Below, piece by piece: positions 1 to 42,906 of a stretch of DNA of 42,906 bases. A program made the position numbers and the translations under genes. The notes under the pieces were generated by a model. The model worked only from the letters and a program-made list of their open reading frames with translations, made no database searches and was not told the DNA's origin. Within the stretch, counting starts at the first letter, position 1. The number at the start of each line of letters is the position of its first letter. The stretch comes from a virus, in IMG/VR virus record IMGVR_UViG_3300020429_000723, positions 1-42,906 of that record; one strand, 5' to 3'.

Positions 1-600
1 TCACCCCTGCCCAAGTGGGCGGTCTGGGTGGGACGTTTTGTTCTTGATATATGCTTCTGCCAGCTGACGGAATGGCTGCTCACCCCAGTCGGCAAACGCG
101 ATGTTGAGCGCCACACAGATCCATCTGACATTGCCGGGCACGTAGCCAAGCGCCGAATCGATGCGATCGAGGCTGGGGCGGAACGGCGCGCGTGCCGAGT
201 TTCCGGAAAGGTACCCCTGGGACAGAAACCTGATCCCGGATGCCGCGCAGCAATAGCGTTGGGCGCGAAGTAGCTTGAGGCCGCTGTCTTCGGTGATCTC
301 GAACGCCATGGATCGCTTCTCGGCTCGGGCTGCTGCGCGCTTCAATATGCGCGCGGCGAGCTTTTCCAGGGCCAGCCTGTCCAGTTCTCCGCCGTCTGGT
401 CTATGGGACGCCGTGCGTGGGATGCGGTCTGCGGAGCCGTAGCGAATGCGCGCCCATTCGCGGACCCATTCCTGCGAGTGGGGGCGCTCCTGCATCCGGA
501 TCTTCCGTCCGCGTGTGTCGATCGTGTACCAGCGCTCATTTCCGTGCCGGTCAATATCGTGCCGCAGGCCTTTGAGTTTCCTGGGTGCTGGTTGCGTCAC
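1..600 (-). CDS. HNH-like protein with an integrase-type N-terminal module
   Basis: A 199-residue protein. The start is taken as the GTG at 600, whose GTGA overlaps the stop of the upstream gene. Its C-terminal half carries the pattern C-C-A-A-S-G, then PSLDRID, GYVPGNVRWIC and a WG-x-x-x-F ending, typical of a family of HNH-like proteins common in alphaproteobacterial phages. The usual histidine is not obvious, so nuclease activity is uncertain. Residues of about 12-45 (KGLRHDIDRHGNERWY onward) closely resemble the N-terminus of the integrase two genes upstream, which suggests a shared DNA-binding module. It is last in the leftward integrase operon and ends at the first base of the window. 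HNH assignment is by pattern; the function is inferred. Confidence 0.7.
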   Translation of the reverse strand: MTQPAPRKLKGLRHDIDRHGNERWYTIDTRGRKIRMQERPHSQEWVREWARIRYGSADRIPRTASHRPDGGELDRLALEKLAARILKRAAARAEKRSMAFEITEDSGLKLLRAQRYCCAASGIRFLSQGYLSGNSARAPFRPSLDRIDSALGYVPGNVRWICVALNIAFADWGEQPFRQLAEAYIKNKTSHPDRPLGQG

Positions 601-941
601 GCCTGCTCTCCGAATGTCTCCAGCATGGCTTTGCGTCCGCGCCATGTCAGCTTGATTCCCCAGATCAATTTGTCGTTCCATCGGGCATCGGGGGCGGCTG
701 ATTGCGTCGGGATGAACCATCCGTATTCAACCAGGCCTGCTTCACGGCACTCTGCCCAGCTGGACACAGGGGTCGGCTGGGGCGCGGCATCGGGTGAACC
801 GCGCCCGCCATAGACGATCATTTCGCGGCGCTGCAATTCATGGTCTGTGAGCGCGGGTGTGCCGCAATAGATCCAGTCGGACCGCGGGTCCACGCCTTTC
901 AGCTTCAGGAATTGCAGTCTTGGGTCCGGTCGCTTGGTCAT
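597..941 (-). CDS. Unknown protein between integrase and HNH-like gene
   Basis: A 114-residue protein starting at ATG 941, which overlaps the integrase stop as ATGA; its own stop overlaps the next GTG. No family is recognised. Near the start it has FLKLKGVDPRSDWIYCG, resembling the KG-R-x-D start of both flanking proteins, and it ends TFGEQA, almost the same as the integrase end TFGKQA. The DNA around the two gene junctions (about 938-965 and 597-624) is clearly related. This suggests the gene arose by tandem duplication around the integrase with its middle replaced. It is co-transcribed with the integrase. Confidence 0.6.
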   Translation of the reverse strand: MTKRPDPRLQFLKLKGVDPRSDWIYCGTPALTDHELQRREMIVYGGRGSPDAAPQPTPVSSWAECREAGLVEYGWFIPTQSAAPDARWNDKLIWGIKLTWRGRKAMLETFGEQA

Positions 942-1990
942 GCCTGTTTTCCGAATGTCTGCTGAAGGGCGCGCTTTGAAGCGGATTTCTTGGCGGCGTC
1001 TCGCGTGTAGCGGTCCACTTCGGCGCTGGTTTCGTGATCGGTGACGGACTGGATGTCTCCGATGGAGCAGCCCGCTTCCCGCATCCGGGCGGCAACCGCC
1101 TTGCGCAGTCCGTGTGCAGAGCAATGAGGCAGGCCTGCCGCATCACACCATTCGCGGAATTTGTTGCCCAGCCCGGCAACGGAGCGCGGGGTGCCCTGCG
1201 CGGTCTGCAGATAGGTCAGCCCGCCTGTGTCGGTCGCGGCCAGCGCTTCGGCCAGCGGTGCGCAGATCCAGACTTCCTGAGGTGCTTCACCGTGCCCGCG
1301 ATTCTTGTTGCGAGGCACGCGCATGAATCCTTCTTTCGTGCGGTGCTGTGGACCCAGGCGGGGGATGTCCTGCCGGCGCAGGCCCAAATAGAGCGTCAGC
1401 GCATAGGCGGTGCGGGCGGGCGTGCCCAGCGGCCAGCGCGCCTCATAGGCGAGGCATTCTTCCACCGTCCAGGTGTGATGCCCGCCCCTGCGCATCTTCA
1501 GTTTCTTCACGTCGCGGGTCGGGTTGTGATCGCAGAGTTCGTTTTCCATGCCCCATTTGAACATGGCGGACATGATCTTGATCCGGTTGTTCGCGGCGGC
1601 AGGCGTGGCGGCGCGCTGGTCCCGGCCTGCGCGGATGTCGGCGGCGGTGATGCCGGAGACGCGGCGGTCTCCGGATGTCTTCACCATATCGTCCAGGATG
1701 GCGCCGCGCGTCTTTTTCGTGGTGGGGCTGAGGCGGTCCCAATCCGGGCTCTTGCGCCATTCGCGGATAAGGTGGGCGAGTGTGCCTTCTGCGGGCGACA
1801 TGCTGGGGATATGGTCACCGCGGCGGGCGGCTTCCCATGCCGACACCCACGCATCGCTGCCGGGCTCGCCCTGCAGCCGCACTTTCCGCCCCTGCGGATC
1901 GATGGCGTACCATCGCACGTTTCCGTGGCGGTCGGTGTCGCATCGCGTCCCCTTGAACCGCCTTCTGTATTCCGCCACGCTTACCCTCAT
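938..1990 (-). CDS. int: Tyrosine-family phage integrase
   Basis: A 350-residue site-specific recombinase that would integrate and excise the prophage. The catalytic set is visible: R205 in LGLRRQDIP, HGLR with H293 and R296, H319 in TDHET and the nucleophile Y328 in VDRYTR. A lysine-rich turn near residues 226-231 is the likely beta-hairpin lysine. Residues 14-56 form an N-terminal module (DRHGNVRWYAID, then a GEPGS turn) of the kind that precedes the core-binding domain in many alphaproteobacterial integrases. The start ATG overlaps the stop of the upstream AlpA-like gene (TGATG), so the two are translationally coupled. The orientation puts attL to the left of the window, but no att core can be named from one end alone. 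Confidence 0.95.
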   Translation of the reverse strand: MRVSVAEYRRRFKGTRCDTDRHGNVRWYAIDPQGRKVRLQGEPGSDAWVSAWEAARRGDHIPSMSPAEGTLAHLIREWRKSPDWDRLSPTTKKTRGAILDDMVKTSGDRRVSGITAADIRAGRDQRAATPAAANNRIKIMSAMFKWGMENELCDHNPTRDVKKLKMRRGGHHTWTVEECLAYEARWPLGTPARTAYALTLYLGLRRQDIPRLGPQHRTKEGFMRVPRNKNRGHGEAPQEVWICAPLAEALAATDTGGLTYLQTAQGTPRSVAGLGNKFREWCDAAGLPHCSAHGLRKAVAARMREAGCSIGDIQSVTDHETSAEVDRYTRDAAKKSASKRALQQTFGKQA

Positions 1991-2220
1991 CAGATGGCCC
2001 GGATCTGGCGGCGCATACTGACGGGCTCACCCCGCCGTGGCAAGTTATCCACAAAGGCGTCAAGGTCGCGGATGTCCCATAGGACCAGCCCGTCCACGTC
2101 ACGCGGCTGCGGAATCCGGCCCTCCCTGACCAGTTCCTGGAACTTGGTCGGACCCATGCCGAGATAGGCGGCGGCATCGGGGGCCTTCATCAGGCGCGGC
2201 GGGAGGGCTGGGCGGGTCAT
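1990..2220 (-). CDS. AlpA/excisionase-like HTH protein
   Basis: A 76-residue protein with a MerR-like winged helix-turn-helix of the AlpA/Xis type: MKAPDAAAYLGMGPTKFQEL (residues 11-30) is the helix-turn-helix, followed by VREGRIPQP and VLWDIRDLDAFVDNL. Such proteins act as excisionases or activate integrase transcription. It lies directly upstream of int and is coupled to it (TGATG), which fits recombination directionality control. The arginine-rich end (MRRQIRAI) may contact DNA. The choice between excisionase and transcription factor cannot be made from sequence. Confidence 0.85.
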   Translation of the reverse strand: MTRPALPPRLMKAPDAAAYLGMGPTKFQELVREGRIPQPRDVDGLVLWDIRDLDAFVDNLPRRGEPVSMRRQIRAI

Positions 2221-2247
2221 GGCAATTGCGAGGCTGCAGGGGGTGGC

Positions 2248-2307
2248 GGGGCCGCACGTATCCGCCGGTGGCTACTGGACGGATGGGTCGGGTAGGTGTG
2301 CGGCCCC
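2248..2307. other. Dumbbell-like nested inverted repeat, possible structured RNA
   Basis: Non-coding gap upstream of the AlpA-like gene. The outer arms GGGGCCGCAC (2248-2257) and GTGCGGCCCC (2298-2307) are perfectly complementary over 10 bp. Inside, ATCCG plus CCGGT (2260-2269) pairs with ACTGG and CGGAT (2274-2284) around a GGCT loop, with one bulged A at 2279 and one G-T pair. No T-run follows on either strand, so a simple intrinsic terminator is unlikely. It could be a processed leader, an attenuator between the ParB-like genes and xis-int, or a protein-binding cruciform. Confidence 0.5.
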
Positions 2308-2338
2308 GTGCCGGGGGCGGGATTGCTCCGGCTTGTCT

Positions 2339-2560
2339 TCATGGTTCGTTTTGCTCGTGGATGGGCATATCCGGGGGGCTCGCGCTCAAAACCCCATAGG
2401 TGATGAATACGGCGCCTATGATCATCATGATCAGTCCCGTGATAACCTGAAGGATGCGCGCCACCCGATCGGGCTGCGCCCCTGTGCCGGGCCGCAGCAT
2501 GCCGAGCCATCCGGTGCCGAACAGGGCGAGGCCGATCAAGGTGATAAGCAGTTCAGCCAC
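2339..2560 (-). CDS. Small two-helix membrane protein
   Basis: A 73-residue protein with two predicted membrane helices: residues 3-22 (LLITLIGLALFGTGWLG) and about 37-59 (ILQVITGLIMMIIGAVFITYG). A short polar linker joins them and the tail is acidic. It overlaps the end of the upstream gene by 8 bp and belongs to the leftward operon. No family is recognised. Because it is transcribed with the integrase and regulators rather than the lysis genes, a role during lysogeny such as superinfection exclusion is possible but unsupported. Confidence 0.6.
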   Translation of the reverse strand: MAELLITLIGLALFGTGWLGMLRPGTGAQPDRVARILQVITGLIMMIIGAVFITYGVLSASPPDMPIHEQNEP

Positions 2561-2927
2561 GCGCAGGGCCCTCCGTCAGGGCTGCGCCGCTAAGGCGCTG
2601 GACCGCATAGATGCAGGAATCCCGGTTCAGGACGGCCTGCGCATCGAAGCTGCCATCGGCATGCATCATGCCAAGCGTTCGCCCGAAAAACTCCTCCAGC
2701 AGGGGGATTAGGGCGGCGGGTACACGGATGTATTCCGCGACGGTCGCATTGGTCGGCAAGCCGTTTGCCTCCATCCGCATCATCGCTGCCTGCCGTAGCA
2801 GCCCAGCGGACCGCTCCAGCGCATCCGCAGCAAGCCCAATGGCGTTGCCGCTCATGTAGTCGTTTGCCATTTCATAGGCTGTTTGTGCGGCTTCCAGCTT
2901 CGCCTTGAACTTGTGCGATGCGCTCAT
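2553..2927 (-). CDS. Unknown helical protein
   Basis: A 124-residue protein starting at ATG 2927, coupled to the ParB-like gene by an ATGA overlap. It starts MSASHKFKAKLEAAQTAYEM and is mostly helical, with no transmembrane segment, nucleotide-binding motif or zinc ligands. No family is recognised. An upstream extension of the frame lies inside the ParB-like gene and is not needed. Tight packing between the ParB-like gene and a membrane protein indicates one transcription unit. Confidence 0.65.
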   Translation of the reverse strand: MSASHKFKAKLEAAQTAYEMANDYMSGNAIGLAADALERSAGLLRQAAMMRMEANGLPTNATVAEYIRVPAALIPLLEEFFGRTLGMMHADGSFDAQAVLNRDSCIYAVQRLSGAALTEGPARG

Positions 2928-4882
2928 GCGGCGTCCCCTTTCAGCTGGGCGTCTACCAGTGCGGCCATGTCTTCCTCTTTGAGGAAGCGGGCTTCCGGCG
3001 GGGTCCATGCCGTGTTGCGGTTCGCGGCGAGCCATGCGGCGAGGTCTGCCCGGTTCTTCGGTTTCTTGTTGTCTTCGGACACGCGCAAATTCGCTCCGCA
3101 GGGGCCGGTGATGGCTTCCAGCTGGGCGGTGGTGTAGCGGCTGAACCAGTCTTCATCCGCGATGGCGTCCATGTCCTGCAGGGCCGTGTCGAAGGCGTCA
3201 TCTTCGCTGCGGTTTGACTTGGCCCAATAGGCGATGGCGCGGGCTTCTGCCGTGCTGCCTGGGCCTGCCGCGTGGCGGTTGACCAGGTCCATGGTCTGGC
3301 TCGCAATCACTGTGGCGAAGCGGGCGGCAAGGTCTGCGGGCTCCAGCTCCATCAGGCCGGACACGGCCTTTTCCCGGTCGGCAATTTCATTGCCTTCGAA
3401 GCCGTCGACATCTGCGAACAGGTCGGAGGCAAGGCCGGGCAGGCCGCGCTCTACATCCTTCTGATCTGCAATCAGGTGCTGGCGGTGAAGGTTGAGCAGG
3501 GATTCGCTGTAGTCCCCATTCCGGCCGTGATCGCGCAGCGTGTTGACGATGACCAGCGCCATGGCCGCTTCCGGACTGGCGGAAATCAGCTTGCGGACGG
3601 TTTGCGTGCGGGCAACAGAACCGGCAATCCAGTTCTTCCGCGCATAAGGCTGAACCTCTGGGGCGTCCGATGCCTTCGCGGCGGACTTGGCCTTTTTAAC
3701 AGCATCGGCAGGCGCGCCTTCCGGAGCGACAAGCGCCAGAGCGACTTCGCCGGTATAGGTGGCAATCGCATATTCGATGTAACTGCCGTCCGGGACGCCT
3801 TGCGCCTGCGCCGCAGTGGGGCGGTCGCTGATCAGGCGGGGGCCGCGCTGGATACGCTCATACCAGCCTGCGGCTTTTTGCGGCGGCGTCTTCAGGCCCA
3901 GCGTCTCCGTCAGCTTCCTGGCGTGATCTTCGAGCCGTTCGCCCTGCAGCTTCAGGAAGGCGGCTTCATCATCGATCAAGGGGGCGTCGGTCTCCGGATC
4001 ATAGGAAACCTCGCCGCCTGCGGCCCGGTATTCCTCCACATCGAACAGGGCGTGTTCCATGCTGAGCGAACTGTCCCGCAGCCATTCGGCCAGCTCTGCC
4101 GGGTTCCGGATCGGGTCATACTCCATCGCTGAGAGGATCGCGGCCTGCGTCTTTGCGGGTTGGCGGGCAATGGCAATGGCCAGTTTCCGCGTGCCGATCC
4201 GGCCATCGCTCCACGCGGCCTTGACTTCCGGTGTCAGGCTTCGCGCGACCTGCAGGTAAAGCTGGACATTGCGGCGGGTCTCGCCGGTGCGCTCCGAAAT
4301 CAACAGGGTGGCGCTGCCGGCATCACCGGTCTCAGCTTCGCGCAGCGCGGCGAGCCTCGCATAGGCTTCGGCCTGTTCAAGCGGGTGAACCTCTTCCCGC
4401 TTTTCGTTTTCCATGATGGCCAGTTCCAGATGCTCGGCATCGTCAACCTCCATCACGCGCACCTGCACCGGCGCGTCCTTTGGCCAGCGTCCATCTGCCG
4501 CCAGCTTTGACATCGCCCGGAAGCGGCGTTCTCCGAAGATTACATGATAGCGCGGCGCCTTTTCGGACGCCTTCCGGACGCTGATGTTCTGAAGCTGTCC
4601 CTTGGCGGCGATTGACTCCGCCAGCTCGGCAATGCCTTCCTCACTGAAGGATTTGCGTGGGTTGAGCGGGGAGGGGGCAATGTCGCTGAGGGGCAGCATG
4701 GTGATCAGGTTTTGCTCGCGGCTGTTGCCAGCTGACGCTGGCGCCGCTGTGCCTGCGCCTTGCTTGTGATTGTCCTGCGCCTTCGCCTTGGCGGCGGGAC
4801 GCTTCGTGGCCGGTTTCTTCGGCGCGGCGGACTTTGCAGCGGGTTTGGCTGCGGCGGGTTTCTTTTGTGCTGCAGTGGCCAT
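2924..4882 (-). CDS. ParB-like nuclease/partition-domain protein
   Basis: A 652-residue protein. Residues 1-36 are an Ala/Lys/Pro-rich basic tail. Residues 39-58 are the in-frame palindromic element. Residues 62-175 form a ParB/RepB/Spo0J N-terminal domain, with NPRK (74-77), the GERRFRA nucleotide-binding motif (117-123) and ENEKREEVHPLEQA (158-171), followed by a helix-turn-helix region (SERTGETRRNVQLYL, then a second helix). The long C-terminal part is unassigned. Known relatives bind palindromic DNA and CTP in partition, or act as regulators and nucleases. No ParA is visible, so classical partition is doubtful. The start overlaps the upstream XRE stop as TAATG. Its targets may be the 15-bp palindromes annotated here (inference). 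Confidence 0.85.
   Translation of the reverse strand: MATAAQKKPAAAKPAAKSAAPKKPATKRPAAKAKAQDNHKQGAGTAAPASAGNSREQNLITMLPLSDIAPSPLNPRKSFSEEGIAELAESIAAKGQLQNISVRKASEKAPRYHVIFGERRFRAMSKLAADGRWPKDAPVQVRVMEVDDAEHLELAIMENEKREEVHPLEQAEAYARLAALREAETGDAGSATLLISERTGETRRNVQLYLQVARSLTPEVKAAWSDGRIGTRKLAIAIARQPAKTQAAILSAMEYDPIRNPAELAEWLRDSSLSMEHALFDVEEYRAAGGEVSYDPETDAPLIDDEAAFLKLQGERLEDHARKLTETLGLKTPPQKAAGWYERIQRGPRLISDRPTAAQAQGVPDGSYIEYAIATYTGEVALALVAPEGAPADAVKKAKSAAKASDAPEVQPYARKNWIAGSVARTQTVRKLISASPEAAMALVIVNTLRDHGRNGDYSESLLNLHRQHLIADQKDVERGLPGLASDLFADVDGFEGNEIADREKAVSGLMELEPADLAARFATVIASQTMDLVNRHAAGPGSTAEARAIAYWAKSNRSEDDAFDTALQDMDAIADEDWFSRYTTAQLEAITGPCGANLRVSEDNKKPKNRADLAAWLAANRNTAWTPPEARFLKEEDMAALVDAQLKGDAA
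4712..4767 (-). repeat. In-frame palindromic element, copy A (in ParB-like gene)
   Basis: Encodes KQGAGTAAPASAGNSREQ in the ParB-like protein. On the plus strand arm GCGGC (4718-4722) pairs with GCCGC (4743-4747), and GCCAGC (4727-4732) pairs with GCTGGC (4737-4742) around a TGAC loop, with a 4-base bulge TGTT (4723-4726). Over 53 bp (4713-4765) it differs from copy B at one base, which lies in the loop. Confidence 0.85.
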
Positions 4883-5436
4883 TATGCGTGCGCCTCCGTG
4901 CCTGCCGGAATGGCTTTTGCGGGGATCGGTGGATCTTGAAGGTTTCTTGGCAGGTTGCAGTCTTCCGGCTGGCTGGCGCGCCGCCGCGGACCGGTGAGGC
5001 GGGTGCCGACTTTGACCAGATCTTCCATCTGGCGGAAAAGATCGCCTGCGATCAGGAAGCGGGAATCCGCGATGTCTTCCTGTGTCGCGGCATCGTCGAA
5101 GAAGTCCAGGACGGACACGCGCAAGGCATCGGCTGCCTGCTTCAGCATGCCGGCACTGATCCGGTTTGACCCGGTTTCATATTTCTGGAGCTGCTGATGG
5201 CTGATGCCGAGGGTTTCGCCCAGCTCGGCCAGCGTAAGGTTCCGGTCCAGCCGGAAGCGGCGCAGGTTTTCCCCTACCTGCAGGTCAATCGCGTTTGGGG
5301 CGCGGGAGGTCTTTGAATTGCTCGGGGCGTTTTTGATCTGCTCGCGGCTGTTGCCAGCTGCCGCTGGCGCCGCTGTGCCTGCGCCTTGCTTGGGGTGCCC
5401 CTGTGCCTGCGCTGCGCTTGTGGTCTGCTTTGCCAT
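4882..5436 (-). CDS. XRE-family HTH regulator carrying the palindromic element
   Basis: A 184-residue protein. ATG 5436 is preferred over ATG 5445 because the Shine-Dalgarno AGGAAGGG is about 9 bases upstream of 5436 but abuts 5445. Residues 14-33 are the in-frame palindromic element. Residues 52-112 form a Cro/CI-type HTH: LRRFRLDRNLTLAELGETLG, ISHQQLQKYETGSNRIS, LKQAADALRVSVLDFF. This layout (late turn IS, C-terminal DFF) is the usual SinR/HipB-like alphaproteobacterial form. It heads the leftward operon to the ParB-like gene and integrase and likely controls it by binding the upstream repeats. It has no self-cleavage domain. Confidence 0.88.
   Translation of the reverse strand: MAKQTTSAAQAQGHPKQGAGTAAPAAAGNSREQIKNAPSNSKTSRAPNAIDLQVGENLRRFRLDRNLTLAELGETLGISHQQLQKYETGSNRISAGMLKQAADALRVSVLDFFDDAATQEDIADSRFLIAGDLFRQMEDLVKVGTRLTGPRRRASQPEDCNLPRNLQDPPIPAKAIPAGTEAHA
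5338..5394 (-). repeat. In-frame palindromic element, copy B (in XRE gene)
   Basis: Encodes KQGAGTAAPAAAGNSREQ near the N-terminus of the XRE regulator. On the plus strand GCGGC (5344-5348) pairs with GCCGC (5369-5373), and GCCAGC (5353-5358) pairs with GCTGGC (5363-5368), with loop TGCC and bulge TGTT. It is nearly identical to copy A in the neighbouring gene. Confidence 0.85.
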
Positions 5437-5524
5437 TGTTCTCATCCCTTCCTGAATGCCCCTCCCACCTGTCTGAAGACGCGTGAGGCCGCTTCCGGGA
5501 AGGGGGTCTGAGTGGCGGCCTCAC

Positions 5525-5539
5525 GCGAACCGGGTTCGC
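5525..5539. repeat. 15-bp palindrome GCGAACCGGGTTCGC, site 1
   Basis: A perfect palindrome apart from its central base, in the 5' leader of the leftward XRE/ParB-like operon. CGG follows directly, matching the flank of sites 2 and 3 when oriented the same way. It is a candidate operator or ParB-type binding site. Confidence 0.75.
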
Positions 5540-5559
5540 CGGTCGGTGGGAAAAGTGCA

Positions 5560-5650
5560 TGAAATGTAGTTTTGTGGCAAGACAAAAAATACACCAAATG
5601 TACTATCGTACTAATTGAACGCGCTAAAGCTGCACCAAATGATTCGTTTC
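5560..5650. promoter_or_regulatory. Control region of the leftward XRE/ParB-like operon
   Basis: An AT-rich island in otherwise GC-rich DNA, between the divergently spaced operon start (5436) and the exonuclease gene. It holds CCAAATGTAC (5594-5603) and CCAAATGATT (5635-5644), repeats of a motif also seen in the CI/Cro gap at 7071-7099. GTAC-GATA-GTAC lies at 5600-5611. No textbook -35/-10 pair stands out. The leftward promoter must lie here because no other gap precedes the operon. Confidence 0.5.
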
Positions 5651-5741
5651 CGCGTGCGGAAGGCCAGGCAATGTCCGGCTAAGCCAGCACCGCGGATGCA
5701 GGAATGTCGGGTTGGTTTTTCGGGGAAGACTTATGAGGCCA

Positions 5742-6596
5742 CTATTCGGCGGTGCAGATGTGCATGAAGTCGGCTTCACCGAGGATGCGGAGCGGCAGGC
5801 CCGCCTTTATCAGGTCTTCCGCCTTGCGGTGCTTGCTGCTCTTCTTGTGGCCTGCGAGCCTGTCAATATCCTGATCACCCACAATCAGAAGGGTTGTTTT
5901 CTTGGTGACGTTCGGTTCCACAGCGGCGCCGGCGGCATGCGCCATATCGGCCGCGTCACGGCGAGCAACCTGTAGCGCGCCTGTAAACACGACACGTTCA
6001 CCAACTAGAGGGCCATCCCCATCGCCTTCGCGCCGAAGATTGGCGCCTGCGCCTGGCGGGTTCTTGCGGGTGGAAAGTGTAAGCCACTCTTCCGGACTGT
6101 GCCCGGAATCCTCGATAGCGCGGAGCAGGACTATCCCGGCTGTCCGGGCATCCTCTACGGCGTCGTGATGGCGGAAATCAATGTCAAAGTGGTTCGCCAG
6201 ACTGGCAAGGCCGAAACCGGTCTTCGAGAATTGCGGCCAAGCCCTGCGTGCAACGCGTGCCGTGTCCAGCCACCTGCAGGACAGGAGCGGGAGGCCGGAC
6301 AGAGTGCAGGATTGCGATATGGCGGTCCGGTCAAAATGGGTGTGGCAGGCGACGATCTGGTCCTGAGTTTGCGAGGTAAGCCACCCATGAAGCGCGGCAA
6401 AAGAAGGTGCGCCAAGGACGCGATCTTCGTCAATGCCATGAATGGCCATATTGTAAGGGTCAAAATAATCCTGCGGATCCACGTAGCGGGATTCCGCACT
6501 GGTCTCACGGCCATTCTCGAAAGTGACCATCCCGATCTGGCAGATGCTGGACATGCGCGGATTGGCGATTTCGACGTCGATCGAAACGAATTTCAA
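5742..6596 (-). CDS. DEDDh 3'-5' exonuclease with C-terminal BRCT domain
   Basis: A 284-residue protein. The start is TTG 6596, because the first exonuclease motif begins at residue 3 (FVSIDVE) and AAGGGGG lies 7-8 bases upstream. DnaQ-type catalytic residues are D7 and E9 (motif I), D89 in HTHFDRTA (motif II), and H144 with D149 in HHDAVEDARTAG (motif III). About 195-284 is a BRCT domain (GERVVFTGAL, AHAAGAAVEPNVTKKTTLLIVGD). The arrangement matches bacterial epsilon-like exonucleases fused to BRCT. It could edit or degrade DNA ends. It sits alone between two regulators, facing left, which looks like a lysogeny-expressed accessory gene, though that is inference. Confidence 0.92.
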   Translation of the reverse strand: MKFVSIDVEIANPRMSSICQIGMVTFENGRETSAESRYVDPQDYFDPYNMAIHGIDEDRVLGAPSFAALHGWLTSQTQDQIVACHTHFDRTAISQSCTLSGLPLLSCRWLDTARVARRAWPQFSKTGFGLASLANHFDIDFRHHDAVEDARTAGIVLLRAIEDSGHSPEEWLTLSTRKNPPGAGANLRREGDGDGPLVGERVVFTGALQVARRDAADMAHAAGAAVEPNVTKKTTLLIVGDQDIDRLAGHKKSSKHRKAEDLIKAGLPLRILGEADFMHICTAE

Positions 6597-6629
6597 GATT
6601 GCCCCCTTAACGCCCGGATACGTTACAGA

Positions 6630-6980
6630 TTATTCTGCCGCCACGTCCGGCGGGCTTTCCTGAAGGACTTCCATCTGGCCAAGGAAGAGCTTGCGGTGGA
6701 CGGGGTTGGCCCTGATGAAGGCAATGAGGTCGCGTTCCTCATCCGTCAGACCATCGCCGCCATCAATAAACTCGGATGGCGGCACCTTCAGGATCTCTGA
6801 CAGCCTCAGGAGTTGCTTGACGCTGACATCCACCAGGCCGCGCTCCCACCGCCCGATGCTGGGAGGTGAGATGCCCATCGCTTCGGCCAGTTCTTCCTGG
6901 GTCAGGCCCGCGCGCAAGCGCGCCTCGCGAATTCGGAGGCGGTCGTGTGCATCATCCTTTGAGTAGGGTCCGCGAGCCAT
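6630..6980 (-). CDS. CI-like XRE repressor
   Basis: A 116-residue protein from ATG 6980 (MARGPYSKDD). ATG 6995 is also possible; neither has a clear Shine-Dalgarno, so leaderless translation is plausible. HTH at residues 15-70: LRIREARLRAGLTQEELAEAMG, then ISPPSIGRWERGLVDVS and LLRLSEILKVPPSEF. There is no LexA/CI peptidase domain, so induction by RecA-stimulated self-cleavage is unlikely. It is divergent from the Cro-like gene at 7115, the classic lysis-lysogeny switch layout. Confidence 0.88.
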   Translation of the reverse strand: MARGPYSKDDAHDRLRIREARLRAGLTQEELAEAMGISPPSIGRWERGLVDVSVKQLLRLSEILKVPPSEFIDGGDGLTDEERDLIAFIRANPVHRKLFLGQMEVLQESPPDVAAE

Positions 6981-6995
6981 AACGCATTTTGCCAT

Positions 6996-7114
6996 TCTGG
7001 CCGGACCGGCGACAGAAAGCTGAATGCACGTTTCGCGCATGATGTATTGCGGGAACTGGCGAATCACCGGTACCAAATAAACATCTAATGTACTTTTGGG
7101 AACGGTATTCGCCT
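6996..7114. promoter_or_regulatory. CI/Cro divergent control region
   Basis: A 119-bp gap between divergent regulators. It holds CCAAATAAAC (7073-7082) and, on the other strand, CCAAAAGTAC (7099-7090), both close to CCAAATGTAC at 5594. TTGCGG (7047-7052) with an 18-base spacer to TACCAA (7071-7076) could be a weak rightward promoter overlapping the first operator copy. The operator reading is based on repeat and position. Confidence 0.5.
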
Positions 7115-7411
7115 ATGACGCGTTTAGAAGCCTTCAGGCAGGCCAAAAATTGGACATATGAACAGCTGGGCGAGCGTCTGGGCCGCACCGGTGTGCAGTG
7201 CCAGCGGTACTGCAAAGCCGTGAGCCAGCCGCGCCCGCCAGTGGCCGAACAGATCCGGGCATTGAGCCATGGCGTGATCCATCTGGGCAATTATGCCGAA
7301 CCGGTCAGTGACGATCAGGCGTCTGCCATGATGGCGGAGATTGAGCGGCTGGCGGCAGCGGCATCACAAGCGACCGCGCCGGGCAAATCCAAAAAGGCGG
7401 CGTCCGCATGA
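7115..7411 (+). CDS. Cro-like regulator
   Basis: A 98-residue protein. ATG 7115 (MTRLEAFRQAKNWTYEQLGE) is preferred over ATG 7088, which would start inside the putative operator. The HTH covers residues 1-45: WTYEQLGERLGRTG, then VQCQRYCKAVSQPRPP, a short Cro-type HTH, followed by IRALSHGVIHLGNYAEP and an Ala/Lys-rich tail. It is the first gene of the rightward early operon, opposite the CI-like repressor, and overlaps the next gene as ATGA. Confidence 0.82.
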   Translation: MTRLEAFRQAKNWTYEQLGERLGRTGVQCQRYCKAVSQPRPPVAEQIRALSHGVIHLGNYAEPVSDDQASAMMAEIERLAAAASQATAPGKSKKAASA

Positions 7412-7776
7412 GCGCGTTGCTGGTGATCGGGGCCGCGCTGGCGGCGGGCGGGGGCGGGTTTGCCGCGGGCTGGATTGTGGCCCGCGGCAGGCAGGCGCCT
7501 AGTGGGGACGTGTGCGTGAACGGCCGCTGGCTGGTGTGGCAGCCTCCGCCCGCAAGGCCGCAACAGCGGACTCCATCAGGGAATATGCCAGCTGGCGGGC
7601 CTGTTCCGGGAGCAGGCGAAACTGAGCGGGCGGCGTTGGTGCGTTGGTTCGAAGCTGCGATGGCCCTTCACCCGCCCCAGGAAGGCTGGGAGCTGTTTCC
7701 AGTGTCCCGTCCAGCCGTAGCAGGAGGGTTCCGCCTGCTGTGGCGCGGCAGACGTGATCGCGGAGGTCGAACATGA
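7408..7776 (+). CDS. Small protein with N-terminal membrane anchor
   Basis: A 122-residue frame coupled to cro by ATGA. Residues 3-26 are a Gly/Ala-rich membrane helix ending in a positive ARGR. The segment DVCVNGRWLVWQPPP is protein-like, whereas the rest is Pro/Gly/Arg-rich and overlaps a leftward frame (7499-7852) that reads at least as well. The N-terminal 50 residues look real; the C-terminal part may be spurious or shared coding. No family is recognised. Confidence 0.45.
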   Translation: MSALLVIGAALAAGGGGFAAGWIVARGRQAPSGDVCVNGRWLVWQPPPARPQQRTPSGNMPAGGPVPGAGETERAALVRWFEAAMALHPPQEGWELFPVSRPAVAGGFRLLWRGRRDRGGRT

Positions 7777-7852
7777 TCGGCATCCTGTTCTCGTCAACCC
7801 GCCATCCGTCAATCAATTCCGTTTCCGGCCCGTGGGAGTGTTTCTTACGCAA
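7499..7852 (-). CDS. Possible antisense gene, unknown protein
   Basis: A 117-residue leftward frame inside the rightward early region. It starts at TTG 7852, or at an internal ATG after DENR. It reads DGWRVDENRMPIMFDLRDHV, then GGTLLLRLDGTLE, and later FRLLPEQARQLAYSLMESAVAALRAEA, which has the composition and helix pattern of a real protein. It overlaps the 3' part of the 7408 gene for 278 bp. No family is recognised. If it is real, the two genes are convergent and overlapping; ribosome profiling or conservation would decide. Confidence 0.4.
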   Translation of the reverse strand: MRKKHSHGPETELIDGWRVDENRMPIMFDLRDHVCRATAGGTLLLRLDGTLETAPSLPGAGEGPSQLRTNAPTPPAQFRLLPEQARQLAYSLMESAVAALRAEAATPASGRSRTRPH

Positions 7853-7919
7853 TGGGAAATTCCTTGTTGAAAGTGCTGTACCCTTCCCAAAGGCAGCCTT
7901 TCATGAGTCGGAAACGGGC

Positions 7920-7954
7920 GCACGCCCCATGGACTGGATCCCCATGGGGCGTGC
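7920..7954. other. Strong 13-bp hairpin between early genes
   Basis: Arms GCACGCCCCATGG (7920-7932) and CCATGGGGCGTGC (7942-7954) are perfectly complementary around a 9-base loop. Only TTT follows on the plus strand, so it is not a canonical intrinsic terminator. It lies in the gap 7853-7972, just upstream of the gene at 7973 and of the start of the antisense frame. It could be a terminator, an RNA processing site or a protein-binding site. Confidence 0.5.
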
Positions 7955-7972
7955 TTTCGGGGGTGCGGCCTG

Positions 7973-8179
7973 ATGTTGTGGCTGGGCATCTTCGGCATCC
8001 TCTATCTCGCCTATTGCGCGATCGGGGGCATTGTCAGCATCAGCGCGTGGGAGCGGCGGACGTTTGAAGATCCAAGCATCGATCCTCAGGATGCGGTGAG
8101 CGCGGCCCTGATGGAAGGCGCCTTCTGGCCCGCTGAGGCGTGGCGGACTTACCGGGGCAGGGAGGCGGGCGATGTCTGA
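7973..8179 (+). CDS. Small one-TM membrane protein
   Basis: A 68-residue protein with a membrane segment at residues 2-23 (LWLGIFGILYLAYCAIGGIVSI). The soluble tail contains SIDPQDAVSAALMEGAFWPAEAWR. It overlaps the next gene by 8 bp. No family is recognised. Similar one-TM proteins with a tail containing FWP are frequent among phage early genes. The function is unknown. Confidence 0.65.
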   Translation: MLWLGIFGILYLAYCAIGGIVSISAWERRTFEDPSIDPQDAVSAALMEGAFWPAEAWRTYRGREAGDV

Positions 8180-8432
8180 TCCGGCGGACCGCTACTGTTC
8201 CGACTGCGCGTGGCCGTATGAGTGCGCTGCCGAACGGTCCTGCCATCGCCGGGACATGGGCGAGGTGCGGGGGGAGGATCTGGCGCGATCATCTGACTGC
8301 TCGCCGCTGTCATCCGGGGCGCGCTGCGCTCGCCCGGATGCGGCTGCGCCTGCGCGGTCGCTTGTGGAGGGCGACAAGCATGCGCGGTACAGACAGCAGA
8401 TGCGCGGCCGTGCGGCGGGGTCGGGGTTATGA
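8172..8432 (+). CDS. Small Cys-rich protein
   Basis: An 86-residue protein overlapping both neighbours. The N-terminus has cysteines at YCSDCAWPYECAAERSCHRRD (C9, C12, C18, C24, with H25 also available), a possible small metal site. The C-terminal half is low in secondary-structure signal and Arg/Ala-rich. The downstream methyltransferase starts at ATG 8429 as ATGA. No family is recognised. Confidence 0.5.
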   Translation: MSDPADRYCSDCAWPYECAAERSCHRRDMGEVRGEDLARSSDCSPLSSGARCARPDAAAPARSLVEGDKHARYRQQMRGRAAGSGL

Positions 8433-9079
8433 CCGCGCCGCATGATCCGGCCCCGGAAGATGCCGAATTGCATGAGACGCCGGAAGAGGCCGTCTTTGCG
8501 TTGATCGAAGCGGATGCCTTCCTGCAGCAGCGCCGCCAGATCTGGGAACCGGCCTGCGGTCCAGGCCAGCTTGTCGACGCGCTGCAGAAGGCGGGGCATA
8601 CCGTCTGGGCGTCGGATGTCTACAAGTATGAGGGGCGCTGGGCGGCGCATCCGGACACGACACGGCACTGGAAAAAGGACTTCCTTGATCCGAACACGCA
8701 TCGCCTGAAGTGCGGTGCCGAAGCCATCGTCATGAATCCGCCTTTCAGTCAGGCCGATGCCTTCATCACCTGCGCCCTGGGGCTGGTGCCGCGCGTCTAT
8801 GCGCTGTTGCCGCTTGGCTGGATGCAGGGCGGGGCCGGGACAGGCCTGCGCGATCATCTTCTGGACGGGCCGGAATACTGGCGCCGCTGCTACCCCTTCC
8901 GGGAACGCCTGCCCATGATGCATCGGGACGGCTGGTCCGGCCGGGTCGCGCGGTCAAAGCACAAACATGCATGGTTCGTGTTCGGAAAGCCCAAAGGGCG
9001 CGACGAACAGGCTGCCCAGCGTATCGGCACCCCAATCACAACCCGCATCAGTATCGAAGCGATCGGAAAGGAAGGCTGA
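8429..9079 (+). CDS. Phage DNA adenine methyltransferase-like protein
   Basis: A 216-residue protein. Residues 39-62 contain the S-adenosylmethionine-binding motif WEPACGPGQL followed by a DVY acidic end, and residues 102-106 have the catalytic MNPPF motif, which indicates an N6-adenine (or N4-cytosine) methyltransferase. It is short and has no recognisable target-recognition domain, like many phage solitary methyltransferases. No partner restriction enzyme is nearby. It would modify phage or host DNA during early expression. It is followed after 3 bp by the ASCH protein. Confidence 0.85.
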   Translation: MTAPHDPAPEDAELHETPEEAVFALIEADAFLQQRRQIWEPACGPGQLVDALQKAGHTVWASDVYKYEGRWAAHPDTTRHWKKDFLDPNTHRLKCGAEAIVMNPPFSQADAFITCALGLVPRVYALLPLGWMQGGAGTGLRDHLLDGPEYWRRCYPFRERLPMMHRDGWSGRVARSKHKHAWFVFGKPKGRDEQAAQRIGTPITTRISIEAIGKEG

Positions 9080-9082
9080 GCC

Positions 9083-9760
9083 ATGGCGGACGGACGCACC
9101 TATCACGCGCTGGAATTTGAGCCCGGCAGATCGGACCCTGACAAGAAATGGGCCTTGTCGGTGAAGCAGCCGCTGGCTGGACTTGTCGCAATGGGGACAA
9201 CGCCCCTGATCACGAAATCCCTTCCGCCGCCGGCGGAGCTGGTCGGCAAGCGGATCGCCCTTCACGCGGGTGCGGGGCATGTGCCGTACAAGGAATTCAG
9301 CGAAGACGCTGCCGAGTGGGCCCACAAGAAATGGGGCGCCAGCCTTTCGGAGCTTCGCCAAATGCTGCCGCATGGCGGTGTGATCGCGACGGTGAAGCTG
9401 GAAGCGGCCTACAAAATCGGGCGGGCCATGCATCGCAAGATCTATGCGGCGCCGCCGAACCGGTATGGTTCCAGCTACAAGGGGCCGTGGCATCCCTATG
9501 ACGGGGCCTATTTCTTCGAACAGGGGACGGGTTTTGCCGGGCGTTGGGCGTGGGCGCTGACGGAACCGAAGCTGTGCCCGGATTTCGTGCCGCTTCGCGG
9601 ACATGGCGGGATCTTTGACCTGGTGGGCGCCATGGACCTTGAAGCGCAGCGGGTGGCGGATGAAGCCGCGCACGGCCACAAGCAAGGCGCAGGCGCAGCC
9701 GCGCCGGGGCAGGGCCCCGGCAATAGCGGCGAGCAATCCAAAAACGAGGATGCAGCGTGA
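9083..9760 (+). CDS. ASCH (PUA-like) domain protein with C-terminal palindromic element
   Basis: A 225-residue protein. The opening WALSVKQPLAGLVAMGTT, then LVGKRIALHAG (residues 54-64) and VIATVKLEAAY, are the hallmarks of ASCH-domain proteins, which are PUA-related and thought to bind RNA or modified nucleotides. A YFFEQGTGFAGRWAWAL segment follows. Residues from about 199 on carry the KQGAGAAAP...GNSGEQ element. The domain itself ends before it, so the element sits in a disordered tail. It lies between a methyltransferase and a GcrA-like gene and overlaps the latter (GTGA). Confidence 0.8.
   Translation: MADGRTYHALEFEPGRSDPDKKWALSVKQPLAGLVAMGTTPLITKSLPPPAELVGKRIALHAGAGHVPYKEFSEDAAEWAHKKWGASLSELRQMLPHGGVIATVKLEAAYKIGRAMHRKIYAAPPNRYGSSYKGPWHPYDGAYFFEQGTGFAGRWAWALTEPKLCPDFVPLRGHGGIFDLVGAMDLEAQRVADEAAHGHKQGAGAAAPGQGPGNSGEQSKNEDAA
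9679..9735 (+). repeat. In-frame palindromic element, copy C (in ASCH gene)
   Basis: Diverged third copy. Outer arms GCCGC (9698-9702) and GCGGC (9726-9730) pair; inner arms GCCGGGG (9703-9709) and CCCCGGC (9715-9721) pair; the bulge AATA (9722-9725) sits where the coding strand of copies A/B has AACA. Both stems are kept although both arms changed, and the flanks CAAGCAAGGCGCAGGC and GAGCAA are shared. Confidence 0.8.
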
Positions 9761-10176
9761 GCGCGATTCCGGGGCTTCAGCGCATGTCGGCGCGGCGTCT
9801 GGAGCGGACGCTGAAGGTGGGTGATCTGATCGCCTCTGCAGGCAAGCGTCCGAACATGGCGGCGATCGCGCGGGATCTGGGCGTGGGCGAGGTCACTGTC
9901 CGTGACGATCGCGACACTTATGATGCCTATGGGCCGGAACCGATCCGGGCACGGCTTGCGGAGTTGCAGGGGCGGAAGCCGGCAGACGCGCAAAGCAAGG
10001 CAGCCAAGACCTGCCAGTATTGGGAAGTGCGGGCCGGGAAGGCCGTCCAGTGCGGCGGGCGCGGCTACCCCTATTGTCCGCGTCACCGGGCGCAGACGAT
10101 GCCTGCGGGCGGCAACAAATGCGGCGCCGGGACCGGATCGTCCCTGATCACTGGATTCCGGAAAATGAGGAAGTGA
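9757..10176 (+). CDS. HTH protein with GcrA-like zinc finger
   Basis: A 139-residue protein starting at GTG 9757, which overlaps the previous stop. Residues 28-50 form a helix-turn-helix (PNMAAIARDLGVGEVTVRDD). Residues 88-112 have CQYWEVRAGKAVQC and YPYCPRH, a Cys/His set resembling the C-terminal finger of alphaproteobacterial GcrA-type regulators. GcrA acts with CcrM methylation in the host cell cycle. Whether this protein reads methylated DNA is speculation, although a methyltransferase lies two genes upstream. Family assignment is tentative. Confidence 0.6.
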   Translation: MSAIPGLQRMSARRLERTLKVGDLIASAGKRPNMAAIARDLGVGEVTVRDDRDTYDAYGPEPIRARLAELQGRKPADAQSKAAKTCQYWEVRAGKAVQCGGRGYPYCPRHRAQTMPAGGNKCGAGTGSSLITGFRKMRK

Positions 10177-10177
10177 C

Positions 10178-10522
10178 ATGAGCGGACAGAAGTCCGGGGT
10201 GAGCTTCCGGGAAGAAATCGACGCGGTAAAGGCGCAGCTGGTCATTGGCGAGGTGGCGCAGGCGCTGAACCTGACGGGCTGCAGCCGCGACGGGTGGGAA
10301 TGCCCGGCCTGTGGGGCACTCGGTACACTGAAGGAACGGACGGACCATCAGGGTGCCCGCTGCAGCAGCGCCGGGTGCGGCGCGGGCTTCGATGCGCCGG
10401 GGCTGGTCATGACGGCGCGCGGCACGTCTGCGCGCGGGGCCGTGGTGTTCCTGGAGCGGGTGATCGCGGAACGGGACGCGGCGGCAGCGGCCAAGGATGC
10501 GCCGTCGCTGTTTGGTGAGTGA
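10178..10522 (+). CDS. Stand-alone CHC2-like zinc-finger protein
   Basis: A 114-residue protein with GAGGAAG upstream of ATG 10178. It opens with EIDAVKAQLVIGEVAQALNL, like the start of DnaG-type primase zinc domains, then CPACG (residues 45-49) and CSSAGC (residues 62-67), four cysteines for one zinc. It stops before any TOPRIM or RNA-polymerase fold, so it is only the zinc-binding module. It could help a host primase or bind single-stranded DNA (inference). Confidence 0.7.
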   Translation: MSGQKSGVSFREEIDAVKAQLVIGEVAQALNLTGCSRDGWECPACGALGTLKERTDHQGARCSSAGCGAGFDAPGLVMTARGTSARGAVVFLERVIAERDAAAAAKDAPSLFGE

Positions 10523-10568
10523 GTGAAACCGGCTGCCCAGCCGGGTGGCCATAGCAAGGGAGGCAGGG

Positions 10569-10769
10569 ATGCCTGACAACAAAGCAAGCCGGACGCTGAC
10601 GATCGGTGACCGTGACTTCGCGCTGGATGGTGACAAGGTCGCGGATCTGTTTGAGCGGCGGATTGTCTATGAGTGCGGCGGTGAGCATGACCTGCACCTG
10701 GACCCGTCCATTCTGTTCTTCGATCCGGAAATTGCGGCGCTGCTGGATGCGCATCAGGGGGCGAAGTGA
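10569..10769 (+). CDS. Small unknown protein
   Basis: A 66-residue protein. ATG 10569 is chosen because GGGAGGCAGGG immediately precedes it; the frame extends upstream without a site. Sequence MPDNKASRTLTIGDRDFALDGDKVADLFERRIVYE is acidic and beta-rich. Its stop overlaps the clamp start (TGATG), so it may set the clamp dosage by coupling. No family is recognised. Confidence 0.65.
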   Translation: MPDNKASRTLTIGDRDFALDGDKVADLFERRIVYECGGEHDLHLDPSILFFDPEIAALLDAHQGAK

Positions 10770-11893
10770 TGACCGGGCGCAAGAAGCAAGACGGCGATGG
10801 CCTCATCGCGACGATCGATCAGCAGGTGCTGACCAAGGCGCTGGCGGCTGTCTCTGGGGCCCTGCCGCGCCGAAGCCAGATTCCCATTCTGGACACGGTA
10901 CTGATCGAAGCGGGCGCGGCCAGCCTGACGCTGACCACAACCAATCTGGACCAGGAGGCATCCATCCAGGTGGGTGCCGTGATCGATCAGCCGGGAAGCC
11001 TCTGCATCGATGCCAAGCCTGCCACGGCGATCATGGGCCGGATGAAAGGCGACCTGACGCTGACGCAGGACGCCACAAATCTGAATGTGATTGCGGGCCG
11101 GGCACGAGCAAGCCACCCGACGCTGCCGCCGGAGGACTTCCAGAAGTTCAGCGAAGTGATTGGTGCCGAATTCGAGATTGCGCCGGGGGCGCTGGCATCC
11201 GGCATCGGCAGCGTGATCCATGCGGTATCGTCGGAAGAGACGCGCCCCTATTTGGGCGGCATCTTTGTGGAGCGGGACGCGGAAAAGGGACGGCTGGTCT
11301 TTACGGCCACGGACGGCATCCGGCTGGCCACCCTGCCGGTGACCTGCAATGTGGAGGACAGCTTCCGCGCGCCGATCATTCCGCGCAGGGCTCTGAGCGA
11401 CATCCTGAAGCTGTGCGAGCGGGCGAGCGAGCCTGTCACGGTGACCATCGGTGAGGATGTGGTGGAAGTGACCAGGCAGGGGGAGTGCTACCGGACCAAG
11501 CTGATAGACGGCACCTACCCGGACTGGAAGCGGGTTGTGCCGAAGATTGATGGCGCCACCCGCATTTGCCTTCCGCGCAAGGAATTGATGGAGGCGCTGG
11601 CGGTCGCCATGTCCGCCAGCAATGAAAAGTCCCATGCGATCCGCCTGACCTGCGAGGAAGGGAAAATGACGCTGACGGCCCGCGCCACGGAAGGCGCATG
11701 GGCTGAGGGCGTGGTGGAGTATACGGACATTCCGCCCGCACCGGAATTCGGCCTGAACGGCAAGAACATGATGCAGGCGCTTCAGGCGCTCGCCACGGAT
11801 GAGGTGACGCTGGCCGTTGTGGATGCGGCCACGCCCGTCCGGATCGATGCCGAGGGCGACCTTGTGCAAGTTATCGTACCACTGAGGGTTTGA
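10769..11893 (+). CDS. dnaN: DNA polymerase III beta subunit-like sliding clamp
   Basis: A 374-residue protein, full length for DnaN, taken from ATG 10769 (GTG 10766 is also possible). Three-domain clamp signatures are present: RRSQIPILDTVLIEA with LTLTTTNLDQEASI (domain 1), RPYLGGIFVE with LVFTATDGIRLA (domain 2), LIDGTYPDWKRVVP, and a C-terminal ATPVRID...VIVPLRV matching the usual clamp end. A clamp tethers polymerase and repair enzymes to DNA. No phage polymerase or clamp loader is present here, so it must work with host enzymes or compete with the host clamp. It has normal codon use for the region. Confidence 0.93.
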   Translation: MTGRKKQDGDGLIATIDQQVLTKALAAVSGALPRRSQIPILDTVLIEAGAASLTLTTTNLDQEASIQVGAVIDQPGSLCIDAKPATAIMGRMKGDLTLTQDATNLNVIAGRARASHPTLPPEDFQKFSEVIGAEFEIAPGALASGIGSVIHAVSSEETRPYLGGIFVERDAEKGRLVFTATDGIRLATLPVTCNVEDSFRAPIIPRRALSDILKLCERASEPVTVTIGEDVVEVTRQGECYRTKLIDGTYPDWKRVVPKIDGATRICLPRKELMEALAVAMSASNEKSHAIRLTCEEGKMTLTARATEGAWAEGVVEYTDIPPAPEFGLNGKNMMQALQALATDEVTLAVVDAATPVRIDAEGDLVQVIVPLRV

Positions 11894-11896
11894 GCC

Positions 11897-12238
11897 ATGA
11901 GCGATGTCACCGAATTAAATGAAGCGCTGAAGCGGATGGAAGAGATCCATCATGAGGTCCAGGAGGCCATCGAAGACATCGATGCGGACGCGGCGGTGGA
12001 ACTGGTGGGCCTGATGAGCGAGGCGGATGAGCTGCTGGACAGTATCAAGTCCGGCATGTCCGCGATGGAAAGCTCCGTGGAAGAGGCGTGGATGCAGCGC
12101 GAAGCTTCGCCGCTGGAGGCTGCCCGCACGCTCATGGACTATGTTCATGAAGCTTCGCCATCGCAGGCCGATCAGGTGATGGATGCGATCCGGAACCGGT
12201 CCGACGCGGATCTCTGCCTGCATTTGCGGGGGTTCTGA
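11897..12238 (+). CDS. Unknown acidic helical protein
   Basis: A 113-residue, strongly acidic, all-helical protein with a predicted coiled coil at residues 5-30 (LNEALKRMEEIHHEVQEAIE). It follows the clamp gene after 3 bp and its stop overlaps the next start (TGATG). No family is recognised. Adjacency to the clamp suggests, but does not show, a replication partner. Confidence 0.6.
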   Translation: MSDVTELNEALKRMEEIHHEVQEAIEDIDADAAVELVGLMSEADELLDSIKSGMSAMESSVEEAWMQREASPLEAARTLMDYVHEASPSQADQVMDAIRNRSDADLCLHLRGF

Positions 12239-12462
12239 TGGCTGGAGGCAAGCTGGGCTGCACCGTGGTCGTATCGCTGACGCTGACGATCGAACACCCC
12301 TCATCATGGGGAGAGGGGGCGACGATCGCGAGCGTTCACAAGAGCGCCAAGTCTGAAGTTCTGAGCCTTCTGCGATCGGAGCTGGGCAAGACCAATCTCA
12401 AGTGCGCCATCAAAGACGATCCACGCGTCACTATTGTGTCGAGAGAGGGCGGCGATGACTGA
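12238..12462 (+). CDS. Unknown small protein
   Basis: A 74-residue protein starting at ATG 12238, coupled to the preceding gene. It begins with a beta-rich segment (CTVVVSLTLTIEH) and ends in a helix and a RVTIVS strand. No motif or family is recognised. It overlaps the next gene by 8 bp. Confidence 0.6.
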   Translation: MAGGKLGCTVVVSLTLTIEHPSSWGEGATIASVHKSAKSEVLSLLRSELGKTNLKCAIKDDPRVTIVSREGGDD

Positions 12463-12790
12463 GGCGCATGACTGGCGGACCGTCGACAACATTCCCCGTG
12501 ACGGTACAGAGATCGATGTGGTGGTGCAGGTGTCCTATTGGAGCCGGGGCAAGGGATGGTCCTATCGCCAGTATCGCCAGCCGGGCATCCGGTGGGAAGC
12601 GTGGGTCAATCGCCCGCATGGCGGATGGGCGGGGCTGAATGCGCCGCAGGAGCATCGCACCTGCACGGACGATCTGGGCAACCGCGATCCGGAGGCTGTC
12701 GCGGAGCACATTACGGAGCTGAAGATCACGCATTGGCGGCCAGCGCCGGCGCTGCCGGCCGTGGTGCCGCAGGAGGCGGTCCATGATTGA
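12455..12790 (+). CDS. DUF551-like protein
   Basis: A 111-residue protein from ATG 12455. It opens with DWRTVDNIPRDGTEIDVVV and ends with ITHWRPAPALP, the paired signature of the phage DUF551 family (W-x-x-I-x-x-x-P-x-x-G at the start and THW-x-P near the end). Members are common among phage accessory genes and have no established function. It overlaps both neighbours by 8 bp. Confidence 0.7.
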   Translation: MTEAHDWRTVDNIPRDGTEIDVVVQVSYWSRGKGWSYRQYRQPGIRWEAWVNRPHGGWAGLNAPQEHRTCTDDLGNRDPEAVAEHITELKITHWRPAPALPAVVPQEAVHD

Positions 12791-13127
12791 TGTGCCGCTG
12801 ATTCGCCGCCAAATGATGGTGCTTGGCGTCGATGGTGCTGATGTGCCAGCGATAGTGCAGGCCAGTATGTCGACTAGACTTCCGAATGCGGACGTCTTCG
12901 TAATGTTTCTGACCCTGCTGAAGCATGGTGTTCCGCCGATCGATGTGTTGGTTGCGGCTTCACTGGTGCGGATTGGCGCGTGGCCGCCATTCTTTCTGGA
13001 CACCCCTTGGGTTTTTGATGCGTCGGACAGCCTGCAGTTTGCGGCCATGCGCTTTGTGGTGGCCGTCCAGCAATTCGGCCGGACCCTTGCGCGGGCGATT
13101 CGTGGGGAGGCAGGTGGCGATGCTTAG
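12783..13127 (+). CDS. Unknown helical protein
   Basis: A 114-residue protein with hydrophobic stretches (VFVMFLTLLKHG, IDVLVAASLVRIGAWPPFF) that are short for membrane spans. No family is recognised. It overlaps its neighbours by 8 bp on each side, in an operon of tightly packed small early genes. Confidence 0.55.
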   Translation: MIDVPLIRRQMMVLGVDGADVPAIVQASMSTRLPNADVFVMFLTLLKHGVPPIDVLVAASLVRIGAWPPFFLDTPWVFDASDSLQFAAMRFVVAVQQFGRTLARAIRGEAGGDA

Positions 13128-13278
13128 CGCGCTCGGGACCGCTTTTGGCTGGGTGTTCGGTGCCCTGTTCGGTTTCATCTTCGGCATCTTTGCTGCCGTG
13201 GTGGCCGGCTTCACCCTCATCTGCGTGGCCTTCGGCATTTTCATCCTTTTCATGATCGTGCTGGAGCGGCTGACATGA
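13120..13278 (+). CDS. Very small hydrophobic membrane protein
   Basis: A 52-residue protein beginning MLSALGTAFGWVFGALFGFI from ATG 13120. Almost the whole chain is hydrophobic, enough for one long or two short membrane helices, with repeated GxxFG spacing. Its position among the early genes argues against a holin, which would sit near the endolysin. It overlaps both neighbours by 4-8 bp. No family is recognised. Confidence 0.6.
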   Translation: MLSALGTAFGWVFGALFGFIFGIFAAVVAGFTLICVAFGIFILFMIVLERLT

Positions 13279-13616
13279 TTTCCGTGTTCCAGGCGTATCT
13301 TCGAAAGCGGCTGCGGCGCTGGCTGGGCGTGGACGGAATCGAACAGCGATCCGCTGCGGCCAATCATCTGGCGAACACGGCGATCCAGCGTCTGGGGGCG
13401 CTGCAGGACGGGGCCGCGGATGTTTCCTTCCGGGGCAATACGCAGATCATCGTGATCACCCGCCTGCGCGGCGGCATGGTTCAGATCTATGACCTGAACA
13501 CGGGAACCCCGGATGAGATCCACCAGCGCGCCGGGGCCATTCTCGGCCCGGCATGGCCGCGCTCCGTGATCGATGCCCCGCCGGGGTTCGTGCGCTTCGC
13601 GCGAGCGAGGGGCTAA
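13275..13616 (+). CDS. Unknown protein
   Basis: A 113-residue protein starting as ATGA on the stop of the small membrane protein. The basic N-terminal helix (FQAYLRKRLRRWLG) precedes a beta-rich part (NTQIIVITRLRGGMVQIYDL). No family is recognised. Confidence 0.55.
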   Translation: MISVFQAYLRKRLRRWLGVDGIEQRSAAANHLANTAIQRLGALQDGAADVSFRGNTQIIVITRLRGGMVQIYDLNTGTPDEIHQRAGAILGPAWPRSVIDAPPGFVRFARARG

Positions 13617-13807
13617 TGACCGTTAGCGCAGATACGATGGAAGCCCTTCAGGCGGTCTCTGCAGCGTGGCGGCGTTGTCAGGACCTCTGCGAGCATCGGA
13701 ACAAGACGCGCGATGCAGAGGGGCAGGGGCCGATCTGTGAGCATGAGGACAATCACTCCGGCATGGAATGGTGCAGCCCGGAAAGCTGCCCCCTGCTGGC
13801 GATCTAA
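13616..13807 (+). CDS. Small Cys-containing protein
   Basis: A 63-residue protein from ATG 13616, which overlaps the previous stop (TAATG). Cysteines occur at QDLCEH, PICEHEDN, WCSPESCP, which with His residues could bind one zinc. No family is recognised. The next gene follows after 10 bp with a strong Shine-Dalgarno (AAGGAGG). Confidence 0.55.
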   Translation: MTVSADTMEALQAVSAAWRRCQDLCEHRNKTRDAEGQGPICEHEDNHSGMEWCSPESCPLLAI

Positions 13808-13817
13808 GGAGGAAGTG

Positions 13818-14408
13818 ATGGCAAGGAACATCCACTATCACAGCGACAAGGCTGCGAGCCTTCAGACCGTCACCGGCTGGGTTTCCAGCGATGGCCGGTT
13901 CTACGGCGCCGATGAGCATCTGGCACGCTGGGCGGGCTGTACCCACAAGACCTGTGCGTGCGGAAAGATCACAAGCAAGCACTATACGATCTGCGATGCC
14001 TGCCGGGAGGAAAAGCGGGCGGAGCGCTACCGTTCCATGCCGGAAGGCGATCCGTGTGGGGACATGGTCTATTCAGACGCGTGCCAGCGCTACTTCAATG
14101 ACATGAGTGATGCGGCTGATTACGCTGCTGAAGCGGGCGTCCCTATTTCTGGCCTCGATCTGGTCTGCTGCGAGCCTGCGCACATGAGGGGCATCGACTG
14201 GGACTACTGGGCGGATGGCCTGCCGGAGGACCAGATGCTGTCCGACTGCGCGCCAAAGGCAATCATCGACAAGCTGGAAGAATTGAACGCCATGATTCGC
14301 GCGTCCAAGATCGTCCTTTCATGGTGGCCGGGCAAGGAACGTGTGGCGAAGGCCATTGTCGATGGCCTGCAGCGTGAGCTGGATAGGAAAGGCCCGCGCC
14401 ATGAGTAG
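13818..14408 (+). CDS. Unknown protein with zinc-ribbon-like Cys pairs
   Basis: A 196-residue protein with AAGGAGG eight bases upstream of ATG 13818. Cysteine pairs CTHKTCACGK and CDACREEK (residues 37-63) look like a zinc ribbon, followed by an acidic helical part containing YFNDMSDAADYAAEAG and DLVCCEPAHMRGIDWDYWADGL. The latter resembles small phage proteins of unknown role. No enzyme motif is seen. Confidence 0.6.
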   Translation: MARNIHYHSDKAASLQTVTGWVSSDGRFYGADEHLARWAGCTHKTCACGKITSKHYTICDACREEKRAERYRSMPEGDPCGDMVYSDACQRYFNDMSDAADYAAEAGVPISGLDLVCCEPAHMRGIDWDYWADGLPEDQMLSDCAPKAIIDKLEELNAMIRASKIVLSWWPGKERVAKAIVDGLQRELDRKGPRHE

Positions 14409-14682
14409 CGTGTGGGTGAATCGCTGGTTCTGCCCGTGTGGTCAAGGCGAGGCGCATTATACGAGCTTCAACAATTCTTGGTTCTTCCAGGATGAGCTTT
14501 GCCCGTCCTGCGGCGCCGGCTTGCGACACGCGGCGAAGGGGCGGCGTGTGCGCTGGCGCGGCCCCAGCCCTGGCATCTTCCGTCCAGCGCGCAGGGGCTT
14601 CTGGGAGATCCACCGGGATGACGATCCGCTGCCGTTCGACACGAAAGGGCATGTGCGGCATGCATCGGAGGCGGCGCCATGA
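14401..14682 (+). CDS. Small zinc-ribbon protein
   Basis: A 93-residue protein from ATG 14401, overlapping its neighbour. CPCG (residues 11-14) and CPSCG (about 35-39) form a typical two-knuckle zinc ribbon, followed by a basic, Trp-containing tail. No family is recognised. Confidence 0.55.
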   Translation: MSSVWVNRWFCPCGQGEAHYTSFNNSWFFQDELCPSCGAGLRHAAKGRRVRWRGPSPGIFRPARRGFWEIHRDDDPLPFDTKGHVRHASEAAP

Positions 14683-15038
14683 TTGTTCCCGGCGTGATGG
14701 GCATGCGGATCATTGTGTCCGATGCGGCGACGGTGAGCCGGAAAGTGCGCCGAGTGCGCTTTCAGGATTATGTCTGGCGCGGGCGGAAGGAATGGCGGTC
14801 CTGGATCGTAACGGTGACGATCACGGAGCCTGCCGCCTTCCGCATGGGGGACCAAATGGTGGTCCACCCGGTGATCTACGAACAATTGAGGCGGGACGCG
14901 GACGCGAATGCGGATGCGGTCCCGGCAAGGAATCCGAAACCGGCGGACATCCGCCAATTAACCCCGAGAGGTGAAACATGGGACGTGAACAGATATTTGG
15001 GTGGACGGAACCTACTCAGCCGGATCACGGCTACGTGA
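14679..15038 (+). CDS. Unknown protein, C-terminus overlaps next gene
   Basis: A 119-residue protein starting as ATGA. It has a Val/Arg-rich N-terminal half and a conserved-looking VWRGRKEWRSWIVTVTITEP. The last 20 residues are encoded in DNA that also codes, in another frame, for the start of the next protein (61 bp overlap), and there the sequence looks less protein-like. No family is recognised. Confidence 0.5.
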   Translation: MIVPGVMGMRIIVSDAATVSRKVRRVRFQDYVWRGRKEWRSWIVTVTITEPAAFRMGDQMVVHPVIYEQLRRDADANADAVPARNPKPADIRQLTPRGETWDVNRYLGGRNLLSRITAT

Positions 15039-15556
15039 GGACGCTGATGGCCTTCCGCCGTGAAGACGGCGACATCGATGTGGAGGTCCGGGGCCGCGCT
15101 GGCAAAACAGTCTCCGTCACGGTTCCGGCGGCTGACCTGCTGGAGCTGGGCGCGGCGGCGCTGGATTCCGACGTGTTCGGCGGTATCGAGCGCGCCAAGG
15201 CGGCCGGCATTCTGCTGGCAGAAACAGTCCGCGCCACGGGCAGGAATCAGATGTTCTATCTGACCATGATGGGCGACAGCACGCGCGTGGAAGTGTTCCC
15301 TGAGAACCCGGTGGCAATGCTTTCCGATGGGCAGTGCGAGACTGAGCTGAAGCCGCGCGATGCGGATGATGACAGTCCGTTGGAAGAGGCTGCGCCGGGC
15401 GAGGGAGTAACGGCGGTGCGTGGGCAGCTGCTCGCCTATGCAAGCCGCAAAACCAGCGACTTGCCGGAGGCGGAGGGTAGCGATCCATCTCCGGCGGCGA
15501 AGGCGGTGGCGCCTGACGCAAATGAAGCAGGCGGGCCAACCGCCAGTAAATCCTAG
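14978..15556 (+). CDS. Unknown acidic protein
   Basis: A 192-residue protein preceded by GAGAGGTGAAAC at ATG 14978. Residues 25-130 form a compact-looking domain (DGDIDVEVRGRAGKTVSVTVPA, helices, NQMFYLTMMGDSTRVEVF); the remainder is an acidic, Ala/Pro-rich disordered tail. No family is recognised. Confidence 0.6.
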   Translation: MGREQIFGWTEPTQPDHGYVRTLMAFRREDGDIDVEVRGRAGKTVSVTVPAADLLELGAAALDSDVFGGIERAKAAGILLAETVRATGRNQMFYLTMMGDSTRVEVFPENPVAMLSDGQCETELKPRDADDDSPLEEAAPGEGVTAVRGQLLAYASRKTSDLPEAEGSDPSPAAKAVAPDANEAGGPTASKS

Positions 15557-15566
15557 GAGGCAAACT

Positions 15567-15836
15567 ATGGGTAACAACAACGAACCGCAGCTTGGCGACC
15601 GGGCGCGCGAAGTGGTCACGGAATTTGAAGGCATCGTGACGGGTGAAAGCACTTTCCTGAACGGCTGCCGGCGCGTGATGCTTTCCCCGCCTGTCGATCG
15701 TGACAAGAAGTTCGTGGAGGCTCAATGGTTCGACATTGAGACGGTGGAGATCATTGAGGCGGGTGTGGTGCCCAGCTTCGAGGCGCCCGCGCATCGGGGC
15801 GTGAAGGGTGGTTATCCGGACCCGCCCAATCGCTGA
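15567..15836 (+). CDS. Conserved small phage protein
   Basis: An 89-residue protein with AGGAGG upstream of ATG 15567. It reads LGDRAREVVTEFEGIVTGES, then FLNGCRRVMLSPP and EAQWFDIETVE. This pattern (a small beta-barrel-like protein with V-T-x-F-x-G and E-x-x-W-F-D) is frequent in tailed phages but has no established role. It is the last gene before the control region at 15837-15969. Confidence 0.7.
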   Translation: MGNNNEPQLGDRAREVVTEFEGIVTGESTFLNGCRRVMLSPPVDRDKKFVEAQWFDIETVEIIEAGVVPSFEAPAHRGVKGGYPDPPNR

Positions 15837-15969
15837 TCTGAACCGCGCAGGGCGCGGCTGACCATTACTGCATTGATTTTACTGAACACGCTGGGCGTGA
15901 ACGCTGGCGGCTTGCCTGTCGCCAGCGAACCCGGTTCGCCGGGATTGAGTTTGGAAGGGAGTGATTTTC
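15837..15969. promoter_or_regulatory. Leader of the replication gene, with two hairpins and palindrome site 2
   Basis: A 133-bp non-coding gap. CCGCGC (15843-15848) pairs with GCGCGG (15852-15857). CGCTGGCG (15902-15909) pairs with CGCCAGCG (15920-15927), and the right arm overlaps the palindrome at 15925-15939, so the two folds exclude each other. GGAAGGGAG (near 15953) is the Shine-Dalgarno for ATG 15970. The gap probably holds a promoter, an operator or both. Confidence 0.5.
15925..15939. repeat. 15-bp palindrome GCGAACCCGGTTCGC, site 2
   Basis: A perfect palindrome around C15932. Three bases either side extend it, and the whole 15922-15942 block is the exact reverse complement of 23456-23476 in the capsid gene. 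It lies about 30 bp upstream of the replication initiator start. Confidence 0.8.
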
Positions 15970-16968
15970 ATGAGTTTTGAGCTGAGCGAAATGATACTCG
16001 GCTGCGGGCTGGAGCGGGGCGGCAGGCGGGCCGTTCTGGAGGCCATGGCCCATTTTGCCGATCGTGACACCGGCATGGTGCGGGTGTCGCAGGCGCGCCT
16101 GGCGCAGCGGGCAGGCCTGACGGAACGGCAGGTGCGGCGGGTGCGGGACAGCCTGCTGTATGACGATGAATTGGAGGGCCTGCTGCGCTGTGTGCGCCAT
16201 GCGTCTGGCCGGGGCAATGCAGCGGTCTACCGGCTGGACGTGACGCGGCTGGAGCCGTTGCGGTCCGCCATGGTGCTGTCCGCGCGGCGGATCTATGCCG
16301 GCGCTGCCAAGGCGCAGCTGGACAACGGGCTGGCGGGGGTGAAAGCCACGCCGGGCAATATCCGATCCGTGTTCGCGGCCCTGATCCGCCAGCTGGCCGA
16401 TGAAGACCAGAATTCGACGCGGCGGGCCGTGGAAGCGCTGCGCGATGAATTCGAAAGCGCGATGGCCAGTCACCATGAATTGTCCGTCATCGGAAGGCGT
16501 CTGGAAGACGGGGCCGGCGAGCTGGACGGGGCTGTGGATGGCGCCGCGAAAGCCGGTCACAATGTCCACCTTTCCGGCGACGAAAACCCGGACATAATGT
16601 CACGAAAGGCGGACATTTTGTCCAAGCCCCATAGTATGGATATATCCCCCTCAGGGAAATCTACCCCGGCGGCTTCACCGGCAGCCTGTGGAAAAATCCT
16701 TGTCGGCAGTGCCGTGGGGTTCGATCGGTTTCTGTTCGAAGTCGAAGGCCTGCTGGCCCATGCCACGCTGAACCGCCGGGAGCGGATGGACCTGATCCAC
16801 GATCTGCAGGGCCGGGTGGCACGGGTGACGCTGGACGGCATTCTGGCCATCCGGGCACGGAATGAGGCCGATGCGGAGGCGATGGCGGCTCGCTGGCTGG
16901 AGCCGCTGCTTGGCTGGGCAGGCGATGTCGGGCTGGCTGGGGTGGTGTTCGATGGGGGTGCCGAATGA
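15970..16968 (+). CDS. Replication initiator-like protein with internal origin
   Basis: A 332-residue protein from ATG 15970, preceded by GGAAGGGAG. Residues 24-85 are a winged HTH of the phage O/RepA type (MVRVSQARLAQRAGLTERQVRRVRDSL, then GRGNAAVYRLDV). A central disordered linker around residues 195-235 (SGDENPDIMSRKADILSKP) is encoded by a repeat-rich, AT-rich segment that looks like iterons. The C-terminal helical part may recruit helicase. No helicase, primase or polymerase gene is present in the window, so host enzymes are expected. It overlaps the next gene as ATGA. Confidence 0.75.
   Translation: MSFELSEMILGCGLERGGRRAVLEAMAHFADRDTGMVRVSQARLAQRAGLTERQVRRVRDSLLYDDELEGLLRCVRHASGRGNAAVYRLDVTRLEPLRSAMVLSARRIYAGAAKAQLDNGLAGVKATPGNIRSVFAALIRQLADEDQNSTRRAVEALRDEFESAMASHHELSVIGRRLEDGAGELDGAVDGAAKAGHNVHLSGDENPDIMSRKADILSKPHSMDISPSGKSTPAASPAACGKILVGSAVGFDRFLFEVEGLLAHATLNRRERMDLIHDLQGRVARVTLDGILAIRARNEADAEAMAARWLEPLLGWAGDVGLAGVVFDGGAE
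16561..16645. other. Candidate replication origin (iterons plus AT-rich tract)
   Basis: Inside the initiator gene. Copies of ATGTCC or its complement GGACAT are clustered: AATGTCCACC (16561-16570), GGACATAATGTC (16590-16601) and GGACATTTTGTCC (16611-16623), the last two being inverted pairs. An AT-rich tract (ATAGTATGGATATAT, 16631-16645) follows. Lambda-type phages place iterons and an AT-rich region at the same point of gene O. Confidence 0.55.
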
Positions 16969-17945
16969 CCCGGAAACGCAACAGACCCACGCTGAAAGCC
17001 CCTCTTGGCCAGAAGGGCCGCAAGGCACTGGCGGACAAGGTTTCCCGGATCAATCAGGCCGGTGAGGCAGCGCGGGAAAAGCTGGCGAAGTCGACGGGGC
17101 GCGAGCCCGGCAGGAAGCCTGCTGCGAAGGCCGTGAAGATGGCGGGCAGAAGTGCGGCAGGTGTGGAGCGCGAGCTGGAGCAGGCGCTGCGCCGCCGGGA
17201 CCGGCTGAACGTGATGGGGGCCTATGTCGAAGCGGACCGGGTGGATGGCACCATTGCCCAGCTCGAAAGGCGCCTGCGCCGGGCCAAGAAAGCGGATATG
17301 CTGGCAAAGGGCCGGCGGGCGCGGCTGGACCGGTTTCAGCTGATGGTGAGGCGGTCTGCCGTGCTGACGGACTGGCACTGGCTGGTGGCCGATCGATGGC
17401 TGGCAGCGGTGGATGCGGCAGCCGATGGGCTGATGCAGCGGGCCGCTGAGCCTGAGGTGGTCGCAGAAGCCCGTGAAGCCGGCGAGCGTGACCCGGTGAC
17501 GGGGCAGCGGATCAAGCCGGATCTGGACGGGCCTGCGATCTTCCTGCGGGGTGACAGCGTGCTGAAGCGGTGGGTGAATGGTGTGCCGGTGTCATCCGTC
17601 GAGAGTGGCCGGCGGCGCAAGCCTGAGACGTTTGACCCGAAACCGGTGAAGCGGATGCGCGGGCAAGGCCCCGGTTCGTCGTCTGTCCAGGAGGTGGCCT
17701 TCCATCGGCAGACACGGGCAGAGGAACTGGAGCAGGCCTTCCGGAATGGCGTGGCTTATGCCGGTCATCCGGACTGGACGGTGGCGGTCGCGATTCGCGT
17801 GATTCGCGGGAATGAGCCTCAGGATGCGTCCATGCGGGCTCTGGGCGTCGGCCCCAATGCGCAGCGGTCACAGCAGCTGCATATCGCAATAGCAGCGGGG
17901 CTTTCGACGGTGGCGCAGGCGCTCGGCATGGCTGTGGAAAAATGA
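16965..17945 (+). CDS. Basic unknown protein in late-regulator position
   Basis: A 326-residue protein with an Arg/Lys/Ala-rich N-terminal third that likely forms coiled coil (VERELEQALRRRDRLNVMGAYVEADRVDGTIAQLERRLR region), a linker, then a compact C-terminal part including DWTVAVAIRVIRGNEPQDASMRAL and AIAAGLSTVAQALGM. No family is recognised. It is the last gene of the early/replication operon and sits before a structured non-coding stretch and the packaging genes, where lambdoid phages have their late regulator. A role in late transcription is inference only. Confidence 0.6.
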   Translation: MTRKRNRPTLKAPLGQKGRKALADKVSRINQAGEAAREKLAKSTGREPGRKPAAKAVKMAGRSAAGVERELEQALRRRDRLNVMGAYVEADRVDGTIAQLERRLRRAKKADMLAKGRRARLDRFQLMVRRSAVLTDWHWLVADRWLAAVDAAADGLMQRAAEPEVVAEAREAGERDPVTGQRIKPDLDGPAIFLRGDSVLKRWVNGVPVSSVESGRRRKPETFDPKPVKRMRGQGPGSSSVQEVAFHRQTRAEELEQAFRNGVAYAGHPDWTVAVAIRVIRGNEPQDASMRALGVGPNAQRSQQLHIAIAAGLSTVAQALGMAVEK

Positions 17946-18163
17946 GGCGCGTTGACAATCGCGGTGAGAATGGTGTCCCTTCGCCACGTTGGCAGACTGC
18001 GCCCTGAGGGGCCTCACCCCCTGACAGGCTGCCAGCGTTTCCTCCCTTGACTGAGCATCCGGCCCGGCATCCTGAGCGGTCACCTTCTGGTGGTTTGCCC
18101 CGCAAAGGATGACGGGCCGGACCTTTTTGGGAGGTCCAGTTAAGTCAGCATCCGGAGCATTGA
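17946..18163. other. Structured non-coding stretch before packaging genes
   Basis: 218 bp without a convincing gene. TGGCAG (17990-17995) pairs with CTGCCA (18029-18034) around an AGGGG/CCCCT inner stem. TCCGGCCCG (18058-18066) pairs with CGGGCCGGA (18113-18121), followed by CCTTTTT, as in an intrinsic terminator with a long loop. GGACC (18119-18123) can instead pair with GGTCC (18133-18137), which excludes the last base pairs of the previous stem. This is the layout of a terminator/antiterminator or attenuator, and a late promoter may also lie here. Confidence 0.5.
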
Positions 18164-18595
18164 ATGGCACAACAGGCGCCCAGGCTGAAGCCATCCGGAC
18201 AGAAGGGCGCAGGCCAGCTGGTGGTCCAGCAGCCTGACGGGTTTGGCGACGATGGGCGCCTCAGCTCTACGGCCCGTGGCTATGGCTACCGGTGGCAGAA
18301 GGCGCGCAAGGGGTTCCTGAACAAGCATCCGCTCTGCGCCATCCATCAGCTGGAAGGCAGGCTGGTTGCGTCTGAAGTGGTGGACCACTGGTATCCGCAT
18401 CGCGGTCTGAAATGGCTGTTCTGGACGCGGGCGCTGTGGGTGCCGATGACCAAGGCTTGGCACGATGAGGTGAAGCAGCGGCTGGAGGCGCGCGGCGAGG
18501 CTGCCCTCGATGAGATGGCCATGCAGTTGGGGCTCACACCCCTTTCCCTGCTGGAACCTGAGCGGGTCCAGGAGTGGCGGGCAGCGGCCCGCTGA
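18164..18595 (+). CDS. Degenerate HNH endonuclease-like protein
   Basis: A 143-residue protein of the phage HNH family found beside terminase genes (HK97 gp74 type): RGYGYRWQKARKGFLNKHPLC, then ASEVVDHWYPHRGLKWLFW and LWVPMTKAWHDEVKQ. The D-H of the first catalytic strand and the last H (WHDE) are kept. The four zinc cysteines of the usual C-x-x-C pairs are mostly lost (LCAIH, MTKAWH), and the N of N-W-Q is L-W-V. In HK97 the HNH protein helps cos cleavage by terminase. This protein may be a structural helper or use a different metal site. The packaging role is inferred from position. Confidence 0.7.
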   Translation: MAQQAPRLKPSGQKGAGQLVVQQPDGFGDDGRLSSTARGYGYRWQKARKGFLNKHPLCAIHQLEGRLVASEVVDHWYPHRGLKWLFWTRALWVPMTKAWHDEVKQRLEARGEAALDEMAMQLGLTPLSLLEPERVQEWRAAAR

Positions 18596-18699
18596 ACCGG
18601 GGGGAGGGTCCAATATCCGGCCCCTCGCCGCTAGACCGGCGGGGTAGTCAAACTTTCTCTGCGGAGGATTTTCGCGGGTTATTTTTTTTTGAGGTTGTC
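18596..18699. other. Candidate cos region
   Basis: A 104-bp gap between the HNH-like and small terminase genes. CGCCG (18626-18630) pairs with CGGCG (18637-18641) around CTAGAC, a GC-rich near-symmetric block, and there is a run of nine T at 18682-18690. HK97-like phages have cos between these two genes. Neither the nick positions nor a specific overhang can be read from the sequence. Confidence 0.35.
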
Positions 18700-19206
18700 A
18701 TGTCTGGTACGGATGAAAACGGCGCTGGCGCCTCCGTGCCAGCTGATGAGGTTCTGATCGATGCCGGGGCGCCGCCTGAGCTGAGTGAGTTCGGAAAGAG
18801 GGTCTGGGTGTCAGAAACGCCCGGCATGTTGCGCGCGGGGCGGCTGAAAGACACGGACCGCTCCGTCTGGATGCGTTACTGCCAGCTGGTTGGCGATTTC
18901 TGGGAGGCGGAACACAGCCTCACGCAGAAGGGTGGCCGCTTCTATCAGGTGCCGACAACCCACCAGCACAAGGAAGGAGTGGTCACCTACCTGGAGCGCG
19001 AGCGCCCGGAATCCAAATTCCAGCGCAGCATCCTGCCGGAAATCCGGCAGCTGGAAGATCGTCTGGCGCGCTCGCCACTGGCACGGGCCAACCTGATTTC
19101 CAAAGGCCTTGGCGGTGCCGGCGCTGGCAGCGATCTGTTCGGTGAGGGCGGATATGGTGGCGGAGACGACAACGCAGACCGCCCGGACCCTGCATCCTTC
19201 AACTGA
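18700..19206 (+). CDS. terS: Terminase small subunit
   Basis: A 168-residue protein from ATG 18700, with GAGG a few bases upstream; the frame's upstream extension crosses the T-run and is not coding-like. It has the pattern of P27-type small terminases: LKDTDRSVWMRYCQLVGDFWEAEH, then GGRFYQVPTTHQHKEG and YLERERPESKFQRSILPEIRQLEDRLARSPLAR region, with a Gly-rich acidic tail. It recognises phage DNA for packaging. It overlaps the large subunit by 53 bp. Confidence 0.85.
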   Translation: MSGTDENGAGASVPADEVLIDAGAPPELSEFGKRVWVSETPGMLRAGRLKDTDRSVWMRYCQLVGDFWEAEHSLTQKGGRFYQVPTTHQHKEGVVTYLERERPESKFQRSILPEIRQLEDRLARSPLARANLISKGLGGAGAGSDLFGEGGYGGGDDNADRPDPASFN

Positions 19207-21025
19207 GGCGGCGCAGGCCTTCGGATCGCTTCACGCTGAAGTCCGCCATCGGATCGGAGAGCTGGAAGCTCGCCGGGACAAGCTGGCGGCTAAGGTCAAG
19301 TCTCTCACGGCAGAAGCCGATCGGCTGAAAGAGGCGGGCGCGCAGGCTGACCAGGTGCGCCCGATGCGCCGGAAAGCGGATGGCGCTGCCAAGGCCGTCC
19401 GGCAGCTGGAGCGGGAACTGGACCGGCTGGCGAAATACCGCCGGATCTGGGGCTTCACGGACGCGCATGGCAACAGCTGGTTCTTCGATCGATACGCCGG
19501 CGAGCGGGTCATCCGGTGGATTGAAACCTTCTGCGTTCACAAAAAGGGACAATGGCGCGGGCAGCCGCTGAAACTGGCGCGCTGGCAGCGCAAGATCATC
19601 CTGCAGATCTTTGGCTGGAAGACGCCCGACGGCTTCCGCCGCTTTTCAGAAGCGTGGATCGAAATCGCGCGGAAGAATGGCAAGTCAACACTGGCCGCCG
19701 CGATCGCGCTGTATCTGATGATCGGAGATCGCGAGCCCGCCGCTGAAGTCTACTCCGTGGCAGGAAGCCGTGACCAGGCGGCGCTAGTCTACAATGACGC
19801 CTATGCGATGGTGGAGCTGAACCCGGCGCTGAATGAGCAGATCGATGCGCTGAAATACGTGATGAGCCATCCCCGCTCGGATTCGAAGTTCGTGGCCATG
19901 GGGACCAAAAACCAGCACGGCCTGAACCCGTCCGGCGCGATCGGGGATGAGGTCCACGAATGGAAAAAGCGGGACCAGTACGAGGCGATTACCACGGCTG
20001 ATGGTGCCCGGAACCAGCCGCTTTTCGTGTTCATCACAACGGCGGGGTACGATCTGGAAACGCTCTGCGGCGAGCTGCACTTGCGGGCCATGCAGGTAGC
20101 GCGCGGGCTGGTCTATCAGCCGGATCTGTATGTCCGGATTTATTCGTTAGATCCGGGCGATGACTGGAAGGATGAAGCCAACTGGCCAAAGGCCAATCCC
20201 GGCCTTGCTTATGGCGCGCCGAAAATGTCTGCGCTGCAGAAGGCGTTCCGGAAGGCCTATGGCCGCCCCGCTGAGGAAAACAGCTTCAAGCGCCTGCGCC
20301 TCAATCAGTGGACGGACAGCGTGTCCGGATGGATTCGCAAGGAAACGTGGGATGCCTGCCTGCAGCCGATCGACTTCGGCCGGTTGCGCGGCGCCAAGGT
20401 CTGGGCGGGTCTCGATATGGCGCTGGAGCGCGACCTGTCTGCGCTGGTCCTGCTGTTCACGCCGGAAAATGATCTCTATCCGGGCAAGTGGATTGTGGGC
20501 AGCAAGTTCTGGTGTGCCGGGGAGTACGCCCGGAAGCGCGAGACGGGTGACAATATCTCTTATCCAAAATGGATCGGGCAGGGGCTGCTGGTGGAGACAC
20601 CCGGCAACACTGTCGATTTCGACTTCATCGAAGAGGACATCATCCAGACGCTGAAGCACTTCGATGTTCAGGCGCTCGGATATGACAAGGCATTCGCGCA
20701 CCAGATGATCCAGCACATCATGAAGGCTGGCATTCCCTGCGTTGAAGTCCCGCAAACAATCACCGTGCTCGCCCAGCCAACGGCTGAGTTCAGCCGCAAG
20801 GTCCACGCCCAGCAGCTGGTCCATGGGGGGCATGAAATCATGAATTGGTGCATCGCCAATACGGAGGTCAGGCATAACGTGAACGGACAATATCGGCCTC
20901 TGAAAAATGCGAAGGCTGCGCGGAATGACGGCGCGGTGGCGGCAGTCAATGCGCTTGCCCCGGTCATCCATGGCGAAGCCGTGGAAGAAAGCGTCTACAA
21001 ATCGCGCGGCGCGCTGGTGATCTGA
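19154..21025 (+). CDS. terL: Terminase large subunit
   Basis: A 623-residue packaging motor and nuclease. ATG 19154 is preferred because of GAGGGCGG just upstream. Walker A is RKNGKST (173-179), Walker B AIGDE (262-266) and motif III FITTAG (293-298). The nuclease domain begins AGLDMALERDLSA with D421, and later has GYDKAFA and ARNDGAVAAVNA. Residues about 25-95 are an extra, charged coiled coil (ELEARRDKLAAKVKSLTAEA region) that precedes the ATPase and is longer than usual. It would translocate DNA into procapsids with the portal. Confidence 0.95.
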   Translation: MVAETTTQTARTLHPSTEAAQAFGSLHAEVRHRIGELEARRDKLAAKVKSLTAEADRLKEAGAQADQVRPMRRKADGAAKAVRQLERELDRLAKYRRIWGFTDAHGNSWFFDRYAGERVIRWIETFCVHKKGQWRGQPLKLARWQRKIILQIFGWKTPDGFRRFSEAWIEIARKNGKSTLAAAIALYLMIGDREPAAEVYSVAGSRDQAALVYNDAYAMVELNPALNEQIDALKYVMSHPRSDSKFVAMGTKNQHGLNPSGAIGDEVHEWKKRDQYEAITTADGARNQPLFVFITTAGYDLETLCGELHLRAMQVARGLVYQPDLYVRIYSLDPGDDWKDEANWPKANPGLAYGAPKMSALQKAFRKAYGRPAEENSFKRLRLNQWTDSVSGWIRKETWDACLQPIDFGRLRGAKVWAGLDMALERDLSALVLLFTPENDLYPGKWIVGSKFWCAGEYARKRETGDNISYPKWIGQGLLVETPGNTVDFDFIEEDIIQTLKHFDVQALGYDKAFAHQMIQHIMKAGIPCVEVPQTITVLAQPTAEFSRKVHAQQLVHGGHEIMNWCIANTEVRHNVNGQYRPLKNAKAARNDGAVAAVNALAPVIHGEAVEESVYKSRGALVI

Positions 21026-21027
21026 TC

Positions 21028-22290
21028 ATGGCGAAGATCGGAAATCCATTTGCGTCCCTGTTGGGTTGGTTCACGGGTGGCTGGCAGGCTTCCGCCGGCA
21101 CAGATGTGAAGGCGGACGGCGCGCTGGGCACGTCCAAGGAACTGGATGAATACCTGCGCTGGGGCGGCAGTAACATCTCGTCGACGGGGCGGCCTGTTAC
21201 GGCAGAGACGGCCCTGCGCCTGGCTGCTTTCCATCGCGGCGTCAATCTCCTGTCCGGTGTCCTGGCTGGCTCGCGCATCAATGTCCGCGAAGCGGGCACC
21301 ATGAATGTGGTGACAGATCACCCCCTGAACCTCTTGCTGAACCGGCGCCCGAATGGCTGGCAGTCCGGCTATGACCTGAAGCGGTACCTGATGCAGTCGG
21401 TTCTGCTGCGCGGAAATGGCTATGCCTACATCGTCCGCAGCCGGTTCGCGCCCTTCAAGATCCTTCGTCTTATTCCCATGGCGCCGGACAACACGCTCTG
21501 TGAACAGCAGAATGATCTCAGCCTGAAATACACTTACACCCGCCGGGATGGCGGGAAGATGACGCTGGAGCAGGACCAGGTGCTGCACATCCGCGGAATG
21601 TCGGATGACGGCGTGGTGGGCCAGTCAATTCTTCAGCATGCGCGGGAAGTGCTAGGCATCGGTGATGCCGGGCAGGCCCATGCCGGGCGGTTCTTCCGGA
21701 ACGGCAACTTTCTGGACACGGTTCTGGAGGCGGAAAATTCGCTGGGCGATGAAGGCGCCGAAAACCTCCGCAAGAGCATAGACGCCTATCGCGGGGCAGA
21801 TCCGACAACCCGCACCCTTGTCCTGGAGCAGGGTGTGAAGATGAAGCAGCTGAACCTGTCGGCTCGCGATGTCGAATTCATCGAACAGCGCAAACTGTCC
21901 ATCATGGAAATCGCCATGTTCCTGGGCGTGCCGCCGGCCCTGCTGGGCTTTATGGAGGGGGCGCCGGCGCTGGGTGGCGGCGGTATGGAGCAGATTTCCA
22001 TCGGCTTCCGCACCTACACGCTGGGGGACTGGTTCGAAGCCTTCGAAGGCGCGATCGAACGCGACCTGCTGGGCGACGATATGTCGATTGAGGCCAAGGT
22101 GGATGACACCGGCCTGATCCGGGGCGACTTCGCCACACGCTGGACTGGCTGGACCCGCGCGCTGCAGTTCGGCGCCATGAGCCCGGATGAAGTCCGCGCC
22201 CGTGAGGGGCTTCCTCCGCGTCCGGACGGTACCGGAACAAGTTTCTATCCCCCGCCGAACATGGCCGCTGCTGCGCGACAAGGAGACTGA
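21028..22290 (+). CDS. HK97-type portal protein
   Basis: A 420-residue portal monomer that forms the DNA gate and tail attachment ring. Family features are FHRGVNLLSGVLAGSRINVR, HPLNLLLNRRPNGWQSGYDLKRYLM, LLRGNGYAYIVRS, and the mid-domain HIRGMSDDGVVGQSILQHAREVLG, then SARDVEFIEQRKLSIMEIAMFLGVPPALLGF. It ends in an expected disordered tail. Spacing to terL is 2 bp and to the protease 1 bp, so it belongs to the same morphogenesis operon. Confidence 0.96.
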   Translation: MAKIGNPFASLLGWFTGGWQASAGTDVKADGALGTSKELDEYLRWGGSNISSTGRPVTAETALRLAAFHRGVNLLSGVLAGSRINVREAGTMNVVTDHPLNLLLNRRPNGWQSGYDLKRYLMQSVLLRGNGYAYIVRSRFAPFKILRLIPMAPDNTLCEQQNDLSLKYTYTRRDGGKMTLEQDQVLHIRGMSDDGVVGQSILQHAREVLGIGDAGQAHAGRFFRNGNFLDTVLEAENSLGDEGAENLRKSIDAYRGADPTTRTLVLEQGVKMKQLNLSARDVEFIEQRKLSIMEIAMFLGVPPALLGFMEGAPALGGGGMEQISIGFRTYTLGDWFEAFEGAIERDLLGDDMSIEAKVDDTGLIRGDFATRWTGWTRALQFGAMSPDEVRAREGLPPRPDGTGTSFYPPPNMAAAARQGD

Positions 22291-22291
22291 C

Positions 22292-23194
22292 ATGCTGCGC
22301 TTCGATACTTCCGCGAAATCCCTCATCCCCGCCGGAATGCGCGTGATGGCCAGCCAGACGCCGCTTCCCGCATTCGATGTTTCGGCGGCTGCGGACGGGC
22401 TGGGCTGGTGTCCGCGTGACGATGTCATGGCGCGCTGGCAGCCAGGCATGCGCGCGCCTTCCGCTGAAGCGGTGAACAACCGGATTGAAATTTATGAGGA
22501 CATCGGCGTGGACTGGTGGACGGGCGGCGGCGTCACGTCGAAGTCCGTTGCGCGGCAGCTGGAGAAGATTTCCGGCGATGTCGAGGTGGTCATCAATTCG
22601 AAAGGCGGGGACTACTTCGAGGGCGGAGCAATCTATAACCTGCTGCGCGAACACAAGGGCCGGGTCACAGTCAAGGTGATTGCGCTGGCTGCGTCTGCAG
22701 CGTCCGTGATCGCCATGGCGGCGGATGAGCTGCTGATTGCGGATAGCGCGTCCATCATGATCCACAATGCCTGGCTGATCGCAATTGGCGATCGCAATGA
22801 TTTCGACAAGGTGTCCAGCACGCTGGGGCAGTTCGATGCTGCGATGGCCCGGCTTTACGCCCGGCGTACCGGCGCAGATGAGGCGGAAGTGTCCGCCTGG
22901 ATGGATGAAGAAACATGGTTCACCGGTGAGGCTGCTGTTGAGGCGGGCTTTGCCGATGGGCTTCTGGATGAGGAGCCGGTGGAATCCGGGGATGCATCCG
23001 CACACGCTGCCCAGCGCGCGAAGACACGCGCGGCGTGGGCGCTGAAAAAGCAGAATCCGGACCTTAGCCGCAAGGATTGCCTCGCGCTCCTGGCGGAATT
23101 GAAAGGCAAGCCCAGCGCTGCCCCTGCGGGTCCGTCAACCGAACCGGGCCTTGAGGTTGCGGTTCAATCACTCATCACGAAACTGAAGGGATAA
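22292..23194 (+). CDS. Head maturation protease (ClpP/S49-like)
   Basis: A 300-residue protein from ATG 22292 with AAGGAGA upstream. ClpP fold signatures are EIYEDIGVDWWTGGG, VVINSKGGDYFEGGAIYNLL, the active-site serine in ALAASAAS (S135 by alignment with ClpP) and H158 in IMIHNA. It would remove the capsid N-terminal scaffold during maturation. The C-terminal 60 residues are a disordered Ala/Pro-rich tail. It lies between portal and capsid, as expected. Confidence 0.93.
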   Translation: MLRFDTSAKSLIPAGMRVMASQTPLPAFDVSAAADGLGWCPRDDVMARWQPGMRAPSAEAVNNRIEIYEDIGVDWWTGGGVTSKSVARQLEKISGDVEVVINSKGGDYFEGGAIYNLLREHKGRVTVKVIALAASAASVIAMAADELLIADSASIMIHNAWLIAIGDRNDFDKVSSTLGQFDAAMARLYARRTGADEAEVSAWMDEETWFTGEAAVEAGFADGLLDEEPVESGDASAHAAQRAKTRAAWALKKQNPDLSRKDCLALLAELKGKPSAAPAGPSTEPGLEVAVQSLITKLKG

Positions 23195-23199
23195 ACGGC

Positions 23200-24510
23200 A
23201 TGAAACCCGTCCACCTTATCAATACCGGCGAGACGCGCGGCGTTGTCACGGTTCGTTCCGATGCCAGCGCGCTGGCGCTGGTTCAAAGCCTCAATACCGC
23301 AGTGGATGAATTCCGCGCGACAATTGAACAGCGTGTCAATGACCACGATGTGCTTCTGGAGCAAAAAGAAGAGCGTCTGAACACAGCGATTTCCGACATC
23401 CAGGCTGCCATCGATGCGCAGAATGCGGAGCTGGAGCAGCTGAAGCTTGGCGGCACCGGCGAACCGGGTTCGCTGGCCAGCGAAGAGGTCCGTGCGCACA
23501 ATGCGGCCTGGGAAACCTATATGCGGACTGGTGAGGGCGAGCGGACGCTTGACCAACTCGGCATTGCTGCGGGTGGCCTGCAGGCATCTATCACGCAGAA
23601 CGTCAAGGCTGCCGGCTCTGTCGGTACCGATGACAAGGGCGGTTTCCTGGCGCCGGTCGAATGGGACCGCACGATCACGGATGCCCGCGTTGACATCACC
23701 CCGATGCGGATGTTCGCAAGCCAGCAGAATGTCACCGGTCAGGGTTTCATCAAACTGTTTAACCTGCGCGGCACCGGGTCTGGCTGGGTGGGTGAAACGG
23801 ACGCCCGGCCACAGACCACGACGCCGGATCTGAAGGCGTATGCTTACAGCTTCGGTGAGCTGTATGCGATGCCGAGTGCGACGCAACAGATCCTGGACGA
23901 TGCCGAGATTGACTTTGCCAAATGGCTCGCCGGTGAAGTTGAGACGGAGTTTGCCGCCAAGGAAGGCGAGGCCTTCCTGTCCGGTGACGGTGTCAACAAG
24001 CCGCGCGGTATCCTGACCTATGATGCGGCCACGGAAGGTGCGCTGGCAGCCTCTGCCCAGCACCCGCTCGGCCCGATCTCTGAGGTTAATTCCGGGGCTG
24101 CTGCTGCCCTGACCACGGACGGCCTTCTGGACCTGCAGTATGACCTGCCCAGCAACCGGTCGCAGGGCGCGGAGTTCTTCATGAACCGCAAGACCATGGG
24201 CACGATCCGCAAGTTCAAGGATGCGAACGACAACTATATCTGGCAGCCATCCTATGCGTCGGGTCAGCCCTCCACGCTTCTGGGCTCGGCCTGCCGCGAA
24301 CTGGACGGCATGCCGGACATCGCGGCCAACGCTATTCCGGTCATTTATGGCAATATGCCCATGTTGTACCGGATCTTCGATCGCGTTGGCGTCCGTGTTT
24401 TGCGCGATCCGTATACGGCGAAGCCTTACGTCCTGTTCTATACGACCAAGCGCGTTGGCGGTGGACTCTGGAATCCGGAATGGGGCCGGTATCACCGGGT
24501 TGCTGCCTAA
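23200..24510 (+). CDS. HK97-fold major capsid protein
   Basis: A 436-residue capsid precursor. Residues about 20-85 are a coiled-coil delta domain (VDEFRATIEQRVNDHDVLLE, then AIDAQNAELEQLKLG) expected to act as scaffold and be removed by the upstream protease. GGTGEPGSLAS (85-95) is a linker that carries palindrome site 3. The shell domain follows: GGFLAPVEWDRTI, P-domain repeats, LYAMPSATQQILDDAEID, AFLSGDGVNKPRGIL, FFMNRKTMGTIRKF, and the C-terminal GNMPMLYRIFDRVGVRVLRDPY. It is followed by a strong terminator. Confidence 0.96.
   Translation: MKPVHLINTGETRGVVTVRSDASALALVQSLNTAVDEFRATIEQRVNDHDVLLEQKEERLNTAISDIQAAIDAQNAELEQLKLGGTGEPGSLASEEVRAHNAAWETYMRTGEGERTLDQLGIAAGGLQASITQNVKAAGSVGTDDKGGFLAPVEWDRTITDARVDITPMRMFASQQNVTGQGFIKLFNLRGTGSGWVGETDARPQTTTPDLKAYAYSFGELYAMPSATQQILDDAEIDFAKWLAGEVETEFAAKEGEAFLSGDGVNKPRGILTYDAATEGALAASAQHPLGPISEVNSGAAAALTTDGLLDLQYDLPSNRSQGAEFFMNRKTMGTIRKFKDANDNYIWQPSYASGQPSTLLGSACRELDGMPDIAANAIPVIYGNMPMLYRIFDRVGVRVLRDPYTAKPYVLFYTTKRVGGGLWNPEWGRYHRVAA
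23459..23473. repeat. 15-bp palindrome GCGAACCGGGTTCGC, site 3
   Basis: Inside the capsid gene, encoding GEPGSL in the linker between scaffold and shell domains. The block 23456-23476 is identical, in reverse, to the block around site 2. The same codon phase is used at site 4. Confidence 0.8.
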
Positions 24511-24540
24511 GCCTGAGCGGCTGGTGGATGAATGGAGGAA

Positions 24541-24570
24541 GGGGCGGACCTGCGGGTCCGCCCCTTTTTT
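24541..24570 (+). terminator. Intrinsic terminator after the capsid gene
   Basis: Arms GGGGCGGACC (24541-24550) and GGTCCGCCCC (24555-24564) form a perfect 10-bp stem with a TGCG loop, followed by six T. It lies 31 bp after the capsid stop and before the next gene, so it should reduce transcription of connector and tail genes relative to capsid. No promoter is seen between it and the next gene. Confidence 0.92.
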
Positions 24571-24610
24571 ATTGAGGCCGGGTAATCGAGCAGAAGAGGA
24601 AAGCGGTTCC

Positions 24611-25060
24611 ATGAAAATCAAGCGTCAATTTCGCGGTGTGCCAAAGGGGCAGATCTATCCGAAGACATACAATCCGGGCGACACCGTACCGCCAGAGCTG
24701 GTGGATGCCGCCAAGGCGGTGAATGCTGACCAGGAGCCGCCGGAAGTTCCGGAATCCGAACCGCCTGCGCCGCAATCTGTCAGCCAGAAAACGCCGGACG
24801 GAAAAACCAGTAAGACTGGTGGCGGCAAGTCTGCTGCCAAGGGCGCAGGCAAGGAAGGCGGCGGCGCAGCAGATGACACCGGCGGTGCCAATGCCGATGG
24901 CGGCAAAGATGGCGGCGCGGGTGACGGCACGGGTGCTGCTGCCGACGATGGCAAGGGTGCCGATGACGGCAAGGGCAAGGCTGCTGATGACGGCAAAGGC
25001 AAAGGCGCGGATGACGGCGCTGGCGCTTCCGCAGATCCGAAGCTCGCCGGGCTGGGCTGA
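24611..25060 (+). CDS. Head-region protein with Asp/Gly/Lys repeat tail
   Basis: A 149-residue protein. Residues 1-40 are ordered (MKIKRQFRGVPKGQIYPKTY, PGDTVPPELVDAAKAV). The rest is low complexity: Pro/Glu-rich, then Gly/Lys/Ala-rich, ending in repeated DDGKG units. Its place between capsid and connector suggests a head decoration, tether or chaperone, but no family is recognised. The repeated DNA may vary in length between relatives. It sits right after the terminator. Confidence 0.65.
   Translation: MKIKRQFRGVPKGQIYPKTYNPGDTVPPELVDAAKAVNADQEPPEVPESEPPAPQSVSQKTPDGKTSKTGGGKSAAKGAGKEGGGAADDTGGANADGGKDGGAGDGTGAAADDGKGADDGKGKAADDGKGKGADDGAGASADPKLAGLG
24925..25035 (+). repeat. Short tandem repeats encoding DDGKG units
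   Basis: Imperfect tandem units of about 18-30 bp, built on GATGACGGCAAGGGC-type DNA, encode ADDGKG, ADDGKGK, ADDGKGKG and ADDGAG in the protein tail. Changes between units are mostly synonymous or add GK. Slippage or recombination could change the copy number. Confidence 0.7.
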
Positions 25061-25063
25061 TAG

Positions 25064-25639
25064 ATGCGTCCGGTACTTGTCACCGCTCCGACTAAGCCTG
25101 TCCTGACAATGGAAGAGGTCAAGGACAATCTGCGGATTGCCCATGATGACGATCACACATTGCTGTCCGGGCTTGTCGCTGCGGTGACAAGCTATCTGGA
25201 TGGGCCATTCGGCATTCTCCGCAATTGCCTTCTGGACCAGGTCTGGGAGGTGAGTGCGAAGGCCTGGCGGGACATCCGCCTTGGCCTCGGCAACGTCCAA
25301 TCCATCGATCTGGTCAAATACTGGCCGGAAGACGGCGGGGCGCAAGTCACGCTGGACCCGTCCGCCTATCGCATCGATGACGCCTCGCACGGTTCCATCC
25401 TTGTGCTGACGGGGGATGTTCCAGCGGTCGCAGCTCGCCGGGATGCCGTCACGGCGCATTTCAAAGCCGGATATGGCGACAAGCCTGAGAATGTCCCGAT
25501 GGCGGTGCGGCAGGCGATGCATCTGCTGGTTGGGCACTACTACAAACACAGCGAAGCGGTGATCACCGGCACGCGGCCAACGGAGCTGCCCATGGGCGTC
25601 CAGGCCCTGATCGCACCGTATCGCTTCCTGAGGGTCTGA
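25064..25639 (+). CDS. Head-tail connector (HK97 gp6-like)
   Basis: A 191-residue adaptor. It opens LTMEEVKDNLRIAHDDDHTLLSGLVAAVTSYLDG, the recognised start of gp6-type connectors, and later has YRIDDASHGSILVL, AHFKAGYGD with VPMAVRQAMHLLVGHYYKHSE, and ends LIAPYRFLRV, the usual family ending. It would sit under the portal ring and close the head-tail channel. It lies 3 bp downstream of the preceding gene and 1 bp upstream of the next. Confidence 0.88.
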   Translation: MRPVLVTAPTKPVLTMEEVKDNLRIAHDDDHTLLSGLVAAVTSYLDGPFGILRNCLLDQVWEVSAKAWRDIRLGLGNVQSIDLVKYWPEDGGAQVTLDPSAYRIDDASHGSILVLTGDVPAVAARRDAVTAHFKAGYGDKPENVPMAVRQAMHLLVGHYYKHSEAVITGTRPTELPMGVQALIAPYRFLRV

Positions 25640-25640
25640 C

Positions 25641-26024
25641 ATGGCTGCCTCACTGAAGCCGGTTGGCTGGCAGGGCACCAGGGCGGACCTGGACAAGCGC
25701 GTCTCCATCTACAAGCCGCTTCCGCTCGCGGATGGTTTTGTCAGCGATACGGGTGAGCCGGAGTTGGTCGCGGACAAGCGCTATGCCGCGATCCTGCCGG
25801 CAGGCGGTGTGGAAGGGAGCGCCGGCGGCGGTCGCCAGCCCGGTGACCGGGTGATCATCGTTCTGCCATTCGAACAGGCGCTTGCCGAGATTTCAACCAG
25901 CTGGACCGTCCGCAATACGCGCACGGGCCGACGCTACAACGTCCTGCGCGCCGATGACACGGAACGTCATGACCGCTGGATCTATCTTTTGTGTGAATAC
26001 GGAAAGGAAGGCAGCAATGTCTGA
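25641..26024 (+). CDS. Head-tail adaptor (phage head closure)
   Basis: A 127-residue small beta-barrel protein of the head-closure (SPP1 gp16-like) kind: LDKRVSIYKPLPLADGFVSDTG, then RYAAILPAGGVEGS, and a C-terminal RRYNVLRADDTERHDRWIYLLCEYG. It follows the gp6-like connector and precedes the tail completion gene, the expected order. It overlaps the next gene by 8 bp. Confidence 0.82.
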   Translation: MAASLKPVGWQGTRADLDKRVSIYKPLPLADGFVSDTGEPELVADKRYAAILPAGGVEGSAGGGRQPGDRVIIVLPFEQALAEISTSWTVRNTRTGRRYNVLRADDTERHDRWIYLLCEYGKEGSNV

Positions 26025-26229
26025 GACGGATGCAGGTGAAGAAAAGCAGATTGCCGTGGTGTTCCATGCCTTCTGGAGTGACACCACACGCCATGGCGTC
26101 ATGATCGATCATCAGCCGTCGCCAGAGCCCGTGACGCTTCCACAGAAGGCTGCCGTTGCGGCTGTCGCTGCTGGCAAAGCGAAGCGCTGGAAGGAAGACC
26201 GCACCAGCGAAAGCGAAGCTGCCGAGTAA
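26017..26229 (+). CDS. Small unknown protein
   Basis: A 70-residue acidic protein from ATG 26017. Opens MSETDAGEEKQIAVVFHAFW and ends in a charged tail. It overlaps the connector stop by 8 bp and meets the tail completion start as TAATG. No family is recognised. Confidence 0.55.
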   Translation: MSETDAGEEKQIAVVFHAFWSDTTRHGVMIDHQPSPEPVTLPQKAAVAAVAAGKAKRWKEDRTSESEAAE

Positions 26230-26633
26230 TGGCACAAGTCCGCATCAAGGGCCGGCAGCGCTTCATGCGGCAGCTCCGGCGCCTCGGACCTGAAATCATA
26301 GATGAGTGCAAGCCGGTACTCGAAAAGAATGCCCGCGAATTAGAGGCGGCCATCCGGCCGGACGTTCCGCAGGCGGAAGGCGATCTGGAAGAGACGCTGG
26401 ACGCCTATGAAGTCTCCGAAAGTAACGGGCAGGCCTGGCGTGTTGTCGAAGGCGCGGCGCGGGGCTCTGGCGGGAAAGGCTTCTACGGTACCTGGCAGGA
26501 ATTCGGCTGGTCCGGAAATCCCGGCAGCCCGCACTTTTTCTTCCATGTCCGGCGGCTTCGCGCCCGGTTCCGTGCCCGCCTCGCAAAGGCGGTGCGCACG
26601 GCAGTAAAAAGGAACTTCCGCAATGGCCGGTGA
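26229..26633 (+). CDS. HK97 gp10-like tail completion protein
   Basis: A 134-residue protein of the HK97 gp10 type. It starts VRIKGRQRFMRQLRRLGPEI, with a helix of VLEKNARELEAAIRPDVPQAEG, then GAARGSGGKGFYGTWQEFGWSGNPGSPHFFF and a basic C-terminal helix. Relatives join tail and head. It overlaps the next gene by 11 bp. Confidence 0.85.
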   Translation: MAQVRIKGRQRFMRQLRRLGPEIIDECKPVLEKNARELEAAIRPDVPQAEGDLEETLDAYEVSESNGQAWRVVEGAARGSGGKGFYGTWQEFGWSGNPGSPHFFFHVRRLRARFRARLAKAVRTAVKRNFRNGR

Positions 26634-27072
26634 ATTCGTGGATCTGGCCGAAGCGCTGGAAAAGGGGCTTGGCGTCTGGCTGGCAGAGCATGCTGCCGTG
26701 CAGGCGTCATTCGGAACGAACTCGGTTCGCGTCATGGCGGGTGAGGATGACCGCACCGTCTTTCCTCGAATTCAGACCGGTGAAGACAATTTCTTCCCGG
26801 CGTCGACGCAGGGAAGGCCTGCGCGGATGGGCACGTCCCGCATCCACATCTGGACCCGTGAATCCGGTTTCACGCTCTGTAAGCGGATCGGTAGCGCCGT
26901 GCTGGGCGCGCTGACGGTGACGGATGCGGACGGTGTCAACAATGGGCTGGCGATCACGGGGTACCGGGTCACCAGCGGCTTCAATGTGCTGGAGCGCTAC
27001 ATGCGCGATCCGGCGGAAAATGTGCGCCACGGCGTGCTGGATTTCGAAATGAGATTCGAACCGGCGGCCTGA
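26623..27072 (+). CDS. DUF3168-type tail terminator
   Basis: A 149-residue protein with the DUF3168 signature, which includes lambda U-like tail terminators: DLAEALEKGLGVWLAEHAAVQ, VFPRIQTGEDNFFPASTQG, RIHIWTRESGFTLCKRIGSAVLGAL, and an ending of VRHGVLDFEMRFEP. It would cap the growing tail. A weak stem (CCCGG 27093-27097 with CCGGG 27105-27109, then ATTTTCT) lies just after it, before the tail tube gene. Confidence 0.85.
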   Translation: MAGEFVDLAEALEKGLGVWLAEHAAVQASFGTNSVRVMAGEDDRTVFPRIQTGEDNFFPASTQGRPARMGTSRIHIWTRESGFTLCKRIGSAVLGALTVTDADGVNNGLAITGYRVTSGFNVLERYMRDPAENVRHGVLDFEMRFEPAA

Positions 27073-27142
27073 CGCCCGGTCGAATGAGCCTGCCCGGAGG
27101 TCTGCCGGGATTTTCTGAAAACTTGAAGAAAGGAGCTGCCCA

Positions 27143-27610
27143 ATGGGACAGCCAGCCGTGGACATTGGCCGCCGCGTCGCGATCCTCGTGGAGGATCAGA
27201 ACACGCCCGGTACTTATGTGAAGATGGCCTTGCTGAACACAAGCAAGTCCATTTCCAAATCGATCAACGTGGCAACGGCGGCGGTGCCGGACGATGCCGA
27301 TCCAACTGCGTTGACAACGGACATTTCGTATCCCACCAGCATTGCGCCGCCGCAGGTATCTGGTGAGGGTCAGTTCTCTGTCGCGTCCTTCGCTGAAGCT
27401 GATACCTGGATGGAAGAGGGTGGCAAAAAGCGAAATATGCGCATCGTGGTCTACAGCCCCGATGACGGCACTACGGTGCTTGGCTACTGGCAGGGTGCCG
27501 GCTTCCCATCGCAACTGGAAATGAGCGCCGCAGATGCTGACATGGTGACCGCTTCTGCGACGTTCACCATTACGGGTGCGTTGCCGTTCACTGCTGGGGC
27601 GCCAGCCTGA
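27143..27610 (+). CDS. Major tail tube protein
   Basis: A 155-residue protein from ATG 27143 with AAAGGAG upstream. It begins with GQPAVDIGRRVAILVEDQNTPGTY, continues with SKSISKSINVATAAVPDDAD and ends FTITGALPFTAG, typical of siphovirus tail tubes of the lambda V/SPP1 type. It lies between the tail terminator and the tail chaperones, as expected. No sheath gene is present, supporting a long flexible tail. The next gene starts on its last stop base (TGATG). Confidence 0.88.
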   Translation: MGQPAVDIGRRVAILVEDQNTPGTYVKMALLNTSKSISKSINVATAAVPDDADPTALTTDISYPTSIAPPQVSGEGQFSVASFAEADTWMEEGGKKRNMRIVVYSPDDGTTVLGYWQGAGFPSQLEMSAADADMVTASATFTITGALPFTAGAPA

Positions 27611-28035
27611 TGCGCAAGGGTGAGGTTGTCCTTGAAATGGACGGCCAGACGTTCACGGGCCGGATGCCAATTCCGGCCCTTGAATTTCTGCAGACGCGCA
27701 CGGGCAAGCATCCGCTGGCCGTGGTCCGCGCCTTCGAGGCTGAGGAAGAGCTGCCCAGCTGGTGCGATATTGTCCTGATCGCTGGCCTGCGAGGTGGCGG
27801 CATGGATCTGGCGCTGGCTGAGCAGCTGATCTCTGGCGAGAACGCCATATTTATTCCGTTTGCTGAGAAGCGCATGCTTGCGCTCGCGCTGCTTTTGTCC
27901 GGTCTCTACGCGCCGGCCTCCGGCGAGGGGGCCGATGACGGAAAAAAGCTGATGAGCCTGATCGGCTCATGGATTTCGCGCTCATGTGGGGCAATGCGCT
28001 CATTATGGGGTTCGGACCCCAAATCAGCGACCTGA
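27610..28035 (+). CDS. Tail assembly chaperone G
   Basis: A 141-residue protein in zero frame. It reads VVLEMDGQTFTGRMPIPALEFLQTR, VVRAFEAEEELPSW, EQLISGENAIFIPFAEKR, the pattern of GpG-type chaperones that prepare the tape measure protein. Upstream of its stop it carries a -1 slippery heptamer, and reading then continues into the T frame. The zero-frame end after 27948 (LMSLIGSWISRSC onward) is unlike a folded protein and probably marks termination of the short form. Confidence 0.85.
   Translation: MRKGEVVLEMDGQTFTGRMPIPALEFLQTRTGKHPLAVVRAFEAEEELPSWCDIVLIAGLRGGGMDLALAEQLISGENAIFIPFAEKRMLALALLLSGLYAPASGEGADDGKKLMSLIGSWISRSCGAMRSLWGSDPKSAT
27942..27970 (+). other. Programmed -1 frameshift signal (A-AAA-AAG plus hairpin)
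   Basis: The heptamer A AAA AAG (27942-27948) is in the correct phase, in the zero-frame codons GGA AAA AAG. Three bases later ATGAGCC (27952-27958) pairs with GGCTCAT (27964-27970) around a TGATC loop, a 7-bp stem. The -1 frame is open from the slip to 28163. Confidence 0.88.
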
Positions 28036-28163
28036 TGTTCTGGGAATACATCGCCTTCCGCGATGCCTGGAATGCGGCGAACAACCCGGATGGTCCTGCT
28101 GAGGACAAGGTTGAGGCGCCGCCGAAAGACGACTTCCTGACATGGATGAACTCCGATGGCTGA
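27948..28163 (+). CDS. Tail assembly chaperone T part, made by -1 frameshift (GT fusion)
   Basis: 71 residues in the -1 frame, attached to the first 113 residues of G to give a 184-residue GT protein. Sequence after the slip is ADEPDRL, then MDFALMWGNALIMGFGPQIS and FWEYIAFRDAWNAAN, with an acidic C-terminal tail. In lambda and relatives, G and GT in a fixed ratio chaperone the tape measure. ATG 27969 could also start it, but it has no ribosome-binding site. It overlaps the tape measure start by 8 bp. Confidence 0.82.
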   Translation, partial: ADEPDRLMDFALMWGNALIMGFGPQISDLMFWEYIAFRDAWNAANNPDGPAEDKVEAPPKDDFLTWMNSDG

Positions 28164-31100
28164 AGACAATGTCCAGGCGCTTGTCGCTGAACTGTCCCTC
28201 AATTCAAAGCGGATCGAACGGCAGCAAAACCGGCTGTTGAAAAAGTTCGATACGACTTTCAACAGTATTGAGAAGACAGGCCGAAAGCGCCTGGCCAATG
28301 TCGAGCGGCGCGCGGAAGAGATGTCCCGCAATGTGCGGCGTGCCATCGCCGCGATCGCGCTGGGGATCGCCGGGCGCGAAGTGACCAGCTACGCGGATGC
28401 GTGGACGGACCTGAACAACAAGGTGAAGGCGGCGGGCGAAGTGTCCGGCATCCAGGGCCGGGCCATGAAAGAGCTGGCAGCCGATGCCCGCGCGACCCGA
28501 TCCGAAATTGAGCCTTATGTAGATCTCTATTCCCGCATCCTGCGCGCTGGCAAGGGCGTTGCGGAGAGTGAGGCGGAGGTGGCTCGCGTCACGCAGATCA
28601 CGGCCAAGGCGTTTGCCGCAGGTGGCGCTTCTGCGAGCGAACAGGCCGCTGGCGTCCTGCAGCTGGGGCAGGCCCTTGGGTCCGGCTTCCTGCAGGGGGA
28701 TGAATTGCGGTCCCTGCGTGAAAACGCGCCGCTTGTCGCCAAGGCCGTTGCCGACGCCATGGGCGTGTCCATCGGCGGGCTGAAGGAACTTGGCGCGCAG
28801 GGCAAGATCACGTCCGATGTGGTGTTTAAAGCCCTTCTGGATGCTGAAGATGTCATCGATCGGGCGTTTTCCGTCACCACGCCGCGCGCGTCCATGGAAG
28901 CCGTTCTGGCTTTCGATAATCTGAAGCTGAAAGTCGGTGAATACCTTGTCGAAGGCGGGCAGGTAGCGGCTGTTTCGTCTGCCGCTGCCGGGGCAATCAA
29001 TTTCGTGGCTGACAATCTGGACGCCCTGTCCGATGCAATCATTGTAGGCAGTGCTGCCCTGGCTGGTTTCTTCGGCGCGCAGGGGCTGATGGCAGTCGCG
29101 TCTGGCCTCAACAGCGTGGCTGTGGGGGCAACGGCAGGGGCGAAGGCGCTTGCGCTGCTGCGGGCAGCAGGCGCGTTCCTGACGGGGCCTGTCGGCATTG
29201 CGATCGGTGCGGCAGCGGTGGCCAGCGGCATCGCCCTGATCGCGCTGGGCATGGGCGATGTGACGGAAAAGTCCAAGACCGCAGAGGAATCCATCCTCGC
29301 CGTGACGGACGCGCTGGGCAAGTATGGCGAAGTCAATGCCACGATCGGGCGCGATCTCGATACGCTGAAGGGCCTGCAGGATGACCTGACCAAGGCCATC
29401 GCCGATCAAGAGCCGGTTATCGAGGCAACCAAGCGGGCGGATATTGCCGCGCTCGAAGAAAGGATCGCGAAAAACCGTGAGCTGGCAGGCGTCTATGAGG
29501 CACTGGCGCGCGCGGAGCTGGCCAACGCAAAGGAAAAGCAAGGGGTCATCGGACGTGATGAGGCCTATGACCTGATCGGTAACGGTGCCTTCAATGTCGA
29601 AGAGGTTCCGCAGGCGGGCGCGCGCCTCCGGCTGAAAACGCAGTCTGAGCTGAATGACCTTCTGAAGGAAGAGTATGACCGCATCAGGGACATACAGGGT
29701 GCGGATGGAAAGGGAAGTGTTTCCGCCCGTGAAACCCGGGTGCTGGACTATTATTCCAAGCGGCTCGCGCAGGCCGCAAAGGTGGCGGAACTGGAAGAGC
29801 GTGTCGCGGCCCTCCAGGCGGCGGGCACAGGGAAGCCGGGGGGCACTGACACCGGCGATTCCGGCGGCACAGACGGTAAAGAGACGTCCAAGGCGGACGG
29901 CGCCGCCATCAAGGCTCTGGAAGATGCGTGGAAAAAGCTCTTCATGACAAAGCGCCAGCTGGCTGAGGATACCTATCAGGCTGAGCTGGAAAATATCGCC
30001 AAACTGGGGGTTGAGCAGTCCAAGAAGGATGCGCTGGCCCAGAAGGCGCTGGAGATCCGCGACAAGACGCTCTCGGACATCGCTTCAGAAGAGCGGGCGA
30101 CGGCTTCGGAGGCGGACCAGGCGGTCATCGATGACATCGGTGATGCATGGAACAATGCCTTCCAGACAAAGCGGCAGGCTGCGGAGCAGGCCTATCAGGA
30201 TGAGCTGGCGGACATCGAAAAGCTGAGCGTTGCCCAGTCCAAAAAGGATGAGCTGGCCCAGAAGGCGCTGGAGGTGCGTGACGACAAGATTGCGCAGATC
30301 GCCCGCGATGAACAGGAAGGCATCGCTGCGCTTCTGGACGCCCGTGATGAGGCTGCGGGTAATGAGATTGCGATCATCAACCGCCGGGCCAAATTGGCCA
30401 AGGAGGCGGCTGAGCGCGAAACGGAAGATGCAGAAACGCTCCGCACCAAGCTGGCATTGATCGAAGAGCAACGCCTGACGGATATTCAGGCCGTGAACGA
30501 CAAGGAAGCGGCTGAGCGGCAGCGGCTGATCGATGACGTTCTGGCCGCGCGCGAGAATGCGCTTGGGGATTATGAATCCCTCGCCAATCGCGAATATGAG
30601 GCGCTGGTCGCCAAGATCGACAAAGAGATCACGGCAGAACAAGGCAAGTATGAAATCCTTGCGGCGCTGGAAGAGGCTCACCTTGAGACGGTAAAAGGCA
30701 TCCGTGAGCGGATGGCAGAGGATCGTCTCAATGAGGCCCTGCAGGAAGCCGATACGGTCGGGGAAGGGTTCCGGGCCCAGTGGGCCATCATGCGCGAAGA
30801 AACAGAGAAGGCCGCTGGCGACATCGGCATCCTGTTTGCGGATACATTCGGGCCGGGCGGATCGGTCCAGGAGGCTATCGGACAGGCCGCCGGGCGGGCC
30901 ATCGCATTCGGGGACGACTTTGGCGAGAGCATTGAAAATGCCGCGCGGTCGATTGCTTCCGACCTGATCGGGGCGCTGGTCCAGTACGGAGTTCAGATGG
31001 TTGCCCAAGCGGCGTTGGGTCAATCGGTGGCTGCAGCAACAACTGCCGCCACTGTCGCTGAAGCTCAGGCCGCTGCAGCGGCGTGGGCGCCTGCAGCGGC

Positions 31101-31608
31101 GGCGGCGTCACTTGCAACCCTTGGGGCAAACGCGGCGCCGGCGACAGGTGCGATCACCGCCGTGCTTGCTGCGGCTGTTGCGGCATTTGCTGCCGGTGCA
31201 TTCAAAGATGGAGTGGTCGGCCTTAACGGGAAGGGCACGGGCAGATCTGATAGCAATCTCGCTTTTGTTTCGAATGGCGAATCCATAATCACCGCGGAAG
31301 GCACCCGCCTGAATCCGAACCTTCTGGAGCGGATCAATGCCGGTGAGGATGTGGAAGCGCAACTTGCGCGGGCGGCGCAGCCGGTCGGCATTAATCCGGC
31401 CTTTCTCACTGTCGGCGGGCGGCAGATCAGCATCGGTGGCTTCAGTCTCAACGTCCAGGGCAATGTGACGGAGGATGCCCTGCCGCAATTGCGTGCGGCG
31501 ATGGATGAGATGCGGCGGAACTTCGAAGGCTCTGTCACCAAGGTGCTGCAGCGCGACAAGACAATCACCACGCCGCGTCATGAGCGCAATCGTTTCTTCA
31601 AGGATTAA
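28156..31608 (+). CDS. Tape measure protein
   Basis: A 1150-residue protein that sets tail length. Residues 1-70 are helical (LVAELSLNSKRIERQQNRLL). A tape-measure core (residues 65-240) has WTDLNNKVKAAGEVSG, EIEPYVDLYSRILRAGKG, QLGQALGSGFLQGDELRSLRENAPLVAKAVA. Two or three membrane-like stretches follow (about 265-375). A long coiled-coil half includes a 73-residue tandem duplication near residue 587. The C-terminus is an Ala-rich stretch followed by FKDGVVGLNGKGTGRSDSNLAFVSNGE, a typical ending. At usual tape-measure scaling of about 1.5 angstroms per residue this implies a tail of roughly 170 nm, which is only an estimate. Confidence 0.96.
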   Translation: MAEDNVQALVAELSLNSKRIERQQNRLLKKFDTTFNSIEKTGRKRLANVERRAEEMSRNVRRAIAAIALGIAGREVTSYADAWTDLNNKVKAAGEVSGIQGRAMKELAADARATRSEIEPYVDLYSRILRAGKGVAESEAEVARVTQITAKAFAAGGASASEQAAGVLQLGQALGSGFLQGDELRSLRENAPLVAKAVADAMGVSIGGLKELGAQGKITSDVVFKALLDAEDVIDRAFSVTTPRASMEAVLAFDNLKLKVGEYLVEGGQVAAVSSAAAGAINFVADNLDALSDAIIVGSAALAGFFGAQGLMAVASGLNSVAVGATAGAKALALLRAAGAFLTGPVGIAIGAAAVASGIALIALGMGDVTEKSKTAEESILAVTDALGKYGEVNATIGRDLDTLKGLQDDLTKAIADQEPVIEATKRADIAALEERIAKNRELAGVYEALARAELANAKEKQGVIGRDEAYDLIGNGAFNVEEVPQAGARLRLKTQSELNDLLKEEYDRIRDIQGADGKGSVSARETRVLDYYSKRLAQAAKVAELEERVAALQAAGTGKPGGTDTGDSGGTDGKETSKADGAAIKALEDAWKKLFMTKRQLAEDTYQAELENIAKLGVEQSKKDALAQKALEIRDKTLSDIASEERATASEADQAVIDDIGDAWNNAFQTKRQAAEQAYQDELADIEKLSVAQSKKDELAQKALEVRDDKIAQIARDEQEGIAALLDARDEAAGNEIAIINRRAKLAKEAAERETEDAETLRTKLALIEEQRLTDIQAVNDKEAAERQRLIDDVLAARENALGDYESLANREYEALVAKIDKEITAEQGKYEILAALEEAHLETVKGIRERMAEDRLNEALQEADTVGEGFRAQWAIMREETEKAAGDIGILFADTFGPGGSVQEAIGQAAGRAIAFGDDFGESIENAARSIASDLIGALVQYGVQMVAQAALGQSVAAATTAATVAEAQAAAAAWAPAAAAASLATLGANAAPATGAITAVLAAAVAAFAAGAFKDGVVGLNGKGTGRSDSNLAFVSNGESIITAEGTRLNPNLLERINAGEDVEAQLARAAQPVGINPAFLTVGGRQISIGGFSLNVQGNVTEDALPQLRAAMDEMRRNFEGSVTKVLQRDKTITTPRHERNRFFKD
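29914..30351 (+). repeat. Tandem 73-codon duplication in the tape measure gene
   Basis: Unit 1 (29914-30132) and unit 2 (30133-30351) encode ALEDAWKKLFMTKRQ and DIGDAWNNAFQTKRQ starts, with matching QSKKD-x-LAQKALE cores. By my count 34 of the first 57 residues are identical. The DNA match is highest around the QSKKD...LAQKALE codons. It would change tail length by one unit if gained or lost. Confidence 0.85.
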
Positions 31609-31611
31609 ACC

Positions 31612-32223
31612 ATGTTTGAGCGCGAACTGGCGCCCAGCTATGGCATCATCGATGCCAGCTGGGAGCGCAATGAAAACCAGACTTCGCAATTCTCCAACAA
31701 GGGGGATTCCGACGTCATGGAAATCGGTGACCCGTTCTGGACAATCGATGTCAAGGTCACGATCACCAGCCGGGCGCATTTCGATGAATGGGACAGCTTC
31801 CTTGCGCGCCGGAACCTGAGCGAAAACAGCTTCCTGATGTGGCGGTCCCTGCGGGTGCGCCCGCGCGACCTGCTGATCACGTCCGATGCCGGGCTGATCC
31901 TCGCCTCTGTGGATGAGGGCAACAGCCAGATCACGCTGGCGGGCTTCGGGGCGGGCCGTCAGGCTCATTATGGCGACATGATCGGTTACCGGACGGCGGC
32001 CAATGGCTATTGGGCCGGGCAGGTGGTTGCGCCTGAAACGGCGGACGTGTCCGGCAATATCACCGTATCGGTCTGGCCGCGCCCATGGGCGCCGCATGAC
32101 ACGACGCCTGCCCCCACCCGGTTCAAGGCGCTGGCCGAATTCAAGCTGCTGAAGAAACCGAAGCCCAAAGAAGCGTGGAATGATTGGGAAATCCGGTTCC
32201 AGGCGCAGCAGGAACTCGCCTGA
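31612..32223 (+). CDS. Tail tip protein upstream of the hub (possible distal tail protein)
   Basis: A 203-residue protein, 3 bp after the tape measure. MFERELAPSYGIIDASWERN, then VMEIGDPFWTIDVKVTIT and WDSFLARRNLSENSFLMWR. It is beta-rich, without a clear family. In siphoviruses the gene between tape measure and hub is usually the distal tail protein. Its stop overlaps the hub start (TGATG). Confidence 0.65.
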   Translation: MFERELAPSYGIIDASWERNENQTSQFSNKGDSDVMEIGDPFWTIDVKVTITSRAHFDEWDSFLARRNLSENSFLMWRSLRVRPRDLLITSDAGLILASVDEGNSQITLAGFGAGRQAHYGDMIGYRTAANGYWAGQVVAPETADVSGNITVSVWPRPWAPHDTTPAPTRFKALAEFKLLKKPKPKEAWNDWEIRFQAQQELA

Positions 32224-35200
32224 TGACACAGATTGTCCGCTGGTTCCTGGACATCATTCTGGACAATGAAACCCTGCGCTGGTCCAGCCACGGGCAGCCT
32301 CTGGCGCTTGGCGGGCAGGCCTATACCGGGCTCGGCACGCGCTGGAAGACGCCTGAAAGCCTGAAACGCACGGCCAGCCTGAAATCTGAGAAGCTGGAGC
32401 TGGAATTCGACGCCGCGCGCCAGACGGTGAATGCCGATCCGATTGGGCATTTGCTGGACCAGAAGTGGCGGCGCCGCCAGATCCGCCTGCGGCGGGTGAA
32501 GTGGAATGCCGGCGAGGCGCCGGATGCCGGAACCGTGCTGTCGGATGTGCGCGGGCGTATCCGCAACCTTCCGAACGAATTGCAGGCGGGCAAACCTGCC
32601 AGCCTGACGATGGAGATCGAAAGCGGCGCGCTGGCCTATCTGGAGCGCCGAGCCGAATTCCGCACGCCTGCCAGCCAGAAACGTGTGTTCCCGGATGACA
32701 AGGGCTTTGACCTGATCGCCAAGCTGGAAGGCAAGACGATCGCGTGGAACCGAAAACACAAGAAGGCGGGCAAGGTACAGCGCAAGCTGCAGGACAAGTA
32801 TGAGCCCGCGCCGCGCGAGTTGGCACTCGGCCGGTTTGCCACGTCCGGATCATTCGTGGCTGCTTTCGCCAATGGCCAGCAGGACAAGTATCTGCAGGAA
32901 ATCTATGCGATTGCGGATCATCGTATCAGCCAGCTCGATAAGGTCTGGATCAATGGGTATCTGGTGCGCGATACGCCGCTGATCCACGGCGCGCGGACGC
33001 TTGTGTACCTGGAAGGCAATAGCGAACAACGCTGCTGGGTAACTTTCTATGATGGCCGTCCGGACCAGGTGGCGGACCCGTACCTTGTGGCCAATGAGCC
33101 CAGCTGGACGGCGGATCACCGGCTGCGCGGCGTCGCCTATGTCATTTTTGAACACCTCTGGGACAGCGACCTGCCTGAGGACTTCAATTACCGCGTCGGC
33201 GGATTGGGGGCGCCCTTGTATGACCGGCGGCTGGACAGCACGGCTGGCGGCGCGGGCACGCATCGCTGGGATGATCCGTCGACATGGACCTTCAGCCGGA
33301 ATGCAATGGTGGCGGCGGATCATTACCGCAGTGGGATGCGGGTTGTGGCCGGGTCCGATGCCATGTGGTTTGGCGTCGGGGAGGTGGCGGATGCTGTGCC
33401 ATACAGCGAATTCGCTTCGATTGCGGATCATTGCGCTGATGACGTTGACCTGAAGGCGGGCGGCACGGAAAAGCGCTATGAGGTGAACGGCATCCTTTCT
33501 TCCGATGCCAGCCATGACAAGATTCTGCAGAAATTTGCGGACCAGATGGCGGCCCAGCCGATTGACCAGGGCGGGCGTATTGCTTTCCGCCTGCCGATCG
33601 TGCGCACGCCGGTTGTGACGCTGACGGATGACGATCTGGCGCGAAACAGCAAAAGCAAGATCGATCCGGGCGGGCGGATCGATGACATGATCAACACGGT
33701 GAATGTCCAGTTCACCAATCCGGCCAATGACTACAAGAAGGATGATGCCCCTGCCGTCCAGAATGCTGCCTATGTCGATGACGATAATGGCGAGATCAGC
33801 GATTCCCTTGACCTGGACCTGGAGAACAGTTCCGAACGGGGGCAACGCATCGGCTGGCTGAAGATCGAAGACAGCCGCCGAATCCTTCAGCAGGAAGAAA
33901 CCTACACAAAAGCCGGGAAGGATATTGAGCCGGGCGACTGGTTTGAGCGTCAGAGCAACTGGCGCGGCTTTCCGGAAGGCAAGATGTTCATTGCCGACGA
34001 TGTCGAAAAGTTCATTGACGGCAGCGTGGAGGTCAAGGCCACGGAAGTCTATCCGGACCAGCTGGTCTGGGTCGCAGAGACAGCGGTGGATCAGCCGGAT
34101 GTCCCGGCAGTGCCACCGTCCGGCCTCAGTGATATTCCCGTTCCGGTGATCACGGTGGAGCCGGTGGCGATCGTGGCCGGAGATGCAACCCTGCCTGCCG
34201 TCAGGTTGACGCATGCCGCCTGGCAGGACTTCTACGGCGACGAAATCATCTGTGAGCTGGGCTTCTCCAATGGGCAGAGCGGGGCTTCCCTCGGGATTGG
34301 CGGGCAAAGCCAGTTTGCCCGCGTGCCGGGGGACCGGGAAACCGTGGACGCCTTCCTGGGACTGCCGCCTTCGACGGCATGGGCCATCCGGTTCCGCACC
34401 CGGCAGGGGGCGCGCCATTCGGACTGGTCCGATTTCCAGGAGTTCTACTCCACATCGATCTACCGGGTGGGGGATGTCTCGACGGTGGGCGGTCGCACGG
34501 CGGAAGAGGTCATCAACGGCATCGATTCCAACGCGGCCAGCATCGCACGCGAGACGCTTCTGCGCGCGACCTGGAGCGCGGCCAATGAGGCGTTGCTGTG
34601 GATCGGCGGGGAAACAATCGGCTCTGTTGCCCAGCAGGCGCTGGAGGCGAATTCGGACAGTGCCCTCAGCCTGACCCTTCTGGGGGCGCGCAACGGCACG
34701 GACACGGCCTTCATTCTGGATTCGGCGGGCGTGGTGGTGCCTGCCAGTGGCGAGGCGGGAAGCTCTGCCGTGTCCCTGCAGGCGTTCCGGACGCAGCATG
34801 ACCAGAACATTTCCGACATCACATGGCTGCTGGAAAGCGTGGACGGCGCGTCCGCGCAGGCCACGCTGGCGCTGGATGTGAACGGCTATGTCATCGGCTT
34901 CAAGATTGACAATAGCGGGACGCCGCAAACGTCCAACTTCGTGATCATTGCCGATAATTTCGCGATCGCGTCACCGGGCAGCGGCCTTGGCGGTCCGTTC
35001 TATCCGTTCTCTGTGGTGGGCGACAAAGTGTTCGCCAATGAGCTTTGGGTTCGCCGAATTCAGGCGGATTCGATCGAGACAGAAAGCCTGAAGGACAATT
35101 CGATCACGGAACGCCTGATTGTCGATGAATCGGCGGACCGGGCGCTGAACACGGCGGCGTCTTACACGCAGGTAGAAAGTGCCGTTTACGACAAGACGGC

Positions 35201-35507
35201 CGCAGGGTCCGCCGTGCGGTTTTCCTTCCATGTGAAGGTGGCGACAACGGCCAGCACGGATCTCTGGAATGCGTGGGTGGCGGTCAAACGCAATGGCGTG
35301 ATCGTTTCCAAGGGGGAGTTTGCCAACCTCGTCGAGGGGCGGTTCACGCATTCGCTGTTCGGCGCCATCACGGTGATGGGTGTTCCGGCAGGCAATTCAA
35401 CGTGGAGCCTGGATATCAAGGGGGAGCGCGGTGTGGGCGGCGGGACGGGCGTGACCGATGCACTGTGTACGGATTCACAGATTACAATTGAAGAGGTCAA
35501 GAAATGA
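32223..35507 (+). CDS. Tail hub / host-specificity protein
   Basis: A 1094-residue protein from ATG 32223. The N-terminal ~330 residues match baseplate hub-type organisation: SLKSEKLELEFDAARQTVNADPIG, WRRRQIRLRRVKW, AKLEGKTIAWNRKHKKAGK. The central part (residues 340-600) has WTADHRLRGVAYVIFEHLW, NYRVGGLGAPLYDRRLDS and TEKRYEVNGILSSDASHD, resembling gpJ-type proteins. The C-terminus has repeated beta-sandwich and coiled stretches (DVSTVGGRTAEEVINGID; ESLKDNSITERLIVDESAD). It would form the tail tip and contact the receptor. The next gene overlaps it as ATGA. Confidence 0.85.
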   Translation: MTQIVRWFLDIILDNETLRWSSHGQPLALGGQAYTGLGTRWKTPESLKRTASLKSEKLELEFDAARQTVNADPIGHLLDQKWRRRQIRLRRVKWNAGEAPDAGTVLSDVRGRIRNLPNELQAGKPASLTMEIESGALAYLERRAEFRTPASQKRVFPDDKGFDLIAKLEGKTIAWNRKHKKAGKVQRKLQDKYEPAPRELALGRFATSGSFVAAFANGQQDKYLQEIYAIADHRISQLDKVWINGYLVRDTPLIHGARTLVYLEGNSEQRCWVTFYDGRPDQVADPYLVANEPSWTADHRLRGVAYVIFEHLWDSDLPEDFNYRVGGLGAPLYDRRLDSTAGGAGTHRWDDPSTWTFSRNAMVAADHYRSGMRVVAGSDAMWFGVGEVADAVPYSEFASIADHCADDVDLKAGGTEKRYEVNGILSSDASHDKILQKFADQMAAQPIDQGGRIAFRLPIVRTPVVTLTDDDLARNSKSKIDPGGRIDDMINTVNVQFTNPANDYKKDDAPAVQNAAYVDDDNGEISDSLDLDLENSSERGQRIGWLKIEDSRRILQQEETYTKAGKDIEPGDWFERQSNWRGFPEGKMFIADDVEKFIDGSVEVKATEVYPDQLVWVAETAVDQPDVPAVPPSGLSDIPVPVITVEPVAIVAGDATLPAVRLTHAAWQDFYGDEIICELGFSNGQSGASLGIGGQSQFARVPGDRETVDAFLGLPPSTAWAIRFRTRQGARHSDWSDFQEFYSTSIYRVGDVSTVGGRTAEEVINGIDSNAASIARETLLRATWSAANEALLWIGGETIGSVAQQALEANSDSALSLTLLGARNGTDTAFILDSAGVVVPASGEAGSSAVSLQAFRTQHDQNISDITWLLESVDGASAQATLALDVNGYVIGFKIDNSGTPQTSNFVIIADNFAIASPGSGLGGPFYPFSVVGDKVFANELWVRRIQADSIETESLKDNSITERLIVDESADRALNTAASYTQVESAVYDKTAAGSAVRFSFHVKVATTASTDLWNAWVAVKRNGVIVSKGEFANLVEGRFTHSLFGAITVMGVPAGNSTWSLDIKGERGVGGGTGVTDALCTDSQITIEEVKK

Positions 35508-35695
35508 TCAAGGCGGCGCAGTTCGATGCGGCAGACCAGCCGGTCAAGATCATGAGCGGGACGGTGCGGCAGCTCAATGCCAATATCGCTCCCGGTGGAA
35601 CATGGCGGGAAATCGGATGGGATGTGGATCTGCTGACGGATGTGCCTGCGCTTGCAACCCTCGCCCCGCATCCTGACCTGGTGGAGCCGTCATGA
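35504..35695 (+). CDS. Small unknown tail protein
   Basis: A 63-residue protein between hub and tailspike, coupled on both sides by ATGA-type overlaps. MIKAAQFDAADQPVKIMSGT and WREIGWDVDLLTDVPALATL are beta-rich. No family is recognised. The position suggests a small tip or spike attachment protein. Confidence 0.55.
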   Translation: MIKAAQFDAADQPVKIMSGTVRQLNANIAPGGTWREIGWDVDLLTDVPALATLAPHPDLVEPS

Positions 35696-38037
35696 CGGAC
35701 TTCCCTGCGCCGATTGACGGCAGCTGGGATCTGGAAGACGGGGCAGCGGCGATCACGGCCAGCCGGGCTGGCCGGGTGGGCGGGGTGGCGCGCGTCTATG
35801 ATTTCGGCGTTGATACGCTGTTCGATGGCTTCATGGTGTTCGACGTGTCCGCCATCGATACCAGCGGCGATGCCGTCTATGGCCTGAAATTCCAGCTTTG
35901 CGCGGCATCGGATTTCAGTTCCGGCGTGGTGGATGTCACGGCGCCCAGCCTCGCCATGGCCGGCACCGGCCAGCAGGGTGTCATCGTCACCAACCAGGTC
36001 ATAGATACCAAATACCGGTATGGCCGCATCTGGATCGAAGCGACGGGCACCAGCCCCAGCGTGACGCTGTCTTCCTGGCTGATCCATAAGGACAGCCTTG
36101 ATGATTATTCCATTGCCCAGCTGACGGGCATTCTGTCGGTGGCGGCCACGCGGTTCACCAATGCGTCTCAGGAGTTCCGCGCGTGGACGGCGGGGACGGT
36201 GACGGGCGGGCCGAACAGTGACGGGGAATATCCGCTGTCCGATGGCGTGGGCAATTCCTATCTGGTGCCGTGCCCTGCCAAGATCGCGGCCAGCGCCGGG
36301 GTCAGCTTCGCGGCGATCAATGGCCTGACGGAGCGGACCACACCCTATGCCGGTGCGGATGCCGGGCCGGACATCATGATCAGCCAGCCTGCGGCGTCGA
36401 ATCTGCGCAAAGGCAAGCTGTTCCTGTTCGCCGCCCGCCGGACGCAAGATCTGGAAAACTGGAACGAAATTCTGGGAACGGAGCTTATCCCGGCCTACCG
36501 GGCTTCCAGCGGTCTGGAGGGGCGCATTGCGCTGGATGAGATCCTGCGCCGCGCCACGGGCGTGATCAACCCGTACAATTATGGCTGCAAGGGGGATGCG
36601 GTCTATCACCGGCAGGGCATCACCACGGTTGCCGGGTCTGACATCGTGGAAGCCAATGAGGCCATTTATGACCGTGCCAGCGTAGGGCAGGTCATCCAGC
36701 TGTCGAATGCGGCGGCAGGTGGCCAGCCCCTGAAAACCACGATCACGGAAGTGATCAATGACACGCATGTCCGGATGGCCGTGAATGCGGGCAATTCTCA
36801 GGCCGGGCAGGATTGCCTTTTTGGTACGGTGGACACGGCAGGGATGCAGGCCGCCCTGGACGCGGCTGCGCCGCAATCCACCTTCACCTATGGCGGCGTT
36901 GTCATCCTGCCATATGGCGGGTTCCTGTGCGGCGCGCTCACCTACCAGCCAAGGTCTGCGTTGTTCGGGACGGGCGGCATCCGGCAAAGCGCCATCTTCC
37001 GCCATGATGACGGCGCCACGCATGTTCCGATCTGGGGCTATTATGGCGACGATGACAGCGACGGGATCATCAATGAGGATGATCCGGACTATGCGAATTC
37101 CGAACCGGCGCCCCAGCTGCGGGCAGTCAACCGTCACTGCGACTTCAACGCCTTTGGTGACTTCGCCCTGATCGGGGCGCGCTACTGTCAGTCAGTCGGC
37201 TATGGCGGATTTTCCGCGAAGCTGGAGATCGGTGCGCGGGCCATGGCCCAGACGGACCCTTACCCCTTCTATTCGCGCATGCATGTGGCCGAACATGGCT
37301 GGCATGGCTGGGAGCAGGGCGGGCGGCATTCCGGGTCCATGGTGGGTGTCGAGATCATCGACAATGGCGGGGTGGGCCTCTGGCTGCAGGCCTATGATGC
37401 CAACGTCACCAATATCCTCTGTATCGGGAATACGGGCCCCGGCATGTTCGTGGAAGAGGGGCAGGGCGCCAACAACAACATTCTGAGCGCCAAGATTTCA
37501 TTTAACGGAACCGGCGGGCTCACCTATGTGCTGGGCTCCATCGCCGGGACTTCGAACATGGTTGTGGCCGGTACCGGCAACAACATTACCAATGCCCGCC
37601 TGCAGGAAAGCTATGGCAACAATCTGACAGTGGCAGGCAGCCGCAACCAGTTCGGTGATATTGGTCTCGATGACACCGGGAACATTGCCTACAAGGATGG
37701 CGGGAATCCGGCGCTGATTGCGGGCCTTCCGGACATCCGCGCGGCCGTCGCGCTGGGGTTCGATGCAGACTTCAACCGGTTCAATGATGTGGGGTATGGC
37801 GGCGCGGTCCAGGCGGGGCAGAACTTCGCCACGCATGGCGTCTATCACTTCGATGCCAATGATGACGGCGGCGGGCGGTCCAATTCAGGGCGCTTCTACA
37901 CGAAAGACGTGCCGTCCTATTGGTCCAGCGACACAACCAGCACGCCGGGCGCGATCGGGGCGGAAACGGCCTTCGCGCCGCATGCGTCCAATTACTACAC
38001 GATCGATGATCAGAGCATTGCGAGCCTGTATCCGTAG
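35692..38037 (+). CDS. Beta-helix tailspike
   Basis: A 781-residue protein. The N-terminal part (residues 1-200) is a beta-sandwich anchor. From about residue 292 a parallel beta-helix begins with YNYGCKGDAVYHRQ, the variant of the Y-G-x-K-G-D start common to spike depolymerases. The rungs continue with TNILCIGNTGPGMFVEEGQG, NNNILSAKISFNGTGG and TNARLQESYGNNLTVAGSRNQF. Residues 453-464 (DDDSDGIINEDD) match an EF-hand-type Ca2+ loop. Spikes often cleave surface polysaccharide, but no catalytic pair can be assigned by eye. Confidence 0.85.
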   Translation: MTDFPAPIDGSWDLEDGAAAITASRAGRVGGVARVYDFGVDTLFDGFMVFDVSAIDTSGDAVYGLKFQLCAASDFSSGVVDVTAPSLAMAGTGQQGVIVTNQVIDTKYRYGRIWIEATGTSPSVTLSSWLIHKDSLDDYSIAQLTGILSVAATRFTNASQEFRAWTAGTVTGGPNSDGEYPLSDGVGNSYLVPCPAKIAASAGVSFAAINGLTERTTPYAGADAGPDIMISQPAASNLRKGKLFLFAARRTQDLENWNEILGTELIPAYRASSGLEGRIALDEILRRATGVINPYNYGCKGDAVYHRQGITTVAGSDIVEANEAIYDRASVGQVIQLSNAAAGGQPLKTTITEVINDTHVRMAVNAGNSQAGQDCLFGTVDTAGMQAALDAAAPQSTFTYGGVVILPYGGFLCGALTYQPRSALFGTGGIRQSAIFRHDDGATHVPIWGYYGDDDSDGIINEDDPDYANSEPAPQLRAVNRHCDFNAFGDFALIGARYCQSVGYGGFSAKLEIGARAMAQTDPYPFYSRMHVAEHGWHGWEQGGRHSGSMVGVEIIDNGGVGLWLQAYDANVTNILCIGNTGPGMFVEEGQGANNNILSAKISFNGTGGLTYVLGSIAGTSNMVVAGTGNNITNARLQESYGNNLTVAGSRNQFGDIGLDDTGNIAYKDGGNPALIAGLPDIRAAVALGFDADFNRFNDVGYGGAVQAGQNFATHGVYHFDANDDGGGRSNSGRFYTKDVPSYWSSDTTSTPGAIGAETAFAPHASNYYTIDDQSIASLYP

Positions 38038-38079
38038 CGGCGGCTGGCCGCATTCTTCAGCTTCAATGGAGTGACCCGC

Positions 38080-38442
38080 ATGGATGTACCTGTCGAGCCG
38101 ATTGCGCCCGGCTATGATGCCAATCTGTCCATCACCTATCCCAATGCATTCGTGGATGCGGAGCTGATGGACAGCGGCGAGCTGGTGGCGCAGTTCCGAA
38201 AAAATATCAATGATGACACCGCGATCTTCACCGCACGGACGGATGATCTGACGATCGCGCGCACAAGGGGCGCCGAAGAGACCGAAGTGGTGGTCAAACT
38301 GCCGGCGTCCGCCACGTCGCAGATGGAGCCGGACACGTCCGTTGTGTTCGATTTCATCCGGATCGATGGCGCGGAGAAGACGGTGATTCCGGGGCGCTGG
38401 CGCTGGCCGGTGCGGAAGGCGGTGACCCGCGATGTCAGCTAA
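38080..38442 (+). CDS. Small tail-associated protein
   Basis: A 120-residue protein from ATG 38080 (GGAG upstream). It is beta-rich: NLSITYPNAFVDAELMDSG and DDLTIARTRGAEETEVVVKL, then VFDFIRIDGAEK. No family is recognised, but a similar short protein sits between spike and fibre genes in several siphoviruses. It overlaps the next gene by 11 bp. Confidence 0.6.
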   Translation: MDVPVEPIAPGYDANLSITYPNAFVDAELMDSGELVAQFRKNINDDTAIFTARTDDLTIARTRGAEETEVVVKLPASATSQMEPDTSVVFDFIRIDGAEKTVIPGRWRWPVRKAVTRDVS

Positions 38443-38677
38443 AGCCTACGCCACTTCCGTTCCGACGGTTGCGCTCGCCTCAATCGATTTCCTGCCGGGT
38501 CAGCCGGTGGATGCTTCCTTCCGGCAAATACGCGTTGCCGGTCCTGCCGGGCCGAATGGTCCATCGGCCTATGACGTGGCCGTGTCGCAAGGCTTTGCCG
38601 GCACGGAAGCGGAATGGCTTGCAACCCTTGTCGGCCCACCCGGCGAAGTCACGACCATCGATGGAGGATTTTTCTGA
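38432..38677 (+). CDS. Short fibre-like protein with collagen-type motif
   Basis: An 81-residue protein. VAGPAGPNGPSAYDVAVSQG and GFAGTEAEWLATLVGPPGE form the collagen-like G-x-y and G-F-x-G-T-E-A-E-W-L motif found at phage fibre attachment points. The gene is coupled to the next fibre gene by TGATG, so the two likely assemble together. Confidence 0.75.
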   Translation: MSAKAYATSVPTVALASIDFLPGQPVDASFRQIRVAGPAGPNGPSAYDVAVSQGFAGTEAEWLATLVGPPGEVTTIDGGFF

Positions 38678-39501
38678 TGGCAAACGAAATCAAACTGAAG
38701 CGCCGGACAGCGGGTGCCGTGGGTGCGCCCGTCGCCCTGAAATCCGGGGAGCTGGCATGGAACCAGGTGGATGACACCATCTATGGCGGCAAGGGCGATG
38801 ACGGCGGTGGCAATGCCACATCCGTTGTGCCGGTCGGCGGGGAAGGGCACTTCGCGAAGAAAGACAGCCCGGCCCTGACGGGCACGCCAACGGCGCCAAC
38901 GCCGGCGGGCGGAGACAATACCACGAAACTTGCCACCACGGCCTTTGTCCAGAATGCGGTCGGCGCTGCCGGCGGCGGTGACATGCTGAAATCCGTGTAC
39001 GATGGAAACGATGACGGCAAGGTGGATGCAGCGGACACTGCCGATGCGGTGCCGTGGACGGGCGTGACCGGGAAGCCTGCCGAGTTCGCCCCGGCCGACC
39101 ATGATGCGGCGAAGATCACAACGGGCACGATCGATCCGGCCCGCCTGCCGGCGACGGTCTTTTCCGCGCCGGTGGTCTCCAGTGGCGCCATTGCCGATGT
39201 CACGGCCCCGCAAGAGGCAGACATCGTCGCGGGCACGGTTGTGGTGACAACGGACGGGCGGCGCTGGACCTATTCCGGCACCGGCGACAAGACGCTGGAG
39301 GCCTCCTATACCGAAATGGCGGACGTGACGCCGGAATGGTCTGTCATTGCCAACAAGCCTTCCACCTTCGCCCCGTCCGCGCATACGCACACGCTGGCGG
39401 ATGTCTCCGATGCCGGCAGCATGGCCGGGCAGGATTCGGACAATGTGGCCATCACGGGCGGGGCCATCAATGGCATCACGCTGGACGGGGGCACGTTCTA
39501 G
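38677..39501 (+). CDS. Tail fibre protein with dockerin-like Ca2+ loop
   Basis: A 274-residue protein. It has the tail-fibre repeat ALTGTPTAPTPAGGDNTTKL with ATTAFVQNAV, then residues 109-120 (DGNDDGKVDAAD), which match a canonical 12-residue EF-hand/dockerin Ca2+ loop. Further repeats occur with DVTPEWSVIANKPSTFAPSA and AHTHTLADVSDAGSMAGQ. It would be trimeric at the tail tip. Ca2+ dependence is inference from the loop. Confidence 0.82.
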   Translation: MANEIKLKRRTAGAVGAPVALKSGELAWNQVDDTIYGGKGDDGGGNATSVVPVGGEGHFAKKDSPALTGTPTAPTPAGGDNTTKLATTAFVQNAVGAAGGGDMLKSVYDGNDDGKVDAADTADAVPWTGVTGKPAEFAPADHDAAKITTGTIDPARLPATVFSAPVVSSGAIADVTAPQEADIVAGTVVVTTDGRRWTYSGTGDKTLEASYTEMADVTPEWSVIANKPSTFAPSAHTHTLADVSDAGSMAGQDSDNVAITGGAINGITLDGGTF

Positions 39502-39504
39502 GCC

Positions 39505-39756
39505 ATGTCTGTGACCATGCTGCAGAAGCGCGGCACGCGGGCGCAGATCGATGCGGCAGCGGCGGCGGATGAGTTGCAGGCGGGTGAGTTCTATCTGATC
39601 ACGGATGAGGACAATGTCGCCATGGCTACCGGGACGGGCACCTATGAGACCTATGTTAAGGCGAAAGGCTTCAAGGCCATCGAAGTCCTGACGCAGGCGG
39701 AATATAACGCCCTCTCGCCGCCGGCTGCCGGCACTGTCTACGTAATCAGCGGGTGA
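39505..39756 (+). CDS. Small upper-tail-fibre-like protein
   Basis: An 83-residue protein: MLQKRGTRAQIDAAAAADELQAGEFYLITDEDNVA, then FKAIEVLTQAEYNAL and TVYVISG. The pattern L-x-x-G-x-F-Y-L-I-T-D-x-x-N matches small phage fibre assembly domains. It is closely spaced with the fibre and adhesin genes. Confidence 0.65.
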   Translation: MSVTMLQKRGTRAQIDAAAAADELQAGEFYLITDEDNVAMATGTGTYETYVKAKGFKAIEVLTQAEYNALSPPAAGTVYVISG

Positions 39757-39759
39757 GTC

Positions 39760-40575
39760 ATGCCGATACGATTTGGCAGCGAACCGGGTTCGCTGGGCGG
39801 CGTCGATAAGGTCTATGTCGGGTCGGACCTGGTCTGGCCGGTGTCCACGCTGTGGACGCCGGAGCAGTTCGGCGCGGATCTTCTTGTCTGGCTGGATCTG
39901 CAGGATGTCGCAACGCTGACCGTCAATGGCAGCAGTCGCATGGATGGGATTGCCAATAAGGGATCGCTTGGCGGATCACTGCTGGCGCAGGCAACCAATC
40001 GGCCCATTTATGGTGCCACCTACCGGAATGGCCTGCCTGCCATCTTCAATGACAATACATGGGACAATGGCCTTGCGGCGTCAATTGGCGCAAGCCTGCC
40101 GGCGGGCGATGCGGCCAGTACTATGGTTGGTGTCGGCTGGATGACAGTCAATGACGGCGCTGCCAGCGCATTGATGAATTGGGGGGATCTCAATTCGGTT
40201 CTGTCGTATCGCTGGATCGTCGGATACTTCGGTGATCTGTATGGGGACTATGGCGGGTCGGGCCCGCAAGGTGGGAATCCGTGGGTGAATGTGGACCGGG
40301 TCGCGTCTTATGAGCACGAACCCGGCACGAACTACGCCACGGAAAGTGGCGCGGACTTCACGCCGGTTGCCGAAGACGTGCTGACCACAACAACCGCGCA
40401 ACAGCTCCAGATCCTGCGCGCGCCCAATGTCGGCATGCAGGAGGCGATGATCCTGAGCCGTAAGCTGACCAGCGATGAGCGGCTGAAGCTGCATGGCTAC
40501 CTGCATCACAAATGGGGGCTGACGGCAAACCTGCCGGGCGCGCATCCTTACAAATCCGCCGCGCCAACGGTCTGA
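39760..40575 (+). CDS. LamG-like adhesin of the tail
   Basis: A 271-residue protein. Residues 1-30 are an anchor (IRFGSEPGSLGGVDKVYVGSDLVWPV) that contains palindrome site 4. The remainder resembles concanavalin-A/LamG lectin-like domains, with WLDLQDVATLTVNGSSRMDG, MNWGDLNSVLSYRW and the ending MILSRKLTSDERLKLHGYLHHKWGL. The last motif is a recurrent end of such phage lectin domains. It would bind surface glycans. Confidence 0.8.
   Translation: MPIRFGSEPGSLGGVDKVYVGSDLVWPVSTLWTPEQFGADLLVWLDLQDVATLTVNGSSRMDGIANKGSLGGSLLAQATNRPIYGATYRNGLPAIFNDNTWDNGLAASIGASLPAGDAASTMVGVGWMTVNDGAASALMNWGDLNSVLSYRWIVGYFGDLYGDYGGSGPQGGNPWVNVDRVASYEHEPGTNYATESGADFTPVAEDVLTTTTAQQLQILRAPNVGMQEAMILSRKLTSDERLKLHGYLHHKWGLTANLPGAHPYKSAAPTV
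39779..39793. repeat. 15-bp palindrome GCGAACCGGGTTCGC, site 4
   Basis: Near the start of the adhesin gene, encoding SEPGSL in the same phase as site 3. One more base pair on each side (A...T) keeps the palindrome. Confidence 0.8.
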
Positions 40576-40622
40576 CGCGGACTCCCTGAACCTGAACCTT
40601 GCAAGCTCGAAAGGAGCATTCC

Positions 40623-40991
40623 ATGGACTTCAACAAAACTGACAGCGGTGTGGCCATGCGCATGGCGCTGGTAGGCATGACGCCGCTGTTTTCGCAGCTG
40701 ATCGCGAACAGCCCCAAAGTGAAGGCGATTGTGGCGAAAGCCGCCGAAGCAGAGCAGGCCCTGAACCAGGCGCATGCGGACGGCAAGGCCCTGCTACAGG
40801 AGGCGCTGGCGAAAATCGAGGCGGCTGATGCTGATGTCCTGGCGCGCTATGCCGAGTTCCGGGAAGCGATCGGTGACCTGCTGTCCGAGAATGGCCTGCA
40901 GGGCGTGGTGGATGATTTCGAGGCCAGCAGCAAGGCGCTGCAGGCACCGGACGGCACGGCACCGCAGCCTGCCCAGACGCCGGCAGGCTGA
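40623..40991 (+). CDS. Small helical unknown protein
   Basis: A 122-residue protein from ATG 40623, six bases after GGAGC. MALVGMTPLFSQLIANSPKV and then a helical stretch VAKAAEAEQALNQAHADGKALL with an Ala/Pro-rich tail. No membrane segment is clear. It sits between the adhesin and DUF1353 genes. No family is recognised. Confidence 0.55.
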   Translation: MDFNKTDSGVAMRMALVGMTPLFSQLIANSPKVKAIVAKAAEAEQALNQAHADGKALLQEALAKIEAADADVLARYAEFREAIGDLLSENGLQGVVDDFEASSKALQAPDGTAPQPAQTPAG

Positions 40992-40997
40992 CGGGCC

Positions 40998-41558
40998 ATG
41001 TTCTGGACGCCTCACTATGTGCGCCCGGCAACGGTGGAGGTTGCGCGGGGCCTGGTCCTGCACTCATCCGAAGTCGAGGAAACCGGCACGCTCCGGCAGG
41101 GGCGTCCGGAATACCTGATCAAGCGGAAGCTCTGGTACCGGGACTTCGAAGTACCGGCAGGCTTCATTTTTGACATCCATTCGCTGCCCCGGCCCCTGAG
41201 GCTATGGCAGCCAAAGCATCCGCAATGGTGGGGGCCTGCGGCCATCCATGATTGGGCGCTGGAAAGCGGGCTGATTTCGCTGAAGGAAGCGAACCAGCTC
41301 TACAAGGCGGCGATGCAGGATCTGGGCGTCATGTGGCTTCACCGGGAGGTGGCCTTCGCGGGTGTCGAATTCGCGCGCCATACCTTCCCCGATCGCATCA
41401 CCCGGATCGATCCGGACAATGCGGACCTGGTGGAGGCCGTGGCGGGCCGGGACGCTGTCTATCATGAGCGCGGACCCGGTTTGCGCCGGGCGGTGTTCAT
41501 GGCCGCAAAGTTTGCCGCCACGGGCTATCTGAGAAGCAAGGGAATCCCGCTGCCATGA
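40998..41558 (+). CDS. DUF1353 protein
   Basis: A 186-residue protein. WYRDFEVPAGFIFDIHSLPRP, then WWGPAAIHDWALESGLISLKEANQLYKAAMQDLGV, are the DUF1353 signatures (D-x-x-S-x-P and A-x-x-H-D-x-x). The family is common beside phage lysis genes, without a firm role. It overlaps the endolysin start as ATGA. Confidence 0.88.
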   Translation: MFWTPHYVRPATVEVARGLVLHSSEVEETGTLRQGRPEYLIKRKLWYRDFEVPAGFIFDIHSLPRPLRLWQPKHPQWWGPAAIHDWALESGLISLKEANQLYKAAMQDLGVMWLHREVAFAGVEFARHTFPDRITRIDPDNADLVEAVAGRDAVYHERGPGLRRAVFMAAKFAATGYLRSKGIPLP

Positions 41559-42181
41559 GCAATGTCACAGCCATCTATTCCCCCAATTTCCGCATGGCCA
41601 TGGCAGAGACGCTGAGCCATGAGGGCGGCTATGCCAATCATCCGGATGATCCGGGCGGCGTGACCATGCTTGGGATCACCAAAAAGACATGGGCGCGCTG
41701 GACCGGCCGGAAAGTGCGGGATGTTCCGGATGAGGAAATGCGCACGCTGACGGTGGAGCAGGGCCTGCCGCTCTATCACGCCTGGTATTGGCAGCCCGTC
41801 CGCGCGGATGAATTGCCGGGCGGTCTGGATTTCGTCATCTTTGACATCGCCGTCAATTCAGGTCCGGGCCGTGCGGTCCGTATGCTGCAGAAGGCGATCA
41901 ACCGGCTGGGGCGCATCCATATTGAGGTGGATGGCATGATCGGTCCGAAGACGCTGTCAGCGGCATCGAAAATCAACGTGTTCGATCTGATCAATGAAGT
42001 GGGCAATACCCGCCTCTGGTTCTATTTCGATCTGTCGACGTTCAAGACGTTCGGCAAGGGCTGGGTGCGCCGTCTTCTGGCGGTGACCAGCTTTGCCACG
42101 GCCATGGCGCTTGGCCGGGCGGAATTCATGATCATGGCCCGGCAGGGAGTCGCCTTGCCGGAACACAAGCAGGCCGCCTAG
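41555..42181 (+). CDS. GH108-type endolysin
   Basis: A 208-residue muramidase-like protein. ETLSHEGGYANHPDDPGG (residues 18-35) carries the catalytic-type Glu E23 in the E-G-G-Y context of GH108 enzymes. It continues with TMLGITKKTW, ARWTGRKVRDVPDEEMRTLT, YHAWYWQPVRADELPGGLDF, DIAVNSGPGRAVRMLQKAIN and DGMIGPKTLSA. It degrades peptidoglycan to release phage. There is no signal peptide at the start, so it needs a holin, and two hydrophobic proteins follow it. Confidence 0.9.
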   Translation: MSNVTAIYSPNFRMAMAETLSHEGGYANHPDDPGGVTMLGITKKTWARWTGRKVRDVPDEEMRTLTVEQGLPLYHAWYWQPVRADELPGGLDFVIFDIAVNSGPGRAVRMLQKAINRLGRIHIEVDGMIGPKTLSAASKINVFDLINEVGNTRLWFYFDLSTFKTFGKGWVRRLLAVTSFATAMALGRAEFMIMARQGVALPEHKQAA

Positions 42182-42184
42182 GCC

Positions 42185-42325
42185 ATGCGGCGCGCTGCGC
42201 GGGCAATCCTGATCGCCGCCGCTTTCCTGTTGCTTACCCTTATTCTCGGTCTCGGCTTCGCTGATCTCATGATGGCGCAGCGTGGGAATCTCTACCCGTC
42301 AGACAATGAAAGGACTGACCAATGA
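42185..42325 (+). CDS. 46-residue one-TM protein, holin or spanin candidate
   Basis: A short gene read directly from the sequence: basic start MRRAAR, then a strongly hydrophobic segment (residues 8-26, ILIAAAFLLLTLILGLGFA), then a short polar tail. It starts 3 bp after the endolysin stop and overlaps the lipoprotein gene as ATGA. N-in single-pass topology is expected. It could be a pinholin-like protein or part of a spanin; no family is recognised. Confidence 0.6.
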   Translation: MRRAARAILIAAAFLLLTLILGLGFADLMMAQRGNLYPSDNERTDQ

Positions 42326-42906
42326 AATTGTTCTCTATTGCTGCGTGCCTTGCGCTCGCTGCCTCACTTACGGGCTGTGCTGGATTCGCGCTTCCCAGCG
42401 TCATGGACAAAGATGCATCGCCGCGGACGGCGGCGGTTGTCGTGAAGAATGACATCGCGGGCGCGATCGCGGATCTGGCGGATCTCTGCGAGGGTGGCAT
42501 CCTGCAGCCCGATACAAAAGCTGTGATCGCTGAACATGGCCCGGCAATCCGCAAGGGGGTTGGCGCTTATGCGGACAGTGCGGCAGCCTGTGTGGTGATC
42601 GATGGCCGCCTCCAGACGGACCCGACTGCCGGGGAGTCCTGCGCGCGCGGCGATGTCCAGGCGGTGACTTCGCAACTTCCTGATTTGTTGACGGATGCGG
42701 GGCGCGCAATTGGTCTCGATAACCCTACAGGCTACCGGGTATTCTGGGCGGGCTTTGCCGCACGCCGGATCATCGGCACGAATACGGGCGGCGTCATCGA
42801 CGGTTTTTCGAAAGATCCGGACATCCCGCTGGAGGACTACCTTGCCGTCTGGAAGCCTGTCCAGGCGGATGCCGATCGCCTGATGGCCTGCGCCCGCAAG
42901 GGCTGA
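42322..42906 (+). CDS. Lipoprotein of the lysis region
   Basis: A 194-residue protein with a signal peptide and lipobox: MKLFSIAACLALAASLTGC, cleaved before C19. The mature chain is largely alpha-helical, with HGPAIRKGVGAYADSAAACVV and RVFWAGFAARRI, and has four additional cysteines. It overlaps the one-TM gene, so the pair could form a spanin (inner and outer membrane parts), but the chain is longer than most outer spanins. Superinfection exclusion is another possibility. Its stop is the last codon of the window. Confidence 0.65.
   Translation: MKLFSIAACLALAASLTGCAGFALPSVMDKDASPRTAAVVVKNDIAGAIADLADLCEGGILQPDTKAVIAEHGPAIRKGVGAYADSAAACVVIDGRLQTDPTAGESCARGDVQAVTSQLPDLLTDAGRAIGLDNPTGYRVFWAGFAARRIIGTNTGGVIDGFSKDPDIPLEDYLAVWKPVQADADRLMACARKG

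Follow-up and report, generated by a model that had tools for sequence, protein, structure and literature searches.

A short (∼60 bp) palindromic DNA element lies inside at least four genes of a tailed phage, an observation larger than the one first described. From sequence comparison, we judge that this element, named HPE1 here for convenience, is probably a non-autonomous mobile element of the Hyphomonas family and its phages. The window analyzed (42,906 nt) spans the whole IMG/VR record of the phage, IMGVR_UViG_3300020429_000723. A preliminary description had reported three copies, in frame in ParB-like, XRE and 'ASCH' genes, and had read them as a mobile coding palindrome similar in principle to the Rickettsia palindromic elements (RPE). 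This reading is supported by compensatory variation in the stems, by a sequence that is not tied to one reading frame, by the dispersal of the element through a bacterial family, by in-frame insertions in host genes and by orthologues with empty sites.

Copies in the phage and the genes that carry them

The window was scored with R2, a covariance model built from bacterial (host) copies only; scores from model R1 are given for two copies. The genes and copies are as follows.

2924-4882, minus strand: ParB-like protein, 652 aa (PF02195 ParB_N, 4.6e-17; phrog_4715, 2.3e-33); houses copy A
4712-4769, minus strand: copy A, an in-frame insert in the N-terminal linker of the ParB-like protein (R2 74.4 bits, E 4.6e-22; R1 77.8 bits)
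4770-4797, minus strand: what is probably a truncated 5' arm, abutting the 5' side of copy A (R2 12.6 bits, E 0.013)
4882-5445, minus strand: XRE/Cro-CI HTH regulator, 187 aa (PF01381, 1.9e-12); houses copy B
5338-5395, minus strand: copy B, in frame close to the N-terminus of the XRE/HTH ORF (R2 63.9 bits, E 9.8e-19)
5396-5423, minus strand: the element's 5' arm in truncated form, abutting the 5' side of copy B (R2 14.8 bits, E 0.0027 in the window)
8172-8432, plus strand: small ORF, 86 aa, from the ORF list; copy D lies antisense within it
8297-8367, minus strand: copy D (R2 39.7 bits, E 3.9e-11; R1 44 bits)
9083-9760, plus strand: 225-aa protein (phrog_3193, a family without assigned function); houses copy C
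9676-9736, plus strand: copy C, an in-frame insert in the 225-aa protein's C-terminal tail (R2 69.1 bits, E 2.2e-20)

All three copies described earlier are present, and because a model that had seen only host sequences finds A, B and C at E values of 4.6e-22 to 9.8e-19, a chance origin is rejected. The two truncated arms and copy D had been overlooked. Copy D is open in frame, has a longer inner hairpin and belongs to a subtype shared with one host copy (L199); the ORF around it, whose stop overlaps the start of the next gene (ATGA at 8429), had no match in the Pfam search. Tandem copies, comparable to the truncated arm beside copy B, are found in hosts too. The ParB-like and XRE/HTH labels are borne out by the Pfam and phrog_4715 matches listed above. 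In contrast, the 'ASCH' label could not be confirmed: the Pfam search of the 225-aa protein gave no match even at E 10, phrog_3193 being its sole match. When this protein and the ParB protein were used as queries for related loci in viral contigs, no relatives were returned.

Fold, covariation and the pairing molecule

The element is 58-72 nt long. After a conserved 22-nt 5' arm, a 5-bp outer helix encloses an inner hairpin of hypervariable sequence; on the 3' side, a 4-nt bulge separates the two helices, and the element ends in GAGCAA. In copy A, the 5' arm (4769-4748) is followed by the outer stem (4747-4743 with 4722-4718), the inner stem (4742-4737 with 4732-4727), the bulge AACA (4726-4723) and GAGCAA (4717-4712). 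In copy C, the outer stem is formed by 9698-9702 with 9726-9730, and the inner hairpin (9703-9721) is followed by the bulge AATA (9722-9725) and GAGCAA (9731-9736). Over about 54 nt, a single base separates copy A from copy B. The stem changes claimed for copy C are exactly as described: the outer stem reads GCGGC/GCCGC in A and B and GCCGC/GCGGC in C, and the inner stem GCCAGC/GCTGGC is replaced by GCCGGGGC/GCCCCGGC, with the AACA/AATA bulge as claimed.

The claim that the fold is under selection beyond the peptide is supported by strong compensatory variation in sets of 29 to 141 copies. Among 29 copies, 96.2% of pair cells are canonical, with 73 double-change cells compared to 23 after shuffling; in a set of 138 distinct copies, pairing holds in 92.6% of pair cells, double changes fill 421 cells compared to 138 in shuffles, and the covariation score is 0.676 compared to 0.156. 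When the structure is slid by 1-3 columns in this larger set, pairing falls to only 16-41%. Across 141 copies, the inner hairpin takes 114 distinct forms, while the arms (CCACRAGCAA..GAGCAA) are near-invariant and the bulge is exactly 4 nt in 132.

Double changes could also arise without selection, through template switching at palindromes that copies one arm onto the other, with ordinary recombination spreading the copies. Single-side changes and G-U intermediates are indeed rare relative to double changes, as if the arms were corrected together. However, such correction should erase the one-sided bulge, and its retention argues against homogenization being the whole story; the unpaired arms are strongly conserved, and new sites are not explained by template switching alone. 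As an account of the element, this mutational origin is very improbable.

The composition of the pairs favors DNA rather than RNA as the pairing molecule, since G-U makes up only 1.9% of canonical pairs in the element, compared to 14% in six tRNAs from the same loci, a small comparison in which high GC may account for part of the difference. The statistics of GNA triloops against GNRA were too noisy to separate DNA from RNA. No gathering match to Rfam was found in the window, and the matches that host loci gave at the element were either weak or unrelated.

Distribution, empty sites and reading frames

Searches of bacterial genomes revealed dispersal through one family: 55 of 105 genomes from the family of Hyphomonas contain the element (E≤1e-5) and, at genus level, 38 of 42 (E≤0.1), with 6-44 copies per genome within one genus and the maximum of 44 in genome G084. 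No sampled genome outside the family contains it; the positives at order level and in the class sample (385 genomes) are all family members. Some small IMG/VR contigs with the element (such as L327 and L331-L339) resemble host DNA and were left out of the evidence for carriage by phages. Simpler searches were uninformative: an exact two-arm pattern had zero matches in IMG/VR because the inner hairpin varies, the 3' motif alone gave 41 matches, all but one by chance, and blastn of a 61-nt consensus against plasmids and phages returned short chance matches only.

Most copies are intergenic, often as inverted pairs, which are head-to-head at several sites. Relative to flanking genes, 23 intergenic copies are codirectional sense, 29 antisense and 27 convergent. 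Positions are conserved in the serC-serA spacer, upstream of rpsP and ahead of terminators.

Orthologues with and without the insert, whose comparison the preliminary description had proposed, are found in hosts and phages alike. At the era-recO junction, one genome (G085) has a bare TAATG overlap, the empty allele, while in relatives the junction is occupied by the element, with two arrangements of order and orientation. In phage ParB, two contigs (L326 and L335) have the element in a loop of ParB_N, where the window and contig L045 lack it; conversely, the window and L045 carry it in the N-terminal linker, where L326 lacks it. One conserved gene end has an inverted pair in some cases and a single copy in others, and the order of the pair is also inverted. 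One site has a 3-bp TAC, the only candidate for a target-site duplication. Neither serC-serA nor thiC offers a clean empty site, as other repeats or different loops lie there; the clean ones are those of era-recO and phage ParB. Several orthologous sites are filled by other repeats rather than empty.

Within host genes, in-frame copies lie in uvrC, thiC and an Lhr-type helicase gene, and all clearly intragenic copies are in the sense orientation. Because the element is read in different frames (HKQGAG.., TSKAKAQ.. and TSDRAGAAAPASAGNSSEQ), the conserved entity is the DNA and not the peptide. Nor is there any sign that the element is selected to be coding: it has 4.80 open frames, compared to 4.63 and 5.01 in shuffles, so that composition accounts for its openness, and selection for openness of all frames is ruled out. 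The sense frames encode polar peptides (GRAVY −1.2 to −1.7), while the antisense frames encode hydrophobic ones (+0.2 to +1.0), and this hydropathy explains the sense bias inside genes.

These observations bear on two other explanations. An ordinary linker peptide might have been repeated in three phage genes by intragenomic duplication, the hairpin being incidental; A and B are nearly identical, sit 626 bp apart in adjacent genes, and linkers are tolerant sites. However, the same DNA is also found between genes, in different frames and, in copy D, antisense, and its stems are compensated in well over 100 copies. The host copies refute this explanation, to which we attach almost no probability. 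The element might instead be a structured RNA (a cis-acting 5' or 3' UTR element, an mRNA stabilizer or a protein-binding site) selected in the transcript, with phage mRNA benefiting too. The strong covariation, the conserved intergenic positions and the sense orientation of clearly intragenic host copies fit this idea, but the balanced intergenic orientation, the common head-to-head pairs, the near absence of G-U pairs, the lack of an Rfam family and the antisense copy D do not, and the intragenic sense bias follows from hydropathy. We consider an RNA element unlikely.

Related elements and a possible route of movement

Ogata et al. reportedly described RPE in 2000 and coding palindromes of Wolbachia in 2005. 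These elements are dispersed and lineage-restricted, lie between genes and in frame in unrelated and conserved genes, and a single genome can contain more than one of their families, RPE being about 105-150 bp in size (PMC2229807, PMC10969869). HPE1 is likewise palindromic, dispersed and lineage-restricted, shares its genomes with at least one other family, and is in frame in unrelated protein genes (the window's A, B and C, the three host genes above and phage ParB). Unlike RPE, it is shorter, has no conserved peptide or fixed frame, resides in the free-living, high-GC Hyphomonas family, folds into two helices with a one-sided bulge and a long unpaired arm, forms inverted pairs and has several copies on a tailed phage. 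By the features tested, for which descriptions rather than sequences of RPE were compared, HPE1 is not a Rickettsia element; the best reading of the sequences is that it is analogous to RPE yet represents a separate, shorter, phage-carried family.

HPE1 also resembles REP/REPIN elements, which are moved by a REP-associated tyrosine transposase (RAYT), in being a short, imperfect, family-restricted palindrome with inverted doublets at gene ends. Yet its 141 copies lack a GTAG- or CGTC-tagged palindrome of 20-40 nt, are far fewer and may lie in frame in conserved genes, and the RAYT domain Y1_Tnp (PF01797) was found in only 9 of 105 family genomes and is absent from G084 with its 44 copies. Movement by RAYT is accordingly very unlikely. 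Caulobacter CcrM-associated intergenic repeats (CIRs) are alphaproteobacterial hairpin repeats as well, but CIRs are not found within genes and have stops in all frames (PMC2229807), whereas HPE1 is intragenic and usually open. Like MITEs (Correia/NEMIS, ERIC), HPE1 is non-autonomous, dispersed and sometimes fused in frame to ORFs; unlike them, it lacks terminal inverted repeats, its ends CRAGCAA and GAGCAA being direct rather than inverted (141 copies), and neither a confirmed target-site duplication nor a parental IS was found. A recurrent transposase beside the copies was looked for and not found.

How, then, might HPE1 as a mobile palindrome spread? We propose that a putative protein supplied in trans recognizes it as a folded hairpin, probably as DNA becomes single-stranded in replication, repair or phage growth. 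The arms would serve as the fixed recognition sequence, while the inner hairpin could vary freely provided that it pairs, and new sites would be gained by insertion or copying of the element. Those insertions that preserve the frame would persist, chiefly in linkers and tails and chiefly in sense orientation, because each of the three sense frames gives a polar, disorder-like peptide and the antisense frames give hydrophobic ones. Phages would acquire the element from hosts and could transfer it between hosts. On a broader and more tentative view, which we hold at somewhat less than even odds, free-living alphaproteobacteria and their phages may have independent mobile coding palindromes that fall into several families, HPE1 plus one or more others. 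A putative trans-acting enzyme would move these palindromes in the form of folded single-stranded DNA; they would build linkers such as the 122-196 aa insert region of UvrC, and phages would carry them.

Coding palindromes were first described in Rickettsia and Wolbachia, both of which are obligate intracellular bacteria, and to our knowledge the movement of these elements has never been explained. A similar phenomenon is now found in free-living, culturable bacteria and on phages, where the number of copies, the defined fold and the empty-site alleles make the mechanism testable, and where conserved proteins, UvrC among them, are seen to gain disordered linkers from short palindromes.

Copies of the palindrome in the phage record

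The window, 42,906 bases, is a complete IMG/VR virus record, in which PHROGs matches to a large terminase, portal, major head protein, head-tail adaptor, tape measure, tail fibre and endolysin show, as judged by annotation, a tailed phage whose replication module holds a sliding clamp and an O-like protein (PHROGs). We searched it without filters using R2, a covariance model of the element trained on bacterial copies only to avoid circularity. The three copies of this hairpin-forming palindrome placed by the preliminary description in ParB-like, XRE and 'ASCH' genes (A, B and C) were recovered at their positions even by this host-only model, together with a fourth copy (D) and two truncated arms:

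Matches to model R2 in the window
4712-4769, minus strand: copy A, E 4.6e-22
5338-5395, minus strand: copy B, E 9.8e-19
9676-9736, plus strand: copy C, E 2.2e-20
8297-8367, minus strand: copy D, antisense in ORF 8172-8432, E 3.9e-11
immediately upstream of B: truncated 5' arm, E 0.0027
immediately upstream of A: truncated 5' arm, E 0.013

The best remaining match scored 11.6 bits. The name 'ASCH' was not confirmed: Pfam gives no match for the product of that gene. Elsewhere in the window, a 193-nt tandem direct repeat (29891-30302, 73% identical, spacing 219) lies within the tape measure gene, and a DnaQ-like exonuclease (5742-6596, minus strand), also matched by the candidate defence model PDC-S48, gives matches to DNA ligase families in its C-terminal part, a possible BRCT.

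Anatomy and pairing

The consensus from 29 copies has the 5' part CCACRAGCAA-N-GCGMAGGCGCA, and this conserved arm is followed by an outer helix of 5 bp, an inner hairpin with at least 6 bp, a 4-nt bulge confined to the 3' side (AACA, ATCA, AACC or AATA) and GAGCAA. Canonical pairs fill 96.2% of pair cells in this set, with 73 double changes versus 23 in shuffled data, and slid structures are 28-48% paired. The covarying stems first noticed in three copies were borne out in 141 copies (138 distinct; alignment fitted to the model): 92.6% of pair cells are canonical, double changes number 421 versus 138 shuffled, and slid structures pair at 16-41%. Across this larger set the arms are near-invariant, the inner hairpins are hypervariable (114 distinct), and the bulge is 4 nt long in 132 copies. 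G-U pairs make up 1.9% of canonical pairs, compared with 14% in six tRNAs of the same loci; this low share, in small numbers, suggests pairing as DNA.

The inner helix of one subtype (L130, L132, L162 and other loci) contains G-A/A-G mismatches, which account for 74 of the non-canonical cells and are consistent with tandem sheared G-A pairs. Some host copies (L088, L122, L123, L130, L140) are extended on the 3' side by GAGCAGCAAG-hairpin(GGA loop)-GCGCAGC, and other copies at the same site lack this addition.

Distribution, placement and reading frames

Exact patterns for both arms found no relatives among viral contigs, and a 3' motif search of these contigs yielded one true relative, L045, in which a ParB homologue carries the element in its N-terminal linker. 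A pattern scan of genome contigs located a copy in Hyphomonas sp. 34-62-18, and patterns matched in 32 of 42 genomes of its genus; R1, another covariance model, raised this to 38 of 42 (E<=0.1; at most 10 matches per genome). With R1 at E<=1e-5 the element is present in 55/105 genomes of the Hyphomonas family, and by the same model the seven genomes in the genus of G084 hold 6 to 44 copies each. Every positive among 299 order and 385 class genomes was a family member, although these scans score few candidates per genome and sensitivity therefore limits absence outside the family.

With genes called by a crude method, 105 of the 141 copies fall between genes. Divergent promoter regions are avoided (2 cases), and the other settings are all common: 27 copies are convergent, 23 codirectional in sense and 29 antisense. 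These tallies include sites that are orthologous to one another and count each copy of a pair. One conserved gene end holds an inverted pair in six species and a single copy in three, and two subtypes occur there in inverted order between species. In another genome group of the family (L114, L115, L117, L118), the element has a conserved position upstream of rpsP (ribosomal protein S16), at a distance of a few tens of bases.

Intragenic copies are almost all sense, with clear host cases in UvrC (two or three copies per species, four species), ThiC (same linker, two species) and an Lhr-type DEXH helicase; the UvrC stretch as far as PDLVLIDGG, 122-196 aa, is made largely of such elements. Sense-frame peptides are polar (GRAVY -1.2 to -1.7) and antisense peptides hydrophobic (+0.2 to +1.0), so that protein tolerance suffices to explain the sense bias. 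The encoded peptide is HKQGAG... in the window; in L045, in the phage locus L326 and in the helicase it is TSKAKAQ..., and ThiC has TSDRAGAAAPASAGNSSEQ. By this comparison, the conserved entity is the DNA, read in several frames, and not the peptide. The element shows no excess of open frames over shuffled sequence, indicating that coding capacity comes from base composition and does not argue for selection to code.

Gain, loss and relation to known repeats

Comparison of orthologues revealed differences in phage ParB and at a host gene junction. In phage ParB, the N-terminal linker holds the element in the window and L045 and lacks it in L326/L335, and the loop between ISVR and YQIIYGEQRW shows the reverse. 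At the era-recO junction (names from reading translations), G085 has a TAATG stop/start overlap without the element; in G081, G083 and G087 the element is accompanied by a second palindrome, and in G086 the order and orientation of a similar combination are reversed. A single case shows a possible 3-bp TAC duplication. The serC-serA spacer and ThiC linker are tolerant spots and not clean empty sites, because different repeats sit there in different species.

Where related species hold the element, the serC-serA spacer of L226, L228-L231 and L234 contains another repeat, CCTGTCATCCCGGACAGCCC..ATCCGGGACC. The thiC linker that follows the ThiC-associated domain (L248-L297) is a hotspot for insertions, with at least three unrelated in-frame repeats across species. 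The genomes with the element also hold a second palindromic repeat (L298:5285-5345; approximately GCCTTGAGCGCG..CATCGCG.., with an encoded peptide similar to ALSATHREGEAEAGGQNK), which often adjoins the element and also lies in frame in thiC (L251, L262, L268, L282) and uvrC (L186, L187) linkers.

Rickettsia palindromic elements (RPEs) measure 105-150 bp, encode a conserved peptide and lie in frame within genes of Rickettsia (PMC2229807, PMC10969869). The element likewise works as an in-frame coding palindrome, as the suggested resemblance had it, but it departs from RPEs in size and peptide conservation and is thus an analogue, not a member. The lack of the REP tag and, in most genomes, of RAYT sets it apart from REPs (definition PMC3733652), and the lack of terminal inverted repeats from MITEs. 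No Rfam family matches it, and a literature search on Hyphomonas/Hyphomonadaceae and palindromic or intragenic repeats, outside subscription papers and preprints, found no description.

Sequence comparison demonstrates dispersal, presence and absence, fold conservation, frame independence and phage carriage, and the proposed mobility is well supported on these grounds, with the mover not found: Y1/RAYT genes are present in 9 of the 105 genomes of the family but absent from G084, the one with the most copies, and no transposase recurs next to copies. The element may be moved in trans and recognized as a folded hairpin, probably single-stranded, with selection then favoring tolerated insertions. 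As far as searched, it represents a real, previously undescribed family of mobile coding palindromes of the Hyphomonas family and its phages.
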